A stretch of 41,194 nucleotides of DNA, taken from contig NZ_JAHZMO010000029.1 in assembly GCF_020748185.1 (NCBI RefSeq), positions 1 to 41,194 of the forward strand, given 5' to 3'. Both the position numbers and the translations under genes were made by a program. Origin of the DNA: Terrisporobacter petrolearius. Its GTDB lineage: Bacteria; Bacillota; Clostridia; Peptostreptococcales; Peptostreptococcaceae. A model generated the notes under the pieces. It saw nothing but the letters and a program-made list of their open reading frames with translations. It did not search any database and was not told where the DNA came from. This document shows positions 1 through 41,194 of the stretch, in pieces; position 1 is the stretch's first letter, and every line of letters begins with the position of its first letter.

Positions 1-51
1 ATAATAATTGTGAAAAGAATGCTAGTATTAGTATTTCTTAGAAATAAAAAA

Positions 52-83
52 ATATTACTGGAATTTTGAATTTCCAGTAATAT
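52..83 (-). terminator. Terminator of the holin gene
   Basis: A perfect 12-bp inverted repeat (52-63 with 72-83) with an 8-base loop is followed on the minus strand by a run of T. It lies just downstream of the holin stop codon and so fits an intrinsic terminator for that gene. Confidence 0.75.
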
Positions 84-148
84 AAATTACAAAACAAAAT
101 TATTACACAAATCTATAGACATTCTCTTATCCTAAGTTTAATTTAATA

Positions 149-460
149 TTAGTTGGTTGTGTTAATAAGCTTTTTTATTTCGTATACAGCTGATTCTATA
201 AGTGTCTCAGCTTGTGTTTTAGTAACCCTATTGTTTGTTAACTCTAATATTTTAGAAACTGCTAATTCTTTTTTTGCACTTCCTAATAAATCTGGGTTTG
301 TTTGTTCAACATACATAACTACTTGTTTTGATAAATTATAATAAGTTGTTAATTTTTCATTATTTATTTTTTTCTTCAAATAATTAATTAAAACTCCTCC
401 ACCTATAGTTATCACTGCAGTTAGTATGCTTAACAAAACATTAAATAAGTCAGCATTCAT
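149..460 (-). CDS. Phage holin, LLH/superfamily 6-like
   Basis: This is a 103-residue protein with one N-terminal membrane segment (about residues 7-28), a basic KKK stretch, and a charged helical C-terminal part. Size, topology and the region around VEQTNPDLLGSAKKELA resemble LLH-type phage holins (pfam09682), which form membrane lesions that release endolysin. The ATG is preceded by AAGAAGG. No endolysin or tail gene is visible inside the window, so it may be the edge of a prophage lying beyond position 1, or a solitary remnant. The family call is from recognition of the pattern; a role in lysis here is inference. Confidence 0.7.
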   Translation of the reverse strand: MNADLFNVLLSILTAVITIGGGVLINYLKKKINNEKLTTYYNLSKQVVMYVEQTNPDLLGSAKKELAVSKILELTNNRVTKTQAETLIESAVYEIKKLINTTN

Positions 461-582
461 AATATGCCTTCTTTCTATTTTGAATTAATACAAAATTTTT
501 ATAAATAACATTGTATTAATCTAAGATATGATATAAGCTAACAAAAGTTTACACTGATTCTGTACTTTTAATAAAAAGCATC

Positions 583-1512
583 TTACCCGTGAATATCCTT
601 TAACTTTTCTCTATCTACTACACTTTCCTTATTTCCATAAGCAGCTTTGCTAAATATTTTTTCTGCTTCTATTAGATCAAGACCTTTTATAGTCATATTT
701 ATAGGATTAGCTTCTCCAAGGCCATCCTTGTAAAGTCCATATAAATAAGCCACTCCCTGTGGTAAAAATCCAAGTAGTCTAGCTCCAACACTATCTGCTG
801 CAACAGGATCTGTACTTGCTATTATAAGCCCAGGTGTATCCACTGCTTGACCAAATATTGGCCCTGTGCCTATCATTGCCTTGTCTAAACTTATTATTGC
901 TAAGTCTATGGGAACTTTATTTGCAAAACTTCTTATAAATCCATGTAAGTCTTCATGTATTCCTGTTTGTTTTTTGGGAAAACCATGAACACTTGCAGGA
1001 GGATAGCCCATGGCAACATTTTTAATACTAGCTGTAACAGTTGCTTCTTCGTGATATTTTAGCTGAGTAAATGATATTATTACATCTACTTCATCTATTA
1101 TTTTGTTTATTGGTGTGGTCTTGATTATGTCATGATCTAATTTCACCTCAATAAATGGTCCATAATTCATATCTATAAATTCAACATCTTCCTCTTCTAT
1201 TACTTTTTCATATCCAACACTTGTCATAACCTCAGTCGTTTCTGCTCCACCAGATCCTGTTGCTATGTATATTGCTGATGGTTCTTTTGTTTTTACGTAT
1301 TGTATAAGTCTTTGTAAAGTTTTAGGCCCCACTACAACCCCATCTTTTGCCCCTTTGTCTTTTACCCAGTTTGGTGTGATTATTACATTGTCTCCTTTTT
1401 GAATAATTTTATCTATAGGTAGTAAATCCAAGGCTTTTTCTAAGGATTTTCCTTCTGTTAGTGCCTTTGTTATGGCAACTATAGGTTCTTTTATTTTACG
1501 ATTTTCTCTCAT
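583..1512 (-). CDS. DUF362 domain-containing protein
   Basis: This 309-residue protein matches the DUF362 family (pfam04015). Visible hallmarks are the GDNVIITPNWV strand near residue 40, ATGSGGAETTEVM near residue 85, and the block FTQLKYHEEATVTASIKNVAMG in the middle. Later come IASTDPVAADSVGARLLGF and a C-terminal alpha/beta part. Many DUF362 proteins carry a C-terminal 2x[4Fe-4S] ferredoxin module; this one has none and contains almost no cysteine, so it is the short form. The biochemical function of the family is not settled, and I do not assign one. Start: ATG preceded by AGAGGTGATAGC. It diverges from the DUF6143-like gene at 1645. Confidence 0.85.
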   Translation of the reverse strand: MRENRKIKEPIVAITKALTEGKSLEKALDLLPIDKIIQKGDNVIITPNWVKDKGAKDGVVVGPKTLQRLIQYVKTKEPSAIYIATGSGGAETTEVMTSVGYEKVIEEEDVEFIDMNYGPFIEVKLDHDIIKTTPINKIIDEVDVIISFTQLKYHEEATVTASIKNVAMGYPPASVHGFPKKQTGIHEDLHGFIRSFANKVPIDLAIISLDKAMIGTGPIFGQAVDTPGLIIASTDPVAADSVGARLLGFLPQGVAYLYGLYKDGLGEANPINMTIKGLDLIEAEKIFSKAAYGNKESVVDREKLKDIHG

Positions 1513-1644
1513 GCTATCACCTCTTTATATAAGTGTTTGCATTTATAGTCATTTAATGTAGATATTTATAACATTATTTTTTTTTATGAATACTATATGA
1601 TAGGAAATTATTTTTTTCCAAAACTTATAAGTTAGGTGATTATT

Positions 1645-2205
1645 ATGTTATCAAAGGATACAAATTTAAACAAAGAAATTTCTATTGAATATCCCTTATT
1701 TCAATCTCAAAAAGGACATTATTTTATAGGTCAAACTCCAATATTAACAGGGCCAGATTCTCAGGCTATAGCAACTTTGGTCAATCCAAAATGTTCAGAT
1801 GTAAATATTTATCTAAATGCTATAACCGTAACAAATATTTCTAATGAAAACCTTTCTGCAGAAATTTATCTTAGATCTACGCCTCCAAAAGGCGAGCCTA
1901 GTCCTTATGTTAGTTACACAAATGTTACTATTATTCCACCTCCTAAGCCGAATGGAGAAATAAAATTTAATAATATAGTTACTAATCCACCAGCTAATGG
2001 TGTACCAATATTCTCTAGAATAGCTCCTGCGTTTTCAACAACAGTAATAGATGGGGGTCAAATAATTATACCTGCAAATTCATGTATTCTTGTTTATCTT
2101 GGTGGATTTTTACCAATAGAGTTTGATAGTGCTATTGTTGCTTTTGGTTGGTGGGAAGAAAAAATAAGTAAATCTTGCTGTGAACCTCATTGTTGTTGTA
2201 AGTAG
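1645..2205 (+). CDS. DUF6143-like protein with Cys-rich tail
   Basis: The protein has 186 residues from ATG 1645. A GTG at 1636 is in frame but lies inside the ribosome binding site TTAGGTGAT, so I reject it as start. The body looks like an all-beta domain (repeated short beta stretches, many Asn/Pro/Thr, LVNPKCSDVNIYLNAITVTN, then IIIPANSCILVYLGG). This matches what I remember of the DUF6143 family in Bacilli and Clostridia. The C-terminus ends in a cysteine cluster (CCEPHCCCK), which is unusual for a cytosolic clostridial protein. Such a tail could bind metal or cross-link in a spore layer; that is speculation. Function unknown. Confidence 0.7.
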   Translation: MLSKDTNLNKEISIEYPLFQSQKGHYFIGQTPILTGPDSQAIATLVNPKCSDVNIYLNAITVTNISNENLSAEIYLRSTPPKGEPSPYVSYTNVTIIPPPKPNGEIKFNNIVTNPPANGVPIFSRIAPAFSTTVIDGGQIIIPANSCILVYLGGFLPIEFDSAIVAFGWWEEKISKSCCEPHCCCK

Positions 2206-2217
2206 CATTTTTATGTA

Positions 2218-2245
2218 AACCACCTGCATAGCAGGTGGTTTTTTA
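2218..2245 (+). terminator. Terminator of the DUF6143-like gene
   Basis: A perfect 10-bp stem (2218-2227 with 2231-2240) with a 3-base loop is followed by a T run. It starts 13 bases after the stop codon. Confidence 0.9.
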
Positions 2246-2294
2246 TACAATAAAAGCCACTCTTGCTAATTTCTTGATGTATGAGGTACAAGTT

Positions 2295-2726
2295 TTAATT
2301 ATAATGCATTTCCATTATATATTCTGCATATCCTGAATCTTCATTTTTTTGTTCTTTTACTATCTTAAATCCTCTATTCATATAAAAATCTACTGATTTT
2401 TTATTATCCTTATATACTGCTAAATTTAGTTTTTTATATTTATTCATTACATAATCTATTAATTTTTTGCCTATTCCATTGCCTTGGCAGTCTATATCAA
2501 CAAATAATGCTCCTATAAATTCATCATTTATTATGCTTATAAAGCCTTTTATGTTTTCTTCATCTTCATACACAAATGTGTCTGACATTGGTATATAAAC
2601 ATTTTTTACAGTATCATAGTTCTTATTCCAGTATTTTTCGTCTATAAAACCATGAGCTTTAATAGTACTTTTTAACCAGATATCCATTATTTTATCTATA
2701 TCTTTATTTTCTATATCTCTTATCAT
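2295..2726 (-). CDS. GNAT family N-acetyltransferase (YjaB/YiaC-like)
   Basis: The 143-residue protein has a complete GNAT fold. It has an N-terminal strand-helix (MIRDIENKDIDKIMDIWLKS), a central strand GALFVDIDCQGNGIGKKLIDYVM holding the acetyl-CoA pyrophosphate loop (Q-G-N-G-I-G, R replaced by Q at the first position), and the C-terminal NKKSVDFYMNRGFKIV motif. The start IxxATxxAHxFI-like stretch (WLKSTIKAHGFIDEKYW) resembles E. coli YjaB/YiaC. The acceptor substrate cannot be read from sequence. The ribosome binding site is AAGGAGG, 8 bases before ATG. It is a single-gene unit. Confidence 0.85.
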   Translation of the reverse strand: MIRDIENKDIDKIMDIWLKSTIKAHGFIDEKYWNKNYDTVKNVYIPMSDTFVYEDEENIKGFISIINDEFIGALFVDIDCQGNGIGKKLIDYVMNKYKKLNLAVYKDNKKSVDFYMNRGFKIVKEQKNEDSGYAEYIMEMHYN

Positions 2727-2822
2727 ATAAATTCCTCCTTATTTTCTTAATATATTCAATTTTACCACTTACTATAAAATAGCAGTAAGTACATATATAG
2801 TTCTGTTTTGTTTTTGTACTAA

Positions 2823-2866
2823 AAAAGTGCCTTGAGTAATTTTTTAACTACTTTAAGACACTTTTT
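2823..2866 (-). terminator. Terminator of the CD3324-family gene
   Basis: An imperfect 15-bp inverted repeat around AAAGTG...CACTTT is followed on the minus strand by six T. It lies immediately after the stop codon at 2870 of the minus-strand gene. Confidence 0.7.
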
Positions 2867-2869
2867 ATT

Positions 2870-3139
2870 TTATTTATTATTGTCCCTAACAATCCTTCTG
2901 ATACTATGTTCTGTAAGATAATAATCTTGGGATATTTCTTTTACTGTTTTCCCGTTATTATATTCTTTAATTATTTTTCTATTCCTAATATTTAGTTCTT
3001 GTCTAAATCCACTTTCTTCTCCCCAAGATTTTTTATTATTTTCTTTTCTTGGTATATATAAATATTTACCATCAATATATTCTTGTAGTATCTCTATAAT
3101 ATCTGATGGCAATATATCATTTGCATTTTCGTATTTCAT
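2870..3139 (-). CDS. CD3324 family protein, Mor-like helix-turn-helix
   Basis: This 89-residue protein belongs to the small family named after C. difficile CD3324. The N-terminal half (NANDILPSDIIEILQEYIDGKYLYIPRK) and the C-terminal helix-turn-helix (RNRKIIKEYNNGKTVKEISQDYYLTEHSIRRIVRD, about residues 52-86) match the layout of Mor/C-type phage activator relatives. It is probably a DNA-binding regulator; its target is unknown. The start ATG is preceded by AGGAG. Upstream on the same strand lies an unusual structured stretch with its own 17-codon ORF (3177-3293), which may be part of its 5' leader. Confidence 0.8.
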   Translation of the reverse strand: MKYENANDILPSDIIEILQEYIDGKYLYIPRKENNKKSWGEESGFRQELNIRNRKIIKEYNNGKTVKEISQDYYLTEHSIRRIVRDNNK

Positions 3140-3176
3140 AATATTTGCTCCTATCTACTTTTAATTGTATCTAGTT

Positions 3177-3254
3177 GAGCAAAATCTATTATGGCTATTT
3201 TAGCCGTATCTATTTAAGTACGGCTCCAAACAAATTTTTTTATAGACTTTGCTC
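3177..3254 (-). promoter_or_regulatory. Structured RNA candidate with competing hairpins
   Basis: A 13-bp closing stem (3177-3189 with 3242-3254, one G-U on the minus strand) encloses two hairpins that share bases. These are AGCCGTA/TACGGCT (3202-3208 with 3219-3225) and GGCT/AGCC (3193-3196 with 3202-3205), so only one can form at a time. The closing stem overlaps the last codons of the 17-codon ORF. It lies in the probable leader of the CD3324-family gene. No known riboswitch class is recognised. Confidence 0.4.
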
Positions 3255-3293
3255 AGAGCCTTTTACATTTTTAAATTGTACAATGTTTTTCAT
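3240..3293 (-). CDS. Small ORF, 17 residues, upstream of CD3324 gene
   Basis: The reading frame MKNIVQFKNVKGSEQSL has a strong ribosome binding site GGAGGTG 8 bases before its ATG. The first residues resemble the start of an ABC-transporter ATPase (xxIVQFKNVK), so it may be the stub of a deleted gene. Alternatively it is a leader peptide, because its 3' end overlaps the closing stem of the structured stretch at 3177-3254. Neither reading can be decided from this sequence. Confidence 0.35.
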   Translation of the reverse strand: MKNIVQFKNVKGSEQSL

Positions 3294-3428
3294 TACATTT
3301 TCACCTCCAAATATATTTATTTTTAATAATGTTTAGTTTATATAAATATATTATATACTATTTTCTCTAATCTTTATATGTACCTTTCCATGCTACTATT
3401 TTTTCATAAAACGGAAAGGAAAAAGATG

Positions 3429-3560
3429 ATGAACTATGAAATCCAAACAGATAAAATGAAACAACAAATGCTAAACAAAGGTTATTCCATAAACAAGCTG
3501 TCAAAAGAAAGTTATATGGTCCTCAGAGGACTTTTGTTAGGAAGTTTAGTTAATTTTTAG
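3429..3560 (+). pseudogene. Short ORF, possible truncated XRE-type regulator
   Basis: The 43-residue frame begins MNYEIQTDKMKQQMLNKGYSI after a ribosome binding site GGAAAGGA (3413-3420). The stretch KQQMLNKGYSINKLSKES looks like helices 1-2 of an XRE/Cro-type helix-turn-helix. The sequence then becomes hydrophobic (VLRGLLLGSLVNF) and stops where helices 3-5 should follow. I read it as a truncated regulator or a small peptide gene. It lies next to insertion sequence debris. Low confidence in function. Confidence 0.35.
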
Positions 3561-3639
3561 AAGTATTTATAAATAATTTTGTAGTTTATTTTAAAATAGA
3601 ACTCCTACTAAAAATATTGTAAATTTAAATATTCTTAGT

Positions 3640-3751
3640 GGAGTGTGTAGATAATTGTGTGTATCCTTTAACATCATTTGTACTTTTAATATCATATTCT
3701 TCAATTAGTTTTCTTAAAATTTCAGATAAATGGATTTTAAGGGCTTTTTTA
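3640..3751 (-). mobile_element. IS256-family remnant, internally deleted
   Basis: The minus strand reads SEILRKLIEEYDIKSTNDVK (about 3674-3733), which resembles the N-terminus of IS256/Mutator-type transposases. It runs straight into GYTQLSTHS, encoded by ATACACACAATTATCTACAC, which looks like the terminal repeat of such an element. The element therefore seems to have lost almost everything between the 5' end of its gene and its far end. A near copy of the same terminal sequence is at 6736-6760. Confidence 0.5.
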
Positions 3752-4315
3752 TTAGACTATACCTATCTCAATTTGTTGGTCTAATGCTTCTATACCAAAT
3801 AATTCACTGTATATACTTCTTAAACTTTTTGCAACTTGTTCTTCAATGAATTCGTTCTTAGTCATAATCATAATTATATATTTTACTCCAAATACCGAGC
3901 TCCTAACATTTGTGTGATATAACTTATTTTTTTCATAGAATTTAATTCTTTTTTCCCTATATTCTAAGTCATCTCTATCAACTGCATAATTTGGATCTTC
4001 TATCTCACCTATTATACCTTTATATGACTTTGTAACTTCGTATAGCTCACTTAAGAATTTACTTCCATACCCTGAACCTCTAAATTCAGACTCTACCACA
4101 TAATAGTCTAACATTACATATTCACTATCTTCTGATTTGCATAAGAATGCATACGCTACGAGTTTATCATCTTCATAAAGTCCATATCCCATATATTTAT
4201 CTTCTTCTAACAATCTTTTTATTAATTCATAAGGTTTTATTTCTTCCTTATGAAACTCATTTACTAATCTTTCTTCATACACTTTCAATAATTCTGTATA
4301 ACTAAATTTTTTCAT
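3752..4315 (-). CDS. GNAT family N-acetyltransferase
   Basis: This 187-residue protein has a GNAT core: an N-terminal helix pair, MGYGLYEDDKLVAYAFLCK (beta 2-3), and YVMLDYYVVESEFRGSGYGSKFLSEL (about residues 66-91), which carries the acetyl-CoA loop R-G-S-G-Y-G. After it comes IIGEIEDPNYAVDRDDLEYREKRIKFYEKN, a form of the GNAT C-terminal half seen in clostridial and lactic acid bacterial proteins of this length. The tail (about 150-187) is longer than in minimal GNATs. The substrate is unknown. Its start follows AGGTGG. The gene is flanked by two copies of a 24-bp sequence (3727-3750 and 4543-4566) and by IS debris. Confidence 0.8.
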   Translation of the reverse strand: MKKFSYTELLKVYEERLVNEFHKEEIKPYELIKRLLEEDKYMGYGLYEDDKLVAYAFLCKSEDSEYVMLDYYVVESEFRGSGYGSKFLSELYEVTKSYKGIIGEIEDPNYAVDRDDLEYREKRIKFYEKNKLYHTNVRSSVFGVKYIIMIMTKNEFIEEQVAKSLRSIYSELFGIEALDQQIEIGIV

Positions 4316-5044
4316 CTTTAATCCACCTCTTAATCTAATATATTTGTATCTATTCTAAGGCCTGGTATAATACTAAGCTCAAGCATTTTTATAACAATTA
4401 ATAATTTTCTATCTGAAATCCCATATCTAAATTTAAAAATAGTAAATTTAAAATGAATGAAATGTTAGATAAGAATAACTAGTCATTAAATTTGTATTTA
4501 GGAATTAGTTAATATAACAAATATAAGGCCCTTGAAATTTAAATAAATGGATTTTAAGGGCTTTTTACTAAATACCTTTAAACAAGTTTTTAGGGAATAC
4601 TTATTTTAGCTATGTAAGAAAGTGAGTGATTATTTTGAAAGAAATCCACAAGAAGTTAGCGATTAAATATTAAAAAATATAAATAAAAAATATGAATAAG
4701 AGGTTATCCTAATAAAAAAGTGATTTTTTCAAAAAAACAACGAATAACTTATTGATAAGATGTAAAGATGCTCGTTTGAGAAAATCAGTTAACTTTCTGT
4801 TGAGAGTTTATATTCAGTTCACAAATAAGAGTTAAAATATACACAATAAAATATCCATTATGACTGCTGATAAGGTAACAATCAGTCTACATAGTTGGTG
4901 TAGGTAGTTATATTATTCATATAAATGGAATCATGAATTTCTAATGGAACACCTATTTATTCCAACTTTGAGATGATGTTTTTTCTCCAGTTAAAATGGA
5001 TCGGAAGAAAACCCTAACTTTTTATACAAGAGGAGTGATGAAAA
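4316..5044. other. Intergenic stretch with terminator and possible leader
   Basis: No convincing gene is present. It contains the hairpin at 4527-4566 and a 14-codon frame after AAGAAAGTGAGTG near 4620 that I do not trust. From about 4860 it holds several short inverted repeats (GACTG/CAGTC, CTACA/TGTAG, TGGAAT/ATTCCA) that may form the 5' leader of the gene at 5045. I recognise no riboswitch class in it. Confidence 0.4.
4528..4566 (+). terminator. Orphan terminator hairpin, sequence repeated at 3711-3751
   Basis: GCCCTTGAAAT pairs with ATTTTAAGGGC (one G-U) and is followed by T5. The right arm and loop (AAATGGATTTTAAGGGCTTT) are repeated almost exactly at 3731-3750, where the left arm is not conserved. 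No plus-strand gene directly precedes it, so it is probably a relic of a lost gene. Confidence 0.5.
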
Positions 5045-6319
5045 ATGATAAAAATAGGAATGAGAGTCATTAAAACGGCAATTGGAGCGTCAATCGCGAT
5101 TTTTTTAGCGCAAGCATTGGGATTAGACTATCCCTATTCGGCAGCCATTATTGCACTATTAAGTATTCAAGATACACGACGTAAATCCTTTGATGTGGTG
5201 AAGCAGCGATTAAAAGCGACTGTATTATCATTGGTGATTGGGAGTGTCATGTTTTTAGTATTTGGATTTAATGTGGTGGCATTTGGATTATCTTTACTAT
5301 GCTTTATACCGCTCACTGTTAAATTTAATGCAAGCGAAGGAATTTCAACGAGCGCCGTATTAGTGACACATCTATTAGGAGAAGGTTTTATCAGCGGGGC
5401 TTTACTTTTAAATGAAGTTGCGTTAATGGTAGTAGGGACAGGGGTTGCACTTATGGTGAATGCTTATATGCCAAACATGTTGCGACAAATTGCTGATGAT
5501 CAAGAGCAAATTGAAGAACAATTTCAAAGGATTGTCGGTTATCTAACAGATAAAATTCGTCGACAGGTAAGTAATGAGGTTAATGAACAAAAATTATTTT
5601 CATCAGTTAAAGATTTATTAGAAGGAGCAAAAATGAGAGCAAATAAAAACCAGGAAAACTATGTCTTAATTGAATTAAGTTATTACGCTCAATACATGGA
5701 GATGAGGTTTTTGCAGTTTGATGTCCTGGTTAGATTATCCCAAATTCTCGATAAAGTAAAACTTAATTCAAAACAAGAAACGATTCTTGCTAACCTAACA
5801 GAGAAATTTACTCACAATGTCCACGATGCGAATAACACTGTTGACTCGATTGCAGAGAGCGAGAAAATTACAGATGAATTTCAAAATCAACCGCTACCGC
5901 AAACACGAGAGGAATTTGTGAATCAAACACTCATCTTTCAATATTTAAATGAATTCCATCACCTTTTAGATATTAATAAAAGCTTTTTTGATAACTTAAG
6001 ACCAGAAGAAAAAGTTTTAACGCAAGCACTCGTTATAAAAGAAAGTGTATCTTTTAATAAAAAGATAGCAATTATCAAGAATGCTAAAAAATTCAAAAAA
6101 AATCTAAAATATTGCTATCAAAAACAATTACCTATTACTGATCCTAAAGTACAAGAGCTCATTAGTATTTGGAACAAATTGACCATTCAAATTCAAATTC
6201 ATGACATGCTTGAAGAAATTGAAGCCATGTCAAAAGAGTTAAACTTAGAGCGATGCAACGATGAAACAGATTTACAGGAATATTTCAAAAATATAATTAA
6301 AGAGAGCAATAAGATGTGA
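5045..6319 (+). CDS. Aromatic acid exporter family (FUSC/ArAE, DUF939) protein
   Basis: This is a 424-residue membrane protein. The first 145 residues hold about five to six hydrophobic segments with the family signature DYPYSAAIIALLSIQDTRRKSFDV near residues 28-51. The remaining 280 residues are a soluble, helical, charged domain as in the DUF939/DUF939_C architecture of Bacillus YqjA-like proteins. Members are predicted to be exporters of aromatic or other organic acids, by analogy to AaeB. The start ATG follows AGGAGTGATGAAAA. Base composition and codons (frequent GCG, CGA, CGT, ACG) differ clearly from the neighbouring genes. IS remnants lie on both sides. I infer acquisition from a Bacilli-type donor. 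Confidence 0.85.
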   Translation: MIKIGMRVIKTAIGASIAIFLAQALGLDYPYSAAIIALLSIQDTRRKSFDVVKQRLKATVLSLVIGSVMFLVFGFNVVAFGLSLLCFIPLTVKFNASEGISTSAVLVTHLLGEGFISGALLLNEVALMVVGTGVALMVNAYMPNMLRQIADDQEQIEEQFQRIVGYLTDKIRRQVSNEVNEQKLFSSVKDLLEGAKMRANKNQENYVLIELSYYAQYMEMRFLQFDVLVRLSQILDKVKLNSKQETILANLTEKFTHNVHDANNTVDSIAESEKITDEFQNQPLPQTREEFVNQTLIFQYLNEFHHLLDINKSFFDNLRPEEKVLTQALVIKESVSFNKKIAIIKNAKKFKKNLKYCYQKQLPITDPKVQELISIWNKLTIQIQIHDMLEEIEAMSKELNLERCNDETDLQEYFKNIIKESNKM

Positions 6320-6393
6320 TATTAGTATAAGTGCATCTGCACAATTAATCCAACTAATTATAATATATGTAGATTAGAAAGGGTGTATCTAAA

Positions 6394-6735
6394 ATAGCAA
6401 GATATACAGAAGAATTTAAAAATACAATTATATAAATCAGGAAAATCATCAGCAGTATTAAACAGCGAGTATGGCATACCAAAATCAACAATATCTACAT
6501 GGATAAAAGATAACTCTCCAATATCTTCAATCTCAGAGGATGAGATGACATTGAGAGAATTGAGATCTCTTAAAAGTTAATTATCTCCAATCAAAGAAGA
6601 TAATGAAATATTAAAATTTCATATCGCCGACGTAGTCACTCAAAAAAGGCTATGCATACTTTCAAAGAAGTAGAATCTATCGTTAACCTTATTGATTAAT
6701 TAAAAGAAAAACATAAAGTTGCATTATTGTGTAAA
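6394..6735 (+). pseudogene. IS3-family transposase remnant (orfA and start of orfB)
   Basis: The translation gives ARYTEEFKNTII, then after a frameshift YKSGKSSAVLNSEYGIPKS, TISTWIKDNSPISSISEDEM and TLRELRSLKS, a stop, and PIKEDNEILK. This is the OrfA helix-turn-helix and leucine-zipper region of an IS3-type element. The start codon reads ATA, there is a frameshift near 6433 and an in-frame stop near 6580. After EILK the sequence is interrupted by a short stretch (about 6617-6640) that matches the right half of the hairpin repeat at 26337-26396. A trace of OrfB (VESIVNLID, LKEKHKVALLCK) follows. It is clearly dead. Confidence 0.7.
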
Positions 6736-6768
6736 TGAGTGTGTAGATAATTATGTGTATTCTTTACA
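6736..6768. mobile_element. Terminal repeat of an IS256-type element (solo end)
   Basis: GAGTGTGTAGATAATTATGTGTATTCTTTA nearly repeats GAGTGTGTAGATAATTGTGTGTATCCTTTA at 3643-3671, in the same orientation. It directly abuts the IS3 remnant. It is read as an isolated end left by deletion of the rest of the element. Confidence 0.4.
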
Positions 6769-6798
6769 AAATTTAAAGTGTAATAACTAGTTTTAATC

Positions 6799-6833
6799 AG
6801 GAGCTATGAATAGAAAATCATAGCTCCTTTTTA
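6799..6833 (+). terminator. Orphan intrinsic terminator
   Basis: A perfect 11-bp stem AGGAGCTATGA/TCATAGCTCCT (6799-6809 with 6818-6828) is followed by T5. No intact gene precedes it on the plus strand. The rest of 6834-7148 shows no gene and only a generic AT-rich promoter region for the gene at 7149. Confidence 0.65.
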
Positions 6834-7148
6834 GTGTTTTTTACTATTTTCTATTTTACCTACTATAGACCTTACAGTTAGATATGTTATCATTTATTAC
6901 ATTTTTAGCAATACTGATAAATATGATGTAAATAAATATTTTCACTCATATGAAATACTTATTTACATCACATTTATTTAAAATAAAAAAACTTGTGTGA
7001 ATTAGAAAATAAAAATAATATTTATCAATAAAAATATAGGAAATTTAACACTTCTGATTTATAATTAAATATAAAAATGTTTTAAATAAACTTTAAAATC
7101 AAATGTACAAATATTATGAATATAAAATTTTTAAGGAGGCTTTTATAT

Positions 7149-7823
7149 ATGAAGCAAAGACCAAAATCAATAGACGGTACACTTAGAAAATCATTTTTAC
7201 GTGTTCCTGAAGTCATTAGAGAATGCAGCGGTATAAATATTTTCGGAAAACGAATTAAATCCCTTGTTTTTTCAACTGACTTAGCCATTATAAGAAATGT
7301 AAATGCAGACGCAGTAATCGCTGTATATCCATTTACACCTCAACCAATAATTACACAATCCATTATTATGGCTTCTGATATTCCAGTTTTCGCAGGAGTT
7401 GGTGGAGGTCTTACAAAGGGTATTCGTTCAGTTGTTCTAGGCACTAATGCAGAACTGCAAGGTGCTATTGGAGTAGTTGTTAATGCTCCAACAACAAACC
7501 ATGTGGTTAGAGCTTTATCTGACTCACTAGACATACCCGTTGTTGTTACTATTGTAAACGATGATACAGATATCCAAGCAAGGATAGATGCTGGTGCTAC
7601 TATTTTCAACGTTTCAGCTTCTGTCGATACACCTAGAATAGTTGCAAAAATTAGACAGGATTATCCTGATTTTCCTATAATTGCTACAGGTGGACCTACT
7701 GAGGAGAGTATAAGAAGAACAATAGCTGCTGGTGCAAACGCAATCACTTGGACGCCACCTTCTGTGGCTCAATTATTTAAAGATGTGATGAGCTCTTATA
7801 GAGAGAATTTGGATGCACATTAG
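7149..7823 (+). CDS. TIM-barrel protein, putative hydrolase-type (function unknown)
   Basis: From the ATG at 7149, with AAGGAGG at 7133-7139, the protein has 224 residues. An upstream in-frame ATG at 7116 lies before the ribosome binding site and is rejected. The pattern is a (beta/alpha)8 barrel of the ribulose-phosphate-binding or IMP dehydrogenase/GMP reductase-like kind. It has DAVIAVYPFTPQP, IPVFAGVGGGLTKG, GAIGVVVNAPTTNHVV, IPVVVTIVNDDTDIQARIDAGATIFNVSA, and the C-terminal phosphate-binding-like FPIIATGGPTEESIRRTIAAGANAI. Clostridial homologues are commonly labelled hydrolase without biochemical support, as far as I know. It is a single gene with its own terminator. Confidence 0.6.
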   Translation: MKQRPKSIDGTLRKSFLRVPEVIRECSGINIFGKRIKSLVFSTDLAIIRNVNADAVIAVYPFTPQPIITQSIIMASDIPVFAGVGGGLTKGIRSVVLGTNAELQGAIGVVVNAPTTNHVVRALSDSLDIPVVVTIVNDDTDIQARIDAGATIFNVSASVDTPRIVAKIRQDYPDFPIIATGGPTEESIRRTIAAGANAITWTPPSVAQLFKDVMSSYRENLDAH

Positions 7824-7856
7824 TGTTTTACTTTCATATATAAAGTTGTTCAAATA

Positions 7857-7900
7857 GAAAAGGGATACTATATTTATCATATATAGTATCCCTTTTATTT
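7857..7900 (+). terminator. Terminator of the TIM-barrel gene
   Basis: A 16-bp perfect stem (7857-7872 with 7880-7895, core GGGATACTATAT) is followed by T-rich sequence, 33 bases after the stop. Confidence 0.9.
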
Positions 7901-7971
7901 TTTAATTTGTATTTTCGATTGTCTCCCCCCGTGTGTCTAAATTATTTTTTTCTTCAGTATAATTTGTTTAA

Positions 7972-8499
7972 CTAAAATGCACATTCAATACGATTGATAT
8001 TTCTATATTCTACAGCCATTGGCACAAATCTAATTCTGCTACCTTCGCAAGCTATTCTAAATCCTTGAATGCTTCTTCTGTCAGCTCTGTCTACTATCAT
8101 AAAAAAGTTAGAAGGGCTAAAACCTCTTCTCATTTCTATTCTAACTATTGCCATTCTCCTACAGTTATTTATAGTGAATTGGCCACCACCTGGTGATATG
8201 AAAGGCTGAGGATTTGGTCCTCCACCAGGAAATGCAAAAGGCGAAGCAGATGCCCCACCACCAGATAATAAAGACGGTGGATCGTCATCTGTTTCTGGAT
8301 TGTTTTCACCACCCTCATTGTCATATGGTTCATAAGTTTCATATTCCTCAAAAGGCATAGACGGCTCAAACAAGTTAGCAACTTCTGTGTATTCACTTTT
8401 AATATCCGTATTTGGATATGCTTCTTGTACCTCTCTAAGATATAAAGCCATAAAGTTATAATAATTATCCCAATATTCTTTCCAGTAATTTCTGTCCAT
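7972..8499 (-). CDS. Hypothetical protein with Gly/Pro-rich linker
   Basis: I do not recognise this 175-residue protein. The N-terminal 40 residues are rich in Trp and Tyr (MDRNYWKEYWDNYYNFMALYL). Residues 41-75 are acidic. Residues 76-108 are low complexity with repeated PGGG units (FAFPGGGPNPQPF, ISPGGGQF). The last 65 residues form a basic, likely beta domain (CRRMAIVRIEMRRGF, FRIACEGSRIRFVPM). The layout of short ends joined by a Gly/Pro linker recalls spore coat or surface proteins of clostridia; this is only an analogy. The start ATG follows AAAGGAG. It is monocistronic. Confidence 0.6.
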   Translation of the reverse strand: MDRNYWKEYWDNYYNFMALYLREVQEAYPNTDIKSEYTEVANLFEPSMPFEEYETYEPYDNEGGENNPETDDDPPSLLSGGGASASPFAFPGGGPNPQPFISPGGGQFTINNCRRMAIVRIEMRRGFSPSNFFMIVDRADRRSIQGFRIACEGSRIRFVPMAVEYRNINRIECAF

Positions 8500-8601
8500 T
8501 GTTGATTCTCCTTTTTGTCATATAAATATTGTTCTATATATCATATGTAAATATGGGCTATTGGTTCTTATTTGTATTGGATAAATAATTAGTATTAAAA
8601 A

Positions 8602-8635
8602 AGGAACTACTAAATTCTAAAGTTCAGCAGTTCCA
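8602..8635 (-). terminator. Terminator of the TudS-like gene
   Basis: On the minus strand GGAACTGCT pairs with AGTAGTTCC across an AT-rich loop, followed by T7. It lies about 85 bases after the stop of the gene at 8718-9272. Confidence 0.65.
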
Positions 8636-8717
8636 AATATCATGTTTTAACTCTAATATAATTTTCAAATATAAAGTAATCCGTTGATATCTATGTTTTC
8701 TCCATCTAAATCACTTT

Positions 8718-9272
8718 TTATGTTAATATGTTATAATTTTCTAAATAAGTAATTTCATCTTTTAACGTTCTAATTGGTATATTTAAACTATTCTCTCCAA
8801 GAAGCTTTTTTAATTCTTCCATAAATACTCCCGATTCATGTTCTAAAACTATACTTTCTATTTTTTTATCTAATGTTTTACACCATCCTAGTTCTCCTCC
8901 ATAATTACCTTTACAGGTAAAATTATATCCACAGCTAGGACTACCATCTACAGCAACTATTCCTAGTATTTCAAATTTTTCTTTGTTTGTATAATATTCT
9001 ATTATTTGTTCTATTACAGGCTGTAATATATTCTTACAATGACTTCTAAAAAATGTATTGTCAAACTGATCTTTAACATGGCCCCAACGTTTCGATCCAT
9101 ACATGGTAAATTCCGGGCATGGTAATTGCAATAATTCTATATCATTTTCAAAAACTTTGTATAATAATATCTTTCTAAGATCATTTTCTTTATCAATAGA
9201 TTCAATACTATATCTTTCAACTTTTGAAGCTCTATTTAAAATACAATGAGCCACTACTAAAATTTTTTTCAT
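8718..9272 (-). CDS. CD3072 family TudS-related putative desulfidase
   Basis: This 184-residue protein is related to the DUF523/TudS group, in which thiouracil desulfidase uses a [4Fe-4S] cluster held by three cysteines. Candidate ligands are C10 (VVAHCILNR), C52 (LQLPCPEF) and C114 (DGSPSCGY), all in motifs typical of the family. A fourth conserved-looking cysteine (C120) follows. The sequence FTMYGSKRWGHVKDQFDN is also typical of the CD3072 subgroup. The likely role is removal of sulfur from a small thiolated molecule; the substrate is unknown. The start ATG follows GAAGGGG with a long spacer. It is monocistronic. Confidence 0.8.
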   Translation of the reverse strand: MKKILVVAHCILNRASKVERYSIESIDKENDLRKILLYKVFENDIELLQLPCPEFTMYGSKRWGHVKDQFDNTFFRSHCKNILQPVIEQIIEYYTNKEKFEILGIVAVDGSPSCGYNFTCKGNYGGELGWCKTLDKKIESIVLEHESGVFMEELKKLLGENSLNIPIRTLKDEITYLENYNILT

Positions 9273-9457
9273 AATCTAATTTATATCCCCTTCAATTATT
9301 ATTTCTATTATATAAAGCACCATATTTTATTTTTACCATAGCTTGTTATAAGTTCTAAATTATTACTACATAATAAATAAGATGAATGTAACATCTATAA
9401 CAACTTCTCTTAAACTATTTATATTTTATAATTATGTTTTGTTAATAGATAGATTTT

Positions 9458-10234
9458 TTATGAACCTGTAGATTTATAATTTTTAACACCATAACACCAT
9501 ATTATTAAACTTGTTATAAATAAAAGAATCGTATATAGGGGTGTAATAGCATAGTAAAATTCATTTTTCTTTCCTATTAAAAATAACAAAGGATAATATT
9601 GGACACATGCTAATGGTACTAAGAAAGTAAATAACTTTAACATGTTTTTACCATATATGCCCATTGGGTACTTTCCAAACTCACGTCCTCCATCTGTAAA
9701 AATACTGATAAATTCCAGTCCTTCAATTGTAAAAAAACATAAAGAAGCATGTATAATATAAAGTGCTGCAAAAACAAATATACCACCCCATATCATTCCC
9801 ATATAAATAAGAATATTATAGAAATTCCATATTACATCACTTTTTTTTATTGCATAAACCATAATCAAAATAGCTTGAACCAATTTACCCATGGCTGAAA
9901 AATCTATATTAGATGTTAACACCAAAAAAATTGGTCTGCATGGCCTTATCATAAATCTATCAAACTGGCCATTAGATATGGTTGTTGAAAAGTTTTTAAA
10001 ACCGTAAGCAAAACAATCTACAATTGAGTAAGACATTAATACGGAAGAATAACATAATAATACCTCATTAAAATTAAATCCTTCTATAGTGTGAAACCTT
10101 AAAAATAAATAGTAAAGACCTAAAAATGATGTAAATGATATTATAAATTGACCAAACAGAGTTAAAAAGAATGAAACTTTGTATTCCATTGAACTTTTTA
10201 AATGCATCTTTAAAAATTTAAAATAATGTTTCAT
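9458..10234 (-). CDS. ABC-2 type exporter permease (COG3694-like)
   Basis: This 258-residue membrane protein has about six hydrophobic segments and the conserved motif FDRFMIRPCRPIF (about residues 91-103) typical of the second permease in COG4586/COG4587/COG3694 exporters. It is the last gene of a three-gene operon: its ATG lies two bases after the stop of the upstream permease gene, with AAGGAGG before it. Together with the partner permease (10237-11049) it should form the channel, driven by the ATPase at 11046-12041. The substrate is unknown; relatives have been linked to export of drugs and viologens. I see no clear terminator between here and the next gene. Confidence 0.85.
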   Translation of the reverse strand: MKHYFKFLKMHLKSSMEYKVSFFLTLFGQFIISFTSFLGLYYLFLRFHTIEGFNFNEVLLCYSSVLMSYSIVDCFAYGFKNFSTTISNGQFDRFMIRPCRPIFLVLTSNIDFSAMGKLVQAILIMVYAIKKSDVIWNFYNILIYMGMIWGGIFVFAALYIIHASLCFFTIEGLEFISIFTDGGREFGKYPMGIYGKNMLKLFTFLVPLACVQYYPLLFLIGKKNEFYYAITPLYTILLFITSLIIWCYGVKNYKSTGS

Positions 10235-10236
10235 AA

Positions 10237-11049
10237 CTAACCTCCTTGCACAACTGCACCTTTTATTGCTTTTTTAGTTAATGCTTTTCCTAAAATTATT
10301 AGAACTACAAGCCAAAAAATCTGCAAAAGTATTCCATTCAACGCATTTATTCCAGATATATTACCATTAAATATCCTAAAAGGCATATTCTGCATACATG
10401 CAAAAGGAAGTAATTCTACAACCTGCCTAATACTTTTTGGTAAAAAGGGTAATGGTATAATTCCTCCTGATAAGAATTCCATAGCTGATAATGCTACTAC
10501 TCTCACTCCAATTGGTGATAATGTAAAGAAAGCAATTATATAAATTAACATAGAAAAAGATATAACTACTAGAAATCCTAATATTATTGATATAATAAAT
10601 TCCACCCACATAATAATATTATTGGGCAACACTAACCCATATGGTTCTGGTAATAGTAAAGAAATAATAATAATTGGAATACAACGTAAAAAAGTCTTAG
10701 TAATCCTACTAGAAAAGCTTTTTACATACCACATATTATATAAATTTATAGGCCTACACAATTCATAAGCAATTGTTCCACTTGTAATTGTCTCTAATAT
10801 ATCATTATCTAAAAACCAAGTCATAAATAAATTCATAAAAGCTTGTTGTAACCAAAAGTAAGAAGCTAGTTGAGACATTCCCATAGGGAACCCTTCTGGA
10901 TTTACTTCATAAAAAGCTTTATATAATAAAATTTGCATAAATCCCCAAGCAAACTGTGTGATAATACCGGATATGGCTGCCCCACGATATTGTATACTAC
11001 AGTTAAATCTAATTCTTATGAATGATAAATATAATTTCAATTTTTTCAT
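10237..11049 (-). CDS. ABC-2 type exporter permease (COG4587-like)
   Basis: The 270-residue protein has about six membrane segments. ITSGTIAYELCRPINLYNMWYVK (about residues 87-109) is the counterpart of the RPxxL motif of the partner permease. FLSGGIIPLPFLPKSIRQVVELLPFACMQNMPFRIF near residue 190 is the hallmark block of this family. Its ATG overlaps the stop codon of the ATPase gene by four bases (ATGA), which implies translational coupling. It probably heterodimerises with the protein at 9458-10234. Confidence 0.85.
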   Translation of the reverse strand: MKKLKLYLSFIRIRFNCSIQYRGAAISGIITQFAWGFMQILLYKAFYEVNPEGFPMGMSQLASYFWLQQAFMNLFMTWFLDNDILETITSGTIAYELCRPINLYNMWYVKSFSSRITKTFLRCIPIIIISLLLPEPYGLVLPNNIIMWVEFIISIILGFLVVISFSMLIYIIAFFTLSPIGVRVVALSAMEFLSGGIIPLPFLPKSIRQVVELLPFACMQNMPFRIFNGNISGINALNGILLQIFWLVVLIILGKALTKKAIKGAVVQGG

Positions 11050-12041
11050 ACTCTATACTCCTCATACATAGATACTATAATCTCATCAGCTGTTGGAGTA
11101 AAAATAGAAATATTCGTAATCTCAATTAACGAGCTTAATTCACAAATTATTTTTGATATTGTTGTAATTGATAAATCAATAATAAGCTCCATCTTTCCTC
11201 TGTATATATTTGATATTCTCACGCCTTTTAATCCTTTTACGATTTCACTATATGTAATTTTATCACTGTGAATGTAACTTATTTCTAATTTTTTTTCTAC
11301 AGAAAATTTATCTTTCCACTCTTCCATGGAACCATCTAAGAGAAGTTTTCCTTTTCCTATAAATAAAACTCTATTTGTTAAACTTTCTATATCTTGCATA
11401 TCATGAGTTGTTAATATAACTGTAGTTTTCTTTTCTTTGTTTATATCTGATATAAAAGAACGTACTGCTATTTTAGATACTGCATCTAAACCAATTGTAG
11501 GCTCATCTAAAAATAAAATTTTGGGCTCATGTAATAGTGATGCTGCAAGCTCACATCTCATTCTTTGTCCTAAAGATAATTGCCTTGCTGGTATTTTTAA
11601 TAAATCCCCTATTTTTAATAATTCACATATTTCATTTTTTGTTTTTATATACTTATTTGATTCAATCTCATATATATCTTTTAACAATAAAAAAGATTCT
11701 TCTACAGGTACATCCCACCATAGCTGTGAACGTTGCCCAAATACAACTCCTATCTCATGTACATATTCTTTTCTGTCTCTCCAAGGTACTTTTCCATTAA
11801 TAACACACTCACCACTATCTGGTGTTAATATTCCACTCATAATTTTAATAGTGCTGCTCTTACCAGCACCATTAGGCCCTATATATCCTACAATCTCCCC
11901 TTCTGATATATTAAATGATATATCATCTAGAGCATTAATTATTTCATATTCCTTATTAAATAAAGATTTTATAGCAGATTTTAATCCTGCATCCCTTTTA
12001 GATATTTTATAATTTTTACAAATATGTGACATTGATATCAT
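11046..12041 (-). CDS. ABC exporter ATP-binding protein (COG4586-like)
   Basis: The ATG at 12041 is used (331 residues) because AAAGGAGGTG ends 7 bases upstream; an in-frame GTG at 12050 is part of that ribosome binding site. Visible motifs are Walker A GPNGAGKSS (about residues 55-63), the Q-loop region GVVFGQRSQLWWD, signature LSLGQ (155-159), Walker B ILFLDEP (about 175-181) and the H-loop TTHD. The stretch GQRSQLWWDVPVEESFLLLKDIY is diagnostic of the COG4586 subgroup. The C-terminal 90 residues are an accessory domain. It energises the two permeases encoded immediately downstream. Confidence 0.9.
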   Translation of the reverse strand: MISMSHICKNYKISKRDAGLKSAIKSLFNKEYEIINALDDISFNISEGEIVGYIGPNGAGKSSTIKIMSGILTPDSGECVINGKVPWRDRKEYVHEIGVVFGQRSQLWWDVPVEESFLLLKDIYEIESNKYIKTKNEICELLKIGDLLKIPARQLSLGQRMRCELAASLLHEPKILFLDEPTIGLDAVSKIAVRSFISDINKEKKTTVILTTHDMQDIESLTNRVLFIGKGKLLLDGSMEEWKDKFSVEKKLEISYIHSDKITYSEIVKGLKGVRISNIYRGKMELIIDLSITTISKIICELSSLIEITNISIFTPTADEIIVSMYEEYRV

Positions 12042-12088
12042 AAAAATCACCTCCTTTAATTGATAATTTTTATATTAATAACTATAAA

Positions 12089-12122
12089 ATTAGGAGCGCC
12101 ATTTTTAATAGACACTCCTAAT
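12089..12122 (-). terminator. Terminator of the ugp operon
   Basis: ATTAGGAG pairs with CTCCTAAT, extended inward by further pairs including two G-U on the minus strand, followed by AATTTTAT. It begins 15 bases after the ugpB stop codon. Confidence 0.75.
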
Positions 12123-12136
12123 CTTTAATCACAATT

Positions 12137-13480
12137 TTAGTTATTTTTAGCTTCTTCTAGTGCCTTTGTACCTTTCTTTTGTGCATCTTTCAGAGCTTGA
12201 TCTATGTCTTTTTTGCCATTGAATACTAGGTCTAATTGTTTTCCTAACTCATCTAATGCATTAATTCCACCTATATTTCTAGTTCCTTGGAATCCTTTAT
12301 CCATACAATCAAAGGAAAGTTGTTTTATTGGTTTTTCAGTTAATATTTTTGAGAATTCAGGATCTTTTTGAGCACTTTTTCTTACTGGAATATATCCTGT
12401 TTGTGCCGCAAAGTATGCTGTATTTTCTGTTGAAGTTAAATATTTAATATATTCCCATGCTGCTTGTTGTTCTTGCTCAGTAGCTGTATTAAATACTGCC
12501 ACATTTGTACCATAGTATAATTGATCGTCAGTTTTATTTCCTGGTAATGCTGCTGCATTTATAGTTATTCCTTCAGCAGTTCCCTCTTCTATATAAGGAA
12601 GAGCAGAAGTTGATGCAACGCACATTGCTGCTCTTCCATCTTGTAATGGAACATTTGCATTTTGATCATCTCCAGCTAAACGTGCAGTTTTATCTTGTAC
12701 CATGCTGTTTAAAAACTCTACTGCTTCTTTCATTTCAGGTGTATCGAAATGTAATTTATTTGTTTTTTCATCCATAGTTAATCCACCAGCTTGTTTAACC
12801 CATGGAGCTATATCTGTAGAAAGGTTGTTTGCGAATACACATCCATAAACTTCTGGTTGACCATCGCCATTTTCGTCTTTAGTTAATTTTTTAGCTGCAT
12901 CAGCCCATTCTTCCCATGTTGTTGGAACATCAATACCTGCTTCTTTTAACATTTCTTCATTATAGTACAGTACCATTTGACTTTTGTTAAAAGGCATTGC
13001 ATATTGTTTTTCATTCCAAATACCATCTGCTAAGAACATTTCAGGTATATCTTTGTAGTCTTCATCTGTAAACCCAGTTTTGCTATCTTTCATAAATGGT
13101 GTTAAATCTGTTACAAGGTCTTTTGATATATACCAAGATAAACGATTTGAGTATACTTGCGTAATTGTTGGAAGTTGTTTTGATTTTGCAGAAGCCATTA
13201 ATTTATCAAATAATGTTAAGTAATCACCTTGATTAACTACATCAACTTTAATATTTGGATTTTTAGATTCAAAATCTGTTGTTATTTTTTTTATTGCTTC
13301 CTCATTTACTCCACTCATAGCATGCCAAAAAGTTATTTTTACTGGTTCTGTAACCTTAGTAGCTATAGTAGATTTGTTTTCTCCCTTATCTTTCTTTTCG
13401 TCTTTAGTTGTTGAACAACCTACTAGCATTGATGCCATCATTACTCCACAAAGTAACAATGATAAAATTTTTTTTCTCAT
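12137..13480 (-). CDS. ugpB: Glycerol-3-phosphate-type ABC substrate-binding lipoprotein
   Basis: This 447-residue protein has a lipoprotein signal peptide (MRKKILSLLLCGVMMASMLVG, lipid on C22) followed by a family 1 extracellular solute-binding domain. ITFWHAMSGVNEEAIKKI near residue 50 and the stretch GDYLTLFDKLMASAKSKQLPTITQVY near residues 104-130 resemble UgpB rather than maltose- or xylose-binding proteins. It captures substrate outside the membrane and delivers it to the UgpA/UgpE channel. It is the last gene of the ugpC-A-E-B operon, 28 bases after ugpE, with its own strong AGGGGAG. UgpB specificity is assigned by resemblance; another phosphodiester or sugar ligand cannot be excluded. 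Confidence 0.8.
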   Translation of the reverse strand: MRKKILSLLLCGVMMASMLVGCSTTKDEKKDKGENKSTIATKVTEPVKITFWHAMSGVNEEAIKKITTDFESKNPNIKVDVVNQGDYLTLFDKLMASAKSKQLPTITQVYSNRLSWYISKDLVTDLTPFMKDSKTGFTDEDYKDIPEMFLADGIWNEKQYAMPFNKSQMVLYYNEEMLKEAGIDVPTTWEEWADAAKKLTKDENGDGQPEVYGCVFANNLSTDIAPWVKQAGGLTMDEKTNKLHFDTPEMKEAVEFLNSMVQDKTARLAGDDQNANVPLQDGRAAMCVASTSALPYIEEGTAEGITINAAALPGNKTDDQLYYGTNVAVFNTATEQEQQAAWEYIKYLTSTENTAYFAAQTGYIPVRKSAQKDPEFSKILTEKPIKQLSFDCMDKGFQGTRNIGGINALDELGKQLDLVFNGKKDIDQALKDAQKKGTKALEEAKNN

Positions 13481-13508
13481 TTTTTTCTCCCCTTAAGTTG
13501 TATATATT

Positions 13509-14339
13509 TTATCCTTTAAGCCCTGATTTACTAACTCCATTTAAAATATATTTTTGAGTATAAATATACAATATAATTATTGGAGTTACCATCAGAACTG
13601 AGAATGCCATTAAAGTATTATAGTGTACACCTGCTTCTGTTGAAAAAGCTGCTAATCCAACAGGTAAGGTTCTCATATCCTCTGTGTTTGTAACTATTAG
13701 CGGCCACATGTAAGAATTCCAACAGCTAATAAATTTTAATATAGCTACAGAAAAAATAGTTGTTTTAGATATGGGAACAAGTACTCTCCATAAAAACTTG
13801 AACCCATTGCAACCATCTACTTTTGCCGTTTTATAATAAGATTTTGGTACATTATCAAATTGTTGTTTTAGTAAAAATATTGAAAATACACTTGTACACC
13901 ATGGAATTATTAATGATTTATATGTATTGATCCATCCTAAAGAACTTAAAGTCACGTAGTTTGGAATCATCAATATTTCACTAGGTACCATCATAGTAGC
14001 AATAAGCAATATAAATAAAACTTGCTTTAATTTAAATGGAATATATGAAAATGCATAAGCTGCTAAAATAGTTGTTATCAATTCACCTATAGTCACACAA
14101 GTAGCTACAAAAACACTATTAAATAAATATTTTGTATAAGGTACCGCGTCTAAAGCATCCTTAAAATTTTGCCATTGTATTTCCTTTGGAAATAATTTAG
14201 GTGGCATTACCATAACTTCATTTCCTTGTTTTAAAGATGTTAATATCATCCATATAAATGGAAACATTACAGATATAGCACCTATTATTAAAATTATATA
14301 TGATAAAATAATTCCTACTTTTTCTTTTGTTTTTTTCAT
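13509..14339 (-). CDS. ugpE: ABC importer permease UgpE-like
   Basis: The 276-residue permease has six predicted membrane segments and the MalG/UgpE-type coupling motif KTAKVDGCNGFKFLWRVLVPISK (EAA loop variant, about residues 175-197). The ends also fit the family: MVMPPKLFPKEIQWQNFKDAL early on, and FSTEAGVHYNTLMAFSVLMVTPIIILYIYTQKYI near the C-terminus. It pairs with UgpA from the gene directly upstream (one base between stop and start). It is part of the importer at 12137-16272. Confidence 0.85.
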   Translation of the reverse strand: MKKTKEKVGIILSYIILIIGAISVMFPFIWMILTSLKQGNEVMVMPPKLFPKEIQWQNFKDALDAVPYTKYLFNSVFVATCVTIGELITTILAAYAFSYIPFKLKQVLFILLIATMMVPSEILMIPNYVTLSSLGWINTYKSLIIPWCTSVFSIFLLKQQFDNVPKSYYKTAKVDGCNGFKFLWRVLVPISKTTIFSVAILKFISCWNSYMWPLIVTNTEDMRTLPVGLAAFSTEAGVHYNTLMAFSVLMVTPIIILYIYTQKYILNGVSKSGLKG

Positions 14340-14340
14340 T

Positions 14341-15222
14341 TTACTCTTCCTTCCTTCTAGTTATAACAAACTGAAGTATAGTAAATATTAATATAATCAA
14401 AAACAGAATAAATGCTGCTGCTGACGCAATTGAAAATTCCCAGTGACTATAGAATTTATCAAATATGTAATATACTATAGTCAAACCACTTTCTAATGGT
14501 CCACTTTTCTTTCCATACAATACATATATTTCATCAAACAGTTTGAATGATTCAATTAATGATATTGTTGTTAAAAATAGTATGGTTGGTTTTAAGATAG
14601 GAATAGTAATATGACATATCCTTTGAAACCTTGACGCTCCATCTATTCTTCCTGCCATATTATAGCGACTATCTATATTTTGTAATGATGCTAAAAATAT
14701 AATAATTTTATATCCTAGACCTTTCCAAATACTTAGTACAACTAGTATAGGAATAGTCATATTAGGGTCCATCAGCCAAGAAACCTTAGCCATACCTAGC
14801 ACATCTAAAAAAGCATTTACAATACCAAAGTCTTTATTCAACATCCATCTAAATACTACGGCTACAGCTGTAGTAGATGTAACAAAAGGTAGGAAAAAAA
14901 CGTTAGTAAACAGTTTTTTAAATTTAATATTTGAATTTAAAATAAGAGCAAAAATTAGAGCTATTATAATTCCTAAAGGTGTAGCTATAAATGCATATAC
15001 ACAAGTATTAATTATTGCCTTATGAAAACTAATATCCTCAGATACATGTACAAAATTATCTATGCCCACTTCATAAACACTATTTGTTAAGTAATCGAAA
15101 TCTGTATAAAATCCTATCAAAAAAGATTTTATTATGGGATAAAATTGAAACATTACAATAATAATTAAGGCAGGCAATAAATAAAAAAATGCTCTTAAAT
15201 TGTCATTTTTTAATCTTTTCAT
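14341..15222 (-). CDS. ugpA: ABC importer permease UgpA-like
   Basis: The 293-residue protein starts LRAFFYLLPALIIIVMFQFYPIIKSF and shows six membrane segments. The cytoplasmic EAA loop reads YNMAGRIDGASRFQRICHITIPILKPT (about residues 187-213), as in MalF/UgpA family permeases, with the usual E-A-A partly replaced (M-A-G). It is flanked by ugpC upstream (three bases) and ugpE downstream (one base), so all are one transcript. Confidence 0.85.
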   Translation of the reverse strand: MKRLKNDNLRAFFYLLPALIIIVMFQFYPIIKSFLIGFYTDFDYLTNSVYEVGIDNFVHVSEDISFHKAIINTCVYAFIATPLGIIIALIFALILNSNIKFKKLFTNVFFLPFVTSTTAVAVVFRWMLNKDFGIVNAFLDVLGMAKVSWLMDPNMTIPILVVLSIWKGLGYKIIIFLASLQNIDSRYNMAGRIDGASRFQRICHITIPILKPTILFLTTISLIESFKLFDEIYVLYGKKSGPLESGLTIVYYIFDKFYSHWEFSIASAAAFILFLIILIFTILQFVITRRKEE

Positions 15223-15225
15223 CTT

Positions 15226-16272
15226 CTATTCTCCTAAATTAAAAATATGCATATATTTCACATTGAATTTTACTATATCACCTTCATTAAAATCGTGATC
15301 CCAATTTATACTTACTCTAAAAAATACATCTTCACATTTAACTTCTAAATAAACGTCTTTTCCTAAAGTTTGCAGGGCATAAATTTCCCCTTCTAAAATA
15401 CCATCTTCGTGTAATATGAAGTCTTCTGGCCTAATTCCTATTTTCACTTTACCTTTTTGACTTGCTACTTTATGTATATTGTTGGACGCTAATTCTTTCT
15501 TCTTTCCTGAGATTAGCATGTATATTTTTTCATCCTCTTCTAATCCATCAAATAAATTCATAGTTGGATTACCTAAAAAAGTTGCAACAAATTGATTTTT
15601 AGGCTTCATATACATTTCTTTAGGATTACAATACTGTTGAACATTTCCTTTGTCCATAAGTAAAATTTTATCAGATATGCTAAGAGCTTCTTCTTGATCA
15701 TGAGTGACGAATACAGTTGTTATTCCTAGTTTTTTTTGTAACTTTCGTATATCTTCTCTAAGCTCAATTCTCAGCCTAGCATCTAGGTTAGACAAGGGCT
15801 CATCTAAAAGCAAAATCTTCGGATTTTTTACTATTGCTCTTGCAATAGCAACTCTTTGCTGTTGCCCTCCTGATAATTTACTTGGTTTTTTATTTAGCAA
15901 TTCTTCAATTTGCATTAGTTTTGCAACTCTAGTAATTTCTTTTTTTCTATCCATTTTATTTAATTTTTTGATTTTTAAAGGAAACTCTATATTTTGAAAT
16001 ACAGTTAAATGAGGGTAAAGTGCATAATCTTGAAATACCATCCCTATATCTCTGTACTCAGCTTCTATTTTTGTCATATCTTTATCATCAAAGTATATTT
16101 TCCCATCTGTGGGATTTTCCAGTCCTGCAATCATGGATAATGTGGTACTTTTTCCACACCCACTAGGTCCAAGTAAACATACTAATTCCCCATCTTTAAT
16201 ATCAATATTTAAATTATTTACGGCTATTAAGTTTTTAAATTTTTTGCTTAAATTTTCTAATCTTATTCTCAT
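15226..16272 (-). CDS. ugpC: ABC importer ATPase UgpC/MsmK-like
   Basis: The 348-residue protein has Walker A GPSGCGKST (residues 35-43), the Q-loop MVFQDYALYPHLT, signature LSGGQQQR (133-140), Walker B ILLLDEPLSNLDARLR and H-loop VTHDQEE. It also has the C-terminal OB/TOBE regulatory domain (about 240-345, containing KIGIRPEDF). This is the full CUT1-family ATPase architecture. As first gene of ugpCAEB it follows a region at 16298-16480 that carries an open frame lacking a start (see the pseudogene entry). The start follows AAAGGAATAAAA. Confidence 0.9.
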   Translation of the reverse strand: MRIRLENLSKKFKNLIAVNNLNIDIKDGELVCLLGPSGCGKSTTLSMIAGLENPTDGKIYFDDKDMTKIEAEYRDIGMVFQDYALYPHLTVFQNIEFPLKIKKLNKMDRKKEITRVAKLMQIEELLNKKPSKLSGGQQQRVAIARAIVKNPKILLLDEPLSNLDARLRIELREDIRKLQKKLGITTVFVTHDQEEALSISDKILLMDKGNVQQYCNPKEMYMKPKNQFVATFLGNPTMNLFDGLEEDEKIYMLISGKKKELASNNIHKVASQKGKVKIGIRPEDFILHEDGILEGEIYALQTLGKDVYLEVKCEDVFFRVSINWDHDFNEGDIVKFNVKYMHIFNLGE

Positions 16273-16297
16273 TTTTATTCCTTTTTTAAAATAATAT

Positions 16298-16471
16298 TTA
16301 GACTGTCTTGTTCACATCTTCAGCATACAAATTTTCAGCAATCTTCATAATACATTTTTTGACAAAATAGTTCAAATTGTTTTTTTCTATATTGCACCTG
16401 CATTTATTCGAAATCTCAATAAACAAAATAGTATTACCTACAAAAGTAGCAATTATCTCATATACTTGGTT
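16298..16471 (-). pseudogene. Open frame of about 57 codons upstream of ugpC
   Basis: Between two stop codons the minus strand encodes a protein-like stretch including YEIIATFVGNTILFIEIS and LNYFVKKCIMKIAENLYAED, ending VNKTV 25 bases before ugpC. There is no ATG at the N-terminal end, only a possible TTG, and no good ribosome binding site. I do not recognise it. It could be the C-terminal remnant of a regulator that once headed the ugp operon, or chance. Confidence 0.3.
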
Positions 16472-16498
16472 TTATAAATAAGTAAATTACATTATCTA

Positions 16499-16526
16499 TT
16501 GAATCATTTGATTTATTCTATATAAT
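16499..16526 (+). promoter_or_regulatory. SigmaA-type promoter of the SLC13 gene
   Basis: TTGAAT (16499-16504), 16-base spacer, TATAAT (16521-16526); 45 bases before the ATG at 16571. Confidence 0.6.
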
Positions 16527-16570
16527 AGTGTAAAATTTTCATGGCAAAAATTTATTATTTGGAGAGAAAT

Positions 16571-17707
16571 ATGAGTCAAAATATTCAATCACAAGAATTA
16601 AAATTAAAATACTCAATTATTGAGTTTATAAAAAAAGAATGTGTTCTAACTATAGCCTTTACCCTTGCTATAATTAGTTCTTTTGTTTCCGCACCTAAAA
16701 TGTCATATATTGACTTTAAAGTACTTATACTATTGTTTAATCTTATGATAGTTGTTGCTGCTTTTAAAGAATTAAAAGTACTAGATAGTATAGCTGTAAA
16801 TTTATTAAAAAAGTGTAATACTTACACTTCCATATCATTAGCATTGGTATTTATAACTTTTGTATCTTCCATGATTGTTACCAATGATGTTGCACTTATT
16901 ACATTTGTTCCTCTTAGTATAGTTATTGGAAGAAAAGCTAATATTAACGTGTTAAAAGTAGTTGTACTACAAACATTAGCCGCCAATCTTGGCAGTAGTT
17001 TTACTCCTATGGGTAATCCTCAAAACTTATTTATTTATTCTTTTTATAATTTAAATCCTATGGACTTTTTTAAGATAACTCTACCTGTAGTTGTTTTATC
17101 CATATTACTTTTAGTATTCCTTGTTTTTAAAGATAAGAGAATAGATTTAAGTTTAGATTTAGAAGATGTTAAAATTAACAACAAAAGAGATGTTTACTTA
17201 TTTAGTGCATTATTTTTAATAATCTTATTATCAGTTTTTCATGTTATTGATTATAAAGTTACTTTTTTAATAACTATAATTACAGTTTTGATTTTAAATA
17301 AAAACTTATTTTCCCAAGTTGATTATTCATTATTAGTTACCTTTGTTGGATTTTTCATATTTGTAGGTAATATGTCAACTATGGATGTTGTTAAAAACTT
17401 TATGGATGGTATTTTAGGTAGTCCTCAGTCTACATTTTTATCTTCTGTTATATCTAGTCAATTTATTAGTAATGTTCCTGCTACTATGCTTTTATCTGGG
17501 TTTACAGATCAGTTTAAAGAATTGCTTTTGGGAGTAAATATTGGTGGTATGGGCACTTTGATAGCTTCTCTTGCTAGTGTTATTTCTTATAAAATTTATA
17601 CTAGTGAGTTTGGAAATGATAATTATATGAAGTCTTTTACTTTTTATAATGTTTTAGGTTTGGCTGTTTTTGTGCCCCTTGTTTATGGTTTAATATGCAA
17701 GTTTTAA
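16571..17707 (+). CDS. SLC13/ArsB-NhaD family permease
   Basis: I place the start at ATG 16571 after GGAGAG (378 residues); the ATG at 16541 has no ribosome binding site and overlaps the promoter region. About ten to eleven membrane segments are visible. Family signatures are SMIVTNDVALITFVPLSIVIG (first half) and the matching repeat SSVISSQFISNVPATMLLSGF (second half), with AANLGSSFTPMGNPQNLFIY between. The N-D/N-V and GNPQN motifs are the ion- and substrate-binding hairpins of citrate/dicarboxylate-type (pfam03600) transporters. The substrate is unknown: anion or Na+-coupled organic acid is most likely. It diverges from the ugp operon. Confidence 0.85.
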   Translation: MSQNIQSQELKLKYSIIEFIKKECVLTIAFTLAIISSFVSAPKMSYIDFKVLILLFNLMIVVAAFKELKVLDSIAVNLLKKCNTYTSISLALVFITFVSSMIVTNDVALITFVPLSIVIGRKANINVLKVVVLQTLAANLGSSFTPMGNPQNLFIYSFYNLNPMDFFKITLPVVVLSILLLVFLVFKDKRIDLSLDLEDVKINNKRDVYLFSALFLIILLSVFHVIDYKVTFLITIITVLILNKNLFSQVDYSLLVTFVGFFIFVGNMSTMDVVKNFMDGILGSPQSTFLSSVISSQFISNVPATMLLSGFTDQFKELLLGVNIGGMGTLIASLASVISYKIYTSEFGNDNYMKSFTFYNVLGLAVFVPLVYGLICKF

Positions 17708-17712
17708 TATAA

Positions 17713-17747
17713 AAATTGCCGTAGTATGATGCTACGGCAATTTCTAT
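17713..17747. terminator. Bidirectional terminator between SLC13 and DUF169 genes
   Basis: A perfect 12-bp stem AAATTGCCGTAG/CTACGGCAATTT (17713-17724 with 17732-17743) with a 7-base loop and T-rich flanks on both strands lies between the two convergent genes. Confidence 0.9.
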
Positions 17748-17845
17748 ATTTTATTCTTATTAATTCATAACCAAAAGTTGATGTTATCTGATCCTGTTTT
17801 TAAATCACAGTATGAGTGTGTTGGCCTCATATAACCTTAATTCTT

Positions 17846-18628
17846 CTAACACTCTGTGTAGTAATTGTAATTATACTGTATACTAGGGTTCTCTATACCT
17901 TCATCATCAAATTTTTTTATAATCTGTTCTTTATTGTGATTGCTTTCCATTATATTTATCGTCTTATAAATACCGTCAATAGTATTAGTAATTTGTTCTT
18001 TAGGAATTCCTATGGCTAATTCTCCATCCTTCCAATTTGTCTTATGACGAGTTCCTATACATAAAAGAGATACATTAATATCTTGCTTTACATAGGGTCT
18101 TGCTGTGCATTCTAAACAAACTCCTTGATTTCCTATCATATTGATGTTTTTAGGCATTCCATAATAATATGCATAACCTTGAACCAATCTCATTATATTG
18201 TATGGACTAGAAATACATATTATAACATCTGGAATAGTTTCATACTCTTCTATTGGTTTAACTGTAACACCAATAATATCGTCTTGTACATAACTAAGTT
18301 CTTCCCTAACAGAATAGCTTATTTGACTATTACAATATAACCCTAACCTCGACCAATTTTCTCCATTTGAATTTTTTAAATCTGTTTTATCTATACCTAA
18401 AACTCTAGATCCGCTTTTGCACAAAAACTTATTTTTTTCTAATTTAATAGAATATCCTTTGGATGCACTTGCAACTGCTAAGCAGTAATTCATTTTTTTT
18501 GCTGGAAGCAATGACTCTTCATTATTAAATTCATCTTCATTTTTAAATAATTTAATTCCAACTACTTTTCTATCTAAATCTAATGATGAATATATTCTTT
18601 TTACAGTTTCATGCCAATTATTCTCCAT
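17846..18628 (-). CDS. DUF169 domain-containing protein
   Basis: The 260-residue protein matches DUF169 (pfam02596). It opens with LDLDRKVVGIKLFKNEDEF, has the cysteine of MNYCLAVASASKG, and contains DVIICISSPYNIMRLVQGYAYYYGMPKNINMIGNQGVCLECTARPYVKQD, the conserved core with a C-x2-C pair near residue 175. DUF169 proteins occur in many anaerobes and are of unknown function. The cysteines suggest a metal or redox site, which I cannot confirm. It starts 5 bases after metQ, so it is the fourth gene of the metNIQ-like operon and may act on whatever that importer brings in. Confidence 0.85.
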   Translation of the reverse strand: MENNWHETVKRIYSSLDLDRKVVGIKLFKNEDEFNNEESLLPAKKMNYCLAVASASKGYSIKLEKNKFLCKSGSRVLGIDKTDLKNSNGENWSRLGLYCNSQISYSVREELSYVQDDIIGVTVKPIEEYETIPDVIICISSPYNIMRLVQGYAYYYGMPKNINMIGNQGVCLECTARPYVKQDINVSLLCIGTRHKTNWKDGELAIGIPKEQITNTIDGIYKTINIMESNHNKEQIIKKFDDEGIENPSIQYNYNYYTEC

Positions 18629-18633
18629 GGCTA

Positions 18634-19464
18634 TTATTCCCTCACTTGATTGTCATCTGTATAGAATTCAAATACCCCTGGAAACGCATCATTTATTTCT
18701 TTTTGAACATCCTTGTCTCTAAAACATTTTGCAAAATCAACTGACCAATCTGCATTACTATTTTCTTTTTTAACTATTACTCCCATTGGGTAATCGATCA
18801 TTTTATTATCTCTAGCTAAATATTTTGCAGGGTCTTTTTTTGCATTAGACATATGTGTGAAAAATACACAAGCAGCATCCATATCTTTTAAAGAAGTTAC
18901 AGTTTGAGCCTGATCCATATCTATTACTGATATATTTTTCGGATTTTCTACTATATCTGCTACAGTTGCATTTTTAACAGATTCATCTATTTTAATTAAA
19001 CCTACATCCTCTAGTATTCTAAGGGCTATATCCATATTCATAGCATCATTCATTATTGCTATTTTAGCATTTTTAGGAATTTCATCTACTGATGAGTATT
19101 TTTCTGAATATAAACCTATACCTGTATAATAACCATATGGCTTAACCATATCTAAATCACCATTGTTGCTTTCATTATAACTTGATACAAACTTCTTATG
19201 TTGTCCAAGGGATATATCAACTTCCCCATTATTACAAGCTTCTAAAACAACTGGATTAGATTCAAAACTGACAAATTCAGTTGTATATCCCATATTTTCA
19301 TATTTTTCTTTTATAGCTTGATATGTAACTTCAGATATAGAAGTTCCTCCTACAACTATATGTTTTTTATCTTTTTCAACTTCAGTACTTGATTTACTAC
19401 ATCCTGTAGCAAAAGCTACTGTCATTATTATTGCAGACATTATACCTAATATTTTTTTTAACAT
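18634..19464 (-). CDS. metQ: MetQ/NlpA-type substrate-binding lipoprotein
   Basis: The 276-residue protein has a signal peptide with lipobox FATGC (C22), then an NlpA-type domain starting IVVGGTSISEVTYQAIKEKYENMGYTTEFV. The block EVDISLGQHKKFVSSYNESN (about 78-97) is the counterpart of the QH motif of MetQ. EIPKNAKIAIMNDAMNMDIALRILEDVGLIKID is the interdomain segment. It differs noticeably from textbook MetQ (no VAGPxxFEKP-like phrases), so the ligand may be something other than methionine. It is third in the operon metN-metI-metQ-DUF169. Confidence 0.75.
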   Translation of the reverse strand: MLKKILGIMSAIIMTVAFATGCSKSSTEVEKDKKHIVVGGTSISEVTYQAIKEKYENMGYTTEFVSFESNPVVLEACNNGEVDISLGQHKKFVSSYNESNNGDLDMVKPYGYYTGIGLYSEKYSSVDEIPKNAKIAIMNDAMNMDIALRILEDVGLIKIDESVKNATVADIVENPKNISVIDMDQAQTVTSLKDMDAACVFFTHMSNAKKDPAKYLARDNKMIDYPMGVIVKKENSNADWSVDFAKCFRDKDVQKEINDAFPGVFEFYTDDNQVRE

Positions 19465-19479
19465 TTCTCTCTCCTTATT

Positions 19480-20145
19480 TTATACTATTTTTTTATATAT
19501 TAATTTCCCTAAAGCTTGAATTAAGAGAACAAATATAATCAAAATACATACAACAAAATACATGATAGCATAGTCAAATCGCTGATATCCGTATGTTAAT
19601 GCAACGGCACCTAAACCACCTGCCCCAACAGCTCCTGCAATTGCTGACATATTCAACATATTTATTAACATTATTGTAAAATTAGAAACCATTACTGGTA
19701 ATGCTTCTACTAGCATCACCTTAATAATAATTTGAGTTTTTGATGCTCCAAAAGATTTAGTTGCTTTTATCAATTGTTTATCAACAGTCTGTAATGCTGA
19801 TTCTGTCATTCTAGTAGCAAAAGGTATACACCCTATTGTTATTGCAAATATGGCAGCGTTTGCACCTATTGTAGTTCCTATCACTATTCTAGTTATGGGA
19901 GCAATAGCTAAAATTAAAATCATTGTAGGAAATGAACGTATAATATCAGTTACCTTATCTAATACGGTATGTATTAGTTTGTTAGGGTGTAACCCATCAG
20001 CGTCAGTTATAATTAAAACAATTCCCAATATCATTCCTATAATTATAGAAAATAACGCTGAAAAAACTATGATTTTAATTGTAACTCCTATTGCAGGCAT
20101 AATCACTGTTGGTAAGTATTGTTTTAGACTCGTATTAGTAAACAT
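19480..20145 (-). CDS. metI: MetI-type ABC permease
   Basis: The 221-residue protein has five predicted membrane segments and the MetI EAA loop LIKATKSFGASKTQIIIKVMLVEALPVMVSNF (about residues 124-155). It also has the typical end IAGAVGAGGLGAVALTYGYQRFDYAIM. It probably functions as a homodimer with two MetN. Its ATG overlaps the metN end by 11 bases with AAGGAG inside metN. Seen: motifs and operon. Inferred: substrate class. Confidence 0.85.
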   Translation of the reverse strand: MFTNTSLKQYLPTVIMPAIGVTIKIIVFSALFSIIIGMILGIVLIITDADGLHPNKLIHTVLDKVTDIIRSFPTMILILAIAPITRIVIGTTIGANAAIFAITIGCIPFATRMTESALQTVDKQLIKATKSFGASKTQIIIKVMLVEALPVMVSNFTIMLINMLNMSAIAGAVGAGGLGAVALTYGYQRFDYAIMYFVVCILIIFVLLIQALGKLIYKKIV

Positions 20146-20980
20146 GGCTTTCTTCTCCTTCTATACTGTAAGATATTTTTTGAGATTTTAAAAACTTCTC
20201 AACTAAAACTTTTTCTTTTTTATCTAATTTTAAGGATAAAAATTCACTATCAAAATCTATATCTTCTTCCCCTAGTAATTTTTTTAATGTATATGACTTA
20301 TTTGTAAATAATTCTTCTACATAACCTTGCTCTGCAATTTTTCCATCAGCTAAAATTGCCACTCTATCGCATATATACTTTACAACTTTCATTTCATGAG
20401 TAACTATTATAATAGTTATCCCTAAATTTTTATTGATATTTTTTAATAATTCTAAAATTGATAAGGTTGTCCTTGGATCTAAGGCTGATGTGCATTCATC
20501 ACATAGTAAATATTTAGGTTCCAAAGCCAGTGCCCTTGCTATGGCAACTCTTTGTTTTTGACCACCACTTAGCTTATCTGGGCGGACATATAATTTATCA
20601 CTTAGACCTACTAATGATGCTAATGATTTAACTTTTTTATCTATTTCTTCTTTTGAATATCCCCAACATTCCATAGGCAATGCTATGTTTTTATATACAT
20701 TTTTTCTTTTCAACAAAGAAAAATTTTGAAAAATCATCCCCATATTTTTTCTTAACTTTCTTAAATCTTCCTCGCATAAATTCTCTACTTTTACATCTCC
20801 TACAGTAATTGAACCTGTTTGATACTCTTCTAATCCATTTATACAATCAAGTAGTGTAGACTTTCCAACTCCACTTGAACCAATAAATCCATATACTTCT
20901 CCTTCATTAACTGTCAGATTAATATCCTCTAAAACCTTGTGTTCTCCATATGATTTATTTAATTTTTTTATTTCAATCAT
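20135..20980 (-). CDS. metN: MetN-type ATPase lacking the NIL domain
   Basis: The 281-residue protein has Walker A GSSGVGKST (34-42), the Q-loop MIFQNFSLLKRKNVYKNIALP, signature LSGGQKQR (137-144), Walker B YLLCDECTSALDP and H-loop VTHEMKVV. Family MetN proteins are near 340 residues because of a C-terminal NIL (ACT-like) domain that binds methionine for trans-inhibition. Here only about 40 residues follow the ATPase core, so that regulatory domain is absent. No SAM riboswitch (S-box) is recognisable in the 370 bases upstream. Together these argue that the operon is not under classical methionine control. Confidence 0.85.
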   Translation of the reverse strand: MIEIKKLNKSYGEHKVLEDINLTVNEGEVYGFIGSSGVGKSTLLDCINGLEEYQTGSITVGDVKVENLCEEDLRKLRKNMGMIFQNFSLLKRKNVYKNIALPMECWGYSKEEIDKKVKSLASLVGLSDKLYVRPDKLSGGQKQRVAIARALALEPKYLLCDECTSALDPRTTLSILELLKNINKNLGITIIIVTHEMKVVKYICDRVAILADGKIAEQGYVEELFTNKSYTLKKLLGEEDIDFDSEFLSLKLDKKEKVLVEKFLKSQKISYSIEGEESHVY

Positions 20981-21227
20981 ATTTTCTACCTTTCATATTA
21001 TATATTATTTAGAAATAAAATACTTTTTAAGCAACATTGGTAATTATATTACAAATTATGAAATAATTCACTATTTTTCGCCATTTTACCCTATGGTTTA
21101 TATCTATATATAGCACGTTAATATTAATTTTTTCTATAATTCTCTTTTAATTTACAATTTTTATTTACTTCTACTTGTAAATTATTTGCCCTCAGTGAGT
21201 AGAACCATCCTTAAGTTAATAAATAAA
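20981..21227. other. Intergenic region upstream of metN
   Basis: This is AT-rich with no gene, no S-box, T-box or other riboswitch that I recognise, and no promoter I would defend. It must contain the metN promoter on the minus strand. Confidence 0.4.
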
Positions 21228-21230
21228 TAA

Positions 21231-21259
21231 ACTACTAAGCTATAAACTTAGTAGTTCTT
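21231..21259 (-). terminator. Terminator of the kinase/aldolase gene group
   Basis: AACTACTAAG pairs with CTTAGTAGTT around a 7-base loop. The minus-strand flank is T-rich (TTTATTTATTTAT). It follows the hexose kinase stop codon by about 90 bases. The plus-strand flank is also T-rich. Confidence 0.65.
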
Positions 21260-21351
21260 TATCTTTTTTACTAGGTTTTGAATGGTGCATATAATTCACA
21301 ACAATCATGCCACCATATATTGATCAAATAGCTTGACGATTAGTTTGCTAC

Positions 21352-22284
21352 CTAATAAATTTTCTTAATCTGTGTATTTTCAAATATATTATCTACATCT
21401 TCTGAATTGAAACTTCCTGTAGAAAAAGTCATTGCATTAGCTGCTGAAATAGATATAGCATATTTTAGACTATCTATATTTGAGTATCCCCTTTCCATTG
21501 CAACTGCAAATGCAGCCACCATAGAATCTCCACATCCAACTGTATTAACAACTTCAATTTTAGGAGGCTTTCCATGATAAACCCCATCTTTACAAACTAA
21601 TAATGCCCCATCACTTCCAAGTGATACGACAACTAATTCTATTCCACTTTCACGAAGCTTAATAGCATTTTTAATTACTTCCTCTTCATTATTTATGCTA
21701 ACACTAAGTAGATTTTCCATTTCTTCACTATTAGGTTTTATCATTGTAGGTAAAGCTTTTATACCCTCTTTTAATAAATCCCCCGATGCATCTAAAATAA
21801 CTTTTTTATTTTTAGCCTTTATCATATTTATTAAAGTTGTATAAATATTAGTTGGGACACCTTGAGGTGCACTACCAGAAATTGTGATAACATTACTATC
21901 TTCTATTATTTTATCAAAATCATCTAAAAATGCGTTTATTTCTTCATCGCTAATAGACTCTCCTTTTTCTAAAAACTCTGTTGATACATTATTCTCATCT
22001 AATATATTTATGCAACTTCTTGTTTCACTTTTAACATGAGTAAATTTATTTTTTATATTATCCTTTTCCAGTAATTCTTCTGCTAATGCACCGCAATGTC
22101 CACCTACAAATCCAGTAGCCAAAACTTCTTCCCCACAAAGAGAAGCTACTCTAGATACATTTAGTCCTTTTCCACCAGCAGTATTATTGCATTCTAATAC
22201 TCTAATAACTTTTCCAGACTCTACGCATCCTTTTATTTTATATGCCTTATCAATAGATACATTTAACGTTACAGTTGTAATCAT
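21352..22284 (-). CDS. PfkB-family tagatose-6-phosphate/1-phosphofructokinase-type kinase
   Basis: The 310-residue protein has the family's N-terminal ITTVTLNVSIDKAYKI and GGKGLNVSRVASLCG (about residues 38-52). It has the central MIKPNSEEMENLL and the C-terminal catalytic motif NTVGCGDSMVAAFAVAM, where the Asp is the base. LacC, AgaZ-associated kinases and FruK share this architecture. In this cluster the expected reaction is ATP-dependent conversion of tagatose-6-phosphate to tagatose-1,6-bisphosphate. It lies 111 bases downstream of the aldolase gene, with a terminator-like hairpin between, so its expression may be partly separate. Specificity is by context. Confidence 0.8.
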   Translation of the reverse strand: MITTVTLNVSIDKAYKIKGCVESGKVIRVLECNNTAGGKGLNVSRVASLCGEEVLATGFVGGHCGALAEELLEKDNIKNKFTHVKSETRSCINILDENNVSTEFLEKGESISDEEINAFLDDFDKIIEDSNVITISGSAPQGVPTNIYTTLINMIKAKNKKVILDASGDLLKEGIKALPTMIKPNSEEMENLLSVSINNEEEVIKNAIKLRESGIELVVVSLGSDGALLVCKDGVYHGKPPKIEVVNTVGCGDSMVAAFAVAMERGYSNIDSLKYAISISAANAMTFSTGSFNSEDVDNIFENTQIKKIY

Positions 22285-22355
22285 GTGTTTTCTCCTTATA
22301 ACCCATTTTTATATACTTAATATTTTTTACTTTTCTTATTGATTAAAGAAATTAC

Positions 22356-22388
22356 CCCCAAGAAAAAATTAAACTTTTCTCTTAGGGG
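22356..22388 (-). terminator. Hairpin between aldolase and kinase genes
   Basis: On the minus strand CCCCTAAGAGAAAA pairs with TTTTTTCTTGGGG (14 bp with two G-U), followed by TAATTTCTTT. It starts 8 bases after the aldolase stop. It could be a leaky terminator that lowers kinase expression, or an end of transcript. Confidence 0.65.
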
Positions 22389-22395
22389 ATATTTA

Positions 22396-23244
22396 TTATG
22401 CTCTATTTTCACAACCACAAACTTTTATTTTTTCTTTTACAAACTGTTTAACTTCTTCCATACCAGACTTATTGTATTTTTTAGGGTCTATTGTATCTTT
22501 ATTTTCTTCTAAATACTTAGTAACTCCCTTTGTAAATGCTATTCTAAGCTCTGTAGCATAATTTACTTTGCATATACCTCTTTTGATAGATTCTTGTACT
22601 TTTGAATCTGGTATTCCTGATCCACCGTGTAACACAAGAGGTATAGATACTACTTCTTTTATTTGCGATAATCTATCTAAATCTAACTTAGGTTCACCTT
22701 TATACATACCATGAGCTGTACCTATTGCAACAGCTAGAGAATCCACACCTGTTTTTTCTACAAACAACTTAGCTTCTTTAGGATCTGTAAACCCTCCATC
22801 TCCGCCATCTAGGTCATCTTCTTTTCCACCAACTTTGCCAAGTTCAGCTTCAACTGCAATACCTGATGATTTACACATATCAACAACAGCCTTTGATATT
22901 TTTATATTGTCTTCAAAACTACTATGAGATCCATCTATCATAATTGAAGTATATCCAGCTCTAAATGCTTCTGATGCAAGTTCAAAACTAGAACCATGAT
23001 CCAAATGCATAACTACTGGAACTTTTGCACGACTAGCTGCAACCTTTGCATTTGCTAAAAAATAATCAAGGCCAGCGTACTTAACTGTTGATGGTGTAGT
23101 TTGCATAATTACAGGTGAATTCATTTCTTCTGCTGCACTTATAACTGCCATTACCATTTCCATATTCTCTACATTAAAAGCACCTACTGCATATTTTCCT
23201 TCTTGAGCTTTTTTTAAAATATCTTTTGTAGTAACTAATTCCAT
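22396..23244 (-). CDS. Class II tagatose/fructose-bisphosphate aldolase (GatY/KbaY type)
   Basis: The 282-residue protein shows the class II aldolase pattern. VPVVMHLDHGSSFELASEAFRAGYTSIMIDGSH (about residues 76-108) has the catalytic Asp and first zinc His. VEAELGKVGGKEDD follows, then SLAVAIGTAHGMYKGEPKLDLDRL with the second zinc His and IPLVLHGGSGIPD with the third. Length and the FTDPKEAKLFVEKTGVDSLAVAIGTAHG phrase favour the GatY/KbaY branch. The expected reaction is tagatose-1,6-bisphosphate to DHAP plus glyceraldehyde-3-phosphate. Start after AAGGGGGAG. It is 55 bases downstream of the membrane protein gene. Confidence 0.85.
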   Translation of the reverse strand: MELVTTKDILKKAQEGKYAVGAFNVENMEMVMAVISAAEEMNSPVIMQTTPSTVKYAGLDYFLANAKVAASRAKVPVVMHLDHGSSFELASEAFRAGYTSIMIDGSHSSFEDNIKISKAVVDMCKSSGIAVEAELGKVGGKEDDLDGGDGGFTDPKEAKLFVEKTGVDSLAVAIGTAHGMYKGEPKLDLDRLSQIKEVVSIPLVLHGGSGIPDSKVQESIKRGICKVNYATELRIAFTKGVTKYLEENKDTIDPKKYNKSGMEEVKQFVKEKIKVCGCENRA

Positions 23245-23299
23245 AATAATTCTCCCCCTTATTTAGATTAAACTTTGTATTATCTTCAAATTAATTATT

Positions 23300-23824
23300 C
23301 TATTTAATATTCATTTTTCTAAGGGCCATTCCGTTTAATATAACTGAATAAACTCCATATATTGAAATCATTCCACTTAAAGCCATAAAAACTAAATTAT
23401 AATTTTGTTGTATGGCATTAATAACTATTAATATGCTTAGAAGTGCATAAGCACAAGCTTTCATAATAGTTCTTTCTTTTTCTCTATTCTTAACAATCAT
23501 TTCTAATTTATTGACTTTTCTATCTCTTTTAAAATTATCTATAGATTTTAACTGTTTCAAAAATATCCCTCTAAAGTAAACTTCTGCTACAATTGCTGCA
23601 AAGCCACCTACTAATAATGTAGTTTCAAAACTTTTGAAATAATCATCTAATATAACCAGCAGTGTTATTATGATAAAATATCTATAATAAAATAATCTAA
23701 ATTTTTGTTCTATTTTATGTCCTACAATATATCCTTTTTTATCAAAGACATTATAATAAACTGTATTTCCCGATGTATTTAGATAAATATTCATTCCTGC
23801 TAAATCTATATTTTTTTTGTTCAT
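23300..23824 (-). CDS. Unknown membrane protein in the GalNAc locus
   Basis: From the ATG at 23824 (174 residues) the protein has four hydrophobic segments in two pairs, separated by a basic stretch KRDRKVNKLEMIVKNREKERTIMK (about residues 98-121). The start overlaps the nagA stop by one base (TAATG) and GGAAAGGAA lies upstream, so it is translationally coupled to nagA. I do not recognise the family. The tight coupling and position between the deacetylase and aldolase genes suggest a role linked to amino sugar use, but no function can be given. Confidence 0.65.
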   Translation of the reverse strand: MNKKNIDLAGMNIYLNTSGNTVYYNVFDKKGYIVGHKIEQKFRLFYYRYFIIITLLVILDDYFKSFETTLLVGGFAAIVAEVYFRGIFLKQLKSIDNFKRDRKVNKLEMIVKNREKERTIMKACAYALLSILIVINAIQQNYNLVFMALSGMISIYGVYSVILNGMALRKMNIK

Positions 23825-24963
23825 TACATCATTTCCTTTCCTAAACAATAGGTTTGATGTACTGAATAATCATCATTAAGAACTACTAAATCACTATCAT
23901 ATCCAACGCCTATTCTACCTTTATGAGTATCTATTCCTAGACATCTTGCAGGGTTTATAGTACATGAATTAATAGCGTAATTAAATGGAACCATAGCATC
24001 TTCCACTAATATTTTTAACCCCTGATTCATTTTTAATGTTGAACCAGCTAAGCCTTTTGTTCCTACTAAATGTGCACTACCATCTTCATATATTTCAATT
24101 TCATTTCCACCAAAAATAAATTTCGAACCTGGCTCAAATCCTTTTGCCATTAGTGCATCTGTAACCATAATTCCATAGTGAGGCCCCTTAGCTTTAAAGA
24201 AATTGTATAATGCTACTGGAGTTGAGTGACTTCCATCACATATGATCTCACCATACATATCTTTAACTCTTAAACTAAATCCAACTAATCCATTTTCTCT
24301 ATGATTAAAAGCTGTCATCCCATTATAAACATGAGTTTGAGATCTGGCTCCATTTGCAAAAGCATATACTGCTTCTTCATAAGTAGATGCTGAATGACCT
24401 ATACTTACAACAATATCATTTTCATATAAATATTTAGTTAGCTCATAATCTTCATCTAATTCTGTAGCCATAGTCACATATTTTATTAATCCTTTTGCTG
24501 CCTTTTGATATTCTTTAAATTCTTCAATAGTAGGCTTTGCTATATATTTCTGTGGCTGAGCACCTTTATATTTCATATCTAAATAAGGACCTTCAAAATG
24601 TATTCCTAATATTTCTGCCCCTTGATATCCTTCTTCAACAACTTTTGCCACATTGGCTAAAGCATTAGTTAAAACTTCTCTACTTTGAGTTATAGTAGTT
24701 GGAAGAAATGCTGTAACCCCTTCCCCAGGTATTCTTTTAGTCCAGTTTTTTAATCCTTCTTCGTTAGCATCATTGGTATCAAAACCATACGCCCCATGAC
24801 TATGAATATCTATAAATCCCGGAACTATCCTTTTCTTCCCATAATCAGAAGCTCCTTCCTTTTCATTATATTTATAAATATTTACTATTTTATTATCATC
24901 AATTTCTATTTGGGCTGGGATAAATTGATCCGCAATCCAAACTCTCTTACTTTGTATTAACAT
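23824..24963 (-). CDS. nagA: N-acetylgalactosamine/glucosamine-6-phosphate deacetylase
   Basis: The ATG at 24963 follows GGAGGG and gives 379 residues; the longer frame from 24996 has no ribosome binding site. Amidohydrolase motifs: FIDIHSHGAYGFDTND (H54, H56), GIHFEGPYLDMKYKGAQ (metal Glu), VVSIGHSASTYEEA, SQTHVYNGMTAFNHRENGLVG, and VTDALMAKG with the catalytic Asp. It removes acetate from N-acetylhexosamine-6-phosphate. In E. coli the aga locus has its own NagA paralogue (AgaA); by context this is the AgaA role. It is divergent from agaS and first in the unit nagA-membrane protein-aldolase. Confidence 0.88.
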   Translation of the reverse strand: MLIQSKRVWIADQFIPAQIEIDDNKIVNIYKYNEKEGASDYGKKRIVPGFIDIHSHGAYGFDTNDANEEGLKNWTKRIPGEGVTAFLPTTITQSREVLTNALANVAKVVEEGYQGAEILGIHFEGPYLDMKYKGAQPQKYIAKPTIEEFKEYQKAAKGLIKYVTMATELDEDYELTKYLYENDIVVSIGHSASTYEEAVYAFANGARSQTHVYNGMTAFNHRENGLVGFSLRVKDMYGEIICDGSHSTPVALYNFFKAKGPHYGIMVTDALMAKGFEPGSKFIFGGNEIEIYEDGSAHLVGTKGLAGSTLKMNQGLKILVEDAMVPFNYAINSCTINPARCLGIDTHKGRIGVGYDSDLVVLNDDYSVHQTYCLGKEMM

Positions 24964-25018
24964 GATAGCCCTCCATACATTATTAGGATATCTCAATTAT
25001 ACATAACATTTTTTAGAT

Positions 25019-25046
25019 AATATTTGCACTTTTTAACACAAATATT
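25019..25046. promoter_or_regulatory. Inverted repeat in the nagA/agaS divergent promoter region
   Basis: AATATTTG (25019-25026) and CAAATATT (25039-25046) are perfect inverted copies whose centres are 20 bases apart, about two helical turns. The position between divergent genes fits an operator, but no binding protein is known. Confidence 0.35.
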
Positions 25047-25065
25047 ATACCTTTTAATACATCCA

Positions 25066-25093
25066 TTGTATTTATACATCTCTTTACTATAAT
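25066..25093 (+). promoter_or_regulatory. SigmaA-type promoter of agaS
   Basis: TTGTAT (25066-25071), 16-base spacer, TATAAT (25088-25093), 54 bases before the ATG. Confidence 0.55.
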
Positions 25094-25146
25094 TAGAGTT
25101 AAGCAAGATTTTAATTTAATATATACGGATGGGGGACATAGAATTT

Positions 25147-26325
25147 ATGAATATTCTTAATATTACTGAAAACCAAAGGAAAGACACTAAGTCATCTTTT
25201 ACTTTAAACGAAATATATCAACAACCTAAAACATGGTTAAAAACATTAACTCAAATAGAAAATAATAAAGATTCTATAGAAGAATTTATAAACAAGGTCA
25301 TAAAAAATGAAGATTTCGACGTAATACTAACTGGTGCAGGTACTAGTGAATTTGTTGGTAACTCTCTTTACTCAGAGCTAAATAAGGTACTTAATCACAA
25401 AGTTAAGTCTTATGCAACAACTGATTTAGTAGCTACTCCTGAGAATTACTTATCTAGAACTAAACCAACATTATTAGTAAGTTTTGGTCGTTCTGGAAAT
25501 TCTCCTGAATCAATTGGTGCTGTTGAAGTTGCTAATGAAGTTTGCAATAACATATATCATCTATTTGTTACTTGCAATCATGAAGGTGCTCTTTCTAAAA
25601 TGGCTGATAAATTAGATAACTGCTATGCAATAAATCTTACTGAAGAAACTCATGATCAAGGATTTGCTATGACATCAAGTTTTTCTAATATGTACTTAGC
25701 TACTTATCTTTGCTTTAATCTTGATAAATTAGGTGAAAAATCAGAGATAATATCTGCTATTTGCTCATCTGCTGAAAACTTCTTAGATGTAGGTTTTGAA
25801 GTAGTAGAAAAAATAATAAATGATTTTAATTTCCAAAGAATAGTTTATCTAGGTAGTAACACTTTAAAAGGTATCTCACAAGAGTCATCTTTAAAAATAC
25901 TTGAATTAACAGCAGGAAATACAGTTGCTCTATTTGACACTCCACTTGGTTTTAGGCATGGTCCAAAATCAATAATAGATGATTCTACATTAGTAGTTGT
26001 TTATGTGAGTAATGATGAGTACACTTATAAATATGAATTAGATTTTATAAAGGAAATAAGTTCTCAAAGAAAAAACAATAAACTAGCTATCGTAACAGAC
26101 AAACCATCTGATGAGTTAAGTGAATTAGCTGATTACATTTATGCTTATAATACTAACGTTAACCCAAATAATGTAGAATTAGGTCTGGCTTATTTAACAT
26201 TTGCTCAATCACTTGCAGTTTTAAAATCTTTATCAATGGATATAACACCTGACAATCCATGTCCAACTGGTGAAGTTAACCGTGTTGTTGAAGGTGTAAC
26301 ATTATATAAATATACTTGTAAATAA
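25147..26325 (+). CDS. agaS: Galactosamine-6-phosphate deaminase/isomerase, SIS family
   Basis: I place the start at ATG 25147 behind GGGGGA (392 residues). Two SIS domains are visible. The first carries VILTGAGTSEFVGNSLY and LLVSFGRSGNSPESIGAVEVAN. The second has RIVYLGSNTLKGISQESSLKILELTAGNTVALFDTPLGFRHGPKSI. The ending (CPTGEVNRVVEGVTLYKY) and length match AgaS rather than GlmS or NagB. AgaS deaminates and isomerises galactosamine-6-phosphate to tagatose-6-phosphate. It reads away from nagA and towards the IIA gene. Confidence 0.88.
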   Translation: MNILNITENQRKDTKSSFTLNEIYQQPKTWLKTLTQIENNKDSIEEFINKVIKNEDFDVILTGAGTSEFVGNSLYSELNKVLNHKVKSYATTDLVATPENYLSRTKPTLLVSFGRSGNSPESIGAVEVANEVCNNIYHLFVTCNHEGALSKMADKLDNCYAINLTEETHDQGFAMTSSFSNMYLATYLCFNLDKLGEKSEIISAICSSAENFLDVGFEVVEKIINDFNFQRIVYLGSNTLKGISQESSLKILELTAGNTVALFDTPLGFRHGPKSIIDDSTLVVVYVSNDEYTYKYELDFIKEISSQRKNNKLAIVTDKPSDELSELADYIYAYNTNVNPNNVELGLAYLTFAQSLAVLKSLSMDITPDNPCPTGEVNRVVEGVTLYKYTCK

Positions 26326-26336
26326 AATTCGCTTCG

Positions 26337-26396
26337 TTTGAGCGACGTGTCGGCGAAACACTTCATATCGCCAACGAGATTACTTCGTTGCTCAAA
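26337..26396 (+). repeat. GC-rich hairpin repeat between agaS and the IIA gene
   Basis: TTTGAGCGACG (26337-26347) pairs with CGTTGCTCAAA (26386-26396, one G-U), with an inner GGCGA/TCGCC (26352-26356 with 26368-26372). It is much richer in GC than its surroundings. The right half (TTCATATCGCC...ACTCAAAA-like) recurs inside the IS3 remnant at about 6617-6645, so it looks like a dispersed palindromic repeat. It lacks a T tail, so it is not a normal terminator; it could stabilise or process the message. Confidence 0.6.
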
Positions 26397-26449
26397 ATGA
26401 GGAAGTTAATAATAATATATTAATACTTATAAAAAGGAGCTTCTTAGAT

Positions 26450-26881
26450 ATGATAGGAATAATAATTAGTGGCCACGGAAATTTCGCAACAGGACTACGT
26501 TCATCTTTAAATTTAATTGCAGGAAACCCTGCTAATATAGAATATGTTGATTTTGTAGAATCAGATACTATTGATACTTTAAAAGAAAAATACATGAATG
26601 CTATAAGCAATTTAAGCAATTGCAATGATATTTTAGCTTTAACTGATTTAGTGGGAGGTTCACCATTTAAGACTTTGGTTGAATTAAAAGCTGAAGTTGA
26701 AAAACCATTAGAAGTAGTAGGTGGAACTAACCTTCCTATGATACTTGAAATTTCTATGGCTAAAGATTTTATAGAAGATTTATCTATGTTATCAGGAACA
26801 GCTTTAGAAGTAGGTAAAAATGGTATTTTAAAGTTTGAACTTGTAGAACACATGGACGAAGATTGTGAGGATGGTATTTAA
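26450..26881 (+). CDS. PTS mannose-family IIA component (AgaF-like)
   Basis: The 143-residue protein starts MIGIIISGHGNFATGLRSSL; H9 in SGHG is the phosphoryl-accepting histidine of the EIIA-Man family. The domain covers about residues 1-130 (LALTDLVGGSPFKTL and VVGGTNLPMILE are family phrases) and ends with an acidic tail. It passes phosphate from HPr to the IIB protein encoded at 28655. Ribosome binding site AAGGAG. It is co-directional with agaS, with the hairpin repeat between, and only two bases separate it from the YajC-like gene. Confidence 0.88.
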   Translation: MIGIIISGHGNFATGLRSSLNLIAGNPANIEYVDFVESDTIDTLKEKYMNAISNLSNCNDILALTDLVGGSPFKTLVELKAEVEKPLEVVGGTNLPMILEISMAKDFIEDLSMLSGTALEVGKNGILKFELVEHMDEDCEDGI

Positions 26882-26883
26882 TC

Positions 26884-27162
26884 ATGATAAATTGGGAAGT
26901 TGTTACTTGGACATGTATAACTGTGGCTGTACTATTGGGTATAGCAGCATTAATATTAATATTTATATCATCAAAGAATATAAAAAAGAAAACTTCGGAA
27001 CTAAAAAACCTTCACTTAGAATTAAAAACTGGCATGAAAGTTATGTTCTGTGGAGCTATTTACGGCAAAATAACTAAGATAAATGGCGATATCGTTGAAG
27101 TTGAAATAGCTAAAAATGTTGTTGTTTCAGTATCTAGATATGCTATCCAAAGTGTTGACTAA
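26884..27162 (+). CDS. YajC-like membrane protein linked to the PTS
   Basis: The 92-residue protein has one N-terminal membrane segment (about residues 8-30), a basic region, then a YajC-like soluble domain (LKTGMKVMFCGAIYGKITKINGDIVEVEIAKNVVVSVSRYAIQSV). YajC normally accompanies SecDF. Versions next to mannose-family PTS genes are known from Streptococcus hyaluronate/GalNAc-type operons, from memory. Here it is two bases after the IIA gene and followed by a terminator, so it is expressed with IIA. I infer a role in organising the PTS or its regulator at the membrane rather than in secretion. Confidence 0.75.
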   Translation: MINWEVVTWTCITVAVLLGIAALILIFISSKNIKKKTSELKNLHLELKTGMKVMFCGAIYGKITKINGDIVEVEIAKNVVVSVSRYAIQSVD

Positions 27163-27172
27163 ATAAAATCAA

Positions 27173-27207
27173 AAAGGAGCTATCTCAACATAGAGATTAG
27201 CTCCTTT
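27173..27207. terminator. Bidirectional terminator between YajC-like and AraC genes
   Basis: AAAGGAGCTA...TAGCTCCTTT with extra pairs inside and A/T-rich flanks on both strands lies between two convergent genes. Confidence 0.85.
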
Positions 27208-27225
27208 ATCTTACCCCAAAATTAA

Positions 27226-28392
27226 CTATTTAAAAACTTTTTGTGCATATTCGCTAGGACTTATATCAAAATGTTGAGTAAATGCCCTTGAAAAATAATG
27301 TATGGAACTAAAACCTAGCATAAATGCAATTTCACTAATTGTATATTTATTTTCCTTTATTATAAGTTTACTTTTAGCTAACTTTAAATCACTTATATAT
27401 TTCTTAGGTGTTGTATTAAGATTATTTTTAAATAACGTTTGCAGCGAAGATCTAGATATGGCAAATTTATGGCAAATATCCTCTACTGTAATTGGCTCAT
27501 AAATCCTATTTTCTATATATGATACTATATTTTCTAATAATTCATTTTGAAAATGTTGATATGATTCTTTTGGTAATTTAATTTCTTCTACATCCAAATA
27601 ATCATATTGTAATAATCTAATAAGTATCTCATGTAAATTATTTAAAACTAAGGTTTTTGCGTATGGTATATCTGATGACATATTTTGAGAAAAGTTCTTT
27701 AATACTCTATATAAATTTTTTCTACAATGGAAAATCCTATTACATATATTCTCCACATCTTCACATTCCATTTCAAATATGACAGTCAAATAGGAACAAG
27801 AGGAATCCACATTTACTTGTTGAGTATGAAATTTATTTTTTCCATAAATAATTAAGTCATATGCTTCTAGCTTATACTCTATCCCATCAACAGTTGTATC
27901 TAATGTGCCGTTGTCTACAAATGTTAATTCATATACATTATGACTTTCACCTTTAAATTTATAGTTTGGACTCTTTATATTGTAATAACACGCTATTATT
28001 TTTGGAATATTTATTGTAGATTGCATTTTATTATATACATATGGTGCATCTAAAAACTCCAATTTTAAACTATAATTTTTAGGAATTATTAATTTGAATC
28101 TAACCTTGTCTATCATTGAAATTATATTAAAATACATATTAGGTTTAACTTCTACATGTCTATGTATATTAAATAATTCGAACCCTCCATTTTTATCATT
28201 ACTTATTAATATACCTGCCATACCGTCTAAAATTTCAATATATACTGACTCTGAAAAATTGTATACGCTTGATATTACTGTATCACTAGTGATAATATTT
28301 TTTGATATTAAGTTTTCCCTATCTATTTGTTTAGACTCTTCATATACAAAACCATATTTACTAAATTGAAAACTACTTGTCTTTTCATTCAT
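27226..28392 (-). CDS. AraC-family regulator of the amino sugar PTS
   Basis: The 388-residue protein has an N-terminal and central beta-rich ligand domain (about residues 1-270, with cupin-like VYELTFVDNGTLDTTVDGIEYKLEAYDLIIYGKNKFHTQQV). The AraC helix-turn-helix pair is at the end: ITVEDICHKFAISRSSLQTLFKNNLNTTPKKYISDLKLAKSK and YTISEIAFMLGFSSIHYFSRAFTQHFDISPSEY. It is transcribed from its own promoter away from the IIB-IIC-IID unit and lies between both PTS halves, so it is the obvious candidate activator of this locus. Known aga loci usually use a DeoR-type (AgaR) or GntR regulator. Confidence 0.85.
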   Translation of the reverse strand: MNEKTSSFQFSKYGFVYEESKQIDRENLISKNIITSDTVISSVYNFSESVYIEILDGMAGILISNDKNGGFELFNIHRHVEVKPNMYFNIISMIDKVRFKLIIPKNYSLKLEFLDAPYVYNKMQSTINIPKIIACYYNIKSPNYKFKGESHNVYELTFVDNGTLDTTVDGIEYKLEAYDLIIYGKNKFHTQQVNVDSSCSYLTVIFEMECEDVENICNRIFHCRKNLYRVLKNFSQNMSSDIPYAKTLVLNNLHEILIRLLQYDYLDVEEIKLPKESYQHFQNELLENIVSYIENRIYEPITVEDICHKFAISRSSLQTLFKNNLNTTPKKYISDLKLAKSKLIIKENKYTISEIAFMLGFSSIHYFSRAFTQHFDISPSEYAQKVFK

Positions 28393-28463
28393 CTTAAGTC
28401 ATTCCCCCTCGTAAGTTTCCTTCATTTATATCACTTATGATTAAATTTCATTGATAATTTATA

Positions 28464-28491
28464 TTTTACTATATCTAAATACATTGTCAAT
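28464..28491 (-). promoter_or_regulatory. SigmaA-type promoter of the araC-family gene
   Basis: On the minus strand TTGACA (28491-28486), 16-base spacer, TAAAAT (28469-28464), 72 bases before the start codon. Confidence 0.65.
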
Positions 28492-28515
28492 TTTGTACAT
28501 TTTAGTCTCACATTT

Positions 28516-28529
28516 TGAAAACGTTTTTT
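28516..28529 (+). promoter_or_regulatory. Candidate cre (CcpA) site upstream of the IIB gene
   Basis: TGAAAACGTTTTTT matches the cre consensus TGWNANCGNTNWCA at all but the last two positions. It lies about 55 bases upstream of a TATAAT (28585-28590) that lacks a good -35 element, as expected for an activated, catabolite-controlled sugar operon. Confidence 0.5.
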
Positions 28530-28654
28530 TAAAAATAACAAATAAAAAACCAATTATTCTAAAGATTATAATCCACCTTCCCTTTATAATGATATTAGAA
28601 AATTAATTTCTTAGTAAATAACATATTTTAAAATTCTGAGGAGGATGGTATACA

Positions 28655-29131
28655 ATGCCAAATATTATTCTAACAAGAATCGATAACAGATTGATTCATG
28701 GACAAGTTGCTACACAATGGTGTGGAGCTATTGGAGCTAACTTAATTTTAGTTGCAAATGACGTTGTTGCAGAGGATAAACTTAGACAAGGCTTAATGGA
28801 CATGGCCGCTCCAAGTTATGCTTCTACACGTTATTGGACATTAGAAAAAACAATTAATACTATTCATAAAGCTAGTGCTAAACAATTAATATTCATCGTT
28901 TGTGAGAACCCAACTGATGTTTTAAAACTTGTTGAAGGTGGCGTTCCAATAAAGAAAGTTAATATTGGAAATATGCACATGGCTGAGGGCAAACGTCAAG
29001 TTGCTGGATCTGTAGCTGTAGATGACAAGGATGTTGAAGCATTTAGAAAATTACAAGAACTTGGTGTAGAGCTTGAAATAAGAAGAGTTCCTACTGAAAG
29101 TTCTGAAAAAATCGAAAAACTTTTTAAATAA
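28655..29131 (+). CDS. PTS mannose-family IIB component (AgaV-like)
   Basis: The 158-residue protein begins MPNIILTRIDNRLIHGQVATQW; H15 in RLIHGQV is the phospho-histidine of the family. VEGGVPIKKVNIGNMHMAEGKRQVAGSVAVDD (about 94-125) is also typical. It receives phosphate from IIA and transfers it to the incoming sugar at the IIC/IID channel. GGAGGA precedes the ATG. It is first of the IIB-IIC-IID operon. Confidence 0.9.
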   Translation: MPNIILTRIDNRLIHGQVATQWCGAIGANLILVANDVVAEDKLRQGLMDMAAPSYASTRYWTLEKTINTIHKASAKQLIFIVCENPTDVLKLVEGGVPIKKVNIGNMHMAEGKRQVAGSVAVDDKDVEAFRKLQELGVELEIRRVPTESSEKIEKLFK

Positions 29132-29152
29132 TAAAGAAAGGAGATTTTAAAC

Positions 29153-29968
29153 ATGGATTTCAATTCTATTCAGGTTTTATTGGTTGCAGTATTTGCATTC
29201 ATTGCTGCTATCGATCAATTTAGTTTTTTAGAGTCTCTGTATCAACCAATTGTATCTGGTGCTGTTGTAGGTGCTATACTTGGTGATTTACAGACTGGAC
29301 TTATTGTAGGTGGTACTTATCAATTAATGACAATTGGTAACATGCCAGTAGGAGGAGCACAACCTCCAAATGCAGTTATAGGTGGAATTATGGCGGTAGT
29401 ATTTGCCGTGTCTTCTAAATTGGATCCTGCTGCCGCTGTTGGTCTAGCAGTTCCATTCGCATTAATAGGACAATATTTTGTAACTTTCTTATTCACAATA
29501 ATGTCAGCTTTAATGTCTAAAGCTGATCAATACGCTGAAGACGCTAACCCAAAAGGTATAGTTAAGTTAAACTACTTAGCAATGGCCGCTTTAGGATCAT
29601 GTTTTGCAATAGTAGTTGTTATAGGTTTAATAGGTGGTAGTGCTGCTGGTGCTCAATTAACTGCTCTTTCTGAAAGATTCGACTGGTTCATGGCTGGACT
29701 TGGTGTTGCTGGTGGAATGATGCGTTATGTAGGTTTCGCAATACTTCTTCGTATAATGTTATCTAAAGACCTTTGGGGAGTTTACTTCGCTGGTTTTGCT
29801 TTAGCTACAATAGTAAGTAAAATAGAAGGATTAAGTGGTTCAGCTTTATTAATAATAGCGTTCATCGGAATAGCTGTAGCTATTTATGACTTCCAAACTA
29901 ATGTAAAAATGAAAGCTGCTACTGCTTATGCACCAGTAGGGGGAGGAGATGATGAAGATGGAATTTAA
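29153..29968 (+). CDS. PTS mannose-family IIC channel component (AgaW-like)
   Basis: The 271-residue integral membrane protein starts with VLLVAVFAFIAAIDQFSFLESLYQPIVSGAVVGAILGDLQTGLIVGGTYQLMTIG, the EIIC hallmark. It has about eight membrane segments and an acidic end (GGGDDEDGI). It forms the sugar-conducting pore with IID. It is 21 bases after IIB with its own AAAGGAG, and overlaps the IID start. Confidence 0.9.
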   Translation: MDFNSIQVLLVAVFAFIAAIDQFSFLESLYQPIVSGAVVGAILGDLQTGLIVGGTYQLMTIGNMPVGGAQPPNAVIGGIMAVVFAVSSKLDPAAAVGLAVPFALIGQYFVTFLFTIMSALMSKADQYAEDANPKGIVKLNYLAMAALGSCFAIVVVIGLIGGSAAGAQLTALSERFDWFMAGLGVAGGMMRYVGFAILLRIMLSKDLWGVYFAGFALATIVSKIEGLSGSALLIIAFIGIAVAIYDFQTNVKMKAATAYAPVGGGDDEDGI

Positions 29969-30800
29969 TTCAAATCAATATAATGATTTAACTCCAGCTA
30001 AACCGCTAGACAAAAAAACTTTAAATAAAATGGTTTGGCGTTCACTATTCTTACAAGCTTCATTCAACTATGAAAGAATGCAAGCTGCAGGATGGTTATA
30101 TGGTATATTACCTGGACTTGAAAAAATTCATACTAATAAAGAAGACTTATCTAAATCTATGAAACACAACCTTGAGTTCTTTAATACTCACCCATTCCTT
30201 GTTACTTTCGTTATGGGTATAATACTTTCATTAGAGCAACAAAAATCAGATACTAACACAATAAGAGCTGTCCGTGTTGCTGCAATGGGTCCTTTAGGTG
30301 GTATAGGGGATGCTATATTCTGGTTTACTTTAGTTCCAATAACTGCTGGTATAACTGCTAATATGGCTATTGGTGGATCTTTACTTGGTCCAATATTGTT
30401 CCTATTGATTTTCAATGGTGTTCAGTTTGGATTAAGATACTTCCTAATGTACTGGTCATATAACTTAGGTTCTAAAGCTATAGATATATTAACTAAAAAT
30501 GCTAAAGAGTTTACTCATTCTGCTTCTATGTTAGGTGTATTTATAGTTGGTGCTTTAACTTCTAACTACGGTGCAACTAAATTAGGTATAGTAATACCTA
30601 ATGGTGATGCTCCAATAGATATCCAAGCTATATTAGACGGTGTTTTACCTAATATAATTCCTTTAGGTTTAACTCTATTATTATACTTCTTACTTAAGAA
30701 GAAAAACTGGAAGCCAGTTACATGTATAGGTTTATTACTTGTAATAGGTATCGCTGGTGCTTGGATTGGTCATATGTTCGGATTCAAAATGTGGGCATAG
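29949..30800 (+). CDS. PTS mannose-family IID component (AgaE-like)
   Basis: The 283-residue protein has the EIID signature LFLQASFNYERMQAAGWLYGILPGLEKI (about residues 34-61) and FFNTHPFLVTFVMGIILSLEQQ. It also has VRVAAMGPLGGIGDAIFWFTLVPITAGI, and C-terminal membrane segments. ATG at 29949, 29952 or 29958 are all in frame inside the IIC tail; 29958 has the best distance to GGAGGAG. The protein couples to IIC to bind and translocate the sugar. Confidence 0.9.
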   Translation: MMKMEFNSNQYNDLTPAKPLDKKTLNKMVWRSLFLQASFNYERMQAAGWLYGILPGLEKIHTNKEDLSKSMKHNLEFFNTHPFLVTFVMGIILSLEQQKSDTNTIRAVRVAAMGPLGGIGDAIFWFTLVPITAGITANMAIGGSLLGPILFLLIFNGVQFGLRYFLMYWSYNLGSKAIDILTKNAKEFTHSASMLGVFIVGALTSNYGATKLGIVIPNGDAPIDIQAILDGVLPNIIPLGLTLLLYFLLKKKNWKPVTCIGLLLVIGIAGAWIGHMFGFKMWA

Positions 30801-30836
30801 AATTTTTATAAATTCTTAGATTACATTAAATTATAT

Positions 30837-30875
30837 AATAACCACCTTTAGTTTTCTAAAGGTGGTTATTTTTAT
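30837..30875. terminator. Terminator of the IIB-IIC-IID operon
   Basis: A perfect 15-bp stem (30837-30851 with 30856-30870) has a 4-base loop and T-rich flanks on the plus strand; it can also serve the convergent small gene at 30902. Confidence 0.92.
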
Positions 30876-30901
30876 TTTATACTATTTTAATATAAATTTA
30901 T

Positions 30902-31102
30902 TTATTGTTCCAAATATTTATCAAATATTATTGTTGCCAGTTCTTCCTTTGTTAGAGTTTCAAGATTTGCTATATCACATAAGTCCATTTCCAACAAAAA
31001 CTCTCCACACTCTACTTCTAGATATGACCCACTATCATCTGATTTGATTTCCCATCCTTCTAAGTCTGCTACTATATTGGCAATTCTTTCTTCTTTAGTC
31101 AT
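30902..31102 (-). CDS. Small acidic protein of unknown function
   Basis: The 66-residue protein (MTKEERIANIVADLEGWEI...) is acidic, with a predicted helix, a beta hairpin (GSYLEVECGEFLLEMDLCDI) and a C-terminal helix LTKEELATIIFDKYLE. AGAGGTG precedes the ATG. Nothing in it suggests a signal peptide or DNA binding. I do not recognise a family. It ends against the terminator of the PTS operon. Confidence 0.6.
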   Translation of the reverse strand: MTKEERIANIVADLEGWEIKSDDSGSYLEVECGEFLLEMDLCDIANLETLTKEELATIIFDKYLEQ

Positions 31103-31207
31103 TTTTACACCTCTTTATATTAATGTATGCATACTTTAGTTTAACTTTTATTTTGAATTTTATCAATCTAATTAGTGAGTATAACCTAGTAGCTATTTTA
31201 TATACAG

Positions 31208-32071
31208 TTATGCTTTTTTCTTTACAGGAATCCACAATTCACTATAATAGTTTTCATCCTGATTCCCTTTAGAATAATCATTTATGTCTGTATAGGTTTC
31301 TATATTATATCCTTCAGCAATTTCATAGTCTTTACAGTTAGGAAGCCATTCAGAGAAAATTTTTTGATTCACATCTATCATTGCCTTTGGCATAGCTCCT
31401 TTACATGAAAACACTGCCCATGTATGCTTTGGAATTACTTTTGTCACAAATCCTTCAGGTATATTATTTCCTGTTTTATAATCATCTGCAATTAAATATT
31501 TAAACTCATCACTATTTCCCATGCTCTCATCAATATTAATTCCGTACATTCCACATACTACATTACCTTTTCCAGACTCATAATGTTCCTGCCAAAACTT
31601 TGGAATCTCTTCTTTGCATGAGTCATATTTAAATCTGCTTCCTGATGCCAACACAGTGAAAGCCTCTTTTTCAATAATTTTGTAATCCATAGTATAACCA
31701 CCTTTCAATGAGATATTAATTTTTAAAGAAGCAAATGACTTCATCATTGCACCATCTCTACGAACAGCTGTTGGTGTTGACCCATGAAAACGAGTGAATG
31801 CTTTTGTAAAGCTATCTGGTGAATCATATCCATATTTCATTGCTATATCAATAATTTTATTGTCTGTGGATACAAGCTCACTGCCGGCAAGTGTGAGCCT
31901 ACGCTGTCTAATATATTCTGCAACTGTAAATCCACAGAGCATTGAAAATCCTTTTTGAAAATAGAATGAGGATATGCAAACTTCTTTTGCGATATCACTA
32001 GTGGTCAGATCTTCAGTAATATGGGTTTCAATATATTCAATTGCTTTACTTATGCTTTCTATCCATTCCAT
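31208..32071 (-). CDS. AraC-family regulator with GyrI-like effector domain
   Basis: I place the start at ATG 32071 (287 residues), because an in-frame GTG at 32080 belongs to the ribosome binding site GAGGTG. Residues 1-105 are two helix-turn-helix units (LTTSDIAKEVCISSFYFQKGFSMLCGFTVAEYIRQRRL and IIDIAMKYGYDSPDSFTKAFTRFHGSTPTAVRR). Residues 120-285 are a GyrI-like/effector-binding domain (MDYKIIEKEAFTVLASGSRF ... HTWAVFSCKGAMPKAM ... ENYYSELWIPVKK). Such proteins sense small, often cationic or drug-like ligands. The target genes are unknown, and no adjacent efflux gene is present. Confidence 0.88.
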   Translation of the reverse strand: MEWIESISKAIEYIETHITEDLTTSDIAKEVCISSFYFQKGFSMLCGFTVAEYIRQRRLTLAGSELVSTDNKIIDIAMKYGYDSPDSFTKAFTRFHGSTPTAVRRDGAMMKSFASLKINISLKGGYTMDYKIIEKEAFTVLASGSRFKYDSCKEEIPKFWQEHYESGKGNVVCGMYGINIDESMGNSDEFKYLIADDYKTGNNIPEGFVTKVIPKHTWAVFSCKGAMPKAMIDVNQKIFSEWLPNCKDYEIAEGYNIETYTDINDYSKGNQDENYYSELWIPVKKKA

Positions 32072-32187
32072 TTCTATCACCTCTTCTTTGATTTCATTCT
32101 ATCTCATTGAAATTCACCATTCCCGACTTTTTGTGGGAAGTTTTGTCTGTACTTTATATGATTTTATTTTTTAGAAAGAAATAGTAA

Positions 32188-32706
32188 CTAATTTTCAATA
32201 TAAATAGTAGTTACATAATGTGTTCTTATATCCTTCTCTCGCTCTTTTTTATATGTAGTTTTAAACATCATATAATGGCCCTTGCTCTCTTTAAAATAAA
32301 GTTTATATGATTTTTTATTATCTTTAAGCTCTCTTGCAATGTACCCAGCTTCTTTATCTTTGCAAGGTATTTCTACTACATTATCTTTATTTAGTTCCTT
32401 AGAAAGGTAATCTTCTACAAAACTTTCAATTGACTCTTTTTCACTAAAGCAGTAGGCTTCTATTGTATCTTTGCTGTCTTGATCAACTAGCTTAAATAAA
32501 GGTATTGCTGTAAATGAATTTAAATTTGTATCATCTTGGCTAATATCTTCAAACTCATATGTGAGTTTTTCTAATACAGTAAATCCGAAATAATCATTTT
32601 TATAAACCCCTTCATCAACATACCCTTGTAAATTATTTGATTTACATCCACTTAAAAAAATCATGATTAATAAAATATAAATATTTATGTATTTTTCAGC
32701 TTTCAT
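32188..32706 (-). CDS. Hypothetical lipoprotein
   Basis: The 172-residue protein has a lipoprotein signal (YINIYILLIMIFLSGC, lipid on C21) and a mature domain of about 150 residues: VYKNDYFGFTVLEKLTYEFEDI, then alternating beta and helix, ending YKKEREKDIRTHYVTTIYIEN. The YFGFTV stretch resembles the start of PsbP/DUF-type lipoprotein domains that are common in clostridia. Function unknown. Ribosome binding site AAAGGATG. Confidence 0.65.
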   Translation of the reverse strand: MKAEKYINIYILLIMIFLSGCKSNNLQGYVDEGVYKNDYFGFTVLEKLTYEFEDISQDDTNLNSFTAIPLFKLVDQDSKDTIEAYCFSEKESIESFVEDYLSKELNKDNVVEIPCKDKEAGYIARELKDNKKSYKLYFKESKGHYMMFKTTYKKEREKDIRTHYVTTIYIEN

Positions 32707-32851
32707 ATTATCATCCTTTTCACTAATTTGTTTGAGATGCTGTTCTTAATCCTATATGAGCCCTTGCACATATTTAAGAATATACTATATGATTTTCAAT
32801 TTAATCTCTATAATTTTTCATAATATTAAGGATTTGTAATAAGGAATTAAA

Positions 32852-32879
32852 AACCGTATCACAAGTATGCGATACGGTT
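32852..32879 (-). terminator. Terminator of ygiD
   Basis: AACCGTATC/GATACGGTT with a 10-base loop, followed on the minus strand by TTTTTAATT, lies 35 bases after the ygiD stop codon. Confidence 0.8.
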
Positions 32880-32913
32880 CTTTTCTTAGAATACAATTTA
32901 TTTAACATGGAAA

Positions 32914-33690
32914 CTAACCTATTTTTATAGATCTCATAGAAAGAGAACCATGTTCTATTCCATTGAATATAAACTCAACCTTATCTCCTTCTTCCATCAA
33001 TGCAGAAATATATAATAAAGGTAAATAGTGTTCACCAGTTGGAGCAGAAAGTAAAGCTTCTCTTCCAATGGCTTTGTAATTGATTAACTTATCATGATCA
33101 CCTTTAATAACAGCATTAGCTACAAATTCATCGAATTCAGATGCCCAAGTATAAGGATTGACATCTTTATCTTCTTTCATTTCTCTTAAATTATGAACTA
33201 TATTACCACTCCCCAAAATTAATATACCTTCTTCTCTAAGCTTAAATAATTTTTTACCTAGGTTATAGTGATACTCTTCATTTTCTAATGCATTTAAACT
33301 TAATTGAAATACAGGTATATCTGCTTTTGGATATATATGTTTTAATATACACCATGCACCATGGTCTATTCCCCAAGTATCAGTTAGCTTTACACCATAA
33401 TCCTTTAATTCCTCAAATACCTTATTTATATAAGGTTTCGCTCCACTAGTTGAATATTTCACCTTATATAATTCTTCAGGGAATCCATAAAAATCGTATA
33501 TTTCTTTAGGTGAATCTTGTTCAGTTATATAAGTCCCATTAGTTACCCAATGTGCTGATATAACCATTATAGCCTTAGGCTTATCTAATTCTTCACCTAA
33601 TTTATTTAACCTTTTAGTATATGAATTTTCCATTATCGCATTCATAGGGCTTCCATGTCCTATAAATAATACTGGTTGCTTTTTAACCAT
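32914..33690 (-). CDS. ygiD: Class III extradiol dioxygenase, YgiD/DODA type
   Basis: The 258-residue protein fits the single-domain LigB-like family. Probable metal ligands and active-site residues are H12 (FIGHGSP), H47 (ISAHWV), H166 (GSGNIVHNLRE) and H221 (TGEHYLPLL), and H110 (GIDHGAW) lies at the site. Homologues are called 4,5-DOPA extradiol dioxygenases, but the physiological substrate in bacteria is generally unknown, and oxygen-dependent ring cleavage is odd in an anaerobe. It probably handles a catecholic or quinone-related toxin. It is monocistronic. Confidence 0.85.
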   Translation of the reverse strand: MVKKQPVLFIGHGSPMNAIMENSYTKRLNKLGEELDKPKAIMVISAHWVTNGTYITEQDSPKEIYDFYGFPEELYKVKYSTSGAKPYINKVFEELKDYGVKLTDTWGIDHGAWCILKHIYPKADIPVFQLSLNALENEEYHYNLGKKLFKLREEGILILGSGNIVHNLREMKEDKDVNPYTWASEFDEFVANAVIKGDHDKLINYKAIGREALLSAPTGEHYLPLLYISALMEEGDKVEFIFNGIEHGSLSMRSIKIG

Positions 33691-33780
33691 ATCTATCCAC
33701 CGCCACTTATCAATTTTACAAAATGGAAATTATATAGGTTCCACTATATCTTATTTTATTCTTACCCAAATTTTATATAA

Positions 33781-33881
33781 AGTATCTTACTACTAAAAAT
33801 TTATATTTTTACACTATTAAATCATACTTAAAATAACTATTGTCTTAGAATTAAACCTTATAAATACTTTAAAGTAAGATA
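33781..33881. promoter_or_regulatory. Paired inverted 11-mers upstream of ygiD
   Basis: AGTATCTTACT (33781-33791) and AGTAAGATACT (33871-33881) are perfect inverse complements 90 bases apart. They flank the likely ygiD promoter region. Sites of this general shape are used by DUF24/HxlR and MarR regulators. A start of translation (AGAGGTGAG, ATG at 33903) after the second copy gives only MDKI and a stop. Confidence 0.35.
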
Positions 33882-33924
33882 CTAAATTAGAGGTGAGTAC
33901 TAATGGATAAAATCTAAGCATTAA

Positions 33925-33957
33925 AATAAGGAATACCAGTTCTGGGTATTCCTTATT
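33925..33957. terminator. Terminator of the leftward TrpXYZ-type operon
   Basis: A 13-bp stem AATAAGGAATACC/GGTATTCCTTATT with T-rich flank on both strands lies 67 bases beyond the stop of the ATPase gene at 34025. Confidence 0.8.
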
Positions 33958-34024
33958 TATTATCATTTCTAATTAATCTGTATAAATTTCTCTCTTTTAA
34001 ACTATTTAAATATCCTGAGATATG

Positions 34025-34819
34025 TTAAGCAAACATAATTCTATCTGAAAGCTCTTCTTTAAAAGTAATTTTATTAAATTCTTCTATAAGATCATTTTTA
34101 GTCAAATTCTTCTTTTCCATTTTATCCATATCAAGAATTATTTCTCCTCTATGCATCATAAGCAATCTATTTCCAAACTCTATAGCATGGTTTAAATTAT
34201 GTGTTATCATAATTGTTGTAATATTTTTTTCTTTAACTATGCTATTTGTAAGGTTTATAATAGTTTCTGATGTTTTTGGATCTAAAGCCGCCGTATGCTC
34301 ATCTAAAAGTAAAATCTTTGGTGTATTTAAAGTAGCCATTAGTAGAGAAAGAGCTTGTCTTTGCCCTCCAGATAACATTCCTACCTTTGTATTTATTTTA
34401 TCTTCAAGACCTAAATTTAATATGGAAAGATGGTTTTTAAATTCCTCTATATTTTTTTTATTAACTCCTAAAGAAAGTCCAAAACTACTTCCCTTATTAT
34501 ATGCCAAAGATAAGTTTTCTAAAATAGTCATAGATGGTGATGTCCCCTTAGTTGGATCTTGGAATACTCTACTTATAAATCTTGATTTTTTATGTTCTTT
34601 TAAATTTGTTATATCTTTTTCTTCTAAAATTATATTACCTGAATCTAACTCTAATTCACCAGATATTATATTTAAAAGAGTAGATTTTCCTGCTCCATTA
34701 CTTCCAACAATAGTTATAAAATCTCCTTGATTTATTTCTAAGTTAAAATTGTTAAAAATATTAGTTTCATTTATTGTGCCTTTATTAAATCCTTTACTGA
34801 TGGAATTTATTTTAAGCAT
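34025..34819 (-). CDS. TrpXYZ-type ABC importer ATPase, system 1 (COG1101)
   Basis: The 264-residue protein has Walker A GSNGAGKST (39-47), the phrase FISRVFQDPTKGTSPSMTILENLSLA, signature LSGGQRQ (149-155), Walker B ILLLDEHTAALDP and H-loop ITHN. DEHTAALDP with His in place of the usual Pro/Ala is characteristic of this COG1101 group, and its twin at 39104 has the same. The start overlaps the permease end by 8 bases. It powers the importer with the proteins at 34812-35687 and 35689-36681. The substrate class in this family is predicted to be aromatic or other amino acids, or purine-like compounds. Confidence 0.85.
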   Translation of the reverse strand: MLKINSISKGFNKGTINETNIFNNFNLEINQGDFITIVGSNGAGKSTLLNIISGELELDSGNIILEEKDITNLKEHKKSRFISRVFQDPTKGTSPSMTILENLSLAYNKGSSFGLSLGVNKKNIEEFKNHLSILNLGLEDKINTKVGMLSGGQRQALSLLMATLNTPKILLLDEHTAALDPKTSETIINLTNSIVKEKNITTIMITHNLNHAIEFGNRLLMMHRGEIILDMDKMEKKNLTKNDLIEEFNKITFKEELSDRIMFA

Positions 34820-35687
34820 TTAGACTCCCCCTTCCTTTTGAAGAAAATTTAAGTTTATCTAAAATATTATTATCATTCATAACTATAGCACTAACCACTA
34901 TTAATGATGTTATTAATTTTAAATCCGTTGGTGGGAAACCTAAATTTAAAGCAACACCAACACTTAGTTTATATAAAAATGCACCTATTATAACTACTGT
35001 AGTTCCTTTTAATAACCTACTATTTTTGAAAACAGATTGACCAAGTATAATAGAGGCTAAACCAAATACTATAAACCCATTTCCCATAGATATATCTGAA
35101 AATCTTTGATATTGTGCCATCATAGCTCCACTTAAAGCTACAAGTCCATTAGATATCATAAGTCCAGCTATTTTCATTTTTCCTTTATTTACTCCAAGAG
35201 AAGTAACTAGCGTGTCATTATCACCTGTAGCCCTTAAAATAAATCCAAACTTAGTTTTAAATAAAATATCCATTAATAGTTTAACTACTAACACTATTAA
35301 TAATAAAGTTACAACTACTGGTATATTATTAGAGAATATATTAGCTTTATTAAATATAGGAAGATTCGCCTTTCCCATTACTCTTAGGTTTATAGAATAT
35401 AGTCCTATCATAACTAAAATTCCAGATAAAAGATTAGTTATTTTTAAATTCACATGAAGTATTCCAGTGACTAATCCACCAATAGCTCCTCCTATAAATG
35501 CTAATCCTAATGATAAAAATGGATTAATATCCTTTAATATAAATGCTGTAGTAATTGCAGCACCTAAACTAAATGTTCCATCTACAGATAAATCAGGAAA
35601 ATCTAATATAGTATAAGTTATATATACTCCTAGTGCTCCTATAGCAAAGATAAGGCCCTGCTCTAAAGTACCTATAAAGAAGTTCAT
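34812..35687 (-). CDS. TrpXYZ-type ABC importer permease, system 1 (COG4120)
   Basis: The 291-residue protein has about eight to nine membrane segments. Conserved phrases are YTILDFPDLSVDGTFSLGAAI near residue 24, LKITNLLSGILVMIGLYSINLRVMGKAN, GFILRATGDNDTLVTSLGVNKGKMKIAGLMISNGLVALSGAMMAQYQ (cytoplasmic coupling region), and ASIILGQSVF. It belongs to the branched-chain/ribose-like permease superfamily (COG4120). Its ATG is directly after the binding-protein stop, with GGAGG. The paralogue at 38224 shares every block. Confidence 0.88.
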   Translation of the reverse strand: MNFFIGTLEQGLIFAIGALGVYITYTILDFPDLSVDGTFSLGAAITTAFILKDINPFLSLGLAFIGGAIGGLVTGILHVNLKITNLLSGILVMIGLYSINLRVMGKANLPIFNKANIFSNNIPVVVTLLLIVLVVKLLMDILFKTKFGFILRATGDNDTLVTSLGVNKGKMKIAGLMISNGLVALSGAMMAQYQRFSDISMGNGFIVFGLASIILGQSVFKNSRLLKGTTVVIIGAFLYKLSVGVALNLGFPPTDLKLITSLIVVSAIVMNDNNILDKLKFSSKGRGSLNA

Positions 35688-35688
35688 A

Positions 35689-36681
35689 TTACTTACCTCC
35701 TTCTATAAGTTTAGCTTTATTCAGTATATCTTTATCAATATTTATAGAAAGCTTATTAAGTGTATCCTTATTTATTACAAGTTCTGTATCCTTTAAATTT
35801 TTTATAGGTAACTCTTTTATATCTTTTCCTTTTAACACTTCAACTGCCATAAGTCCAGCTTCAAAACCAAGCTTTTTGTAATTAATTCCTTCTGTAATTA
35901 AAGCTCCTCCTTTAATATGAGCTTCTTCTGCTCCAATTACTGGTACTTTTTTATCTACTGACTTAGAAGCTATTATTGCCATTGAAGAAGCTATCATATT
36001 ATCTGCTGGTGTGTATAAAACATCTATTTTATCCAAGATTGAATCTAATCCTTGACTTATATCATTTACACTATTTACACCTTTTGATATTACTTTTATA
36101 TTATCTTTTTTAGCTAATTCCTCTAAATTATTTACTTGAATTTCAGAGTTTACTTCACTAGTATTGTATAAAACTCCTATAGTTTTTACATCTTTAACTA
36201 TTTCTTGCATAAGTTTTAATTGTTTTTCTATAGGAACTGCATCACTAGTTCCTGCAACATTTGTTCCTGATTTATCCTTTGATTTTACAAGGCCTGCTTC
36301 TACAGCATCGGTTACCGCTGTAGTTATAATTGGAACATCCTTCGTTGTGTTAAACGCTGCCTGTGCTGCAGGAGTTCCAATAGCGAATATTAAATCTTTG
36401 TTACTTGAGACAAAATCGTTAGATATCATCTGAGATGTTGCAATATCTCCCTCTGCATTTTGTACTTCTAGATTAAGATTTTCCCCTTCTTTAAATCCCT
36501 CAGAATTTAAAGCTTCTACAAATCCTTCCCTAGCTAAGTCTAAAGCTGGGTGAGATGCTATTTGGGATATTCCTATATTCACAATCTTTTCATGTGATGA
36601 AGAATTTCCTTTTGAACATGCTGAAAATAAAGACATGCTTACTAGAATTGAACTTAATAAAATTAATTTTTTTGCTACCAT
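35689..36681 (-). CDS. TrpX-type substrate-binding lipoprotein, system 1 (COG2984)
   Basis: The ATG at 36681 follows GGAGG by 8 bases (330 residues). The frame open from 36711 adds ten residues without a ribosome binding site. The lipobox is SLFSAC (C22). The domain (pfam04392) reads VNIGISQIASHPALDLAREGFVEAL, then EVQNAEGDIATSQMISNDFVSS, FAIGTPAAQAAFNTTKDVPIITTAVTDAVEAGLV, IGVLYNTSEVNSEIQVNNLEEL and DVLYTPADNMIASSMAIIAS. This is the family predicted as tryptophan (TrpX) or related binding proteins in Firmicutes. It is the first structural gene after the UAG-rich leader and terminator at 36787-37081. Confidence 0.88.
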   Translation of the reverse strand: MVAKKLILLSSILVSMSLFSACSKGNSSSHEKIVNIGISQIASHPALDLAREGFVEALNSEGFKEGENLNLEVQNAEGDIATSQMISNDFVSSNKDLIFAIGTPAAQAAFNTTKDVPIITTAVTDAVEAGLVKSKDKSGTNVAGTSDAVPIEKQLKLMQEIVKDVKTIGVLYNTSEVNSEIQVNNLEELAKKDNIKVISKGVNSVNDISQGLDSILDKIDVLYTPADNMIASSMAIIASKSVDKKVPVIGAEEAHIKGGALITEGINYKKLGFEAGLMAVEVLKGKDIKELPIKNLKDTELVINKDTLNKLSINIDKDILNKAKLIEGGK

Positions 36682-36786
36682 ACTACCAACCTCCAAATAC
36701 TTTGTTTTCAATTTTTGTAAGATTAGTAGAACAAAGCTTCAAATAGTATTTTTCTGTAGACAAAATTATATATACCTGTTTATAAT

Positions 36787-36818
36787 AAAAAACCCCTCCA
36801 TAAAGTTATATGGAGAGG
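36787..36818 (-). terminator. Leader terminator upstream of the system 1 binding-protein gene
   Basis: On the minus strand CCTCTCCATA (36818-36809), loop TAACTT, TATGGAGGGG (36802-36793), then T6. The stem has one G-U. It lies about 265 bases into the leader transcript and 106 bases before the start codon, so unregulated transcription should stop here. GGAGA at 36862-36858, touching the last UAG triplet, is complementary to TCTCC in the 5' arm and could form part of an antiterminator. Confidence 0.85.
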
Positions 36819-36861
36819 ACTGTTTTAATTCCAAAATAATTAACTGTTAAAGTTATATCTC

Positions 36862-37078
36862 CTACTTATGCTACTATACTACTATTTAATATTTAGCATT
36901 TAAATATATAATTAATATATTTGAATACATGTTTTAATACCTTACTTTTGTAAAGCTTGGTGAATTAATATTTCCTATTCTACTTTTACTTACTATACTT
37001 CTAATTCACCATAACATTTCTACTACTAAACTACTGTTCTACTATTCTACAATTTATATTATCTATACTACTTTCCTA
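36862..37078 (-). promoter_or_regulatory. UAG-triplet array, candidate HutP-binding leader
   Basis: On the minus strand there are 19 UAG triplets. Their plus-strand CTA positions start at 37076, 37068, 37063, 37047, 37042, 37039, 37031, 37026, 37023, 37020, 37001, 36993, 36980, 36975, then after a gap 36882, 36879, 36874, 36871 and 36862. Spacing is mostly 3, 5 or 8 bases. Bacillus HutP recognises clustered NUAG motifs in mRNA and prevents termination. A HutP-family gene ends 48 bases upstream of the array and an intrinsic terminator follows it. Binding is inferred, not shown. Confidence 0.75.
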
Positions 37079-37087
37079 ATAAAATGA

Positions 37088-37116
37088 ATTATATATAGAT
37101 TTTCAACTTATGTCAA
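37088..37116 (-). promoter_or_regulatory. Perfect consensus sigmaA promoter of the UAG leader
   Basis: On the minus strand TTGACA (37116-37111), 17-base spacer, TATAAT (37093-37088). Both hexamers are perfect. Transcription should start near 37081, three bases before the first UAG triplet. A promoter this strong implies that control is exerted later, in the leader. Confidence 0.9.
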
Positions 37117-37125
37117 CTATATAAT

Positions 37126-37545
37126 TTATAAATCTGCTATTGATCTATGTCCAAGCCCAATTACTACTTCATTTAAATGAAGCAATCCTACACTAAGGAA
37201 AATACATACACTTACATGCTCACCATGTCTTGCAACGCCAATTTTTCCACCTACGCTAAGACCATTTGCTTTATCTGCAACTTGCATTATTGCTTCTCTA
37301 GTAGCTCCTGCAATAGCACCATCATGAACATGGCAATCTTTAATTATTCCAGTCCTTTTAGATGCAACTAAAGCTCTTTCTATGATTTTTTGAATAGATG
37401 AATTTAAGTTTCCACCAATATCTACTGCTACAGCTAAAACATTCTCTTTTTTAAATTCTTCTATAAGTTTTTCTTCTTCTTGTCTTGAAGATATCGCCAT
37501 ATTAATAGAAGCTTTTGCTATATTTATGCTATTTTTTTCTTTCAT
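37126..37545 (-). CDS. hutP: HutP-family RNA-binding antiterminator
   Basis: The ATG at 37545 follows GGGAGG and gives 139 residues, close to the 148 or so of Bacillus HutP. The C-terminal half carries the family core: CHVHDGAIAGATREAI (71-86), ANGLSVGGKIGVARHGEHVSVCIF (93-116) and GLLHLNEVVIGLGHRSI (120-136). HutP hexamers bind UAG repeats in mRNA with Mg2+ and a ligand, L-histidine in Bacillus. No hut catabolic gene is present here; the next gene downstream is an ABC importer with a UAG-rich leader, so that leader is the likely target. H133 fits a metal-binding histidine; whether the other histidine ligands are conserved needs an alignment. The ligand may not be histidine. Confidence 0.85.
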   Translation of the reverse strand: MKEKNSINIAKASINMAISSRQEEEKLIEEFKKENVLAVAVDIGGNLNSSIQKIIERALVASKRTGIIKDCHVHDGAIAGATREAIMQVADKANGLSVGGKIGVARHGEHVSVCIFLSVGLLHLNEVVIGLGHRSIADL

Positions 37546-37771
37546 AAGTAAACCTCCCAATCAATCTATTTATATAATGATTTTTATATTTTAATGATTC
37601 TATAAATCGAAATAAACTTTTATATTTTACAACTTATTATATCAGACTTTAATCTAAAATGAATCATAATCTTATTGTTAAAATATTTCCTCTTACACTC
37701 TTCTTCAAATTCATCTAATATATACGTTACATTTAATTTACAAAAAAATACACTAAATCTTATATTTTTTA
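37546..37771. other. Divergent control region between hutP and the rightward leader
   Basis: AT-rich, no gene. It must contain the hutP promoter on the minus strand (TATAAT-like sequence near 37644, no clear -35). UAG triplets are sparse here on both strands, unlike the neighbouring array. Confidence 0.4.
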
Positions 37772-37800
37772 TTGACTTATAAATTTTAATAGCATATACT
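37772..37800 (+). promoter_or_regulatory. SigmaA promoter of the system 2 leader
   Basis: TTGACT (37772-37777), 17-base spacer, TATACT (37795-37800); each hexamer differs from consensus at one base. The expected start is near 37807, giving a leader of about 415 bases before the permease ATG. Confidence 0.8.
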
Positions 37801-37863
37801 CTATATTAAATAAAAAACGAACATTAAATATTATTAATTATAAAATAGAACTGGAGGGTAATT

Positions 37864-37920
37864 ATGAATACTTTAATAAACAAACAAGCACGATTTAGTT
37901 TTTATAGCCAATTTATATAG
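37864..37920 (+). CDS. Predicted 18-residue leader peptide rich in Phe/Tyr
   Basis: The frame MNTLINKQARFSFYSQFI has a strong GGAGGG (37853-37858) 5 bases before its ATG and starts about 57 bases after the predicted transcription start. Four of the last eight residues are aromatic (F, F, Y, F). Its stop codon overlaps the first base of stem segment 1 (37920-37930), and the Tyr-Ser-Gln codons overlap TATAGCCAA, which can pair with 38007-38015. This is the arrangement expected for ribosome-mediated attenuation sensing charged Phe or Tyr tRNA. It is not proven to be translated. Confidence 0.6.
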   Translation: MNTLINKQARFSFYSQFI

Positions 37921-38015
37921 GGTTTGTATCAAGTTATAAATTTGATTAATTTTAACATGGATACAAACCCCTTATGACTTACAAATAATTTGGGATTGTA
38001 TCTGTGTTGGCTATA
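37903..38015 (+). promoter_or_regulatory. RNA switch candidate with three mutually exclusive segments
   Basis: Segment 1 GGGTTTGTATC (37920-37930) is perfectly complementary to segment 2 GATACAAACCC (37960-37970). Segment 3 GGGATTGTATC (37993-38003) can pair with the same segment 2 with one mismatch. A fourth pair, TATAGCCAA (37903-37911) with TTGGCTATA (38007-38015), would close the whole structure and includes leader-peptide codons. This is a classical attenuator logic, located directly upstream of the terminators at 38050-38168. Confidence 0.7.
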
Positions 38016-38049
38016 TTGTTTATAATGTTATTCATTATTACCATTTATA

Positions 38050-38205
38050 AAGCCACACGGATTATACTGTGTGGCTTTTTTATATTCAAAAATGAACCAC
38101 ATGGATTATGCTGTGTGGTTTTTTTATACCCAAAATAAACCACATGGATTATACTATGTGGTTTTTTTATACAAAATAAATGTGGTTTTTTTATACAAAA
38201 TAAAT
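38050..38205 (+). terminator. Three tandem near-identical terminators plus a partial copy
   Basis: Hairpin 1: 38050-38058 with 38069-38077. Hairpin 2: 38095-38101 with 38114-38120. Hairpin 3: 38137-38145 with 38156-38164. Each has the form CCACA-loop-TGTGG followed by 6-7 T, and the loops read GGATTATACT or a one-base variant. The unit repeats every 43-44 bases. A fourth, partial unit (TGTGG plus T7 and the ATACAAAATAAA spacer) is at 38181-38205. All lie between the leader switch and the permease start. Confidence 0.85.
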
Positions 38206-38223
38206 TTTAAAGGAGTATTTTTT

Positions 38224-39117
38224 ATGATAGGAATTGTATCTGTAGTAACACAAAGTTTAATTTTATCGATTATGGCATTGGGTATTTATATCAGCTATAA
38301 AATCTTGGATTTTCCAGACTTATCTGTTGATGGAAGCTTCTCACTAGGTGGTGCTGTTATCGCTTTATCTTTAACTAATGGGCTATCTCCAATAATAGGA
38401 ACTTTATTAGCTCTTCTATGTGGCTTAATTTCTGGTCTTGTTACTGGTATTTTGCACCTTAAGCTTAAAATTTCTAACTTACTTTCAGGAATTTTAGTTA
38501 TGGGTATGCTTTACTCTATTAATCTAGGAATAATGGGAAAGTCAAACGTTCCACTATTTAATTTCAATCACTTATTTAATATCCGTATTTCTCCACTAGT
38601 ATTAGTTATAGCTGTTGCATTTTCTTGCAAATTTATTTTAGATTTATTCTTAACTACTGGACTTGGGTATACATTAAAAGCTGTTGGTGATAATTCTCAA
38701 ATGGTTAAATCATTAGGAGTTGATATTGATATTATAAAAATATTAGGACTAATGCTATCTAATGGTATGGTTTCTTTATCTGGTAGCTTATATGCTCAAT
38801 TTCAAGGATTCTCTGATGTTAATATGGGAATTGGTACTTTAATGCTTGGAATAGCATCAATAATAATTGGTGTATCTCTATTTAAGAAACTTACATTTAT
38901 CAAGGACACTACATCTATATTATTTGGAACTCTAATCTACCAATTTACAATTTACCTTGCAATAAATTTAGGTATAGTACCTCCTAATAACTTAAAATTA
39001 ATGACTTCTATAGTATTAATTTTATTCTTAAGTATTGGTAATCTAAATATTTTTGCCCATAAAAATACTAACTATAAATATTCAAAGAAAAGAGGTGTTG
39101 TAGATGCTACAAATTAA
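38224..39117 (+). CDS. TrpXYZ-type ABC importer permease, system 2 (COG4120)
   Basis: The true start is ATG 38224 after AAAGGAG (297 residues). The frame is open back to 38071, but that part is a translation of the tandem terminators and is not coding. The protein has eight to nine membrane segments and the same blocks as the system 1 permease: YKILDFPDLSVDGSFSLGGAV, LKLKISNLLSGILVMGMLYSINLGIMGKSN, GYTLKAVGDNSQMVKSLGVDIDIIKILGLMLSNGMVSLSGSLYAQFQ. Here the permease gene is first and the binding protein last, the reverse of system 1. Confidence 0.88.
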   Translation: MIGIVSVVTQSLILSIMALGIYISYKILDFPDLSVDGSFSLGGAVIALSLTNGLSPIIGTLLALLCGLISGLVTGILHLKLKISNLLSGILVMGMLYSINLGIMGKSNVPLFNFNHLFNIRISPLVLVIAVAFSCKFILDLFLTTGLGYTLKAVGDNSQMVKSLGVDIDIIKILGLMLSNGMVSLSGSLYAQFQGFSDVNMGIGTLMLGIASIIIGVSLFKKLTFIKDTTSILFGTLIYQFTIYLAINLGIVPPNNLKLMTSIVLILFLSIGNLNIFAHKNTNYKYSKKRGVVDATN

Positions 39118-39859
39118 AAATATTTCAAAAACATTCCCTAATCCATATGGAGATTCTAATACTATCTTCAAAGATCTCTCACTGACTATAAATAAAGGTG
39201 AATTTGTTAGTATTATTGGAAGTAATGGCACAGGTAAATCTACTTTACTTAATATAATCTCAGGATTTATAAAAGAGAGCCAGGGAGATATTTTATTAAA
39301 TGGTAATAACTTAACAAAGCTAGCTGAGCATAAAAAAACACATCTAATAAGTAGAGTATTCCAAGATCCAAGTTTAGGCACTTGTCCTTCTATGACAGTT
39401 AGAGAAAATTTATCCTTAGCCTTAAACAAAGGAAATTTACTAAATCTAAAAAAATGTCTTCGTCACAAAACCGAAGTTATGGAAGATTTATTAGAAGATA
39501 TATCGCTTGACCTAAAAAAATATTTAGATGTTCAAGTAAAATATTTATCTGGTGGTCAAAGACAAGCACTTTCTCTAATTATGTCTAGTATTGCAAATCC
39601 AAAGGTTTTATTACTAGATGAACATACTGCCGCCTTAGATCCTAAGACTTCAAATGAAATTATAAATTTAACTAATAAAATTGTTAAAGAAAAAAATATA
39701 ACTACACTGATGGTAACTCATAATCTAAAACATGCTATCAATTATGGTGATAGACTTATAATGCTTCATAAAGGTGAAGTAATTTTAGATATAAGCGGTG
39801 ATGAAAAATCAAATATCACTATAGAAGAAATACTTCATAAATTTGAATATGAAGTTTAA
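39104..39859 (+). CDS. TrpXYZ-type ABC importer ATPase, system 2 (COG1101)
   Basis: The 251-residue protein has Walker A GSNGTGKST (39-47), LISRVFQDPSLGTCPSMTVRENLSLAL, signature LSGGQRQ (148-154), Walker B VLLLDEHTAALDP and H-loop VTHN. It is close to the system 1 ATPase along its whole length. It overlaps the permease gene by 14 bases, with AGAGGTG inside that gene. It energises the permease at 38224. Confidence 0.88.
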   Translation: MLQIKNISKTFPNPYGDSNTIFKDLSLTINKGEFVSIIGSNGTGKSTLLNIISGFIKESQGDILLNGNNLTKLAEHKKTHLISRVFQDPSLGTCPSMTVRENLSLALNKGNLLNLKKCLRHKTEVMEDLLEDISLDLKKYLDVQVKYLSGGQRQALSLIMSSIANPKVLLLDEHTAALDPKTSNEIINLTNKIVKEKNITTLMVTHNLKHAINYGDRLIMLHKGEVILDISGDEKSNITIEEILHKFEYEV

Positions 39860-39972
39860 AATATAAAACTTAATTTGTAGCTTAATTAATGTTAAATAAA
39901 CTTGTGTCTAGAGTTTAACCACATACATGAATATATGAACATATATGAAATTAATTTAGGAGGATTATAAAT

Positions 39973-40983
39973 ATGATAATAAAAAATAAGTTAATGAATT
40001 TAATTTTAGTAGGATCAATTGGAGTTTCTTTACTTACAGGATGTTCAAAAGATAGTAGTAATGAGAAATCATCTGATTCAAATAAGGATATCAAAACCAT
40101 AGGAATTACTCAGCTAGTGGAGCATCCTTCTTTAGATAAAGCAAGAGATGGTTTCATAAAAGCACTAGAAGATAACGGATATAAGGATGGAAAAAACATA
40201 AAAATCGATTACCAAAATGCTCAAAATGATATGCCTACAACTCAAACGATTGCAAATAAGTTTGTATCTGATAAAAAAGATTTGATATATGCTATATCAA
40301 CACCATCAGCTCAAGCAGCTTATAACACAACTAAAAATATACCTATTCTAATGACTGCTGTTACTGATCCAGTCGCTGCCGGTCTAGTAAAATCCCTAGA
40401 TCATCCTGGAGAAAATGTATCTGGTACATCAGATTATATATCTATAGATAAAAATCTAGAATTGATTAAAACACTTATCCCAAATGCTAAAACTATAGGT
40501 GTTTTATATAATACTAGTGAAGTAAACTCAAAGATACAGGTTGATATGCTAAAGGAATATTCATCTAAAAACAATTATAAAATTATAGAAAAGGGCGTTT
40601 CTTCTGCAAATGAAATCAATCAAGCCATGTCTAGTTTAATAGCTGATATAGATGTTTTATATGTTCCAACAGATAACTTAATTGTTTCTTCTATGCCGAT
40701 AGTTTCTAGAATCGCTACTGATAATAAAGTTCCAGTAATAGCCTCTGAAGATGGATCAGTCAAATCTGGTGCACTTGCATGCCAGGGTATAGACTATGAA
40801 AAATTAGGTTATAAGACTGGAGAACTTGCAGTTAAAGTTTTAAATGGTGAGCAAGTATCTAATATTCCTGTAGCTACGTTAGATGAAACTCAAATAATAG
40901 TTAATGAAGATACTTTAAAATCTCTTTCTATGAAAAAAACTGATGATAAAAACATAATATATGTTAAAACTGGTAAAAATTAA
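39973..40983 (+). CDS. TrpX-type substrate-binding lipoprotein, system 2 (COG2984)
   Basis: The 336-residue protein has lipobox SLLTGC (C24), a Ser/Asp/Lys-rich linker, then the pfam04392 domain. The domain reads IGITQLVEHPSLDKARDGFIKAL, YQNAQNDMPTTQTIANKFVSDKKDLIYAISTPSAQAAYNTTKNIPILMTAVTDPVAAGLV, IGVLYNTSEVNSKIQVDMLKEY and DVLYVPTDNLIVSSMPIVS. The positions that differ from system 1 include the HPSLD/HPALD and EDGS/EEAH segments, which may mean different ligands. It is 113 bases after the ATPase gene, with AGGAGG; no clear terminator or promoter in the gap. Confidence 0.88.
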   Translation: MIIKNKLMNLILVGSIGVSLLTGCSKDSSNEKSSDSNKDIKTIGITQLVEHPSLDKARDGFIKALEDNGYKDGKNIKIDYQNAQNDMPTTQTIANKFVSDKKDLIYAISTPSAQAAYNTTKNIPILMTAVTDPVAAGLVKSLDHPGENVSGTSDYISIDKNLELIKTLIPNAKTIGVLYNTSEVNSKIQVDMLKEYSSKNNYKIIEKGVSSANEINQAMSSLIADIDVLYVPTDNLIVSSMPIVSRIATDNKVPVIASEDGSVKSGALACQGIDYEKLGYKTGELAVKVLNGEQVSNIPVATLDETQIIVNEDTLKSLSMKKTDDKNIIYVKTGKN

Positions 40984-41010
40984 TTAAAAACTCTCAATCC
41001 GATTAATATA

Positions 41011-41050
41011 AAAAGAGGAACATTTTTATAAATATGTACCTCTTTTTTTC
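41011..41050 (+). terminator. Terminator of the system 2 operon
   Basis: AAAAGAGG and ACAT pair with ATGT and CCTCTTTT (41011-41023 with 41034-41046), followed by T-rich sequence, 28 bases after the stop. Confidence 0.85.
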
Positions 41051-41117
41051 TATCTAAAATTAATTTGATATGAGACTGTGAAGTTTTTTCTGTAAATAGC
41101 TTTCTATGATAAGTTTA

Positions 41118-41156
41118 TTAAGGCATGGATATGAAAATTATGTATCCATGCCTTAA
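41118..41156. terminator. Second hairpin, probably terminator of a gene beyond the window
   Basis: A perfect 13-14 bp repeat TTAAGGCATGGATA/TATCCATGCCTTAA with an 11-base loop and A/T flanks. It may end a convergent gene that lies past 41194. Confidence 0.65.
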
Positions 41157-41194
41157 TTTGAATGTAATTCCAATTTAATTGCATGTCAAGTACA

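Follow-up and report, generated by a model that had tools for sequence, protein, structure and literature searches.

The role known for HutP is antitermination in a single catabolic operon. Its canonical site in Bacillus subtilis is presumably UAG-N4-UAG-N4-UAG, with a step of 7 nt. HutP forms a hexamer in Bacillus, and the B. subtilis hut operon carries two clusters of three UAGs, according to passages of the review literature. TRAP is described in a review passage as an 11-mer that binds U/GAG repeats 2–3 nt apart. Here we analyse a HutP-family gene in a stretch of 41,194 nucleotides from Terrisporobacter petrolearius (contig NZ_JAHZMO010000029.1; hereafter the window). It seems reasonably probable that this protein, which is predicted to bind a UAG array in the leader of an ABC importer operon and a pair of UAGs at the start codon, represses the importer at high levels of its ligand, probably tyrosine.

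Organization of the locus

The HutP-family gene, encoding 139 amino acids, lies at 37126–37545 on the reverse strand, where the importer operon and its leader are also located, and matches PF09021 with 157.9 bits (gathering cut-off 25), in agreement with an earlier note on this DNA that had placed the end of a HutP-like gene at 37126. The promoter that the note had called perfect, a sigma-70-type element (TTGACA-N17-TATAAT, 37088–37116) directly behind hutP, matches the consensus at 12 of 12 positions, and the predicted transcript start is at approximately 37081. The leader comprises a first UAG array (array 1, 36975–37078) of 14 UAGs with an 8-nt period, a second array (array 2, 36862–36884) of five UAGs that is aligned in eight near leaders, and an intrinsic terminator (36793–36818, −15.7 kcal/mol), which occupies the proposed place and has a U-tract after the stem. 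The 5′ arm of the terminator opens with CCUCUCC (36818–36812), and the last UAG of array 2 is held in GUAGGAGA (36858–36865), the predicted 5′ strand of an antiterminator. The leader is followed by genes for a substrate-binding protein (SBP; 35689–36681, PF04392, predicted tyrosine type), a permease (34812–35687, PF02653) and an ATPase (34025–34819, PF00005); these profile matches uphold the assignment of the target as an ABC importer rather than histidine degradation. A start-codon box, GGAGGUUGGUAGUAUGGUAG (36675–36694), covers the Shine–Dalgarno (SD) sequence and AUG of the SBP gene.

No Rfam covariance model (T-box and others) matched the window at its gathering score, and the matches at E ≤ 1 within 36600–38300 all fall at 37908–38173, outside the hutP–SBP leader. 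The divergent second TrpX-type operon has a leader (37840–38165, forward strand) with a short open reading frame, MNTLINKQARFSFYSQFI, a hairpin and three tandem near-identical terminators; the Rfam trpB motif RF04312 scores 42.2 bits at 37954–38086, below its gathering score of 59. As the SBP gene of this second operon has no UAG box at its start, the two divergent importers of the window appear to be under different RNA control.

UAG arrays

The interval from the hutP stop codon to the SBP start contains 21 UAGs, 19 of which lie between the predicted transcript start and the terminator. A recount confirmed these 19, with 10 in 37020–37078 and five in 36862–36884; the remaining four are at 37003, 36995, 36982 and 36977. 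Two UAGs that the earlier note had missed, at 36685–36683 and 36677–36675, straddle the SBP start codon (36681–36679). The window leader is the only place in the 4,049,809-base genome with four TAGs at 8-nt steps, and the genome contains no copy of the reversed pattern. Dinucleotide shuffling of the window leader alone gave no significant excess (21 UAGs against 16.8 ± 2.7 expected, p = 0.085); most UA and AG dinucleotides here belong to UAG triplets, so this control is weak, and it was dropped as the main test for being too conservative.

The order hutP, UAG array and SBP gene, which the note had suggested seeking in other genomes, recurs in 48 of 91 HutP loci (80 from a related-locus search and 15 from a genome search, minus three duplicates and L015, which has no BLAST match), where an SBP gene counts as linked if it follows hutP on the same strand at a distance of no more than 1200 bases. 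These 48 leaders contain 754 TAG against 186 CTA triplets, with a median of 12 UAGs per leader. UAG pairs 8 nt apart are present in 47 of them, and the total of 156 pairs at 8 nt against 17 at 7 nt bears out the expectation that the spacing differs from that of the Bacillus sites, with their 7-nt step. Inspection by eye and flanking frequencies give the repeat unit as NNNRGUAG. Further peaks at 3, 5 and 11 nt are explained by spacers that often have UAG or a similar triplet at their end; of the spacings listed previously, the 8-nt period thus holds, and the 3- and 5-nt steps reflect extra UAGs within one 8-nt unit rather than separate spacings.

The note had asked whether UAGs are conserved while the spacers drift: among the eight near leaders, UAG positions are identical to the window at a fraction of 0.935 and other positions at 0.821 (p = 1 × 10⁻⁴), and whole UAG units appear by eye to have been gained or lost. 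A stem formed by GGTGAATTA and TAATTCACC within array 1 (36961–37008), with UAGs in its loop, is partly kept in near relatives; it was not used as a functional element since it is not kept in all eight near leaders.

Across 391 genomes of the class, the four-unit array pattern matches 42, many of the hits being simple tandem repeats; four (L116, L119, L122 and L128) were discarded by eye as coding sequence or tandem repeats. Requiring RG before each TAG left matches in 2 of 11 and 3 of 206 genomes, a form that is too strict, given the presence of 9- and 11-nt steps. An 8-nt-step array lies immediately before the start of a gene for a homoserine/threonine-efflux-type transporter in the HutP-containing genome G446 (L105, approximately 1470–1540), and in G237, a genome without a HutP match, another adjoins the ribosome-binding site of an acyl-CoA ligase gene (L109, approximately 1500–1570).

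Predicted pairing of the array with the terminator

A feature that the earlier note had missed is the predicted complementarity between the array and the terminator 5′ arm, which is specific to each locus. In the 37 of 48 leaders in which a terminator was recognised, the duplex energy is better when arrays are matched to the terminator 5′ half of the same leader than when they are matched to permuted partners (p = 0.001; p = 0.003 for 19 representatives of groups that we chose), with a mean of −10.3 kcal/mol compared with −8.8 kcal/mol for shuffled 5′ halves. Of the 37 leaders, 25 have UAGGAGA in the array region and 25 have CUCUCC in the 5′ half of the terminator. The effect persists in the 10 leaders whose 5′ half lacks UCUCC (p = 0.0007; p = 0.006 for seven representatives), and compensating pairs are seen as GGCGAG–CUCGCC (L062 and L064), AGGAA–UUCCU (L055), AGAAC–GUUCU (L060), UAGGGA–UCCCUA (L029), GAAUAAG–CUUGUUC (L010) and, by eye, GUAUG–CAUAC (L053).

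In 35 of the 37 leaders (all but L017 and L019), the stretch with the best pairing overlaps a UAG, but such overlap is also present in 92% of permuted and 90% of shuffled pairings. With UAGs this dense in the region, chance pairings overlap about as often, so this overlap was rejected as evidence, and only the locus-specific energy is counted.

In the window leader, GUAGGAGA is the best partner of the terminator 5′ half, and GGAGA pairs with UCUCC in the fold predicted for the 92-nt nascent segment present ahead of synthesis of the terminator 3′ arm. The window antiterminator is weak (−7.9 kcal/mol, against −15.7 kcal/mol for the terminator), and the window array pairs better with 26 of the 37 terminator halves than with its own.

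Start-codon box

The start codon of the SBP gene is lodged between two UAGs 8 nt apart. The pattern GTAGNATGGTAG spans 41 of the 48 SBP starts, compared with 0 of 70 permease and ATPase starts of the same operons, and the window box is the single match in its genome (reversed control, 0). A strict form of the box, GGAGNNNGGTAGNATGGTAG, occurs in 24 of the 391 genomes of the class, with no match for the reversed pattern. HutP is present in 23 of these 24 genomes, compared with 104 of the 367 others (Fisher p = 2 × 10⁻¹¹); within four informative families the association has an exact p of 1 × 10⁻⁴, kinship being handled in these statistics by family strata alone. The one box genome in which no HutP was seen is G340, and 104 of the 127 HutP genomes have no strict box. 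A relaxed box is noisy, matching 120 of the 391 genomes; among its listed matches with ATG, HutP is present in 31 of 41 genomes for a 3-nt gap, 16 of 31 for 2 nt, 15 of 28 for 4 nt and 6 of 14 for 5 nt.

The 25 boxed loci comprise 11 SBP genes, nine sodium:solute symporters, four members of the lactate-permease family and one SNF symporter (ten were scanned by profile and the rest assigned by BLAST or near-identical N termini), so that the box GGAGNNNGGUAGNAUGGUAG is common to four unrelated transporter families. It lies beside hutP in 10 of the 23 HutP-box genomes; in the other 13 it is on a different contig or separated from hutP by at least 22 kb (627 kb in G107). One operator on unrelated genes, found with HutP but often not beside it, is as a trans-acting regulator predicts. 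Since the box overlaps the SD sequence and the AUG, its likely effect is repression. Seven of the nine symporter loci have 0–3 TAGs in the 260 nt upstream (L184 has seven and L188 six), and in L182 and L183 a terminator-like hairpin is visible by eye ahead of the box.

The HutP clade

A fold search assigned the HutP fold to the window HutP; a sequence search of the Protein Data Bank (PDB) with the protein or its alignment found nothing. The residues H73, H77 and H138 of canonical HutP, which we take to be those that bind the metal and histidine, are kept in the B. subtilis and Geobacillus proteins and in L015. The corresponding positions are G, G and E in 44 of 44 clade members, which we picked from the loci; the window clade is without the canonical histidine and metal residues. 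L015 is the only hutP–hutH locus seen, and three UAGs at 7-nt steps, the same spacing as in the presumed canonical site, abut its terminator.

In eight scanned loci without a directly downstream SBP gene (10 proteins), no hut genes were found; the genes present are comEC with DNA polymerase III delta, GmrSD, a nitroreductase, an alanine-dehydrogenase-like gene, an Na/H exchanger, a sodium:solute symporter, an auxin-efflux-type transporter and MutH. In L027 (4560–4680), hutP is followed by what looks by eye like a tRNA gene in place of the array.

HutP-family proteins, the two kinds taken together, occur in 127 of the 391 genomes sampled from the class. Within the genus of the window, HutP was not found in the five other genomes, and its presence in one of six suggests transfer or loss. 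No paper on this clade was recognised among the matches listed from a mainly open-access literature; the texts that serve as sources are PMC7430163, PMC12456014 and PMC6816091.

Candidate ligand

The nearest PDB sequence to the window SBP is CD0873 of Clostridioides difficile (entry 6hni, 319.8 bits), which binds tyrosine with Glu-263 and Tyr-279 as selectors, as described in PMC6816091; the same text names tyrosine as the source of p-cresol in this organism. Glu252 and Tyr268 of the window SBP match these determinants. The pair is found in 50 of 52 rows of the SBP alignment and in 48 of 50 HutP-linked rows, a count that excludes the doubly counted window SBP and the unlinked second SBP; the exceptions are L067, with D/Y, and L077, which is truncated. 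The second SBP of the window (39973–40983) has the tyrosine-type Glu and Tyr with no UAG box at its start, so these residues do not mark HutP control.

Two further clues come from other targets. The boxed SNF gene of L189 stands behind a T-box (86.7 bits, gathering score 93; E = 9 × 10⁻²⁰) whose specifier reads UAC, a tyrosine codon, by a rule that was devised after viewing the calibrating genes and relaxed (GAA for GAG at the end) to read L189. The rule is correct for the pheS, alaS, ileS, tyrS and metG T-boxes of the window genome, gives a wrong codon for trpS and gives none for L240 (leuS by our reading). In G430, an array precedes a gene for which tyrosine phenol-lyases are the best matches of solved structure (359.7 bits; best tryptophanase, 331.4), and in G455, another species of the same genus, an array precedes a close homologue. 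The T-box and the HutP-type start box of L189 (1220–1530) sit on one symporter gene and may constitute two amino acid sensors in series.

The remark in the earlier note that the ligand may differ from histidine accords with the loss of the canonical residues in all 44 clade members, and on balance tyrosine would seem likelier than any other single ligand. The competing reading, in which the ligand is another amino acid, a metabolite or an ion and HutP is a general transporter regulator, has a considerable though lesser probability: it accommodates the lactate-permease-family and PutP/PanF-like symporters among the boxed genes, which have no obvious tyrosine carriage, but leaves aside three separate clues to tyrosine, namely the SBP residues, the UAC T-box and the tyrosine phenol-lyase-like target.

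Proposed mechanism

RNA binding by the clade HutP is likely, and we predict it with high confidence; repression as its effect is also likely, with less confidence. Without ligand, the end of the array would pair with the terminator 5′ arm as an antiterminator, RNA polymerase would read through and the start region would be left free. With ligand, HutP would wrap the UAGs, part of them within the antiterminator strand, and the terminator would form; any messages that extend past it would have the ribosome blocked by HutP at the start-codon box. The title of entry 1wmq describes canonical HutP as bound to single-stranded hut mRNA; protein binding and the antiterminator should therefore be mutually exclusive, and bound protein would favour termination.

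The earlier note had proposed a HutP-dependent antitermination switch for an amino acid importer. The linkage of HutP, array and importer stands, as the 48 loci indicate; the sign probably does not, the start box and the array–terminator pairing pointing to repression. Classical antitermination, in which ligand-bound HutP would hold the array, prevent the terminator and turn the importer on with its substrate, would be in keeping with the HutP fold family, with the existence of substrate-induced importers and with a review passage stating that B. subtilis HutP prevents terminator formation. We consider it unlikely, however: the best-pairing array stretch ends 36–64 nt ahead of the terminator in 29 of 37 leaders, so that the array does not touch the terminator stem; bound HutP would block the ribosome at the start-codon box; boxes occur without a dense array in seven of nine symporter loci; and the layout differs from that of L015, where UAGs at 7-nt steps abut the terminator of the hutP–hutH locus. 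The least probable reading confines HutP to translation at the start box, with the array as a loading site and the terminator constitutive or on another signal, which suits those sparse symporter loci and the 11 of 48 leaders without a recognised terminator but not the locus-specific complementarity of array and terminator arm.

Comparison with known systems

Compared with B. subtilis HutP and hut, the window clade uses 8-nt UAG steps in place of the 7-nt steps there and in L015. The array is set apart from the terminator, with whose 5′ arm it can base-pair; a start-codon box is present, and H73, H77 and H138 are lost. The target is import rather than histidine breakdown, and the sign is predicted to be reversed. 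The leaders have a median of 12 UAGs, compared with the two clusters of three given for hut in a review passage. For HutP relatives, an operator that a 20-letter pattern can retrieve, an opposite sign and a new ligand are predicted here, and the targets of a large regulator family, found in 127 of 391 genomes when either kind is counted, become testable.

The importer resembles that of C. difficile CD0873 in its SBP family and in the tyrosine-selecting Glu and Tyr; unlike the HutP-linked importer of the window, HutP was not found in eight genomes of the genus g4, which we guess to be Clostridioides.

In the fullest form of the proposal, which is tentative and falls somewhat short of probable, the clade would be a tyrosine-sensing repressor of clostridial amino acid import and a second invention of TRAP on another fold, wrapping UAG repeats at an 8-nt pitch, removing the antiterminator and clamping the start codon through a box shared by ABC, SSF, SNF and lactate-permease-family transporters. 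Attenuation and translation control together would mean that a HutP-fold protein operates as TRAP does; if true, TRAP-like control would have a second example, on an unrelated fold. The predicted likeness to TRAP, as far as review passages describe it, lies in repeated triplets that would overlap an antiterminator and in translation control. Unlike TRAP, the protein has the HutP fold rather than that of the unrelated TRAP 11-mer, the triplets are UAG with an 8-nt period, and both kinds of site are carried by one message.
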